Positions 1 to 35,524 of a DNA stretch of 35,524 nt are shown piece after piece. The position numbers were made by a program, and so were the translations under genes. The notes beneath the pieces are model-generated. The model was not told the origin of the DNA, did not search any database, and saw only the letters and a program-made list of their open reading frames with translations. The number at the start of each line of letters is the position of its first letter. The stretch's first letter is position 1. The DNA comes from a bacterium (GTDB lineage: Bacteria; UBA9089; CG2-30-40-21; SBAY01): contig JBFLYA010000011.1 of NCBI GenBank assembly GCA_040757115.1, positions 1 to 35,524 of the forward strand, written 5' to 3'.

Positions 1-335
1 GTTGAATATTTTGCTCAATAATGTCAGATTTAGGTTTTTCAATAATTGAAGGACACACCTCTAACCCCTCTCAAGAGGGGAATATAACTTTTCTTTAATT
101 CTATTGCCTCATTGAAAAGCACTTCTCTTTCTTTTGTTTGGAATTTTGATTTTTGGTCATTGGAATTTATTTGTAATTTGGAATTTGTGATTTGGAATTT
201 TGTAATTCACTACACTATTTTTTGCAATTCATGGTTTAGCCATAACTTTGCAATAATTCCTCTTCCTTGTGTTTTCAGGGGATTTCAATCTTCTAAAAAA
301 TCACGAAACTATAGTAAAAAGGAAGGTTTAACAAG
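1..335. other. Noncoding leader region with small repeats
   Basis: I see no supportable gene. Positions 65-80 form a short hairpin (CCCCTC, loop TCAA, GAGGGG) of a kind typical of dispersed intergenic repeats. Positions 135-202 are one arm of a 68-bp repeat whose inverted copy is at 35434-35501. A 75-codon open frame at 112-339 runs through this repeat and has low-complexity W/F-rich composition, so I do not call it a gene. Confidence 0.6.
135..202 (+). repeat. 68-bp AATTCC-rich dispersed repeat, left copy
   Basis: The stretch is built from GGAATTTTG, GGAATTTATTTG and GGAATTTGTG-like words. Its near-identical reverse complement lies at 35434-35501, so the window is bracketed by an inverted pair. 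A shorter stretch with the same word style (AAATCCAAAATTTT) is inside the cbiC half of the 10114-11199 gene. I see no target duplication around it. Confidence 0.8.
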
Positions 336-1160
336 ATGATTGAGGTTGCGGGAATAAAATTCCAAAAGGATTATAAAATTTATTACTATGATATAAATAA
401 TCTTGAGTTGAAACATGGGGATTGTTGTATCGTAGAAATAGACCGAGGAATAGATTTAGCTAAAGTAATACAAATGCCTAAAATAATTGAAAAGGCTAAA
501 GGCTCTAAACCCCTGCCTAAAGTTATCAGACTGGCGACTCGCGAGGATTGGAACAAGGTAAGAGAAAATAGGGCAAAGGGAAAGGCCGCTTTTCTTTTTT
601 GTAAACAAAAAATTAAAGAACAGGAGCTATCTATGAAGCTTGTTACTACTCATTATACCATAGATGGCAAAAAAATCATTTTTTATTTCACGGCTGAAGA
701 AAGGGTAGATTTTCGACAATTAGTCAAAGATTTGGTGCATCACCTTAAAATCAGGATTGAGTTACGGCAGATTGGTGTTCGGGATGAGGCTAAATTGTGT
801 GGTGGATGTGGTTGGTGTGGTCGGGAATTATGTTGTGGAACTTTCTTAAAAGAATTTGATTCTGTTCAAATCAAAATGGCTAAAGAACAAAATCTTATCC
901 TCACACCAGGTAAAATATCTGGTGTTTGTGGTAGATTAATGTGTTGTCTGGCTTATGAATATCCGATTTATGCTAAATTCCGTAAACAAGCACCAAGATG
1001 CGGAACAAAAGTAACTACGCCAAAAGGAATAGGAACTGTCCAGGGTATAGATGTTATGCGAGAACAAATTATTGTGAAATTAGAAGGAGATGCAGGCTCT
1101 CTATCTTTTCCCTTGAAAGAGGTACATTCTTTCTCATTGGTAAAGGGTGGTAAAGAATGA
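336..1160 (+). CDS. ricT: PSP1-domain protein RicT (YaaT family)
   Basis: The 274-residue protein has the PSP1 C-terminal domain seen in Bacillus YaaT/RicT. In B. subtilis RicT works in the RicA-RicF-RicT complex, which supports RNase Y-dependent mRNA processing and carries Fe-S clusters. The middle of the protein (about residues 152-205) is packed with cysteines in the order CGGCGWCGRELCC and later CGRLMCC, matching the family's metal-binding region. The start at 336 follows an AAGGAAGG ribosome binding site, and length is normal for the family. It overlaps metG by 4 bases (ATGA), so the two are translationally coupled; a PSP1 gene near metS is also found in Bacillus. Function in this organism is inferred from family only. 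Confidence 0.85.
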   Translation: MIEVAGIKFQKDYKIYYYDINNLELKHGDCCIVEIDRGIDLAKVIQMPKIIEKAKGSKPLPKVIRLATREDWNKVRENRAKGKAAFLFCKQKIKEQELSMKLVTTHYTIDGKKIIFYFTAEERVDFRQLVKDLVHHLKIRIELRQIGVRDEAKLCGGCGWCGRELCCGTFLKEFDSVQIKMAKEQNLILTPGKISGVCGRLMCCLAYEYPIYAKFRKQAPRCGTKVTTPKGIGTVQGIDVMREQIIVKLEGDAGSLSFPLKEVHSFSLVKGGKE

Positions 1161-2665
1161 AATACTATGTTACTACTCCGCTTTATTATGTTAATGATTT
1201 ACCACATATTGGTCATTCTTATACCAATGTTGCGGCAGATACATTAGCCAGATATAAGAGGTTACGAGGCTACGATGTCTTTTTTCTGACTGGCACAGAT
1301 GAACATGGCCAGAAGATTGAGCGGGCGGCTAAAGAACAAGGACTATCCCCTCAAGAATTAGCCGATAATGTGGTCGTTAGATTTAAAGAACTCTGGGAAA
1401 GACTTAATATCTCTTATGACGATTTTATCCGAACCACTGAACCTCGCCATAAAAATGCCGCCTGGCGTCTTTTTAAAATAATCTATGAAAACCAGGATAT
1501 TTACCGCGGTAAATATGAAGGTTGGTATTGCACCCCTTGCGAAACTTATATCCCCGAAGGTCAGTTAATAGAAGGTAAATGCCCTTCTTGTAATAGACAA
1601 CCAGAATGGCTGGCTGAAGAAGGCTATTTCTTCAGATTATCGAAATATCAAGAGCCATTATTAAAATATATCGATTCTACTCCTGATTTCATCCAGCCAG
1701 AATTTAGAAGGAATGAGGTAATTAATATTATTAAAGAGGGTTTAAAAGACCTGAGCATCAGCCGAATGACATTTGATTGGGGAATTAAAGTGCCAATTGA
1801 AGGGGCATTTGATGTTATCTATGTCTGGTTTGAGGCGTTAATTAATTACATTACTGGCTGTGGCTTTGGACTTGATGAAGAAAAATTCAATCATTACTGG
1901 CCAGCTGATGTTCATATTATTGGTAAAGATATCTTAAAGTTTCATGCGATTATCTGGCCAGCAATGCTTATCTCGGCTGGTATTAACCCACCTAAGAAGG
2001 TCTTTGCTCACGGTTGGTGGACTATCGAAGGTAAAAAGATGTCAAAATCAGTTGGTAATGTCATCGACCCAAATAAAGTCATTGATGAAGTAGGTGTGGA
2101 TTGTTACAGGTATTTTTTACTTCGAGAAGTCCCTTTTGGATTAGATGGCGATTACTCTTACGAAGGATTAATTCATCGAATAAATAGTGATTTAGCTAAC
2201 GACCTTGGTAACCTTGTTTCAAGGACTTTAGCCATGATTCAAAAATATACCGAAGGCACAGTGCCACAACCGTCAAATGAAACCTCAAAATTAAAAGATA
2301 TGACATTAGGACTTCTTCCGCAAGTTGATACTGCTTTTGATAATCTACAATTTCATATCGCTTTAGACCATATTTTTAAATTAATTCGTGCCTGCAATAA
2401 ATATATAGACGAAACCGCACCCTGGAATTTAGCTAAAACTAAAGATGACAAATTAAATGATATTCTTTATGATTTAGCCGAGTCAATTAGATTTATAACT
2501 ATCTATATTTCACCTTTTATGCCAGATTCAGCAACAAAAATCTGGCAACAATTGGGTCTGGAAGAAAATATAAGTGGGACTAATGAATTAAGCCAGTGGG
2601 GTATATTAAAACCCGGCACGAAAATCAATCGTGCGGAATCTGTATTTCCGAGGATTAAAGTTTAG
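1157..2665 (+). CDS. metG: Methionyl-tRNA synthetase, short form
   Basis: This cytoplasmic enzyme charges tRNA-Met with methionine using ATP. The class I signature HIGH is at residues 17-20 (PHIGHSYTN) and the KMSKS loop is present as KKMSKSVGN. A four-cysteine zinc knuckle (CTPC, then CPSC) lies in the connective peptide. The C-terminal half has the anticodon-binding helical bundle (NDLGNLVSR, APWNLAK motifs). At 502 residues it lacks the C-terminal EMAP/tRNA-binding domain found in longer MetG proteins, so either it works without one or uses a separate protein. The start overlaps the ricT stop codon. Identification is secure. Confidence 0.97.
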   Translation: MKYYVTTPLYYVNDLPHIGHSYTNVAADTLARYKRLRGYDVFFLTGTDEHGQKIERAAKEQGLSPQELADNVVVRFKELWERLNISYDDFIRTTEPRHKNAAWRLFKIIYENQDIYRGKYEGWYCTPCETYIPEGQLIEGKCPSCNRQPEWLAEEGYFFRLSKYQEPLLKYIDSTPDFIQPEFRRNEVINIIKEGLKDLSISRMTFDWGIKVPIEGAFDVIYVWFEALINYITGCGFGLDEEKFNHYWPADVHIIGKDILKFHAIIWPAMLISAGINPPKKVFAHGWWTIEGKKMSKSVGNVIDPNKVIDEVGVDCYRYFLLREVPFGLDGDYSYEGLIHRINSDLANDLGNLVSRTLAMIQKYTEGTVPQPSNETSKLKDMTLGLLPQVDTAFDNLQFHIALDHIFKLIRACNKYIDETAPWNLAKTKDDKLNDILYDLAESIRFITIYISPFMPDSATKIWQQLGLEENISGTNELSQWGILKPGTKINRAESVFPRIKV

Positions 2666-2721
2666 TCGCGCTCTATAGTAGTTATTAACGAAAATTTCTC
2701 ATAGAACAGATATAGCAACAG

Positions 2722-2817
2722 GGTTGATGGTTGATAGTTTATAGTTTATAGTTGATAGTTTATAGTTTCATAGACTATCAACCATCAACCATTAACTATC
2801 AACCATCAACTATCAAC
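2722..2817. repeat. Imperfect palindrome of GTTGATAG/CTATCAAC words
   Basis: Between metG and cooC, several copies of GTTGATAG and TTTATAG on the left are mirrored by CTATCAACCATCAAC on the right. The transcript would fold into a long imperfect hairpin. It has no U-run, so I would call it a dispersed intergenic palindrome rather than a clear terminator, though it may slow or end transcription from metG. Confidence 0.7.
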
Positions 2818-2878
2818 AATACTAATGTGAACTTTTGGTTAATACTTACTCTATGAGATTATTTCAGGAGGTAATTTT

Positions 2879-3649
2879 ATGGCTAAAGTTATTGCTGTTG
2901 CGGGTAAAGGCGGTGTCGGAAAGACAACTATTGCCGGCTTTATAGTCAGATTTCTTAAAGAGCAAAATTGTGTCCCTATTCTGGCTGTTGATGCCGACCC
3001 ATCAATGAATTTGAATATTACTCTTGGCGTAGATGTTCATCGCACCATTGGTGAAATCCGAGAAGAGGCACGACCAGAAATAGGAAAAAGACCTGCTTAT
3101 ATGAGTCTGGCAGAGTATTTTGAACTGGAAGTCAATCTAGCTCTGGTGGAAAGTAATTCCTTTGATTTGTTGACAATAGGCCGCCCTGAGGGAAAAGGAT
3201 GTTATTGTTCCGCAAATAGTAATTTAAGAGATATGCTGAAAAAAATTACCTCAAATTATAAATATGTTGTCATTGACAATGAAGCCGGGATGGAACATAT
3301 CAGCCGACAAACAGATGATAAGGTAGATGTGATGTTGATTATCTCAGACTCATCCCCAAAAGGATTAATCGCCGCAATTAGAACAAATGAATTGATTAGA
3401 AAACTTGAAAACGAGGTTAAGCATACATTCTTTATCATTAATCGAGAGGCAAAAGACCTTCCGTCTAACTTCATTAAAGAGATTGAAAATCATAAACTCC
3501 CCTTTGCCGGCAGTATTCATTTTGACCCTTCCATTTCTGAATATGAAACTGTTGGCAAATCAGTCTTTGACCTCCCAGATGATTCCATCCTCTATCGGGA
3601 CATAAAAGATATTCTTCAAAGAATAAATGAAGTCTGTCACTTCTGGTAA
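2879..3649 (+). CDS. cooC: CooC-type nickel-insertion ATPase
   Basis: This 256-residue protein is a MinD/SIMIBI-class P-loop ATPase of the CooC family, which helps load nickel into carbon monoxide dehydrogenase. The deviant Walker A GKGGVGKT sits at residues 9-16, followed by DADPSMNLN (switch region). The GCYC motif near residue 109 supplies the C-x-C pair that binds metal at the CooC dimer interface. The start follows a strong AGGAGG site. No carbon monoxide dehydrogenase or acetyl-CoA synthase gene is in the window, so its partner must be elsewhere. Related AcsF or general MinD-like ATPases are alternatives, but the C-x-C motif favours CooC. Confidence 0.82.
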   Translation: MAKVIAVAGKGGVGKTTIAGFIVRFLKEQNCVPILAVDADPSMNLNITLGVDVHRTIGEIREEARPEIGKRPAYMSLAEYFELEVNLALVESNSFDLLTIGRPEGKGCYCSANSNLRDMLKKITSNYKYVVIDNEAGMEHISRQTDDKVDVMLIISDSSPKGLIAAIRTNELIRKLENEVKHTFFIINREAKDLPSNFIKEIENHKLPFAGSIHFDPSISEYETVGKSVFDLPDDSILYRDIKDILQRINEVCHFW

Positions 3650-3657
3650 TGAATGCC

Positions 3658-3910
3658 GTAACCGTTCAGGTGGTAATTTACCGCAGAGACGCAGGGGAAC
3701 GGAGAAGACATGGAAATAAATCAGATAAGAGAAAAGATTATTGAGGCACTCATTGCAATACATAGGACATCAAAACCAAATTGTTAATCAATCATGAGAT
3801 GTTGGTCCTCAAAAGCTTGCTCTGAGGAAAATCAGAGATGGAATGAAGCTTATGGTAAATAGTTTTTAATTTTTTCTCTGCGTCTCTGTGTCTCTGCGGT
3901 GAACGGTTAC
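3658..3910 (+). mobile_element. GTAACCGTTCA-ended miniature element with GxxExxY remnant
   Basis: The left end GTAACCGTTCA (3658-3668) is mirrored by TGAACGGTTAC (3900-3910). Inside each end is a CCGCAGAGACGCAG-type block, so the terminal inverted repeats extend about 45 bases with a 12-base extra segment (GGTGGTAATTTA) only at the left. The interior holds the start and the end of a GxxExxY gene. No target duplication is visible here (left TGAATGCC, right TAGGTCAG), unlike the copies near 21.2 and 25.7 kb, so this copy is either old or rearranged. It encodes no transposase. Confidence 0.8.
3710..3869 (+). pseudogene. Remnant of a GxxExxY (PDDEXK_3-like) protein gene
   Basis: From 3710 a frame reads MEINQIREKIIEALIAIHR, which looks like the N-terminus of GxxExxY proteins (usually ...EKIIGAAIEVHR). 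It stops at 3785-3787. Further on, 3781 reads LLINHEMLVL and, in another frame, 3828-3869 reads KIRDGMKLMVNSF then stop, which resembles the family's C-terminus (LLINF..., KDGIKRLVN). The middle, including the GxxExxY motif and nuclease core, is gone and the frame is broken. What this family does is not established; it is often placed in the PD-(D/E)XK fold. The call rests on motif resemblance by eye. Confidence 0.6.
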
Positions 3911-3927
3911 TAGGTCAGATTATTGTC

Positions 3928-5151
3928 TTAATAAACAGAAAATGGTTCGATATCTTCACAAACAATATCGCCGGTGATATAATGTAAGAATCTCCCGCCA
4001 AATTCATAGTTACCATGAGGTTCACTACCATTGAGGGTATAACTTAATAATGGTGCTTCAAAATTAGCATTTGCACCAATTGTGACCCCTGGCAGGTTAA
4101 GTATAGATATTAACGAATTATCTGGAAACTTAACCCATACCTTTGCATCAAGGACATCAGCTGTATCATCGTTAGTCACATGGGCGTTAGCAGTTAAGAT
4201 ATTTCCTGTGGTAAAGGTCGCACCGTTTAGAATAATATCCAGTGATAGTGCTTGAGGTGGTGTTGTGCCTGACATAAGGATTGTGCTGTTGCCAATTGAA
4301 GACTCTCCATATCTTATTCTAAACCAACCATCTTCACCCCAGCCTGTTCCCCAGCTATTCTTGCATATCCAATATCCTTCTATGTTGTTGTAACCAACAA
4401 AAGCAATCTGGTGGTATCCTTCAAGAACTCCCCATGAGTATTCATAGACTCCACTCTCGTAGAAAAAGAAATCAGTATATACTGCCATTGTCGTGGATAA
4501 AGGTGTTTGAAATAGTGCCCCGCGGATGCTATCCACATTATTTGTCACCCAATTCCATTGACTAATTTGTGTAACCCTATCTTCCCAATCAGGACAGGTA
4601 TTTGCACAGGGATAATCATTACCATTACCTGAAATATAGGGATAACACGCCTCATCAGGAGTTCCGGAGTCTCTCAGATAATTTGCCGCCGATGAGGGAT
4701 ACCATCCGTAGTCACATAACCCACCACCACAGGAAAACAAGTGTTGTTCTGAAAGGTCAATAGATAGAAGTGGGTTATTTGCTTCGATACGCGCTAAAGG
4801 CTCTAAAGCACCAATCGCCCCAAAGGCAACACAACTTCCACAAGCCCCCTGATTGCGAATAGGGGTCGTCCAGTTATATCCATTTGCATTTCGCCAGTCC
4901 CAGATATCGGGTAAAACCTTTGTAGATTTTACCGTGATTGATGGTTTGGTTTGAGGAACAATTATTGCCCCGCATAACCTTTTTCTTGCCTCTTTAGAGA
5001 GTTTGGAAACATCTGTTTCTCCTGCTGTCCAACTTGTTCCTTTTGACTTGATTGCCTTTTTTATTGCCGATAACTCTGCATCCTGTCCAAAGACTAACTG
5101 ACAGGACAGCATTAATCCTATAACTATACTTGTTATTAACTTTAAATTCAT
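3928..5151 (-). CDS. Secreted papain-family (C1) cysteine protease
   Basis: The 407-residue protein starts with a hydrophobic signal peptide (residues 1-22, ending LVFGQ). The peptidase C1 domain runs from about residue 80 to 295: oxyanion Gln101 and catalytic Cys107 in QGACGSCVAFG, catalytic His247 in EGYHQIAFVGY (variant of the usual GHAV), and Asn265 in KNSWGTGWGEDGWF. Residues 300-407 form a beta-rich tail resembling CARDB-type extracellular domains. The region before residue 80 may be a short propeptide. It is probably exported to the periplasm or beyond; I see no clear type IX sorting signal at its end. Its own promoter lies at 5313-5341, divergent from the riboswitch promoter, with a palindrome in the leader. 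Confidence 0.88.
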   Translation of the reverse strand: MNLKLITSIVIGLMLSCQLVFGQDAELSAIKKAIKSKGTSWTAGETDVSKLSKEARKRLCGAIIVPQTKPSITVKSTKVLPDIWDWRNANGYNWTTPIRNQGACGSCVAFGAIGALEPLARIEANNPLLSIDLSEQHLFSCGGGLCDYGWYPSSAANYLRDSGTPDEACYPYISGNGNDYPCANTCPDWEDRVTQISQWNWVTNNVDSIRGALFQTPLSTTMAVYTDFFFYESGVYEYSWGVLEGYHQIAFVGYNNIEGYWICKNSWGTGWGEDGWFRIRYGESSIGNSTILMSGTTPPQALSLDIILNGATFTTGNILTANAHVTNDDTADVLDAKVWVKFPDNSLISILNLPGVTIGANANFEAPLLSYTLNGSEPHGNYEFGGRFLHYITGDIVCEDIEPFSVY

Positions 5152-5171
5152 CTGTCAACCTCCTTATCTTT

Positions 5172-5206
5172 GGTAATTGGTAAATGGTAATTAGTTACCA
5201 ATTACT
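5172..5206. repeat. GGTAATTGGTAA palindrome, copy 1
   Basis: GTAATTGGTAA at 5173-5183 is mirrored exactly by TTACCAATTAC at 5195-5205. It lies in the leader of the C1 protease. Related hairpins are at 5900-5944, 22299-22337 and 23228-23251. Confidence 0.75.
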
Positions 5207-5312
5207 TGCTTTTAAGTTCGTGAAGCCCTATTTAGTGATTAACTAAATGGCTGGAATTTATAAGAATCTTTTTCCACCTCCTTTCTCCACCTGATTTTTA
5301 GCCTTTTATAAA

Positions 5313-5341
5313 ATGATAACATATAAAATAGAATATGTCAA
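5313..5341 (-). promoter_or_regulatory. Promoter of the C1 protease gene
   Basis: On the minus strand TTGACA (5336-5341) and TATCAT (5313-5318) are 17 bp apart. The leader to the start codon at 5151 is about 155 bases. Confidence 0.75.
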
Positions 5342-5366
5342 GAGTTTTTTACTAAAAAAAATAATA

Positions 5367-5396
5367 TTGACAAACTGTGTAGAAATATGCTATTAT
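5367..5396 (+). promoter_or_regulatory. Promoter of the riboswitch-cbp operon
   Basis: TTGACA (5367-5372) and TATTAT (5391-5396) are separated by 18 bp. Transcription should start near 5403, about 60 bases before the riboswitch core, and about 375 bases before cbpA. Confidence 0.75.
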
Positions 5397-5460
5397 AATT
5401 GCTACGGGTAAAAAAGGGATAGATTTTTAGGAATAGTTACCTTAAAGAAATAAAAAATCA

Positions 5461-5613
5461 GCGTAGGTAGAGGAAGTCCTTGTGAGATTCAAGGCACTGT
5501 CCCGCAACGGTAATAAAATCAAAAGATAAAAAACAGAAGACACAAAAATAAGGTTTAACCTTATAAATCTGAGTTCGGACTTTTGATTATTGAGTCCGGC
5601 CGACTACCTACAT
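5461..5613 (+). promoter_or_regulatory. Cobalamin riboswitch
   Basis: The conserved core is visible: GGAAGTCC, then GTGAGATTC, then the B12-box-like GGCACTGTCCCGCAACGGTAA (5493-5513), matching the family pattern GGTGAAAATCC...GTCCCGCCACTGTAA. A closing helix is formed by GTAGGTAG (5463-5470) and CTACCTAC (5604-5611), the latter following GAGTCCGGCCGA as in the family's 3' end. An intrinsic terminator follows at 5657-5692. ACCTTCGC (5623-5630) can pair with GCGAAGGT (5675-5682), which would break the terminator stem and so is a likely antiterminator. Cobalamin binding should therefore favour termination and reduce expression of cbpA, cbpB and cobQ. The switching mechanism is inferred from pairing by eye. 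Confidence 0.85.
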
Positions 5614-5656
5614 TTGATAACTACCTTCGCGGAAAGGGAATAAAAAGAAAGATTTT

Positions 5657-5692
5657 AACCCAATCTTCTTCGTGGCGAAGGTTGGGTTTTTT
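5657..5692 (+). terminator. Intrinsic terminator controlled by the riboswitch
   Basis: AACCCAATCTTC (5657-5668) pairs with GAAGGTTGGGTT (5677-5688) with a single T-G wobble, loop TTCGTGGC, followed by a run of six T (5687-5692). It lies between the cobalamin riboswitch and cbpA. Confidence 0.85.
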
Positions 5693-5778
5693 GTTGAAGA
5701 CTAATAAAAGCAACACTCAATTCCTGAACCTGTCAGGAACAGGTTTTATCCGAGAGCGCTCTTAAAAGGAGGTGGTAA

Positions 5779-5889
5779 ATGATGGAAAAACCAAAAGCCA
5801 AAGACAAAAAAGATGTTATTGCCTTTCGCAAAAAATGTAAGGCTAAAGGCACAGGTCTTTCACATTACATTCTCCTCGATAAGAAGTAA
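5779..5889 (+). CDS. cbpA: CbpA-like modified-peptide precursor (36 aa)
   Basis: This very small gene is preceded by an excellent ribosome binding site (AAGGAGGTGG, 5766-5775) and could start at 5779 or at the next codon, 5782, which has better spacing. The product is lysine-rich, has a single cysteine (residue 20) and ends with a KGTGLSHYILLDKK tail (residues 23-36). Gene order (cobalamin riboswitch, tiny peptide, radical SAM/SPASM enzyme) matches the CbpA/CbpB cassette named in the TIGRFAM collection, as I remember it: a peptide modified by a radical SAM enzyme under cobalamin control. The mature product and its role are unknown to me. A hairpin and a mobile-element end lie between it and cbpB. 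Confidence 0.72.
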   Translation: MMEKPKAKDKKDVIAFRKKCKAKGTGLSHYILLDKK

Positions 5890-5899
5890 TGAATGACCC

Positions 5900-5944
5900 G
5901 GTAATCGGTTATCGGTAATACTGGTTACCGATAACCTGATTACC
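5900..5944. repeat. Long hairpin between cbpA and cbpB (GGTAATCGG family)
   Basis: GGTAATCGGTTATCGGTAA starting at 5900 pairs with TTACCGATAACCTGATTACC (5925-5944) over about 19 pairs with one bulged base; the loop is about 6 bases. There is no U-run. It could protect the 3' end of a short cbpA transcript or set the cbpA:cbpB ratio. It belongs to the same palindrome family as 5172-5206. Confidence 0.8.
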
Positions 5945-5950
5945 AAATTT

Positions 5951-6030
5951 GTAACCGTTCACCGCAGAGACGCAGAGAAAAAAAATAAAAACTCTGTGCT
6001 CCCTGTGTCTGTGTGTGAGGATACATCAGG
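5951..6030 (-). mobile_element. Truncated GTAACCGTTCA element upstream of cbpB
   Basis: GTAACCGTTCACCGCAGAGA starts at 5951 and continues CGCAGAG and an A-rich run, which is the reverse complement of the right end of the 3658-3910 element. The opposite end is not present; CCTGTGTCTGTGTGTGAGG (6002-6020) may be its degraded counterpart. It stops just before the cbpB ribosome binding site. Confidence 0.65.
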
Positions 6031-6049
6031 AAATGGAGGAAATAAAATT

Positions 6050-7420
6050 ATGGTAAGTTCGCGAGGAATTTATTTTAATACAGGTGATGGAATTTCACTT
6101 CAGCCCATAGATATTAAACATAAAGATTATCTCGGATTGGTATCTGCGGATACGGCCTTCTGGATATTAGTTAAGAAAAGTCAATTGGTTAAGGTTCTGA
6201 CTAACATATCTTCTTTGCAGGAATACCGTAAAAAACAACAATCTTTTCTTAAAGAAATGGAGGCTTTGAGGTTTGGGTTGAAACCTTCTGCAGTTTATTT
6301 TAATCTAACTGACCGCTGTAATTTGAATTGTTCGTATTGTTACATCCCGGAAAGATTACGGAAGAATGGCAAACAAATGTCTGCGGAGAGAGTCTTGCGT
6401 GCACTTGAAATCTTAAAGGCTCATTTTAAAGACCAGAAGGCACAAATTGTCTTTCACGGTGCTGAACCACTGCTTAATAAAAAAGCACTATTTTTGGCTA
6501 TTGATAGATTTGGAGATGATTTTCACTTTGGTATCCAGACTAACGCTACATTGCTGGGAAAGGAAGAAATAGACTGGTTGACTTCAAGACAGATAAGTAT
6601 TGGGCTTTCTCTTGATGGCCACACAGCACAGGTGGCTGACAGATTGCGTAAAACATGGGATGGACGAGGTGTTTTTCAAAATGTCATCAAGGCAATAAAT
6701 CATCTTAAAGGTTATGAAAATTATTCGGTCATCTGCACTGTAACAAAGGAAAATATGTCCTCACTGACCAAAATAGTTGAATTTTTACATAATCTGGAAG
6801 TTCCAGTTTGTATGCTAAACCCGGTGCGCTGCACCCTACCAGATGCCCGCAAGTCTAAACCCACAGATTTTGACTTAGCAAAGGATTATCTCAAGGCATT
6901 AGACAAAACATATCAACTTTATAAAAAGACTGGCAGACGGCTTGTGGTCGCAAACTTCGCTAATGTCCTGGTAGCAATTATTGCTCCAACTGGTCGAAGG
7001 TTGATGTGCGATATTTCACCCTGTGGCGGAGGAAGATGCTTTTTTGCCATTTCAAGTAACGGCGATTTATTTCCTTGTAGTGAGTTTATTGGGTTAAAGG
7101 AATTTAAAGGTGGTAATCTTTTTCAAAACGATATTAATAAAGTCCTGACATCAAAACCATTTAAACTTGTTACCGAGCGAAAGATTGAAGGCATTAATCC
7201 CTGTTCTCGCTGTGCCATAAGACATTTTTGCGGCTCACCCTGTCCGGCAGAGGCTTATGAGATGAATGGAGCGATGGAAACTCGAGGTGCATTCTGTGAA
7301 CTTTATGAGGAACAGGTGCGTTATGCCATGCGTTTGATTGCAGATGGCAAAGAGGATGCCTATCTCTGGGATGGCTGGGATAAAGGAACAGTGACCAGTT
7401 TGAATATAACCAGTGTGTAA
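6050..7420 (+). CDS. cbpB: CbpB-like peptide-modifying radical SAM/SPASM enzyme
   Basis: I place the start at 6050, after GGAGG (6035-6039), giving 456 residues; the open frame extends to 5996 but that part is mobile-element sequence. The radical SAM [4Fe-4S] motif C-x3-C-x2-C is seen as DRCNLNCSYCY (about residues 91-101), followed by HGAEPL. The C-terminal third has a SPASM domain: CGGGRC, FPCSEF, then CSRCAIRHFCGSPCPAEA and a final Cys in GAFCELYEEQV, enough cysteines for two auxiliary clusters. SPASM enzymes make thioether, C-C or similar crosslinks in ribosomally made peptides, and the 36-residue gene just upstream is the obvious substrate. The next gene, cobQ, begins 9 bases after its stop, so the whole unit shares the cobalamin riboswitch. 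Confidence 0.8.
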   Translation: MVSSRGIYFNTGDGISLQPIDIKHKDYLGLVSADTAFWILVKKSQLVKVLTNISSLQEYRKKQQSFLKEMEALRFGLKPSAVYFNLTDRCNLNCSYCYIPERLRKNGKQMSAERVLRALEILKAHFKDQKAQIVFHGAEPLLNKKALFLAIDRFGDDFHFGIQTNATLLGKEEIDWLTSRQISIGLSLDGHTAQVADRLRKTWDGRGVFQNVIKAINHLKGYENYSVICTVTKENMSSLTKIVEFLHNLEVPVCMLNPVRCTLPDARKSKPTDFDLAKDYLKALDKTYQLYKKTGRRLVVANFANVLVAIIAPTGRRLMCDISPCGGGRCFFAISSNGDLFPCSEFIGLKEFKGGNLFQNDINKVLTSKPFKLVTERKIEGINPCSRCAIRHFCGSPCPAEAYEMNGAMETRGAFCELYEEQVRYAMRLIADGKEDAYLWDGWDKGTVTSLNITSV

Positions 7421-7429
7421 AATAAAATA

Positions 7430-8923
7430 ATGAAAAAGGCAAAAACCATTCAAATTTGTGGAACGGGCTCAGCTGTGGGTAAGAGTGTCCTGGTAGCAGG
7501 GTTGTGCCGAATCTTTCTTCAGGAAGGATTTAAGGTAGCACCTTTTAAGGCACAAAATATGGCACTTAATTCCGCTGTTACTCAAGATGGTCTGGAAATC
7601 GGTCGGGCTCAGGCAATGCAGGCACAAGCCTGTGGATTAAAACCTACGGTTGATATGAATCCTGTATTACTTAAGCCGACCAGTAATGTTGACTCCCAGG
7701 TTATTATTTATGGCAAACCAATCGGAAATATGTCCGCATTCCAATATTACAACTACAAATCAAAGATATTTCCTCAGGTCAAAGAATCTCTGAATAGATT
7801 AAGACAGGAATTTGACATTGTGGTCATAGAGGGTGCAGGGTCACCCGCAGAGATTAATCTAAAAAAATACGATATTGTCAATATGCGGATTGCTCGCTTA
7901 ATAAAATCGCCGGTATTGTTAGTCGGCGATATTGACCGAGGTGGTATTTTTGCCTGGTTATTGGGCACATTACAACTTCTGTCTGAGTCCGAAAAAAAGT
8001 TAGTCAAAGGTTTTATCATTAATAAATTTAGAGGCAACAAAGCCCTTTTGAAAAATGGACTGCGTTTTCTGGAAAAAGAATCAGGTAAAAAAGTGGTTGG
8101 TGTTGTTCCTTATTATGATGACATAAAACTGCCTCAAGAAGATTCCCTGTTTTTTGACCAGCCTAAAAAAAGCAGGGTTAAAGAAGACGCAATAAAGATA
8201 GTTGTGGTCAGGCTGCCGCATATCTCTAACTTTACTGATTTTGATGTCTTTGAACAGGAAGAAGTGGATTTTGAGTATAGCGTTGATATAAATGATATAA
8301 AAAAGGCAGACTGTATTATTTTACCAGGAAGTAAGAATACCTGCGATGATTTAGAGTTTCTTTATGAGAAAGGAATTGTTGAGGTAATAAAACAAAAGGC
8401 AGAGCAAGGTTGTGTTATCGTAGGAATTTGCGGCGGCTATCAGATGCTTGGCAACAATATCCGTGATACCTTTGGCGTGGAAGGTAAAAAGAGTGTTCAA
8501 GGACTGGGATTGCTTGATATGGAGACGCAATTTAATAAGGAAAAGAACACCTATCTGGTGCAAGCCAAAGATTTAACCAGAAATCTCCTCATCAACGGTT
8601 ATGAAATCCATCATGGTCTAACTAAAATTAATGGTTCGTATTTATTTTTAATTATCAAACGCGGGGACAAAAAAGTGCATATTAAAGATGGAGCAGTAAA
8701 TTATGCGGGTAATGTCTGGGGGACCTATATTCACGGACTTTTTGATAATCATTTATTTCGACATAATTTCTTAAATGAGCTGAGAAAAAAAAGGGGGTTG
8801 CCCATTAAACAAGTGATGGGTGAATTTTCTCAAGATAAGGAATATGATAAACTTGCTGATTTGTTACGAGAAAATCTTGAGATGGAATTTATAAAGGAAA
8901 TAATCGGTGTCTATAATGGCTAA
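7430..8923 (+). CDS. cobQ: Cobyric acid synthase (CobQ/CbiP)
   Basis: This glutamine-dependent amidotransferase amidates side chains of adenosylcobyrinic acid a,c-diamide to give adenosylcobyric acid. The N-terminal dethiobiotin-synthetase-like ATPase domain has GTGSAVGKS (Walker A, about residues 11-19) and KAQNMALNS. The C-terminal class I glutaminase domain has the nucleophile in GICGGYQMLG and the His in GTYIHGLFDN. The length of 497 residues is typical. There is no clear ribosome binding site in the 9-base gap after cbpB, so translation is probably coupled to cbpB. Its last 8 bases overlap the next gene. It should be repressed by cobalamin through the riboswitch at 5461-5613. Confidence 0.95.
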   Translation: MKKAKTIQICGTGSAVGKSVLVAGLCRIFLQEGFKVAPFKAQNMALNSAVTQDGLEIGRAQAMQAQACGLKPTVDMNPVLLKPTSNVDSQVIIYGKPIGNMSAFQYYNYKSKIFPQVKESLNRLRQEFDIVVIEGAGSPAEINLKKYDIVNMRIARLIKSPVLLVGDIDRGGIFAWLLGTLQLLSESEKKLVKGFIINKFRGNKALLKNGLRFLEKESGKKVVGVVPYYDDIKLPQEDSLFFDQPKKSRVKEDAIKIVVVRLPHISNFTDFDVFEQEEVDFEYSVDINDIKKADCIILPGSKNTCDDLEFLYEKGIVEVIKQKAEQGCVIVGICGGYQMLGNNIRDTFGVEGKKSVQGLGLLDMETQFNKEKNTYLVQAKDLTRNLLINGYEIHHGLTKINGSYLFLIIKRGDKKVHIKDGAVNYAGNVWGTYIHGLFDNHLFRHNFLNELRKKRGLPIKQVMGEFSQDKEYDKLADLLRENLEMEFIKEIIGVYNG

Positions 8924-9710
8924 AACAAAGGCTTTTTGTTGCTGGAGTGGTGGTAAGGATAGCTTATTGGCTTGTGTTAGGGCAAGCAAAGAAGTTGAGG
9001 TTACCTATCTTTTAAATATGGTGGATGAAAATGGTATCTCCTCTCGTTCACACGGACTTGGTTCAAATGTATTGAAACTCCAGGCTGAGATAATCGGTAT
9101 CCCGCTTGTTCAGAAGAAAACCAGCCGACAAACCTATGAACAAAGGTTTAAGGAGGCGATAGCTGAGATTAAAGACCTGGGTGTTTCTCCTGAAAATCGG
9201 GACTCGGGACTCGGGGTTCGGGACTCGGGAAGGCTGGTAGCCGCAGGCTTCAGCCTGATTTCACCTGAACCATCAAACCATCAAACCCATTTTCATCTTC
9301 CTTTGTGCCCACTCCCTGTGGGCATGAGCGTTTCTCAAGGTGTATTTGGCGATATTGATGTTGTAGAACATCGAGATTGGATTGAGCGGGTCTGTCGAGA
9401 AATGGAGATAACCCCAATATTTCCCTTGTGGGAAGCAGATAGAGAGGAGATGCTTGCAGAATTTATGCAGGCTGGCTTTAGAGCCGTGGTTGTCTCAAGC
9501 AAAATAGGACAGGAATGGTTGGGTAGAGAGATAGATGAGCAGTTTGTCAACGAACTGAGGGCATTGGGGAACATTGACCTATGCGGCGAAAATGGCGAAT
9601 ATCACAGCTTTGTCTATGATGGACCTATATTTAAAAAACCGGTACTATTTACCCCGGGTAAAACTACCTTTAAAGACAATCGCTGGTTTTTGGAGATAAT
9701 TCCAAAATAA
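8916..9710 (+). CDS. PP-loop ATP pyrophosphatase (diphthine-ammonia ligase-like, COG2102) with inserted repeat
   Basis: I use the ATG at 8916, overlapping cobQ, giving 264 residues. The PP-loop SGGKDS is at residues 11-16, and the family motifs HGLG, VFGDID, EHRDW and GENGEYHSFVYDGP are all present. These match the MJ0570/diphthine-ammonia ligase family (PF01902). Bacteria lack diphthamide, so the bacterial role is unsettled; the position inside a cobalamin operon suggests a link to corrinoid or nucleotide amidation, which is inference. Residues 91-140 (9186-9335) do not look like protein of this family: they are arginine/serine/proline-rich and encoded by dispersed repeat DNA. Removing these 50 codons leaves about 214 residues, close to the family's usual length. 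The insert keeps the frame open. Confidence 0.8.
   Translation: MAKTKAFCCWSGGKDSLLACVRASKEVEVTYLLNMVDENGISSRSHGLGSNVLKLQAEIIGIPLVQKKTSRQTYEQRFKEAIAEIKDLGVSPENRDSGLGVRDSGRLVAAGFSLISPEPSNHQTHFHLPLCPLPVGMSVSQGVFGDIDVVEHRDWIERVCREMEITPIFPLWEADREEMLAEFMQAGFRAVVVSSKIGQEWLGREIDEQFVNELRALGNIDLCGENGEYHSFVYDGPIFKKPVLFTPGKTTFKDNRWFLEIIPK
9186..9335 (+). repeat. In-frame intergenic-type repeat inside the PP-loop gene
   Basis: The 150-base segment contains GGACTCGGGACTCGGGG and GGTTCGGGACTCGGG direct repeats, a palindromic GCCGCAGGCTTCAGCCTG-like word and GTGCCCACTCCCTGTGGGC, all styled like intergenic palindromes. It splits the family motif stretch LGV...GVFGDID. Its length is a multiple of three and contains no stop. 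Confidence 0.7.
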
Positions 9711-9718
9711 ACTAATTA

Positions 9719-10100
9719 GTAAGCGTTCAGATAGTAATTCACCGCAGAGACGCAGAGCAACAGAGAAAACATAGAAATAAAGTAACTATTCAGCCACTGA
9801 TTATAGCACTTATTAATCGGTAACCGTTCAGGATATAGCCACAGAGTTACAGAGAACACAGAGGGAATATATAACCAACGAATGAACACAAGTACAAAAA
9901 GATTCGACCTGTGCGGTTAAATGTAAAATGGATAATGTAAAATGTATAACTGAAAGGTAATGAGTCTGGCGAAGGACTAAAATTTCCCATTTTTCATTTC
10001 CTATTTTACATTTATTTTTCCTTTGCGTCTCTGCGATGAATTAGTTTAATCGCACAGGTCGATTTTTTTCTCTGCGTCTTTGTGTCTGTGTGGTGAATCA
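9719..10100. mobile_element. Composite of GTAA-ended element remnants before cbiX-cbiC
   Basis: GTAAGCGTTCA (9719-9729) is followed by the CCGCAGAGACGCAGAG block and ATAGAAATAAA, a decayed version of the GxxExxY start seen at 3710. GTAACTATTCAGCCACTG follows at 9782, and a further GTAACCGTTCAGG at 9820. Downstream, TCGACCTGTGCGGTTAA (9904-9920) is mirrored by TTAATCGCACAGGTCGA (10046-10062). The right side ends in CTCTGCGTCTTTGTGTC, next to the cbiX ribosome binding site. It looks like several insertions and deletions on top of each other. No gene is seen in this 400-base gap. Confidence 0.65.
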
Positions 10101-10113
10101 GGAGGTTAAAGAG

Positions 10114-11199
10114 ATGGACGCAATCCTGCTTTTAGGACATGGCAGCAGGTTATCAGAAACCAATAAAACACTCCTTCAAATGGCTCAAATGGTTAAGGAG
10201 ATAGGTAAGATACCATTGGTTGAGATAGCATTTTTACAGTTCCAGAGGCCTGATTTCTTTGACGCTGTCAAAACCTGCATCTCGAAGAACGCAAAAAAAA
10301 TCATTGTCCATCCTTATTTCCTCTATCAGGGAAGACATTTTGAAGAAGATATAACCGAAATGATTACAGAGGCAAAAAAGAGATATAACGAGATTGAGTT
10401 TATCCTCACAGAACCTCTGGGCGTGCATGAAAATATCGCCAGAGTCGTCCTTGAACGAACAAAGAAGAATATCCGTGAGATTAAAATACTCAAATCTCAC
10501 GAAATAGAGGAGAAAAGCATTGAGATAATCGGCGAAGAACTGGGTGAAACAAACTTCCGTGATACTGAATTATCCATTGTCAAAAGGGTTATCCATGCCA
10601 GTGCAGATTTTGATTTTGCTAAAAATCTACGATTCCACCCAGAAGCCGTAGAGGCAGGGATAAGAGCAATAAAGGCGGGAAAAGATATTCTTGTGGATGT
10701 CAGGATGGTTGAGGCAGGGATAAATAAGAGATTGCTTCAAAACTGGCATGGAAGAGTTATCTGTAAAATCCAAAATTTTGCTTCGCAACATTCTTCGCAT
10801 TCAAAATCTAAAATCCAAACTCCAGAAGATAAAACAAAAGCAGAAATGGGAATAGAAATGGCATTACAGAAAAATAACAATATTGGTATCATTGCCATTG
10901 GAAATGCGCCCACAGCCCTCTACCGGGCAATGAAACTCATCCGTGCTGGAATTTACACCCCTGGACTTGTTATTGGTGTGCCAGTTGGCTTTGTTAAGGC
11001 AGTTGAGTCAAAAGAGGTGCTCCTGCATATGAAATATCCATTTATTACCTCAGTGGGAAGAAAAGGCGGAAGTCCGGTCGCAGTGGCAATAGTCAATAGC
11101 CTTTTAAAAATAGCAGAAGGAAATACAGTAACCGTTCCTGTGATTCAGACACTGGACATCAGACACAAGACTATAGACTCTATTTATGCAGGAAATTAG
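10114..11199 (+). CDS. CbiX-CbiC fusion: sirohydrochlorin cobaltochelatase / cobalt-precorrin-8 methylmutase
   Basis: Start chosen at 10114 after AGGAGG (10100-10105), giving 361 residues. Residues 1 to about 120 are CbiX, inserting cobalt into sirohydrochlorin early in anaerobic cobalamin synthesis: LLGHGSR carries the metal-site His, and VHPYFLYQGRHFEED is the second conserved block. Residues from about 130 on are CbiC, which moves a methyl group from C-11 to C-12 to yield cobyrinic acid: VIHASADFDF holds the catalytic His, and VDVRMVEAGI, IGNAPTALYRA and GVPVGFV are family blocks. Such fusions are known in other bacteria. Around 10765-10840 the frame contains AAATCCAAAATTTTG and AAATCTAAAATCCAAA words, suggesting a short AATTCC-type repeat entered the coding region. 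It is separated from the PP-loop gene by mobile-element debris, so it may not share the riboswitch. Confidence 0.9.
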   Translation: MDAILLLGHGSRLSETNKTLLQMAQMVKEIGKIPLVEIAFLQFQRPDFFDAVKTCISKNAKKIIVHPYFLYQGRHFEEDITEMITEAKKRYNEIEFILTEPLGVHENIARVVLERTKKNIREIKILKSHEIEEKSIEIIGEELGETNFRDTELSIVKRVIHASADFDFAKNLRFHPEAVEAGIRAIKAGKDILVDVRMVEAGINKRLLQNWHGRVICKIQNFASQHSSHSKSKIQTPEDKTKAEMGIEMALQKNNNIGIIAIGNAPTALYRAMKLIRAGIYTPGLVIGVPVGFVKAVESKEVLLHMKYPFITSVGRKGGSPVAVAIVNSLLKIAEGNTVTVPVIQTLDIRHKTIDSIYAGN

Positions 11200-12051
11200 T
11201 GACATTTGGGAAACCATCCTCAAAACTTCACTCCCTGAATTTTTCCACCTGTGCAGTTAAACATTTCGCTCCTACGGAGCTGAATTCTTTAAGGATTATC
11301 ATAGTCTACAAATATATCACTCCTAACGGAGTTTAAAAATATAGCACTTATTATTCAAAACTTTACTTAGAATTAAATACTCGTAACTACTCGTAGTGAA
11401 TTAACAAGTTATGCGTGAACCATTGCTACACTATGTCAAATTAGTGCTATAACTCTCTATATTTTTAGACAATTATGTCCATTTGGCTTGCCTTCCTCTA
11501 TTTCTTATGATAAAATGGGGAAAAATAGAATATGAAAATTCGACCTCATCCTTCATTTAATGTCCCATAGGGACATTATATCGGTAAATGGTTTTCCATA
11601 AATTTTCTACCAATATATCGTTCCTACGGAACTGATTGATTTGTCTATCTATTCCTACCGATATTATGTTCCTAACGGAATGATTATTCTCATGCCTTAT
11701 TTATGGGTATTATCCTATGCTGGAGTTTCGTGAATTTTCTATGATTCCTTTCTCATTTAATCTTTGCGTTCTTTGCGGTTAAAAAAAGGATAAACCACAA
11801 AGGGCACAAAGTAGTAACGCAAAGGACACAAAGGGAAGAAAATAGGTGAAGCATTTTTTATCAACTCAACTTCAAAGGATAAGTTGCAAAAAAAAATCAT
11901 CAGGCTTTTGAGCCTAATTTTGCCATCTTTGAGCAAAATAAACAGATTGATAAGGATTCAGATAGCCTCAATAGCTCCTTAAATTAACGAAACTCCAGTA
12001 AAAGTCGTTTAATGTCTCGTTTGAACTGGGTTGTTCTTCGAATAGTCAGCT
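11200..12051. other. Noncoding region of small palindromes
   Basis: No gene is supportable in 850 bases. The region holds short perfect or near-perfect palindromes of one style: GCTCCTACGGAGC (11268-11280), ACTCCTAACGGAGT (11319-11332), TGTCCCATAGGGACA (11561-11575), GTTCCTACGGAAC (11620-11632) and GTTCCTAACGGAA (11668-11680), several preceded by AATATATC. At 11760-11830, CTTTGCGTTCTTTGCGGTTA is mirrored by a CAAAGGGCACAAAG/CGCAAAGGACACAAAG stretch, another dispersed inverted repeat. Confidence 0.7.
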
Positions 12052-12315
12052 TTAAGATAACAAATCCTTTCGTAATTCTTCGACAGAATGAAATACAGGC
12101 ACGGTAGATTTGTCTTCGGCAAATGCTTTCAAGGTCGTTTCATTCGGGATTTCAAGTTTACCAAAACTATGTCGAATATCTTCATCTTTCAGAATATATC
12201 GTGTGACAGCCACGCGGTCTTTTTTTGGTAATGCCCGAAATACCCGATAAAACGCCTCTCCTGTAGTGATTGTCACAGATTGATATTTTTCCAAATCTTT
12301 TTTTGATGTCAACAT
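12052..12315 (-). CDS. Small antitoxin-like protein
   Basis: The 87-residue protein starts at 12315, after AAAGGAGTGCC. The C-terminal third (NETTLKAFAEDKSTVPVFHSVEELRKDLLS split over its last 30 residues) has the look of RelB/DinJ-like or similar antitoxin tails, where a short linker is followed by F-x-S-V-E-E-L and an acidic helix. The N-terminal part is basic and does not show a motif I can name. No toxin gene is adjacent, so it would be an orphan antitoxin or a solitary regulator. A promoter for it is at 12471-12499. The family assignment is weak. Confidence 0.5.
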   Translation of the reverse strand: MLTSKKDLEKYQSVTITTGEAFYRVFRALPKKDRVAVTRYILKDEDIRHSFGKLEIPNETTLKAFAEDKSTVPVFHSVEELRKDLLS

Positions 12316-12404
12316 CTTTGGCACTCCTTTTTTAAACTAATCGGAATTTTTTGAGTGTTACCTTCACTTTTGCCCCGTTAGAAATACCTACTATTGATTG
12401 TTTC

Positions 12405-12668
12405 AGTCCCCCTTTCTCTTCACTCTACTACTTATAGACATTTCTAATGGGGTTTGTCCATTATGAGAATATGTTACCAAAATCTTTCCCTATTGTCAAC
12501 AAGATTTTAACTGACAGTCCTGAAGAGTAAAAATCTTTGCACAAAAACTCCTTGAAATAATCCATTTTTTATTCTGGGAAGGTTTGTTTTTGTTTCTGTT
12601 TCAGTTAGGTTCCAGCCATAATATTGACTATACCTTTGGGGAGAAATTCTTAGCTAATTTTTATAATA
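12405..12668 (-). repeat. Duplicated downstream flank of the res gene, copy 1
   Basis: This block, starting CAGTCCCCCTTTCTCTTCAC, repeats almost base for base at 14661-14924. Each copy is the 3' flank of a res sequence, so the duplicated unit is res plus its downstream 250 bases. Confidence 0.9.
12471..12499 (-). promoter_or_regulatory. Promoter toward the antitoxin-like gene
   Basis: Minus-strand TTGACA (12494-12499) and TAACAT (12471-12476) are 17 bp apart. The duplicated block at 14661 carries the same promoter with TAAAAT. Confidence 0.65.
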
Positions 12669-13248
12669 TCAAATCAACCCAATTTTCAAAAGAGCTATTC
12701 TTAAAATCTTTGCTTGCTTTGTCAAAATAAACCCAGCGTCCGCGATAATTCCGCTCGGTGTTGGTGACTATACCGCCAAAACATTTTTTGCCTTTTTTAT
12801 TTTCACTTTGAATATACTTATACAATCCATCAATTTTTGGTCCAGCAATCTGTTTTGTTAAGCTGGCCTTGGTATCAAACAGGCCAATCCTTCCGTCCTT
12901 CAACTTCACAATAAAATCAACATAAAAGGGGTTCTTTTTGCCGTTGTCATAAGGAACGGCAAAAAATGTTGCGTCTCTGTCACCGTTTTTAAACCACCAC
13001 TCAACTTTGTTGTCCGATTTTTCCAAAAAATCAATAAAAAGCCGTTTCCGGTTCCCATCTTTCATCGCTGTAAAACGGCATCATTATTGATTTCTTTACT
13101 TCTTCAAAATTTCCGCCATCATTATTGTTTTGCCCGAGCCGGTCGGCGACTTGAAAACAAGTTTTTTACTCCCAGAATAACCCAAAAGCCGCTTGGCTTT
13201 TATCAATAAATCATCTATTGCGTTTTCTTGATAAATTTTTAGTTGCAT
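12661..13248 (-). pseudogene. Internally deleted copy of the type III res gene
   Basis: The 5' end (13248 to about 13110) encodes the same first 40-odd residues as the intact res, from MQLKIYQENAI through the Walker A SPTGSGKT to MMAE. The sequence then jumps straight to the C-terminal region (KKSIMMPFYSDERW onward) and continues to the same stop. About 1.6 kb of helicase is missing. The junction falls in GGCGGAAATTTTGAAG, while the intact gene has GGCGGAATTTTTGAAG at the upstream site, which suggests deletion between short similar sequences. A stop codon follows the junction and one extra A in an A-run near 13038 shifts the frame, so the C-terminal 134-codon frame is not a natural protein start. 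It begins 2 bases after the fic stop codon. Confidence 0.9.
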
Positions 13249-13250
13249 AG

Positions 13251-14375
13251 TTAATCAAATAATTTTATGTACTGCTGATGGGCAAAAACTTTATTTCTTT
13301 TTTTGCCAGTTATTTCTCTTAGAATTTCTAATTTAACTAATTTATTGACCAATGCTAAAGCATTAGGATTTTTAAGTCCTGTCATCCTTTCAATGTCTTT
13401 TATTGTCGCAAGGGGTGTGTGAAATAGAGAATTAAAAACTAATGTCGCCTTGTGAGTGGACCTTCCTAAAGATAAAATTTTATTCAAGCCATCCCCCCGT
13501 AGTTTCAATATCTTTTTACTTGTTTCAACTGCCTGTTCGGCGGTAACCGCTACTCCTTCAAGAAAAAACTTTAACCAACCTTCAATATCATCTTTTCCGT
13601 GAAAAGCGTTAAGACGGTCATAATATTCTTGTCTATATTTTTTGAAAAAATCTGAAAGATAAAGCAAGGGCTTAGCTAATGCCTTTTGCTGACAAAGATA
13701 AAATGTAATTAAAAGGCGTCCGATTCTTCCGTTGCCATCTAAAAACGGGTGAATGTTTTCAAATTGAGCATGAAGCAACCCTGTCTTTAACAATATCGGC
13801 ATAGGAGATTTATCGTGCAAAAACTTCTCAAAATTATCCAGCAAAGTCATTATTTCCTGCGGCGGAGCCGGAATAAAAGATGCTCTTTGGAGAGTTATCC
13901 CACCTATCCAATTTTGAGATTTTCTAAATTCTCCCGGTTCCCTTCCTTCGCCTCTTACACCTTCAAGCAAGATTTTATGAATTTCTCTTATCAATCTTAA
14001 AGAGAGCGGGAACGATTTTAGACGGTCTAATCCATAATTCATTGCTTTTATATAATTCAAAATTTCATCAACATCTTTGTGGATTTCCAAATCTTCTACT
14101 TTCGCTTCCGCTTTCAAAACATCGGTAAAGGTAGCTTGTGTTCCCTCCACCTGACTTGATAAAGTCGCCTCTTTTCTGATATACATCAGAATAAAAAAAT
14201 CCACATCGGGCAATGTTTCGGCAATTCCATCCAGCCGACCCAATGCCAAATCTGCTTTTGAAAGCAAACTTTGAAGTTCCTCATCGGCTTTAATTTCAAA
14301 AGGCAAGAAATCTGGCACAAATGCCTTATATTGCAATTCACTTTTTAATTGGTTAATGTATTTTCCGCTTCTCAT
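13251..14375 (-). CDS. Fic-family protein (predicted AMPylator with winged-helix tail)
   Basis: Fic proteins transfer AMP (or related groups) to target proteins. The catalytic loop HPFLDGNGRIGR is at residues 209-220 and matches the HxFx(D/E)GNGRxxR signature completely. Upstream, SSQVEG (73-78) fits the (S/T)xxxE(G/N) inhibitory helix, so this is a class II Fic with its inhibitor in the same chain. Residues about 295-374 look like a winged helix (TPLATIKDIERMTGLKNPNALALVNKLVKLEIL), typical of Fic proteins with DNA-binding tails. The 374-residue length is usual. Its promoter contains three evenly spaced inverted motifs (14383-14434), so autoregulation through the C-terminal domain is plausible. 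It lies between the intact and deleted res copies. Confidence 0.92.
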   Translation of the reverse strand: MRSGKYINQLKSELQYKAFVPDFLPFEIKADEELQSLLSKADLALGRLDGIAETLPDVDFFILMYIRKEATLSSQVEGTQATFTDVLKAEAKVEDLEIHKDVDEILNYIKAMNYGLDRLKSFPLSLRLIREIHKILLEGVRGEGREPGEFRKSQNWIGGITLQRASFIPAPPQEIMTLLDNFEKFLHDKSPMPILLKTGLLHAQFENIHPFLDGNGRIGRLLITFYLCQQKALAKPLLYLSDFFKKYRQEYYDRLNAFHGKDDIEGWLKFFLEGVAVTAEQAVETSKKILKLRGDGLNKILSLGRSTHKATLVFNSLFHTPLATIKDIERMTGLKNPNALALVNKLVKLEILREITGKKRNKVFAHQQYIKLFD

Positions 14376-14382
14376 AATTTTG

Positions 14383-14446
14383 AATCGTAGATTGGTTGTT
14401 TTTAATCTACGATTTTAAGTATAAATCGTAGATAAATTATTGTCAA
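14383..14446 (-). promoter_or_regulatory. fic promoter with triple operator
   Basis: On the minus strand TTGACA (14441-14446) and TATACT (14418-14423) are exactly 17 bp apart. The 11-mer AATCTACGATT or its complement occurs three times: 14383-14393, 14404-14414 and 14424-14434 (last one with a final mismatch). Spacing is 21 and 20 bp, two helical turns, with one site filling the spacer between -35 and -10. That geometry suits repression by a dimer or oligomer. Confidence 0.85.
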
Positions 14447-14660
14447 TCTTTTTCTACCATAGATAACTTTTTGATTGTTTATGTTTTACTAAATAAATCA
14501 TTTACATATCTTTTTAATCGTCCCCGCACAAAAAATTTTTTCATTTAAGGAAACGAAAATTTTTCTGTTTTGATATTCTGCTAACGCAGAATTGCAGAAA
14601 CGCTTCCCACCCCAGACGACGGAGCGGGCGGGCAAAAATTCATTGGTGGGGATGACACTC

Positions 14661-14924
14661 AGTCCCCCTTTCTCTTCACTCTACTACTTATACACATTTC
14701 TAACGGGGTTTGCCATTATGAGAATATTTTACCAAAATCTTTCCCTATTGTCAACGAGATTTTAACTGACAGTCCTGAAGAGTAAAAAATCTTCACACAA
14801 AAACCCCTTGAAATAATCCATTTTTTATTCTGGGAAGGTTTGTTTTTCTTTCTGTTTCAGTTAGGTTCCAGCCGTAATATTGACTATACCTTTGGGAAGG
14901 AATTCTTAGCTAATTTTTATAATA
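14661..14924 (-). repeat. Duplicated downstream flank of the res gene, copy 2
   Basis: Near-identical to 12405-12668. It includes TTGACA (14749-14754) and TAAAAT (14726-14731) on the minus strand, 17 bp apart, which could add readthrough transcription toward fic. The remaining 14447-14660 stretch holds no gene; it has an inverted repeat around TTCTGCTAACGCAGAATTGC and a GGGCGGGC stretch. Confidence 0.85.
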
Positions 14925-17136
14925 TCAAATCAACCCAATTTTCAAAAGAGCTATTCTTAAAATCTTTGCTTGCTTTGTCAAAATAAACCCAGCGTCCGCG
15001 ATAATTTCGCTCGGTGTTGGTGACTATACCGCCAAAACATTTTTTGCCTTTTTTATTTTCACTTTGAATATACTTATACAATCCATCAATTTTTGGTCCA
15101 GCAACCTGTTTTGTTAATCCAGCCTTGGTGTCAAACAAGCCAATCCTTTCATCCTTCAACTTCACGATAAAATCAACATAAAAGGGTTTCTTTTTGCCGT
15201 TGTCATAAGAGATGGCAAAAAATGTTGCGTCTCTGTCGCCGTTTTTAAACCACCACTCAACCTTGTTGTCCGATTTTTCCAGAAAATCAATAAAAGCCGT
15301 TTCCGGCTTCCATCTTTCATCGCTGTAAAACGGCATCATTATTGATTTTTTTACTTCAACTTTTTTATACTCGCCGCCAAAAGATAGAGTTTCCGGAACA
15401 TTCCAATCCGGCACCTCAACCATTTCACTTTCTCTTTTTTCAACTTCTTCTCTGTATTTTTCCTTGACTTTATCTAAAACATTGACGAAATGCTGAGAGT
15501 TTTTATCGCTCAAAACTATTTGGACGATTTCTTCCCAAACATCGCCATACCACATTTTTAATTCTTGCTCAAAAAACTTATAAATTGATTCTTTTACTCT
15601 GCCAACTGACCTGTCTTCAGGATAGAAAGGTGTTAGGTGGTCGCGCACCCAAAAATCAAGCAATTTCTGTAAATCAAAACCGCTGGTTTTTATGGGCTTA
15701 TCGCCAACAATTTTAACTCCTGCCAAAGCGTCAACATCTTCGGCTTTATAATCAGAGATGATTTTCAAATCAATTTTTCTTATCTTTATATCAACATTCT
15801 TTTTCAAGCCATATTCCCTGGCCTCTGCTAAAAATATCTCTGTAAAAAGAGGAGATAATCTCGTTTTCTCACGATGTCTTTTGGGATAGCAAGAAACTAA
15901 ATTTAATTTAGGATCAAAACTTCTCCTGCTTGTGTAAATCGTGATGTAATCTTTGGCAATGTCTTCTTTAATCTCTATATTGTCCAAATTGGTATAAACA
16001 TACCCATAATTCAAAATCTCGCTTTTGTAATGGCCCTTATCTGGTTCGGGCATACGCATAATCCTGCCGACTGTCTGGATTGAAAAAATCGGACTGTGCC
16101 ATTCTCTAAACAAAACTAAAATCTGTGCTCTCGGACAATCCCAGCCCAAAGCAATAGCCTGCTTGAAAAGTAAAACTTCAACATAGTTATCCATCTTTTC
16201 TACTTCTTCTTTATTGATGTGTTCGCCCGAAAGCCAAATTCCTAGCCGATTGTTTCCTTTTTCCGTTGAGATTTTATATTTGCTTTTCAAAATACTTTCC
16301 ACCCGTTCCCTTATTCTATCCTCTAAACTTGTTTTTCTGTCTGGCAATTGAATTAAAACTAAAGGATTGACATTAACTCCTTCTTTTTGAAATTCTTTAA
16401 CTAATTCTTGCTTCTTTTTCATCGCCGCGTCTATGACCAATTCCTCGCTACCACCACTTAATTTCTGTGTTTGGATTTTTCCTTGTCTTATAAAACTCTC
16501 AAACTCATCATTCAAAATAACCGCTTTTTTAATCATTCCGTCTCTTTTGACATCCTCAAGCAAAACATCAACAGAAAGGTCGCCGCTTAAAACCGGCGTT
16601 GCCGAAACCTCAATTGTTAATTTCGGCCCAATCATCTGAATTAGGCCTTGCGAAATTTCGCTGGTGGCGTGATGATGGGCTTCGTCAATAATCAAAATTA
16701 TTTCCAGGACATCTTCCTTTGTCCTCTCTAATACCTTTGACAAGTTAAAATCCTGTTCGTTATCGCGAATATAGATATTGTCTGCTTTGTTTATACTTTC
16801 CCAGTTAAAAAATAAAATCTCATTTCCGCTTATTTTCCTGTCGTCTAAATCCTCAAAATAGGAACACTTTAACGCTCGGCTTGTCTCAAAATAGTTTTCT
16901 AACTTATCTCGGCTTTGCTTATGAAGCTGTCTTGGGGCCGTCCAGATAAAGCCGAGAGATTGCCTGATTTCTCTGTCGTCCACTAACTGCTTCAAAAATT
17001 CCGCCATCATTATTGTTTTGCCTGAGCCGGTCGGCGACTTGAAAACAAGTTTTTTACTGCCAGAATAACCCAAAAGCCGCTTGGCTTTTATCAATAAATC
17101 ATCTATTGCGTTTTCTTGATAAATTTTTAGTTGCAT
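14917..17136 (-). CDS. res: Type III restriction enzyme Res subunit-like helicase-nuclease
   Basis: Start set at 17136 (MQLKIYQENAI), 4 bases after the preceding gene and preceded by AAGGACGG; 739 residues. SF2 helicase motifs are clear: Walker A SPTGSGKT (34-41), DEAH (151-154), a SATP motif, and motif VI QTVGRIMRMP. The C-terminal 130 residues contain FYVDFIVKLKDERIGLFDTKAG, a D...D-x-K arrangement fitting a PD-(D/E)XK endonuclease. In type III systems Res needs Mod for recognition and cuts after ATP-driven translocation or sliding between two sites. At 739 residues it is shorter than EcoP15I Res. The gene sits in a tight operon with mod and an AlbA_2 gene, and its 3' region is duplicated at 12405-13120. 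Confidence 0.88.
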   Translation of the reverse strand: MQLKIYQENAIDDLLIKAKRLLGYSGSKKLVFKSPTGSGKTIMMAEFLKQLVDDREIRQSLGFIWTAPRQLHKQSRDKLENYFETSRALKCSYFEDLDDRKISGNEILFFNWESINKADNIYIRDNEQDFNLSKVLERTKEDVLEIILIIDEAHHHATSEISQGLIQMIGPKLTIEVSATPVLSGDLSVDVLLEDVKRDGMIKKAVILNDEFESFIRQGKIQTQKLSGGSEELVIDAAMKKKQELVKEFQKEGVNVNPLVLIQLPDRKTSLEDRIRERVESILKSKYKISTEKGNNRLGIWLSGEHINKEEVEKMDNYVEVLLFKQAIALGWDCPRAQILVLFREWHSPIFSIQTVGRIMRMPEPDKGHYKSEILNYGYVYTNLDNIEIKEDIAKDYITIYTSRRSFDPKLNLVSCYPKRHREKTRLSPLFTEIFLAEAREYGLKKNVDIKIRKIDLKIISDYKAEDVDALAGVKIVGDKPIKTSGFDLQKLLDFWVRDHLTPFYPEDRSVGRVKESIYKFFEQELKMWYGDVWEEIVQIVLSDKNSQHFVNVLDKVKEKYREEVEKRESEMVEVPDWNVPETLSFGGEYKKVEVKKSIMMPFYSDERWKPETAFIDFLEKSDNKVEWWFKNGDRDATFFAISYDNGKKKPFYVDFIVKLKDERIGLFDTKAGLTKQVAGPKIDGLYKYIQSENKKGKKCFGGIVTNTERNYRGRWVYFDKASKDFKNSSFENWVDLIL

Positions 17137-17140
17137 AAGA

Positions 17141-18520
17141 TTAAATCCGTCCTTGTAAAAATTTTTGTATATCATTCTTAAATGTTTCTCTTGGTGGATT
17201 TTCCCATTGAAACAGATAAATTAAATCTAAATATGACTCAAGAGCAAGCTGATCTGATTTATTCAGTAAATCGGTGACAGAAAAAGTTTGCGTATGATAA
17301 TTCCATGGTTCGCTAATTTTTGCCATTCGTGGAAAACTAGAAGGCATTCTATTAAAAGAATCTACAACGAGCTCGCGATTATTTAAATCATAAAGTTTGA
17401 TTTCAATAATCAAATTTTCATCAAAAACGTTTTGAGTCGCTAATCGTTTAGCAAATTCAAAAATTTCGGTTAATGTATATAAAGTTCCAAGAACACCAAG
17501 CCATTTTTTACCTTTAAGTTCGTCTCCCCTTGCCCATATATTTCTATATTCGACATCTTTTAACCAATCCTCTCTTAAGGCTAAAAGGTGATAAAAATTA
17601 GCGCTTTTAGTCATTCTCCAAAATTCAATATGATTAGACCAATTGATAGTTTTTTCAACCCCATCTAAAGTAGGATAGGGTTCACCCTCACTATCTCTAA
17701 AATGAGGATAATCCCAACCCTTAAGCTTAACAACAGCGGATTGCACAATATCTTTTATTTTCTGTTTCTCAATTCTTTGTGAATTATAAACACTAGGGCG
17801 GATGTTTATTTCCCAATAGCCCTTGGATTTTATTTTTGTGATAACTTCATCCTTGTTCATAGTTACTTTGATATCCTTCAACTCTGCTTTAAACTTATCT
17901 TGGTCAGTTTTTGTACTTTTTAACACTTTCACACTTGACATTGTCTTAAAAAATCTTTGCACTCTAACAGAGAACAAGGCTAATTCCTTTTCAATTGCTA
18001 AATCTATTATCTCTCTCATTTCAGAAGGTTCGGTAATCTTTTTTGTTTCCGGTTTGTCGGTTCTAATATAAACAACAGAATTTTCAAGCCGATTTAAATT
18101 TCTGTTGTTTTTGCAAATAATGGGAGCAAATATAAAACTTTGAACTGCGAAAACTATAAAATTTTTACTATCATATTCAATATTGAGAATTTGAAATTTA
18201 GGTTCTGGTTCGCCAAAGTTTCTCACATGTTCAAAAATTAAATCTTGATCGTAAGTTTTTAAATTGTCCTCGCTCACTCCTTTTAATAAATATTTCTTTT
18301 CTTCATCGTCCCTCTCTATTCCTAAAATTATCTTACCTCCATCACGAGTATTAGACATAGCTAGAATACTCTTGATAATTTCTTGAACCTTGTCGTTCTC
18401 TCGAATAAGATCAATCTTGTTTGGCCAAGGAATAGAAGGTTTAAATTCAACAGATTTACTCTCATTTGGAGATTCTAATATACCGGTAATAATTTTGTCG
18501 GCTTTTGTGGGATTAATCAT
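17141..18520 (-). CDS. AlbA_2/Schlafen-like putative DNA-binding protein
   Basis: The N-terminal 140 residues have the AlbA_2 (Schlafen-like) pattern: ESKSVEFKPS at about 17-26, then NTRDGGKIILGIERDD, and an IRT near residue 150 after SVVYIRT. Proteins with this domain are divalent-metal-dependent nucleic-acid binders or regulators. Residues 160-459 I do not recognise; they are mixed alpha/beta without transmembrane segments. The gene lies between mod and res with 4-base gaps on both sides, which implies that it is part of the restriction-modification operon; ordinary type III systems have only mod and res. It could be an accessory specificity, control or effector subunit. That role is inference. 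Confidence 0.7.
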   Translation of the reverse strand: MINPTKADKIITGILESPNESKSVEFKPSIPWPNKIDLIRENDKVQEIIKSILAMSNTRDGGKIILGIERDDEEKKYLLKGVSEDNLKTYDQDLIFEHVRNFGEPEPKFQILNIEYDSKNFIVFAVQSFIFAPIICKNNRNLNRLENSVVYIRTDKPETKKITEPSEMREIIDLAIEKELALFSVRVQRFFKTMSSVKVLKSTKTDQDKFKAELKDIKVTMNKDEVITKIKSKGYWEINIRPSVYNSQRIEKQKIKDIVQSAVVKLKGWDYPHFRDSEGEPYPTLDGVEKTINWSNHIEFWRMTKSANFYHLLALREDWLKDVEYRNIWARGDELKGKKWLGVLGTLYTLTEIFEFAKRLATQNVFDENLIIEIKLYDLNNRELVVDSFNRMPSSFPRMAKISEPWNYHTQTFSVTDLLNKSDQLALESYLDLIYLFQWENPPRETFKNDIQKFLQGRI

Positions 18521-18524
18521 AACT

Positions 18525-20198
18525 TTACTTAAAAATCCTTCTATAAACCCGTAAAATTGCTTCGGGGATTGGCGATAATTGGACTTTCTGTTTTACATCT
18601 TTGAACTCATCATCAAAAGTTTCATCGCCCAAAGAGAAAACATAGACGCTGAATTTTCCTTTTATGTCTTTAATCGCTTTTTTGAAAGCCGGAATTGCTG
18701 TTTGGTCCCAAATAATGCCAGTATAGTAGTCTGAATTTTTGAAAACTTTAAATCTTTCGTTATCTAATACCTTTTCAAAAGTTCCCTCTTTAACACAAAG
18801 CATTTCTGTTGCCTGTTGGGTGAGTTTAATTTTGTTGCTGTCCGTTGGCTCATCATAATCAACAAAATCGGTTTTGAAATATTTAAGGTTGGCTGGAATT
18901 CCTGTTATATCAGGATAGTCTTTATGTCCTTCTATAACTCTTTTAATTCTAGTCCAGCATACTTCTTCAGCAATGTCATTTTCGTTATTTGTACAAAGGA
19001 TAAATTTTCTTTCGCCACTATCTTCTTTATTAAGCAACAAAAGAGCATGAGCAGTAGTTCCCGAACCCGCAAAATAATCTAAAACGATGGCATTTTTTCT
19101 TGAATATAAAATTGGAGCTATGCAATCGTAGGTATTCCAAATAGATTTTGGAAAATCAAAATGGGTATTCGGCACTAAAGCGTGGACCAATTTTGTCCCG
19201 TATTCATTGGCATCATAACGACTATCTTGCCATACTGTTCTAACTGTTCCAAAATCCTTACCAATTTCAATTTCATAACCTGTTCTTGTTCTTCTTGTTC
19301 TCAATAAATTTTTAACTTCTTCTATGCTTTGTCTTGCATATCGCCATTTCCTTTCAATTTTGTTTCTATCAATGGGATAAATATAATAAGCATCACCAAC
19401 TTTTTCTGTCTGCGATTTTGGGTGTTTCTCATTGGGTAAAACATCCCCAAAACCAATAACCTCATCATCTTTTACGATGATCGGATAAAAACAGTTCTTG
19501 GCGTCTGTTCTTAACGATTCACCGCCGTTATCCCTTAAATTCCTCCAATCTATATCTTTAGGCTGTATTTTTCTCTTTTCTATAACTCTCAATCCTTTCC
19601 TAAAAACAAAATACGCATATTCGTGGGTATATGAAAAATTATTTCCTTGAACTCCTCTTGGATTATGCACTATTGTTATACAATGAATTTCAAATCCTTT
19701 AAAAATTTCTTCCAGTAATAATCCCAATCGGTAAAATTCATTATCATCAATTGCACAGACAAACACGCCGTTTTCTTTTAATAAATTTCTTGCCAATCGC
19801 AGTCTATGCCCCATCATACTTAACCACTTGCTGTGTCTCCACGCATCGTTAATATCAACATAGTCATTGTTATACTTCCAATCTCTTGCCCCTGTATTAA
19901 ATGGAGGGTCAATGTATATGACATCTATTTTACCAGGGTGGGTGTAATTCAAAACAGAGAGGGCATGATAATTATCACCTTCAATCAATAAATTTACTGG
20001 CTTATTTTTATCGGTAATAATTTCTTTATCCTTAACTTCTTTCAACACCGGCAGTTTCTCTTTGCACATCTCAACCACTTCTTCTGGTTTTTCTTCCCAA
20101 ACAAGCCCGTATTTTTTCCTTTTCTTCAATTCCTTTTTCAGCCGCTCAACTTCTGCTTTCAAATTTTCAATCTCTAATTTTTTATTTTCTTTTGCCAT
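18525..20198 (-). CDS. mod: Type III adenine-specific DNA methyltransferase Mod
   Basis: The 557-residue protein is an N6-adenine methyltransferase of the beta class: catalytic motif IV DPPF at residues 97-100 (VIYIDPPFNTG) comes before the SAM-binding motif I FAGSGTT (376-382). Residues 1-30 form a charged coiled coil (LEIENLKAEVERLKKELKKR). The stretch of about 250 residues between the motifs holds the target recognition domain, as in type III Mod. It provides sequence recognition both for methylation and, with Res, for cleavage. The stop is 4 bases before the AlbA_2 gene; the start is 4 bases after radC. Recognition sequence cannot be read from here. Confidence 0.93.
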   Translation of the reverse strand: MAKENKKLEIENLKAEVERLKKELKKRKKYGLVWEEKPEEVVEMCKEKLPVLKEVKDKEIITDKNKPVNLLIEGDNYHALSVLNYTHPGKIDVIYIDPPFNTGARDWKYNNDYVDINDAWRHSKWLSMMGHRLRLARNLLKENGVFVCAIDDNEFYRLGLLLEEIFKGFEIHCITIVHNPRGVQGNNFSYTHEYAYFVFRKGLRVIEKRKIQPKDIDWRNLRDNGGESLRTDAKNCFYPIIVKDDEVIGFGDVLPNEKHPKSQTEKVGDAYYIYPIDRNKIERKWRYARQSIEEVKNLLRTRRTRTGYEIEIGKDFGTVRTVWQDSRYDANEYGTKLVHALVPNTHFDFPKSIWNTYDCIAPILYSRKNAIVLDYFAGSGTTAHALLLLNKEDSGERKFILCTNNENDIAEEVCWTRIKRVIEGHKDYPDITGIPANLKYFKTDFVDYDEPTDSNKIKLTQQATEMLCVKEGTFEKVLDNERFKVFKNSDYYTGIIWDQTAIPAFKKAIKDIKGKFSVYVFSLGDETFDDEFKDVKQKVQLSPIPEAILRVYRRIFK

Positions 20199-20202
20199 AA
20201 TT

Positions 20203-20886
20203 TTAGATTAATCCCTTATTTCTGAAACTAAAGAAGCCGTCTTTAACTACAATAATATGGTCAAATACTTCTATGTCTAAAATTCTGCCAGATTCCACTA
20301 ATTTTTTTGTAATCACTAAATCATCTTCCGATGGTTCGGGGTCGCCTGATGGGTGATTATGAGCAAATATAACCGAAGCGGCCTTACTTTTAATTGCTTC
20401 GGCAAAGACCTCGCGTGGATGGGCAATGCTTGTGTTTAAACTCCCAACTGAAACTTCTGCGATTGAGTGGCCTCTACTATTAAGAGCGATGATATAAAAA
20501 TGTTCTTTATGATAATCTTTAAGTTTGCTTTTTACCAGCCGATAAACTTTCTCTGGGTCGGTAAGCTCTTTGCTTCTATATGACGGGGCTTGAGTTGAAA
20601 GCCGACGGCTAATTTCAAAAGTGGCTTTTATTTGGGCGGCTTTTGCCAAGCCAATTCCTTTAATTAAGGATAATTCTTCAATACTTGCTTCTGACAATTT
20701 TTGCAAACTCCCAAAATGACTTAATAACTTTTGGGCAGTGACCGCCACCGATTCGCCGGCGACGCCTCGGCCTAAAATAAGTTGTAACAATTCTTGAGCC
20801 GAGAGTGCTTGTTCGCCAAACTTAACTAACCGCTCACGAGGCCGTTCATCTTTTGGTAAATCATGAATGGTAAATGATTTGTTCAT
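20203..20886 (-). CDS. radC: RadC-family JAB/MPN protein
   Basis: The 227-residue protein has the usual RadC build: an N-terminal helix-hairpin-helix region (IEELSLIKGIGLAKAAQIKA, about 68-87) and a C-terminal JAB1/MPN metal-binding domain with HNHPSGDPEPSEDD. The family's biochemical role is unsettled; the early link to DNA repair in E. coli was withdrawn. It is often found in mobile and defence islands, and here it opens the mod-AlbA_2-res operon. The start codon is 1 base after the stop of a toxin-antitoxin remnant and has no strong ribosome binding site, so it may rely on coupling to that remnant's translation. Confidence 0.92.
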   Translation of the reverse strand: MNKSFTIHDLPKDERPRERLVKFGEQALSAQELLQLILGRGVAGESVAVTAQKLLSHFGSLQKLSEASIEELSLIKGIGLAKAAQIKATFEISRRLSTQAPSYRSKELTDPEKVYRLVKSKLKDYHKEHFYIIALNSRGHSIAEVSVGSLNTSIAHPREVFAEAIKSKAASVIFAHNHPSGDPEPSEDDLVITKKLVESGRILDIEVFDHIIVVKDGFFSFRNKGLI

Positions 20887-20887
20887 A

Positions 20888-21058
20888 TTATTCCATTAAA
20901 TCATCGAGCGAGGAGACGCCAAGTGCATCTGCGATTTTTTTAACTCATAGAAATTTGATAATATGTAAAGATGGGCATCCTTTAACAGATTGCTTTCAAT
21001 CTCTTTAATTAGAGTAATTCCTTTAGCAATTTTCTGTATAACCTTAATATTATATCTC
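20888..21058 (-). pseudogene. Fused remnant of a HigBA-like toxin-antitoxin pair
   Basis: After a TAGGAGAT site, the minus strand reads KVIQKIAKGITLIKE...FYELKK, resembling the middle and end of RelE/HigB-type toxins (KIAKGIKLLEE...LYELR). In another frame the same strand ends KKIADALGVSSLDDLME and a stop at 20888-20890, which is a typical C-terminus of an XRE-family (HigA-like) antitoxin. The start codon of the first piece is missing and most of the antitoxin is deleted. The promoter at 21074-21102 is intact and now serves radC and the restriction operon. Confidence 0.55.
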
Positions 21059-21073
21059 CTATAAACCTCTTTT

Positions 21074-21102
21074 AGTATACTACTTCATTAAAAGTTTGTC
21101 AA
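21074..21102 (-). promoter_or_regulatory. Promoter of the radC-mod-AlbA_2-res operon
   Basis: Minus-strand TTGACA (21097-21102) and TATACT (21074-21079) are 17 bp apart, close to the sigma-70 ideal. It probably once drove the toxin-antitoxin pair. Confidence 0.8.
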
Positions 21103-21177
21103 GAGGCTGACCGAGAATTTTTATCTCTTCTACTATTTTGGTAAAAACCTACTAAAATTAATATTTTGACTCAATTA

Positions 21178-21428
21178 GCCCTAAAATGACCGTTCACCGC
21201 AGAAACACAGAGACGCAGAGAAAAAAATTAAAATCTATTCACCAGAGATAGAAATTTCCTTTTTTTGTGCATTTCGGATCTTTCGTTATTTATTAATCTT
21301 TTAATACTTACTTTCGACTAACTGTTTTTAAACCTTTTTAAACACCGAAAAATACAAAAAAAGATATTTTCCTCTCTGTTCCTCTGCGTCTCTGCGGTAA
21401 ATTACCACCTGAACGGTTACGCCCTAAA
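21178..21428 (-). mobile_element. GTAA-ended MITE with 8-bp target duplication (copy F)
   Basis: The element is 21186-21420, ending ATGACCGTTCA (mutated GTAACCGTTCA) and TGAACGGTTAC. It is flanked by the direct repeat GCCCTAAA (21178-21185 and 21421-21428). The right side, read in reverse, starts GTAACCGTTCAGGTGGTAAT, the same left end as the 3658-3910 element, so this copy is in the opposite orientation. Just inside its other end the reverse strand reads LVNRF and stop, matching the end of the GxxExxY remnant (MVNSF and stop). The interior differs from 3658-3910 but is nearly the same as 25655-25903. Confidence 0.9.
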
Positions 21429-21509
21429 GGCAAGGAAAGATTATAAAATTGTATCTTAAAAAGAAAAATCCTGAAAATTTACTCTTCAGAACGAGATTTA
21501 CATTTTTTC

Positions 21510-21538
21510 TTGACAAATAACAAATGATTTAGTATTAT
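21510..21538 (+). promoter_or_regulatory. Promoter giving a leaderless membrane-protein mRNA
   Basis: TTGACA (21510-21515) and TATTAT (21533-21538) are 17 bp apart. The start codon at 21546 is only 7 bases downstream of the -10 hexamer, where transcription should begin. Confidence 0.75.
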
Positions 21539-21545
21539 ATTTTGT

Positions 21546-22241
21546 ATGAAAATGGATAACCAATTAAAAAGAAGATATGAGTATGAAATAGAACAACTTC
21601 ATAATATGGTCATAGATGAGGCAGAGACAAAAACTATTGCGGAAGAATACCTTCAATACTTATGTCAGGCAAGAGTTGCCCTGAGCCTGGATGACCAGGT
21701 AGAAACGGAATATTACATTACTTTGACCAAATCCATCTTTGCTCGAACAAAAAAAAGTAAAGAACTTCAACAAGCCTGTGGTCGAAGAATAATTTTATAT
21801 GAACTTATCTGGCTATCTGTCTTATTAATCCTTATCCCAATAATAATCTTTAGATTTGGGCGATTTATCGTGCTTGGGGTTCCTGGTGAATATTACATTT
21901 GGGGTGGTATCGGAGCAACAATCTCAGCGATATATAATTTTATTAAACAAACCTCTCTTAGAGATTTTGATAGACAATTTATTACCTGGTATTATATTAA
22001 ACCTATGTTAGGAATAATCACTGGAGCTGTAGTTTATTTTTTATTTATGTGTATCATTTTTGCAATGGGCGTAGAAATTGACCCGATTAGACCTAATTTA
22101 TTGATTTTATTAGCCTGTTGTCTAACAGGATTTAGTGAAAAATTCTCTTTAGAAATGGTTGAATCTGCTTCCCGGTCAATCTTTAATATCCCTTCACGAG
22201 TTAAGAAAGGAAAACACAGAGAAGTAGATAGTAGAGAGTAG
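21546..22241 (+). CDS. Membrane protein of unknown function
   Basis: I do not recognise this 231-residue protein. Residues 1-75 are soluble and helical, rich in E/K/Q. Four hydrophobic stretches follow: about 80-103 (LIWLSVLLILIPIIIF), 110-130 (YYIWGGIGATISAIYNF), 154-175 (MLGIITGAVVYFLFMCIIFA) and 184-202 (NLLILLACCLTGF). GGIGATISAIYNFI and LTGFSEKFSLEMVE resemble conserved segments of small four-helix membrane proteins of unknown function, but I cannot name a family. There is no ribosome binding site; the ATG at 21546, or the next at 21552, lies at the predicted transcription start, so translation is probably leaderless. Confidence 0.75.
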   Translation: MKMDNQLKRRYEYEIEQLHNMVIDEAETKTIAEEYLQYLCQARVALSLDDQVETEYYITLTKSIFARTKKSKELQQACGRRIILYELIWLSVLLILIPIIIFRFGRFIVLGVPGEYYIWGGIGATISAIYNFIKQTSLRDFDRQFITWYYIKPMLGIITGAVVYFLFMCIIFAMGVEIDPIRPNLLILLACCLTGFSEKFSLEMVESASRSIFNIPSRVKKGKHREVDSRE

Positions 22242-22298
22242 CCAGTTTCAACTAACTGCTTATTATTTTTAAAGCTTCACGAAATTAAAAGTAAGTAA

Positions 22299-22337
22299 CT
22301 GGTAACTAATTACCATTCACCAGTTACCAATTACCAG
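22299..22337. repeat. GGTAAT-type palindrome, copy 3
   Basis: TGGTAACT is mirrored by AGTTACCA within CTGGTAACTAATTACC and CAGTTACCAATTACCAG. It sits directly before the porG ribosome binding site. Confidence 0.65.
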
Positions 22338-22357
22338 ATGAAAGGAGGTAAAAAGGC

Positions 22358-22936
22358 ATGAGTGAACTTTTTGAGATTCGCTGGCACGGTCGCGGTGGAC
22401 AAGGAGCCAAAACTGCGGCAATTCTATTTGCAGATGCAGGTGCGGGTGAAGGTAAGTATGTTCAGGCATTCCCGGAATATGGTCCCGAGCGAATGGGTGC
22501 GCCTGTTCAGGCATTTAACCGCCTTAGTAATGAACCAATTACACTTCACTGTGGGATTGATTCCCCGTCTGTGGTGGTGGTGCTTGACCCAACATTGATT
22601 GAAACAGCAAAGGTGACACAAGGATTAAAAGAAAACGGAATGCTTCTGATTAACACAAATCAACCCCCTAACATAATGCGTCAAAATTTACCAGATTTTA
22701 AAGGAAAACTGTTTACGGTAGATGCGTCAACTATCTCTAAACAAGAACTGGGCAAGGAAATTCCTAATACACCCATGCTTGGTGCGTTAATTAAGGTAAC
22801 TAATTTAATAGACTTTGACCGAATGCTTCAAGATACACGCAAAAAATTGGAGAAAAAATTCAAATCTAAACCAGAGGTGATTGAAGGTAATATTAAATCA
22901 ATCCAACGAGCATATCAGGAGGTGAAAGGCGAATGA
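22358..22936 (+). CDS. porG: 2-oxoacid:ferredoxin oxidoreductase gamma subunit
   Basis: The 192-residue protein is the gamma subunit (catalytic gamma domain) of pyruvate or related 2-oxoacid:ferredoxin oxidoreductase, an anaerobic enzyme making acyl-CoA and reduced ferredoxin. The opening RWHGRGGQGAKTAA (8-21) is the family signature, followed by YGPERMGAPVQAF. It begins after a strong AAGGAGG site and overlaps porD by 4 bases. Substrate cannot be told from this subunit; pyruvate is most common. Alpha and beta genes are not in the window. Confidence 0.9.
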   Translation: MSELFEIRWHGRGGQGAKTAAILFADAGAGEGKYVQAFPEYGPERMGAPVQAFNRLSNEPITLHCGIDSPSVVVVLDPTLIETAKVTQGLKENGMLLINTNQPPNIMRQNLPDFKGKLFTVDASTISKQELGKEIPNTPMLGALIKVTNLIDFDRMLQDTRKKLEKKFKSKPEVIEGNIKSIQRAYQEVKGE

Positions 22937-23229
22937 AAGAAAAAGAAGGATGGATGGATTTACCTATTGGAGGCTTAATATTAGAAGGCGGCACAGCAAC
23001 TAAATACATCACTGGCGATTGGCGGAGTTTAAGACCCATCTGGGATAGTGAAAAATGTATTAGTTGTTTGACTTGCTGGATTTATTGCCCGGATTCTTCT
23101 ATTTTAGTAGAAAATGAGAAGATGATAGGAATTGACTACGACCATTGTAAAGGCTGTGGTATTTGTGCTAATGAATGCCCACCTAAAGTTTCTGCCATAA
23201 AAATGGTCAATGAGGCAGAGTTCAGGTAA
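22933..23229 (+). CDS. porD: 2-oxoacid:ferredoxin oxidoreductase delta subunit (2x[4Fe-4S])
   Basis: The 98-residue protein is a bacterial-type ferredoxin subunit. Two clusters are bound by CISCLTCWIYCP and CKGCGICANECP. The N-terminal region (GGTATKYITGDWRSLRP) is typical of PorD, which passes electrons from the thiamine-diphosphate site to ferredoxin. It is coupled to porG by a 4-base overlap. The usual following genes porA and porB are absent: 23228-23251 forms a hairpin and the next gene is convergent. Confidence 0.9.
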   Translation: MKEKEGWMDLPIGGLILEGGTATKYITGDWRSLRPIWDSEKCISCLTCWIYCPDSSILVENEKMIGIDYDHCKGCGICANECPPKVSAIKMVNEAEFR

Positions 23230-23251
23230 TCGGTAATCTTGATTACCGATT
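23228..23251. repeat. Perfect GGTAAT-type hairpin at the porD stop
   Basis: AATCGGTAATC is followed by TT and then GATTACCGATT: 11-base arms with a 2-base centre. It overlaps the porD stop codon and lies between convergent genes. There is no U-run, so any terminator role would be non-classical. Confidence 0.75.
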
Positions 23252-23299
23252 TCAAACGGTGAGCAATGACACTATATTCAATTGCGTAGTGACCGCGCA

Positions 23300-24217
23300 C
23301 TATACTTCTTTAATCCCTTCCATAATCTTTTCGCTAATTTGGGCAAGATTTCTATTTACCTCTTCATAGTTTTTAAGAAGTTTAGCCCCAGAGGTGACAA
23401 CAGTGCTTAATTCACGGTCTAAATTACCGATAATTGTCCCCATCTCCACTACATTCTGTTTAAGTGTATTTAAAATATCAACCATCAGTCGTAGGTCTCT
23501 TTTGATTTTCCTATCTTTTATACCAAATAAAACTAATCCGAGAAAATAATGGAAGGTTCGAGGTGAGGTCAGATGCACCATCCTTGTTTGAGCATATTCA
23601 CATAGTTCTGTTTGAGTCAATATTTCATAGTAAGCATTTTCTGAAGGGATGTAAAGTAAGACAAATTCAATATTCTCTAATGTCACATACTTAGCCACGG
23701 TGTCAATTTGACTTTTAACCTCTTTTTCTAATTTTCGGCGTAGTTCCTTCTCATCTTTTTGCGTAGCTCTAACTAATTTGCGGTAGGTTTCAATCGGAAA
23801 TTTTGTATCAATCGGAATAATTTCATTCTCTAACGCAATTGCACCATCAACCTTTGTCCCGTCTGATAATTCATAGTCTTTTTTATAGACATCGCGTGGC
23901 AATTTATCACTAATTAAGGTATCCAGGATAATTTCTCCCACGCTTTTCATCCCTTTAGTCGCTTTTAATACCTCATTAATCTCGGTTAATTGTTGAGAGG
24001 CTGTTTGTTCTCTTAATTCTAATTGCTCCAGAGACAAAGAAAGCATATGAATGGTGCGATGCAGGTCTGTTTTTACCCCATCAATCGTTTTGGTAATATT
24101 CCCTAATCCTTCAATAGTAATGTTTTCCTTTCTTCTATAAGATAAAATGGAGAAACTCACGGCAATGATTACACCTATTAAGGTCAATATCATCATTATC
24201 AATTCAATTCCAGTCAT
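23300..24217 (-). CDS. rmuC: RmuC-family protein
   Basis: RmuC proteins limit DNA inversion and rearrangement in E. coli; the domain belongs to the PD-(D/E)XK nuclease superfamily. The N-terminal transmembrane helix (residues about 5-25, ELIMMILTLIGVIIAVSFSI) and the following coiled region are as in the family. The core motif DGAIALENEIIPIDTKFPIETY (about 128-149, here split across GTKVDGAIAL and IPIDTKFP) matches RmuC. At 305 residues it is shorter than E. coli RmuC (about 475), mainly in the N-terminal coiled coil. It lies 66 bases after the AAA ATPase gene, perhaps in one transcript. Confidence 0.85.
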   Translation of the reverse strand: MTGIELIMMILTLIGVIIAVSFSILSYRRKENITIEGLGNITKTIDGVKTDLHRTIHMLSLSLEQLELREQTASQQLTEINEVLKATKGMKSVGEIILDTLISDKLPRDVYKKDYELSDGTKVDGAIALENEIIPIDTKFPIETYRKLVRATQKDEKELRRKLEKEVKSQIDTVAKYVTLENIEFVLLYIPSENAYYEILTQTELCEYAQTRMVHLTSPRTFHYFLGLVLFGIKDRKIKRDLRLMVDILNTLKQNVVEMGTIIGNLDRELSTVVTSGAKLLKNYEEVNRNLAQISEKIMEGIKEV

Positions 24218-24283
24218 TTTTTTTTACACTCCTCTCATAATTCATAATTATTTAGCCACAACGGCACAATTATCCTTTTCCCA

Positions 24284-25492
24284 TTATTGCTTTTCTCTAA
24301 AGGAATTAAGCAATAGATAGAGTCTGACTAAACGATTATTAAATATATATTCTCCTCGTTCATATCCAGATTTTAAGACATTAAGTCTTTTCATTCGTTG
24401 GAGAAAGTTATCAAATTTTTTCTTTTCTACATCAGAAAGCCCTTTTTCAATATTACCTTTTTGGAAAGATAAATCAAAGTCTTCCTTACTAAGTTTTGAT
24501 AAAATTGAATGATACTCTCTGCTACGCAACGCCTTGTAGACTTGTTGGTCAACAAATTTCTTGCCCGTATCTTCTGCGGCTACAAGAATTCCATTTCTCA
24601 CATCGTCTTTGTCAACAACATTATCCTTGTCTATCCAGAAAATAGTCTCACCTATAAGATGCATAATTTTGGGAAATCCAGCTGAATAATGGGATAGAAG
24701 GGACATTGCTTCATCTGTAACCTGCATATCCACAGAATTAAATGTTTTGTTAAAAAACACTTTTATTTCATTATTGTCCATTGGCTTAAGCTCAACTATC
24801 TCAAAAATTCGTTCAACGGGTTGATGATGTTGAATCATCTCTCTTCTTCTCTCTTCAACTCCACAAAGTATTAACATTAAAGGAACTTTGTCCGTGCAAA
24901 GAGCGTTCTCATCGACCAATGTTTTAATGAAATGAGCAAATTGTTTATTTTTGGTAATTCCGTTAATTTCATCAAGAATTAACATTATCCCTTTAATACC
25001 ATTATCTTTAACTCGATTCAACAACTCACGCAAGAAGGGTAAAAAACCCTGTGAGATATTTGGCCCATCAGTTTTTAACTGCTCAAGGTTTACACTAAAT
25101 CCAAAGAGTTCTTGTTGACCTATGTATTTTGCCAGAAAATCTCGAATTTTATCAGTAATGGTAGGTCTATAAACTTGCGTTTTAATTGTTGTTTCAACCG
25201 TTTTAATAGCCACACCTTCCACTGTTTCTACATTACCAAGCAATACATGAATGCCCAAAATTTGGTTATCCTTTTCTGCACAATATTTCATAAAACCAGC
25301 CAGGGAACTTTTACCAATTCCATATTCACCTGTTAGAAAAATTGCCTGTGGCTTTCCCAATTCAACTTGCTTTATTGACCTGGTAATTCGTTGAATTTCA
25401 TTTATTCTACCAATAAAGAATTCTATCGGGACAGGTTGCCCTGGATAAAATGGGCTTTTCCCTTTACTAATAATATTCATCCCTTCCCCCAT
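24284..25492 (-). CDS. AAA/STAND-type ATPase with winged-helix tail
   Basis: The 402-residue protein has FFIGRINEIQRI (about residues 25-36), Walker A GEYGIGKSS (about 56-64), Walker B IMLILDEING (about 171-180) and a sensor segment MLILCGVEERR. The C-terminal 90 residues are helical and may form a winged helix, as in Cdc6-like or ATPase_2-like proteins. Substrate and role are unknown; such proteins are common partners of nucleases and transposons. A second possible start is at 25480, with GGGGGA just before it, so the first four residues are uncertain. It may be cotranscribed with rmuC. Confidence 0.75.
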   Translation of the reverse strand: MGEGMNIISKGKSPFYPGQPVPIEFFIGRINEIQRITRSIKQVELGKPQAIFLTGEYGIGKSSLAGFMKYCAEKDNQILGIHVLLGNVETVEGVAIKTVETTIKTQVYRPTITDKIRDFLAKYIGQQELFGFSVNLEQLKTDGPNISQGFLPFLRELLNRVKDNGIKGIMLILDEINGITKNKQFAHFIKTLVDENALCTDKVPLMLILCGVEERRREMIQHHQPVERIFEIVELKPMDNNEIKVFFNKTFNSVDMQVTDEAMSLLSHYSAGFPKIMHLIGETIFWIDKDNVVDKDDVRNGILVAAEDTGKKFVDQQVYKALRSREYHSILSKLSKEDFDLSFQKGNIEKGLSDVEKKKFDNFLQRMKRLNVLKSGYERGEYIFNNRLVRLYLLLNSFREKQ

Positions 25493-25552
25493 ACAGAACT
25501 GTGTAATTATCTCGCCATAAGAATTGTGGAGGAGTTATCCTCATCCTATTAT

Positions 25553-25581
25553 AAAATACTACATTTGAACACCTTTGTCAA
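25553..25581 (-). promoter_or_regulatory. Promoter of the AAA ATPase gene
   Basis: Minus-strand TTGACA (25576-25581) with TATTTT (25553-25558) 17 bp away; an overlapping TATAAT lies slightly too far downstream. Confidence 0.65.
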
Positions 25582-25646
25582 GTATTTTTTTTGAAACTTA
25601 CCCACATCGTAACTATTCAGCCACGGATGGACACAGATGAAACACG

Positions 25647-25911
25647 GAAAATTCGTAACCGTTCACCGCAGAGACGCAGAGACGCAGAGAAAAAATTAAA
25701 ATCTATTCACCAGAGACAAGAAATTTCCTTTTTTTGTGTGCATTTCGGGTCTTTCGTTGTTTATTAATCTTTTAATACTTACTTTTGACTAACTGTTTTT
25801 AAGCCTTTTTAAACAGCGAAAAATGCGAGAAAAATACGAAAAAAAGATATTTTCCTCTCTGTTTCTCTGCGTCTCTGCGGTAAAGGATTACCTGAACGGT
25901 TACGAAAATTC
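25647..25911 (-). mobile_element. Inner GTAACCGTTCA MITE with 8-bp target duplication (copy G)
   Basis: The element is 25655-25903 (249 bp), ends GTAACCGTTCA and TGAACGGTTAC. It is flanked by GAAAATTC at 25647-25654 and 25904-25911, and the sequence on each side joins into a smooth outer element when it is removed. Its interior is almost the same as 21186-21420, with a few substitutions and small indels, in the same orientation. Just inside the left end the reverse strand reads SLVNRF and a stop, matching the end of the GxxExxY remnant. Confidence 0.92.
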
Positions 25912-25969
25912 GTAATCCGTGTCCGTTTTCCGTGTCCGTAATCAGGCTTAAGGGTTTTTCTCCTGTTGT

Positions 25970-26018
25970 CCTCTGCCCTCTGCTCTCTGCCTTCTGCCCT
26001 CTGCCTTCTGTCCTCTGC
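25970..26018 (+). repeat. Seven 7-bp tandem repeats (CCTCTGC)
   Basis: Seven units of consensus CCTCTGC (variants TCTCTGC, CTTCTGC, CTTCTGT) fill exactly 49 bases inside the outer mobile element. Confidence 0.85.
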
Positions 26019-26086
26019 TATTTATCCGTGCTAATCCGTGTCAACCAGTGGCTGAATAGTTACTAATTTGATTAATAACCACTATA

Positions 26087-27013
26087 TTACCCATAAAGCT
26101 CGGCAATGCCCTGTTTATAAATTTTAGCGGAAGTCTGGAAATTCGTTAATTCATCCTCATTTAATTCAAGTTCAATTATCTCTTCTACCCCATTTGCACC
26201 TAATCTTGCAGGCACTCCAATATAAATATCTGAAACTCCATATTCTCCTTGTAAATATACAGAACAGGGTAAAATTTGTTTTGTATCTTTAATGATACTC
26301 TCCACCATTTGAACTGTCGAGGCGGCTGGGGCATAAAAGGCACTACCTGTTTTAAGCAATGTTACTATCTCACCGCCTCCTTTTCGCGTTCGTTCAATTA
26401 ATCTATCTAATGTTTTTTCATCCATTAATTCTGTAATTGGTATCTTATTTACCAGCGTCCATCGAGGTAATGGCATCATTGAGTCCCCATGTCCACCTAA
26501 AATTATTGAAGATATATTTTTAGGAGAGATTTTTAATTCTTGTGAGATAAAGTAGCAAAATCTGGCAGTATCCAATATCCCCGCCTGACCAAGCACCCTT
26601 TGAGGACTAAGCCCGGATACCTTAAAGGCATGATAGGTCATCACATCTACCGGATTAGTCACCATAATGATGATAGAATCAGGGGCATATTTGACTATAT
26701 TTAAGGTTATTTCTTTAATAATCTGGGCATTTTTATAAAGCAAATCTAACCTATCCATACCGGGTTTACGGGCAAGCCCGGCGGTAACAACTACTAAATT
26801 TGAATTTGCCATTTGAGAATAATCAGATGTGCCAATGATTTTAGTCTCAAATCCTTCTATTGGGGATAATTGAGCGATATCAAGTGCCTTTCCTTCGGCT
26901 AATCCTTCAACTACATCCACTAAAATTATCTCATCAATCAATTCTTTTTGAGCCACTAAAAGGGCAGTTGTTGCGCCGACATTGCCTGCCCCGATGATAC
27001 TAATTTTTTTCAT
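26087..27013 (-). CDS. mdh: Malate dehydrogenase (LDH-like type)
   Basis: This enzyme interconverts malate and oxaloacetate with NAD(H). Start set at 27013 (MKKISIIGAG) after AAGGAG; 308 residues. The dinucleotide-binding loop GAGNVGATTA is at 8-17. The substrate loop ARKPGMDR has arginine where lactate dehydrogenases have glutamine, which indicates malate. VTNPVD and the catalytic His in GGHGDSMMPL are present. It closes a minus-strand operon that begins with the BatD-like gene, 20 bases after the PorV-like gene; the metabolic link to the secretion genes is not obvious. Confidence 0.94.
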   Translation of the reverse strand: MKKISIIGAGNVGATTALLVAQKELIDEIILVDVVEGLAEGKALDIAQLSPIEGFETKIIGTSDYSQMANSNLVVVTAGLARKPGMDRLDLLYKNAQIIKEITLNIVKYAPDSIIIMVTNPVDVMTYHAFKVSGLSPQRVLGQAGILDTARFCYFISQELKISPKNISSIILGGHGDSMMPLPRWTLVNKIPITELMDEKTLDRLIERTRKGGGEIVTLLKTGSAFYAPAASTVQMVESIIKDTKQILPCSVYLQGEYGVSDIYIGVPARLGANGVEEIIELELNEDELTNFQTSAKIYKQGIAELYG

Positions 27014-27033
27014 TGATTTTTTCTCCTTTTTTA

Positions 27034-27930
27034 TCAATACCTTATCATTATCGACAATCGGTGACTTGAACCTAAATCTTGATAAGGCACATAGCCATAA
27101 TCTAATTGATAAGACTCCTTAAACTTATAGCCTAACCCTACGGTTATACCCGAAAGTGGTTCATTATCAATCTGTTTCAATTTATATCTATAGCCAGTTC
27201 TCAAAAAAAGTCTTCCATACCCTTTTGCTAATCCAAAATGAACAGATGGTTTGCTGTCAAAGGGTTTATAAAAGTCTATGGCTAATAATAAACTATCTTT
27301 TTGGTATGAAATTCCACCTCGCAACAGTGTAGGGTAATCAAACTCTTTTTTGTAAATCTTCATTTTTTTCATTTCATTCCAATTTTGTAAAGTTAGACCC
27401 ATTTTAATATTTTCTCGTAATGGATATAAATAACCGAGGTCAAATACCACGCCCGTGCCCTTTTTAGCATCTATTTCTTGAGAGATTAATTTAAGACTTA
27501 TCCCAACATCTTTATGAGCCCATGAGATAATAACCGCTATATCTTTTGCCCCAAAAGTCCCTATTGGCACTAAATCATACTCATTTCTTCTGCGTTCTAT
27601 ATCGTCTATGAACAATCCTATCACGCCAAGACCGATAGTTTGTTTCTCTTTTAGAGGCACAGTCAGTCCTATAAAATCATGATTTATTTCTTCAAACCAG
27701 AGATTATGAATAAAGATAAACTGGCGGGTATTGATTTGAGATAAGCCAGCAGGATTCCAGTAAATAGCCGTAACATCATCCGCAATTGCAGTAAATGCCT
27801 CACCCATTCCCACAGCCCCTGGACCTACTGCAATTTTAAGGAAAGAGGCACAAGTTTCACCTGAATTTAATGCAAATGCTGTATTTGAAAATAAGATTAA
27901 CACCCCGATTATAATTAAAATCCTCTTCAC
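27034..27930 (-). CDS. PorV/PorQ-family outer-membrane protein
   Basis: The 298-residue protein has a GTG start after AGGAG, and a signal peptide (residues 1-20, ending AFA). The block GPGAVGMGEAFTAIADDVTAIYWNPAGL (read at about 37-64 in two parts) is the hallmark of PorV/PorQ and UPF0164 proteins, FadL-like beta barrels. The remaining sequence alternates polar and hydrophobic residues as expected for beta strands. In type IX secretion PorV shuttles cargo to the attachment complex. The adjacent C25 protease with a sorting tail supports that role. It lies 9 bases after that gene. Confidence 0.85.
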   Translation of the reverse strand: MKRILIIIGVLILFSNTAFALNSGETCASFLKIAVGPGAVGMGEAFTAIADDVTAIYWNPAGLSQINTRQFIFIHNLWFEEINHDFIGLTVPLKEKQTIGLGVIGLFIDDIERRRNEYDLVPIGTFGAKDIAVIISWAHKDVGISLKLISQEIDAKKGTGVVFDLGYLYPLRENIKMGLTLQNWNEMKKMKIYKKEFDYPTLLRGGISYQKDSLLLAIDFYKPFDSKPSVHFGLAKGYGRLFLRTGYRYKLKQIDNEPLSGITVGLGYKFKESYQLDYGYVPYQDLGSSHRLSIMIRY

Positions 27931-27939
27931 TTTATTCTC

Positions 27940-30378
27940 CTATCTAATAATGGCTATCTTGCCCTTTTTAGTTCCTGCATCACATTTAAGTATGTAGATA
28001 TAAACTCCAAAGGCAACATCTTTATTTGAATCATTCTTAGCATCCCAGTAGACTACCTCTGAACCAGGATATTTTTGAATTTCAGTCCCTTCTTCATCTA
28101 ATGTCCGAATTAATTCACCTGCTAAATTATAAATATAGACTTTTGGGTTAGAATTCAGTGGTATATTGCCAATCTTAAGCACATCACCTTCATCAGGATA
28201 GCAAGGATTAGGATAATGGATAACCTTATCAAGTGTTTCTACTTTTAGATTTATATTTACATCAAAGTTATCCACATATTCATACCCCCCATCATCACTT
28301 ATTTCTATAGAAAAACTAACCTTATGAATAGGAGGACAATTTGAATTAACCATTATTTTATAAGGATTACTGGAGTTATTAGAAGTGCCTCTATAGGGTA
28401 TATTACCAAAAGTGGCGGTTCCGCTAATAATAGTGATATACGGGTCAGTAGTAGATAATGTGCCTGTTACTCCTGTTATTGTTCCATCCTTTAAATTTTT
28501 GAGTGTAATTATCAAATCAACTATCTCCCCTGGTTTATCAATGACATTATCAATAGTCTGGTCAATACAAAAAATCTCTTTTACCACACCTATTTTCATA
28601 GCCGGGTCGCCTAATAAATTAAGGCAGAACATTATCCAGCGGTAAGGATTATGCTCAGCACACTGATTGATAAACTCCATTTTACTTCTACCAAAAGTCT
28701 CGCCAATACAGGAATATCCTCCATTAAAAAATTTTTTAAAAAACTCTATCTGATATTCGCCGCTATATTTTTTGACATTATATTCATCAAACCAACCATA
28801 TCTTGAATTGCCAACAAATGCTACTGCACCACCATCTGGATTTAAAATCATCTCCTCACCAATACAATCACTTCCATTGGGATTTTCAAATGTTCCACTG
28901 AAATCTCCAGCAATACAGCCAATAGTGTTAAAGATAAAGGTTTTAGAGCCATTACTTAAGATTCTGACATCTATATGGCTACCAATTTCAAAAGGAGGGG
29001 CAGTATACCAGTGAGCATGATTAGCATGGACAATTAGTCCTACGCCAGAATTGATATAGGTAGTTATTCTATCGTTATCCACACCACCTTGAGTTTGATA
29101 TTCTCTAAAGATAGTATATGTTCCTGGTGTCTCCTTTGCAATCTCTTCCATAATTTCCTTTGCATCACAATTATTCTCAAGTTTATAGGCGATTAAAAGC
29201 TCCTTATAGAAATAGTCGTCTGATGATTTTTCAAAAGTAATTACTTTATTAACAAAATTAATAGCTTCTGATAAATTACTTACCGGAGCCCTTCCAATGG
29301 AAACCTCTGGCATCAAATCGATATTATCTTCGTTTAATTCCCCATAAACTTTATCTCCATCTGTATCCCAGTCCCAATCCTTATCAAAGCAGGTATAGTA
29401 AAGGTCACAGGGGATCTGGCAGTCTATCACATCTCCAAAATGTGGAACGTTTGGCACTTTGGCATATACCCCGCGATATGGAATAACATCTGTATCCCCG
29501 CCCAAAAGGACATAACAGGTTCCATAATTTTCATAGTAATTTTTAATAAAAGCCTTAATCTTTTCTTGATTATCTACACCTGGATAGTTAGTGTATATCC
29601 AGGATGTAGTAACAATTTTAGTGGTCATTGGTTTTGAGTTACATAATGATTCAAAAGCAGATACTAAATTTCCATCAGTGATAATTACATACTCATAAGT
29701 AACTAATGGGATTTGTCTTTTCTCAGATGCATAAGTATTTACCAGATGAGAATTGACGACTAATTTATTTACTAACTCCCTATCTTCTCTAAATCCTCTA
29801 AAGGTAGGACTCATAGCCTTTGTTTCAGATGATGTAAGATTCAGATTGAAATTTATTTGTTTATTCCAGAATAATTGTTTAGTTTCAGGATTGTAGCTGG
29901 CGCCAAAAACAGAAAGGCAGGCAAGATTGTAACCTCGTAACTTCTGAATAGAATTAAGTTTGATGATATTTTCGGGATAAAAATCTAAAGATAGGTATTG
30001 CGGGTGCGTAGTTTTTGAGCCATTAGATATAGGAATGGGTGGGGAAACAGGACAGATGTTGTATTCACCCTTTAATTCTATCTGTACCATAGAGGTAATC
30101 GTTACATCTTTAACCACTGCCTCTGGTGGTAAAAGCACAAAAAAGCTGCGCACCGGTAATTTGGGTCTGCCAATCTCAGCAGACTCATGACATTCCCGAA
30201 CCTCTACTATATCATAACCATTAATAGATTTTATTTTTAAGGGTTCAATATCAACTTTACAGGCAATAAATGAATTAAGGGCGTCAAATTTAGTTAAAAC
30301 ATCCTCTCCAAAAACAGGTAAGGTTATCAAATTTATTAAGACAGCCCAAAATAAAATATTTGTCTTTTTGGTTTTCAT
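27940..30378 (-). CDS. Gingipain-like C25 peptidase with type IX sorting domain
   Basis: The 812-residue precursor has a signal peptide (1-24) and a propeptide to about 225. The peptidase C25 domain spans about 228-600; the likely catalytic pair is His454 (in HANHAHW) and Cys488 (in TIGCIAGDF), as in gingipains, and LLGGDTDVIPYR (291-302) is the family aspartate-rich strand. Residues about 615-720 look like an Ig/CARDB-like module. The last 80 residues (YPNPCYP, VYIYNLAGELIRT, FGVYIYILK, GKIAIIR) are the type A sorting domain recognised by the type IX system. It overlaps the BatD-like gene (ATGA) and is followed by the PorV-like gene. Many such proteins mature the secretion system's own cargo; the substrate here is unknown. 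Confidence 0.9.
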   Translation of the reverse strand: MKTKKTNILFWAVLINLITLPVFGEDVLTKFDALNSFIACKVDIEPLKIKSINGYDIVEVRECHESAEIGRPKLPVRSFFVLLPPEAVVKDVTITSMVQIELKGEYNICPVSPPIPISNGSKTTHPQYLSLDFYPENIIKLNSIQKLRGYNLACLSVFGASYNPETKQLFWNKQINFNLNLTSSETKAMSPTFRGFREDRELVNKLVVNSHLVNTYASEKRQIPLVTYEYVIITDGNLVSAFESLCNSKPMTTKIVTTSWIYTNYPGVDNQEKIKAFIKNYYENYGTCYVLLGGDTDVIPYRGVYAKVPNVPHFGDVIDCQIPCDLYYTCFDKDWDWDTDGDKVYGELNEDNIDLMPEVSIGRAPVSNLSEAINFVNKVITFEKSSDDYFYKELLIAYKLENNCDAKEIMEEIAKETPGTYTIFREYQTQGGVDNDRITTYINSGVGLIVHANHAHWYTAPPFEIGSHIDVRILSNGSKTFIFNTIGCIAGDFSGTFENPNGSDCIGEEMILNPDGGAVAFVGNSRYGWFDEYNVKKYSGEYQIEFFKKFFNGGYSCIGETFGRSKMEFINQCAEHNPYRWIMFCLNLLGDPAMKIGVVKEIFCIDQTIDNVIDKPGEIVDLIITLKNLKDGTITGVTGTLSTTDPYITIISGTATFGNIPYRGTSNNSSNPYKIMVNSNCPPIHKVSFSIEISDDGGYEYVDNFDVNINLKVETLDKVIHYPNPCYPDEGDVLKIGNIPLNSNPKVYIYNLAGELIRTLDEEGTEIQKYPGSEVVYWDAKNDSNKDVAFGVYIYILKCDAGTKKGKIAIIR

Positions 30379-31298
30379 CGTTTTTCTTGTAATTCCTTTG
30401 TGAAATCAGCACTTTCAACTGAGAAGTCGATTATCCCTTTAGCTCGCTCAATAACCGTATTTATCTCTTCCTTATGTGGGATATATTTAGCGAATTTTAC
30501 TAAATCACATTCCTTTAAAAAGTTGTTCACTAAATTGACATAATCCTGTCCTATCAGGTTTATTTTCATTTTCTCAATCAGTTCTTGAGTAGTCAACTCT
30601 AAGGCATTAATTTTATATCTTCTTTCGATATATTGTCTAATAACATCTGAAATTTGAATGTAATATTCCTTTACCAAACCCTGAGTTAGAAGATTAGATG
30701 TTCTAATTTTATTAAGTTGTTCATAGGCAATTTCGTGTGGCGGTCTAATAACTTCTACCTCCTGTTCCAATGGAGGTTTCTTTCTTTTATTCCAATAGAT
30801 TAATCCGATAACGCTTATCAGTAAAATTAAAAATATAATGATTAATATCCATATCCATTTAGTTAAATCTGCCTTAATTTCTACGGGTGGTTTTATATCT
30901 TTAATATCTTTAGCGTTTTGGGGTAGAACTGATTTTACTTCTATTTTTATCTCTTGGGAATGTATTTTCCTCTTTTCTTTATTGGGCAGTATGTATTCAA
31001 TGATTACTGCCGGTATCTTGAATTTACCTGTTTGATATGTAGTAATAATATATTCATACTGAATAAGTATTTTATTCCTTGTTTTTTGAGGTTTTAATTC
31101 TTTATAATTCAGAATCTCAAAATTACCCGGCTTTATTTCTGGAGGTGTAATCTGAACATTATTATCTTTTTCAATAACTAATGTATATTTAATCGGGTCA
31201 CCAATAGTAATAATTGGTTTATCTACCTTAACTGTTATTTCTGGTTCTTGAGCAAAAACACAGGAGCTAATGAATAAAAATGCGAAAAAAACTTTCAT
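30375..31298 (-). CDS. BatD-like membrane-anchored protein
   Basis: Start set at 31298, giving 307 residues with a signal peptide (MKVFFAFLFISSCVFA). Residues about 20-135 form a beta-rich periplasmic domain with IGDPIKYTLVIE and YEYIITTYQTGKFKIPA, typical of BatD/oxygen-tolerance proteins. A transmembrane helix follows at about 145-165 (WIWILIIIFLILLISVIGLIYW). The cytoplasmic tail of about 140 residues is helical, with YYIQISDVIRQYIERRYKINALELTTQELI, a motif seen in DUF4381-like and similar tails. Usually Bat proteins occur with MoxR ATPase and VWA proteins; none are here. It leads the operon with the C25 protease, which begins in its stop codon. Confidence 0.75.
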   Translation of the reverse strand: MKVFFAFLFISSCVFAQEPEITVKVDKPIITIGDPIKYTLVIEKDNNVQITPPEIKPGNFEILNYKELKPQKTRNKILIQYEYIITTYQTGKFKIPAVIIEYILPNKEKRKIHSQEIKIEVKSVLPQNAKDIKDIKPPVEIKADLTKWIWILIIIFLILLISVIGLIYWNKRKKPPLEQEVEVIRPPHEIAYEQLNKIRTSNLLTQGLVKEYYIQISDVIRQYIERRYKINALELTTQELIEKMKINLIGQDYVNLVNNFLKECDLVKFAKYIPHKEEINTVIERAKGIIDFSVESADFTKELQEKR

Positions 31299-31449
31299 AA
31301 ACAAATTTAATTCCTTTATCTCAATCACTTTTTTAAAATCTCAAGGACTACCTTCGGGGTCATCTCCTTTTTTAATAGGCAGAAGTCAGGGGACAGACTT
31401 CTCTCCTCTGACTTGAGCCAATGAAATATACCAATAAACGGATAGTAAA

Positions 31450-31478
31450 ATTTTATCACAAAACAAATGATATGTAAA
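31450..31478 (-). promoter_or_regulatory. Promoter of the BatD-C25-PorV-mdh operon
   Basis: Minus-strand TTTACA (31473-31478) and TAAAAT (31450-31455) are 17 bp apart. The leader includes an inverted repeat AGAAGTC...GACTTCT near 31382-31403. Confidence 0.6.
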
Positions 31479-31507
31479 GTATTTTTTTGTAGTGTTGATA
31501 ATTTTTA

Positions 31508-31536
31508 TTGACACAAACCCAATTTACTGATATAAT
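31508..31536 (+). promoter_or_regulatory. Promoter of the coiled-coil-gmhA operon
   Basis: Perfect hexamers TTGACA (31508-31513) and TATAAT (31531-31536) with a 17-bp spacer, divergent from the promoter at 31450-31478. Confidence 0.88.
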
Positions 31537-31572
31537 TTTTAACATAACCTGAAGGGGAAAAAGGAGGATATT

Positions 31573-32640
31573 ATGGCAGAGAAAAAAACACAATCAGAAA
31601 AAGTTTCTATAACAAGCACCAAGCAGGAAATACTCGATGCATACCAATCACTTCTTAAACAACTCGAAGAGAAAAGTAAAACTGAACTAAAACCAGAAGA
31701 GAAAACTGAGGAGAAAAAGAAAAAAGAGGTAGTAGAATCAGCAGATGCTCTGTCTGCGGAAGGAATTGTAACCCAGCTAATTAATCTGAAATTAGAGATA
31801 GGCAAGATGTTGACACAAGTTTCAGATAATATGGAGAAGGAAGTCAATAAATACACTGGAATTAAGAAGGCTATCGAAATCAAAGAGAAAGAATTAGAGG
31901 ATATATATGGAATAGAGCGGGCATCGGCAACATTAGCCGCTTTGATAGAAGCCCAACATCAAAAAAGAAAGGAATTTGAAGCTGAAATAGTCGGTAAAAG
32001 AGAGGAGTTAGACCAGGAAATCCAACAAACTCGGCGGAAATGGGAAGAAGAGAAGAAACTCTATGAGGCACAAATCAAAGAACAACAAGATAAAGAGGCA
32101 AAAAGACAAAAGCAGGAAAAAGAGGAGTATGAGTATGCCTTTAAACGAGAGCAACAGATAACAAAGGATAAATTTGAAGATGAAAAGATAAAACTGGAAA
32201 AAGAAAGTCAAATTAAAAAAGAACAGCTCGAAAAGGAACTGGCTGAACGAGAAAAGATAATTGTAGAGGGTGAGAAGGAATTAGACGAATTGCGAAAGAA
32301 GGTTAGTGCTTTTCCCAAAGAAATGGAAACAGCCATAAGTAAAGTTGTTAAAGAAACTACTGAAAAAATCCAGTTAGATGCAAAGAATAAAGAAGAATTG
32401 TTGAAGAAAGGATTTGAAGGTGAAAAGAATGTTCTTCTCACGCGAATTGAATCTCTTGAGAAAACAGTAAAAACACAAGAAGAACAGATTACAAAACTCT
32501 CAAATTCCCTTGAAAAGGCATATCAAAAGGTTCAGGATATTGCGGAAAAGGCAGTTGAAGGCTCTTCAAATCTTAAATCTTTTACTAACCTCCAGCAATT
32601 AGTAAAAGAACAAGTGAACAAAAAAATGGATGAAAAATAA
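31573..32640 (+). CDS. Long coiled-coil protein of unknown function
   Basis: The 355-residue protein follows AAAGGAGG. Residues about 10-60 are E/K-rich and probably disordered, with predicted helices on each side; residues 70-345 are almost continuous charged heptads ([53 protein letters not shown]). There is no signal peptide or membrane segment, so it is cytoplasmic. The ATG of gmhA overlaps its stop by one base, so the two are translated together, from a consensus promoter that should be strongly expressed. I cannot assign a function; a scaffold or structural role is one guess. Confidence 0.8.
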
Positions 32641-33200
32641 TGGAAGAAAAAGTTTTAGCCCAATTAAATGAAAGTGCAAAGATAAAATTAAAGTTAGATA
32701 CAAAACAAATTGTTGTTGCCGCTCAACTCATCATCGAGGCGTATCAAAAAGGTGGTAAGGTGCTTTTGATGGGAAATGGTGGTAGTGCCGCAGATGCCCA
32801 ACATATTGCTGGCGAGTTAGTGGGTAGATTTAAAAAGGAAAGAAAGGCATTACCGGCTATTGCCCTGACAACAGATACATCCATCCTAACCGCAATTGGA
32901 AATGATTATAATTTCGACGAAATCTTTAGACGACAGGTAGAAGCGTTAGCTCAACAGGGTGATATTGTCATTGGTATTACTACAAGTGGTACTTCGCCAA
33001 ATGTGCTCTTAGGTATTGAAAAGGCTAATGAAATAGGGGCAAAAACTATTGGATTATCAGGCAGAGATGGTGGAAAACTGCGACAAATTGCTAATCTTTG
33101 TCTAATTGTTCCTTCAAACAATACCCCACGAATTCAGGAAGCACATATCACCATCGGCCATATTATCTGTGATTTAGTGGAAGAGACATTATTCAGATAG
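32640..33200 (+). CDS. gmhA: Sedoheptulose-7-phosphate isomerase
   Basis: GmhA turns sedoheptulose 7-phosphate into D-glycero-D-manno-heptose 7-phosphate, the first step of the ADP-heptose pathway for lipopolysaccharide core. The SIS domain shows [20 protein letters not shown] (46-65), [17 protein letters not shown] and [10 protein letters not shown]; these match GmhA rather than DiaA. The length of 186 residues is normal. It is coupled to the coiled-coil gene by a one-base overlap and ends convergently, 8 bases into the flavin reductase gene. Confidence 0.93.
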
Positions 33201-33735
33201 CATTAGTATTCGTTGCAAACGATGTTCCACCAAAATGATAGATAAAATTTGTTTTTTCTATTCTCCAGAATGCACCGTCAAAAAGGTCTTCATTGGCACA
33301 GGCACTAACAATTTTCCCAATAAAGATAGTATGGTCACCAGCGGGATACATCTCTAAAACCTCACATTCTAAATGCCCAGGACACTCTTTGATTAATGGT
33401 GGTTTAACTATTCTAGCTGGCAGAGCAGTAAGTCCACTTTCTTTAAACTTATCTATGTTTTTACCTGAGGTAGTTCCACAGAATTTGACTTGATTTAAAA
33501 GGGAAATATCCGGAATATTGATGATAAATTCCCGTGTGGATTCTATCAGTTGGTGGGAAAAATGGCTTTTAGCCACACTTATTGTACATAATGGAGGCTG
33601 ATGACTAACTGGCATTTGCCAGGCAACAGTCAGAATATTGGGTTTTCCCTCTTTTGAAATAGAGGTTACCAGCACAACACAACCACTATTTATAAGCCGA
33701 TTAGCATAGACAAGAGATACCTCTTTTTTATTCAT
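33193..33735 (-). CDS. Flavin reductase-like FMN-binding protein
   Basis: Start set at 33735, giving 180 residues; upstream in-frame bases are the promoter itself. The split-barrel flavin reductase domain shows [20 protein letters not shown] (about 20-39) and [16 protein letters not shown], and HLECEV near 120. Such proteins bind FMN and reduce it or act as flavoredoxins with ferredoxin-like partners. The 3' end overlaps gmhA on the other strand by 8 bases. There is no ribosome binding site: the -10 box TATAAT ends 7 bases before the ATG, so the mRNA should be leaderless. Confidence 0.85.
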
Positions 33736-33742
33736 ATCATAA

Positions 33743-33771
33743 ATTATATAATTCCCAAATGAATTTGTCAA
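33743..33771 (-). promoter_or_regulatory. Promoter giving a leaderless flavin reductase mRNA
   Basis: Perfect minus-strand TTGACA (33766-33771) and TATAAT (33743-33748) with 17 bp between. The ATG at 33735 coincides with the expected transcription start. Confidence 0.85.
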
Positions 33772-33778
33772 GGATTTT

Positions 33779-34015
33779 GTAAGCGTTCAGGTGGTGTAAC
33801 AAAAGGAGATGTGGAGATTAAGGAGATAGGGAGATATTATTAAAAAAATTGAAATTAATAGAAATTAATAGAAATTTATGGAAATTTGTTGTTTTCCACA
33901 ATCAATTTCTACCTATTTCTATAAATTTCAATCTATTTCTATTATCTTATCTCCATATCACTCTTATCTCCTTATCCCCTTTCTTACACTTTTGATATAT
34001 AGCCTGAACGGTTAC
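33779..34015. mobile_element. GTAA-ended element with palindromic interior (copy H)
   Basis: GTAAGCGTTCAGG (33779) is mirrored by CCTGAACGGTTAC (ending 34015). Both ends are of the left-end type (CAGG after the shared 11-mer). The interior differs from other copies: AGGAGATGTGGAGATTAAGG, GAAATTAATAGAAATT and their mirror images form a long imperfect palindrome centred near 33895. No target duplication is visible. Confidence 0.75.
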
Positions 34016-34017
34016 GC

Positions 34018-34164
34018 AATGTCTATGTCCAGGGACAAGGACCTGGCACACCCTGCTTAACCATTGAGCCAGGGATGGTGGAAGGGGTCAAAAACCCTAA
34101 TTTGGTAAAAAGGGCAACAGCAATTCTCGATGAATTTTTAGAGACTGAATTCACCTATGTTTAG
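34018..34164 (+). pseudogene. C-terminal fragment of an unidentified gene
   Basis: Directly after the mobile element end, one frame reads 48 codons without a start (NVYVQGQGPGTPCLTIEPG, then MVEGVKNPNLVKRATAILD and EFLETEFTYV) up to TAG at 34162-34164. The composition is normal for protein, unlike the surrounding repeats. I cannot name the family. The rest of the gene is not upstream of the element, so it was removed by the insertion or an associated deletion. Confidence 0.5.
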
Positions 34165-34272
34165 GAGAGATAGAAAAAAATATTTTTCGTAAAGATTTTG
34201 AGAGGAAAATAAGGAATAATGAGTCTCTATCTAATTTTTCACCGAGGATTTCTGAAAGGGCAAATTTTTTTG

Positions 34273-34301
34273 TTGACAAAAACAATTAAAGAAGATATAA
34301 T
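34273..34301 (+). promoter_or_regulatory. Promoter of the coiled-coil nuclease-like gene
   Basis: Perfect TTGACA (34273-34278) and TATAAT (34296-34301), 17 bp spacer, followed by the AAGGAG ribosome binding site at 34308-34313. Confidence 0.88.
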
Positions 34302-34319
34302 TATTTTAAGGAGATAAAA

Positions 34320-35168
34320 ATGCCTATTTCATTGATAAAAGAGGAAGAAAGACATATCTTACGGGTTTTGCCTATCCTTCTAAAGAGGGATGAGCAATTA
34401 AGAGGCTCTCTCTATGCCATCCTATCTGAAACTTTTGCCACAAAGGTTGATCTCAAGCTGATTATTGAACAGATGAATAAGAGGTTTGAAGAGCAAAGGG
34501 AAGAAACAAACAGGCGATTTGAGGAAATCAACAGACGCTTTGAGGAACACAGGGAGGAAACAAACAAGCGATTTGAGGCAATGGAAAGGCGCTTTGAGGA
34601 ACACAGGGAGGAAACAAACAAGCGATTTGAGGAAATCAACAGACGCTTTGAGGAACACAGAGAGGAAACAAATAAAAGATTTGAACAGATAGACAAAAGA
34701 TTTGAACAGATAGACAAAAGATTTGAACAGATAGACAGAAGATTTGATGTAATGGATAGAAAACTTGAAGACCAGAGCGATTGGGTAGGTGTAGTTGTTG
34801 GAGGCCTTCAAAGGAGGGCTGGTAGGAATTTGGAAGATACAATTGCAGGAACATTAAGATGTGTTTTAAAAACACCTGACCTGAAGCCAGAGTATCTTAT
34901 GATGAGAAAGAAGATAACAGATGAAGAAGGGATTATGGGAAGAAAGGGAAAAAGCTATGAAATAGACCTCTATGTCCATAATTCTTATGCCCTGGTTTTT
35001 GAGATAAAATCCTATGCTGAAGCTGATGATGTAGAAAGATTTAATGACAAGGCAGAGATAGCAAAAAAGCAATTTAACATCCCTCAAGCAAAAAAGGTAT
35101 TTGTTACATTACAAAAAGAAAGGGATATGGCTGAAGTTTGCAAGACTTTTGGAATTGAGTTAGTTTAA
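34320..35168 (+). CDS. Coiled-coil protein with PD-(D/E)XK-like domain (DUF3782 type)
   Basis: The 282-residue protein has three parts. Residues 1-50 are an N-terminal helical region. Residues 55-147 are perfect coiled-coil repeats, four 11-residue units (RFEEHREETNK) alternating with 7-residue units (RFEEINR), then RFEQIDK three times and RFDVMDR. Residues about 160-282 contain YEIDLYVHNSYALVFEIKSY, giving the D...E-x-K pattern of a PD-(D/E)XK nuclease fold, as in DUF3782 proteins. These proteins are frequent and multicopy in cyanobacteria and candidate phyla; their activity is unproven. The DNA of the repeats is nearly identical unit to unit, so copy number may change by slippage. Confidence 0.8.
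   Translation: MPISLIKEEERHILRVLPILLKRDEQLRGSLYAILSETFATKVDLKLIIEQMNKRFEEQREETNRRFEEINRRFEEHREETNKRFEAMERRFEEHREETNKRFEEINRRFEEHREETNKRFEQIDKRFEQIDKRFEQIDRRFDVMDRKLEDQSDWVGVVVGGLQRRAGRNLEDTIAGTLRCVLKTPDLKPEYLMMRKKITDEEGIMGRKGKSYEIDLYVHNSYALVFEIKSYAEADDVERFNDKAEIAKKQFNIPQAKKVFVTLQKERDMAEVCKTFGIELV
34482..34760 (+). repeat. In-frame tandem repeats of 33 and 21 bp
   Basis: A compound 54-base unit (33 + 21) occurs about three times to 34676, followed by four 21-base units (AGATTTGAACAGATAGACAA type). All are multiples of three and encode 11- and 7-residue coiled-coil units. Confidence 0.9.
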
Positions 35169-35433
35169 AATAAAAAATTTCTCCTTGATTATATAGGAAA
35201 GTATAAAATATACCACGAATTTCACGAATTGGACGAATAAAAATGTGTCTAAGTATCTGGTAGTCTATGTAACCTAGACACCTAGTGCTCTGTCGCCATT
35301 CAAGTGATTGATTGGCCGTTGTCCCCCGCTGGCGGGGATCTAATCCTTACCCACAAGTTGGGTAACAAGATGAGGTAAGTAAGGATAAACTATGAATGGG
35401 AGATTAGAGATTGCAGGAGAGCGGAGTAAGTGG
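35169..35433. other. Noncoding region with palindromes
   Basis: No gene seen. It includes ACGAATTTCACGAATTGGA (dispersed repeat style), GTGTCTA mirrored by TAGACAC (35244 to about 35280), CCCCCGCTGGCGGGG (about 35323-35337) and CTTACCCACAAGTTGGGTAA. Confidence 0.6.
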
Positions 35434-35501
35434 CAAAATTCCAAATCACAAATTCCAAAATACAAATAAATTCCAATGACCAAAATTCAAAATTCCAAAC
35501 A
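35434..35501 (-). repeat. 68-bp AATTCC-rich dispersed repeat, right copy
   Basis: Nearly exact reverse complement of 135-202; only a few bases differ. Confidence 0.85.
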
Positions 35502-35507
35502 ATATGA

Positions 35508-35524
35508 GTAACTATTCACCACGA
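35508..35524 (+). mobile_element. Possible left end of another GTAACTATTCA element
   Basis: The window ends in GTAACTATTCACCACGA, which matches the first 11 bases of the outer element at 25609. The rest is outside the window. Confidence 0.45.

Follow-up and report, generated by a model that had tools for sequence, protein, structure and literature searches.

RiPPs are known mostly as antimicrobials, signals and cofactor precursors. The described family closest to the locus studied here pairs the CbpA precursor peptide (TIGR04164, cobo_pep) with the radical SAM/SPASM enzyme CbpB (TIGR04163, rSAM_cobopep), in the same gene order and the same B12 context. The cbpA-cbpB pair is named in NCBIfam but, as far as we found, unstudied; a literature search limited to open-licence papers returned none on CbpA or CbpB, and the suggestion of the first-pass annotation that the chemistry and role of the product appear undescribed holds within that literature.

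The best PDB match to CbpB, in sequence and in fold, is CteB (PDB 5wgg/5why), the thioether-forming SCIFF/ranthipeptide maturase; both enzymes combine radical SAM and SPASM domains, at an identity of only ~21%. CteB-type maturases possess an auxiliary cluster I with an open coordination site (PMC8326336). The next best NCBIfam match of CbpB is the PapB family (NF047865, E 1e-50), of which CbpB is not a member (172.4 bits, cut-off 340); CbpA contains no C-x3-D repeats. The anaerobic sulfatase maturase anSME (4k37) shares the eight-Cys SPASM layout of CbpB, but its substrates are sulfatases and its product is formylglycine, whereas the partner of CbpB is a small peptide.

A cbpA-cbpB pair ahead of cobQ

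In the window, the whole 35,524-nucleotide stretch of DNA that was analysed, a promoter-like sequence, a cobalamin-riboswitch-like leader, a terminator and the genes for a 36-residue peptide, a SPASM radical SAM enzyme and CobQ follow one another (Table 1). The gene order initially claimed, peptide to radical SAM/SPASM enzyme to cobQ, was borne out, with a gap of exactly 9 bases between cbpB and cobQ. In a genus-mate (G005; locus L156), the riboswitch, terminator, Shine-Dalgarno sequence, peptide and gene order are all kept at 92% DNA identity. The second ATG of the peptide ORF, at 5782, corresponds to the GTG start of the genus-mate.

Table 1. Features of the cbpA-cbpB locus and its 3' flank, in window coordinates
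Feature	Coordinates	Strand	Evidence
Sigma-70-like promoter, TTGACA-18-TATTAT with TG extension	5367..5396	+	11/12 matches
Cobalamin (AdoCbl-type) riboswitch-like leader, divergent, long insert	5445..5642	+	RF01482 41.3 bits, sub-gathering
Intrinsic terminator, riboswitch/peptide-gene interval	5657..5694	+	12-bp stem and T tail
Shine-Dalgarno AGGAGGT of cbpA	5767..5773	+	read from sequence
cbpA, 36-aa precursor peptide MMEKPKAKDKKDVIAFRKKCKAKGTGLSHYILLDKK	5779..5889	+	TIGR04164; core kept in 78 relatives
Short perfect inverted repeat, cbpA/cbpB interval	5907..5936	.	
cbpB, 456-aa radical SAM/SPASM enzyme	6050..7420	+	TIGR04163, PF04055, PF13186
cobQ (cobyric acid synthase)	7430..8923	+	NF001989 637.7 bits, TIGR00313 531 bits, both above cut-off
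Dph6-like ATP-pyrophosphatase	8919..9710	+	PF01902 168.5 bits
CbiX-CbiC fusion (cobaltochelatase/precorrin-8X methylmutase)	10090..11199	+	PF01903, PF02570

An NCBIfam profile search returned both family names that had been proposed for the pair, with scores above the curated cut-offs: the peptide matched TIGR04164 at 52.3 bits (cut-off 35) over positions 1-24 of 25, and the enzyme matched TIGR04163 at 676.7 bits (cut-off 375) with all 428 positions covered. As both proteins lie far above these cut-offs, the window pair is a member of the named family and not a new one, and it is no different in kind. Where it departs from the described family is in its neighbours, namely cobQ, the Dph6-like ATP-pyrophosphatase and the CbiX-CbiC fusion, and in its divergent riboswitch.

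The leader resembles the RF00174/RF01482 cobalamin riboswitches in core sequence, GGCACTGTCCCGCAACGGTAA, and in position, and the riboswitch-like core and terminator that had been claimed are present; the Rfam gathering score was missed, however, in that nothing within the window reached it for RF00174 or RF01482, the best RF01482 score being 41.3 bits (E 5e-6) against a threshold of 50. The genus-mate leader scored 38.4 bits against RF01482. The terminator hairpin, at 5657-5688, has a folding energy of -16.9 kcal/mol (z -4.67). The promoter-like sequence is of a kind for which 2.5 sites are expected by chance in the region.

Conservation of the peptide and its enzyme

We compared 80 CbpB loci from many phyla, 74 of which could be tested for an upstream peptide; 78 peptides were available for conservation analysis. 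The first-pass annotation had staked its reading on a homologous small gene beside related SPASM enzymes and on conservation of the Cys and the tail, and both were found. The peptide motif lies within 600 nt 5' of cbpB at 73/74 loci, against an expectation of 0.0 from dinucleotide shuffles, and the core C-x5-G-L-[ST]-H-[YF] is nearly invariant, its Cys, Gly, Leu and His being invariant in all 78 peptides. Two sequence types of CbpA track two clades of CbpB with 71/71 agreement.

CbpB has the CxxxCxxC motif (residues 90/94/97) along with eight SPASM cysteines, all 11 Cys being invariant in 59 homologues. The predicted structure (pLDDT 91.6) begins with a beta-beta-beta-alpha-alpha arrangement; an RRE is defined by an N-terminal winged helix to which the leader binds in beta-strand form. 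When a read-through CbpA-linker-CbpB sequence (locus L070, TAA as Gly) was modelled with AlphaFold, the leader strands were placed weakly (pLDDT 52-56) and the core was not placed (28). CbpB, whose gene follows the RNA switch and the peptide gene, probably modifies CbpA.

The chemistry may differ from that of CteB. CbpA has one conserved Cys where the CteB substrate has six, and CbpB carries an extra invariant cysteine, C320, at a position occupied by Lys in CteB and by an aligned Cys in anSME. C320 suggests that auxiliary cluster I of CbpB may be closed; were it fully ligated, the thioether route of CteB may not apply.

Riboswitches, neighbours and phylogenetic profile

B12 genes make up nearly all of the recurring neighbours of cbpAB. 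Among the neighbours and peptides of the compared loci there is no recurrent exporter, peptidase or signal peptide; no single constant neighbour gene appears across the loci as a functional partner, and cobQ beside cbpB is not the rule elsewhere. In Nitrospirota, cbpAB lies directly 3' of cbiM-cbiQ-cbiO at most loci and 5' of cbiM at others; at salvager loci, btuF/btuC/btuD and btuB adjoin it. At least 15 pairs outside any B12 operon carry their own cobalamin riboswitch (62-117 bits), and the riboswitches of relatives' cassettes pass the Rfam gathering score; a riboswitch search found none at four deltaproteobacterial loci or at the archaeal locus (L076). Viral contigs that were searched held no relatives of cbpAB. 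The pair accompanies B12 uptake and finishing genes even in bacteria unable to build the B12 ring.

Among 174 Omnitrophota genomes, CbpB was detected in 19, every one of which also encodes CobS (19/19, P=8e-10), while the ring-synthesis gene cbiC is missing in 12/19; a CbpB-CbiC correlation is present as well (7/9, P=2e-6). Only 19/64 CobS-positive Omnitrophota possess CbpB, so its function is dispensable or lineage-specific. Across 53 CbpB-positive genomes, CbiC was not seen in 20 and CbiD not seen in 27, and a 1.55-Mb chromosome in a single record (CP070837; L032/G019) has cbpAB and salvage genes without CbiC or CbiD. One locus (L155) is a salvage-only operon of riboswitch, btuFCD, cobC, cobU, cbpA, cbpB, cobT and cobS. 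Because CobS accompanies all CbpB-positive Omnitrophota, cbiC is often missing and L155 is salvage-only, the likeliest role of the product is in the uptake, trafficking or final assembly of corrinoids, and not in ring synthesis or cobalt insertion. The link to corrinoid supply drawn in the first-pass annotation is strengthened by the relatives' riboswitches and this profile, and sharpened: it points to the B12-repressed regulon of uptake and late assembly, not to ring biosynthesis.

Two narrower associations were set aside. As a substitute for a missing adenosyltransferase, cbpAB was not convincing (CobA/BtuR absent in 9/19 CbpB-positive against 10/45 CbpB-negative, CobS-positive genomes, P=0.07); a tie to CbiB was enriched (15/19 vs 17/45, P=0.005) but has exceptions such as L155.

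Candidate roles for the CbpA product

Family membership, linkage, conservation, the riboswitches of relatives and the late-stage profile, each shown here, frame a model that, taken whole, we regard as an even call: a B12-repressed cassette in which CbpB-crosslinked CbpA acts in corrinoid uptake, handling or final assembly as an intracellular carrier. The cassette would form part of a cobalamin-repressed regulon; with cobalamin scarce, the riboswitch would permit terminator read-through and cbpA, cbpB and cobQ would be expressed. CbpB may bind CbpA through the peptide's basic N-terminal part; a 5'-deoxyadenosyl radical, together with the SPASM clusters of CbpB, would then serve to modify the C-terminal core, C-x5-G-L-[ST]-H-[YF]-[IV]-[LM], the likeliest bond joining the invariant Cys to a residue of the GLSHY segment in a single macrocycle. 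The product would work at a stage common to B12 makers and salvagers: the uptake of corrinoids, their handling inside the cell or their final (nucleotide-loop) assembly. Our specific guess is an intracellular corrinoid-binding carrier whose invariant His or thioether sulfur would be available as a ligand for cobalt. The modification of CbpA by CbpB, the bond and the crosslinked carrier role are what we infer from these observations. In its boldest form, which is possible though doubtful, CbpA would be the first RiPP dedicated to B12 handling, radical-SAM-crosslinked, binding corrinoids within the cell and carrying them to adenosylation or nucleotide-loop assembly under cobalamin scarcity.

Other roles were weighed against the same loci. 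Cobalamin-riboswitch control even outside B12 operons and the adjoining btuF/btuC/btuD and btuB of salvagers would suit an exported corrinoid-scavenging 'B12-phore' or scarcity signal, released at low cobalamin and recaptured via BtuB/BtuFCD; lacking any recurrent exporter, peptidase or signal peptide, and with the cassette also present in an archaeon that has no outer membrane, this is unlikely. A cobalt metallophore or chaperone, whose modified peptide binds Co2+ and supplies CbiMNQO or the CbiX/CbiK chelatase, is decidedly unlikely, even though cobalt could plausibly be liganded by Cys and His, cbpAB adjoins cobalt transport genes and CbpB correlates with CbiC: the genomes without CbiC or CbiD, the single-record chromosome included, have cbpAB beside btuFCD and cobUTS, a setting in which no use for free cobalt is known.

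SPASM enzymes produce the precursors of PQQ and mycofactocin, and a comparable small molecule could be derived from CbpA: a modified fragment, set free by CbpB with the help of a general protease, that would either supply a lower-ligand base or carry electrons for the reduction of cobalt. CobS co-occurrence and the position of cbpAB between cobU and cobT would agree with this, but it is quite improbable, as neither a dedicated protease nor a dehydrogenase accompanies the pair, the interchange of Tyr and Phe at [YF] speaks against a phenolic product, and the invariance of Cys and His is left unexplained. We give little probability, too, to a regulatory peptide, with matured CbpA either inhibiting or stabilising some enzyme or transporter involved in corrinoid metabolism during scarcity: a small, basic, riboswitch-controlled peptide without an exporter would fit, but no partner gene is constant over all loci. 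That cbpA serves cbpB as a translated leader or as a translational coupler, its peptide never being modified, is exceedingly improbable despite its placement between riboswitch/terminator and enzyme gene, given the protein-level conservation of the core across phyla, the concordance of types and clades, and a median spacing of 119 nt between the genes, at which coupling is not apparent.

Under the preferred reading of a corrinoid-handling product, a B12-riboswitch peptide/maturase pair across many bacterial phyla and one archaeon would imply an undescribed step of corrinoid acquisition or handling, supported by retention in salvage-only organisms and by own riboswitches outside B12 operons; the locus comparison narrows where this step lies and renders it directly testable. 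As for the window's flank, the Dph6-like ATP-pyrophosphatase gene holds an in-frame dispersed repeat and adjoins cbpB at other loci too.

Relatives of the cassette and peptide–enzyme pairing

The strongest of the new findings on cbpA, the 36-residue peptide gene, and cbpB, the radical SAM/SPASM enzyme gene, come from comparison: cassettes driven by a riboswitch occur outside B12 operons, each peptide type goes strictly with one enzyme type, and B12 salvagers have kept the pair. Scanning GTDB genomes returned 80 CbpB loci, from Omnitrophota, Nitrospirota, Desulfuromonadales-type deltaproteobacteria, Magnetococcales, Verrucomicrobiota, Planctomycetota, others and one archaeon. Upstream sequence was long enough for the comparison at 74 loci, and at 73 of these a CbpA gene lies no more than 600 nt before CbpB (shuffled sequence, 0.0). 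The sole exception, L105, encodes a CbpB homologue (L105:2123-3376, 43% identity) without CbpA, and its 3.9-kb contig bears no recognised B12 gene. The Cys and, counted from it, Gly at +6, Leu at +7 and His at +9 are constant in 78/78 CbpA peptides, a set pulled out by motif, and no profile-found peptide lacked the motif; position +8 is Ser or Thr (Ala twice) and +10 is Tyr or Phe. Two peptide types, GxGL[ST]HY and xNGL[ST]H[FY]VMYGD, and two CbpB clades, which are 52-76% and 42-46% identical to the window CbpB, are apparent; type and clade agree in all 71 pairs compared, as would be predicted if CbpB is the enzyme and CbpA its substrate.

At the following loci cbpAB stands outside any B12 operon and a cobalamin riboswitch, scoring 62-117 bits (gathering 31.5), immediately precedes cbpA: L049, L053, L055, L056, L058-L061, L064, L068-L072 and L152, some of them on short contigs. 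Within 9 kb there is a divergent CobB-like gene at L071 and an ABC ATPase at L059. Hosts include Magnetococcales, Oligoflexia, Kiritimatiellota, Victivallales, Desulfobacteraceae and others. Several operon-borne copies have a riboswitch upstream, at the operon head; none at gathering score was found at the four related deltaproteobacterial loci L062, L063, L065 and L067 or at archaeal L076.

Gene neighbourhood and the B12 step served

Recurrent neighbours of cbpAB are CbiO/BtuD, CbiF, CbiB, CbiQ, CobD, CobB, CobQ, CbiX-CbiC, CbiL, CbiD, CbiM, CobA, CbiG-CbiH, CobT, CobS, BtuC, BtuF, CobU, BtuB and CobC; none is constant, and no recurrent exporter or peptidase was among the neighbours compared. 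Among 53 CbpB-positive genomes, CobS was matched in 46, CbiC in 33 and CbiD in 26, single absences being weak because the genomes are mostly draft. L032, however, is on a 1.55-Mb chromosome record, and its genome has neither CbiC nor CbiD. Among 174 evenly sampled Omnitrophota genomes (CbpB in 19, CobS in 64, CbiC in 9), all 19 CbpB-positive genomes carry CobS (Fisher P=8e-10, with genomes treated as independent and ancestry ignored) and 12 of them lack CbiC. At L155, which L153 resembles, a riboswitch precedes btuF-btuC-btuD-cobC-cobU-cbpA-cbpB-cobT-cobS, and the genome has no CbiB or CbiC match. The window genome has eight TP-methylase matches and its genus-mate one, and both keep cbpAB. Taken together, these distributions indicate that what the carriers of cbpAB have in common is a need to take up corrinoids and carry out the late steps of their assembly, rather than to make the ring or insert cobalt. 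A specific carrier-peptide role for CbpA is our best guess, offered tentatively and with the balance against it; for the explanation of the cassette overall we see even chances, a confidence between that in the specific role and that in membership and regulon.

In the window genome CbiC is present twice and CbiD gave no match; the genus-mate retains cbpAB-cobQ-cbiXC. In salvage-type operons, a stand-alone asparagine-synthase-like protein of 316-351 aa without the glutaminase domain is encoded immediately upstream of cbpA (L032, L033, L035, L036, L038, L073, L153), often with a Dph6-like ATP-PPase downstream of cbpB; four loci also encode a small radical SAM protein (cluster 32). These proteins may be undescribed enzymes that amidate or remodel corrinoids. 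A conserved protein of ~115 aa is encoded between cbiM and cbiQ at L090:6752-7096 and at 22 further loci; it matches nothing in Pfam or NCBIfam and is possibly a CbiN counterpart.

Predicted structure of CbpB

The predicted CbpB structure (pLDDT 91.6) is closest to the solved structures of CteB, anSME, TigE, ChlB and SuiB. Eleven Cys never vary among 59 homologues; three belong to the radical SAM cluster and the other eight to SPASM. The auxiliary cluster of CteB is described with an open coordination site towards substrate (PMC8326336). At the position of CbpB C320, anSME aligns a SPASM-region cysteine whereas CteB has Lys, and CbpB, judged by alignment, probably lacks a CteB-like open site. 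The natural CbpA-CbpB read-through at L070, modelled in search of leader docking, gave short strands at leader VI and KKC at pLDDT of only 52-56, with the core disordered.

The window locus

The first-pass annotation had described a CbpA/CbpB cassette here. Its elements are present in the order tabulated below, and peptide and enzyme, which take their names from NCBI's models, score well over the NCBIfam cut-offs, bearing out both that description and the family assignment; we hold membership and regulon jointly with high confidence. The window copy is an ordinary member of an unstudied and interesting family, on which a literature search restricted to open-licence papers found no experimental report.

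Elements of the window cbpAB locus
Feature	Position	Strand	Remark
Promoter-like site	5367-5396	+	
Cobalamin-riboswitch-like leader	5445-5642	+	RF01482
Terminator	5657-5688	+	
Shine-Dalgarno	5767-5773	+	
cbpA ORF	5779-5889	+	36 codons
SPASM radical SAM gene (cbpB)	6050-7420	+	
cobQ	7430-8923	+	
Dph6-like ATP-pyrophosphatase	8919-9710	+	
CbiX-CbiC fusion	10090-11199	+	

At 41.3 bits against a gathering score of 50, the leader is a candidate riboswitch by Rfam's terms, a call supported by its intact core, the terminator downstream and conservation in the genus-mate. CbpB exceeds the cut-off in 4/19 genomes of the window's own small phylum, all of one family; the family's two genera carry very different versions (39% identity), which suggests, from sequence divergence, that they were acquired separately.

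The Dph6-like gene contains, in frame at 9190-9330, a dispersed repeat of ~141 bp with 44 matches in its own genome, which lengthens the gene by ~47 codons with no stop; GTTTCTC borders it on both sides, and the genus-mate has an empty site with one GTTTCTC. From the ORF list, positions 12661-20198 read as a type III restriction-modification-like region, with a Fic-like protein and an AlbA-like gene between Mod and Res and the C-terminal piece of the Res-like gene duplicated at 12661-13065.
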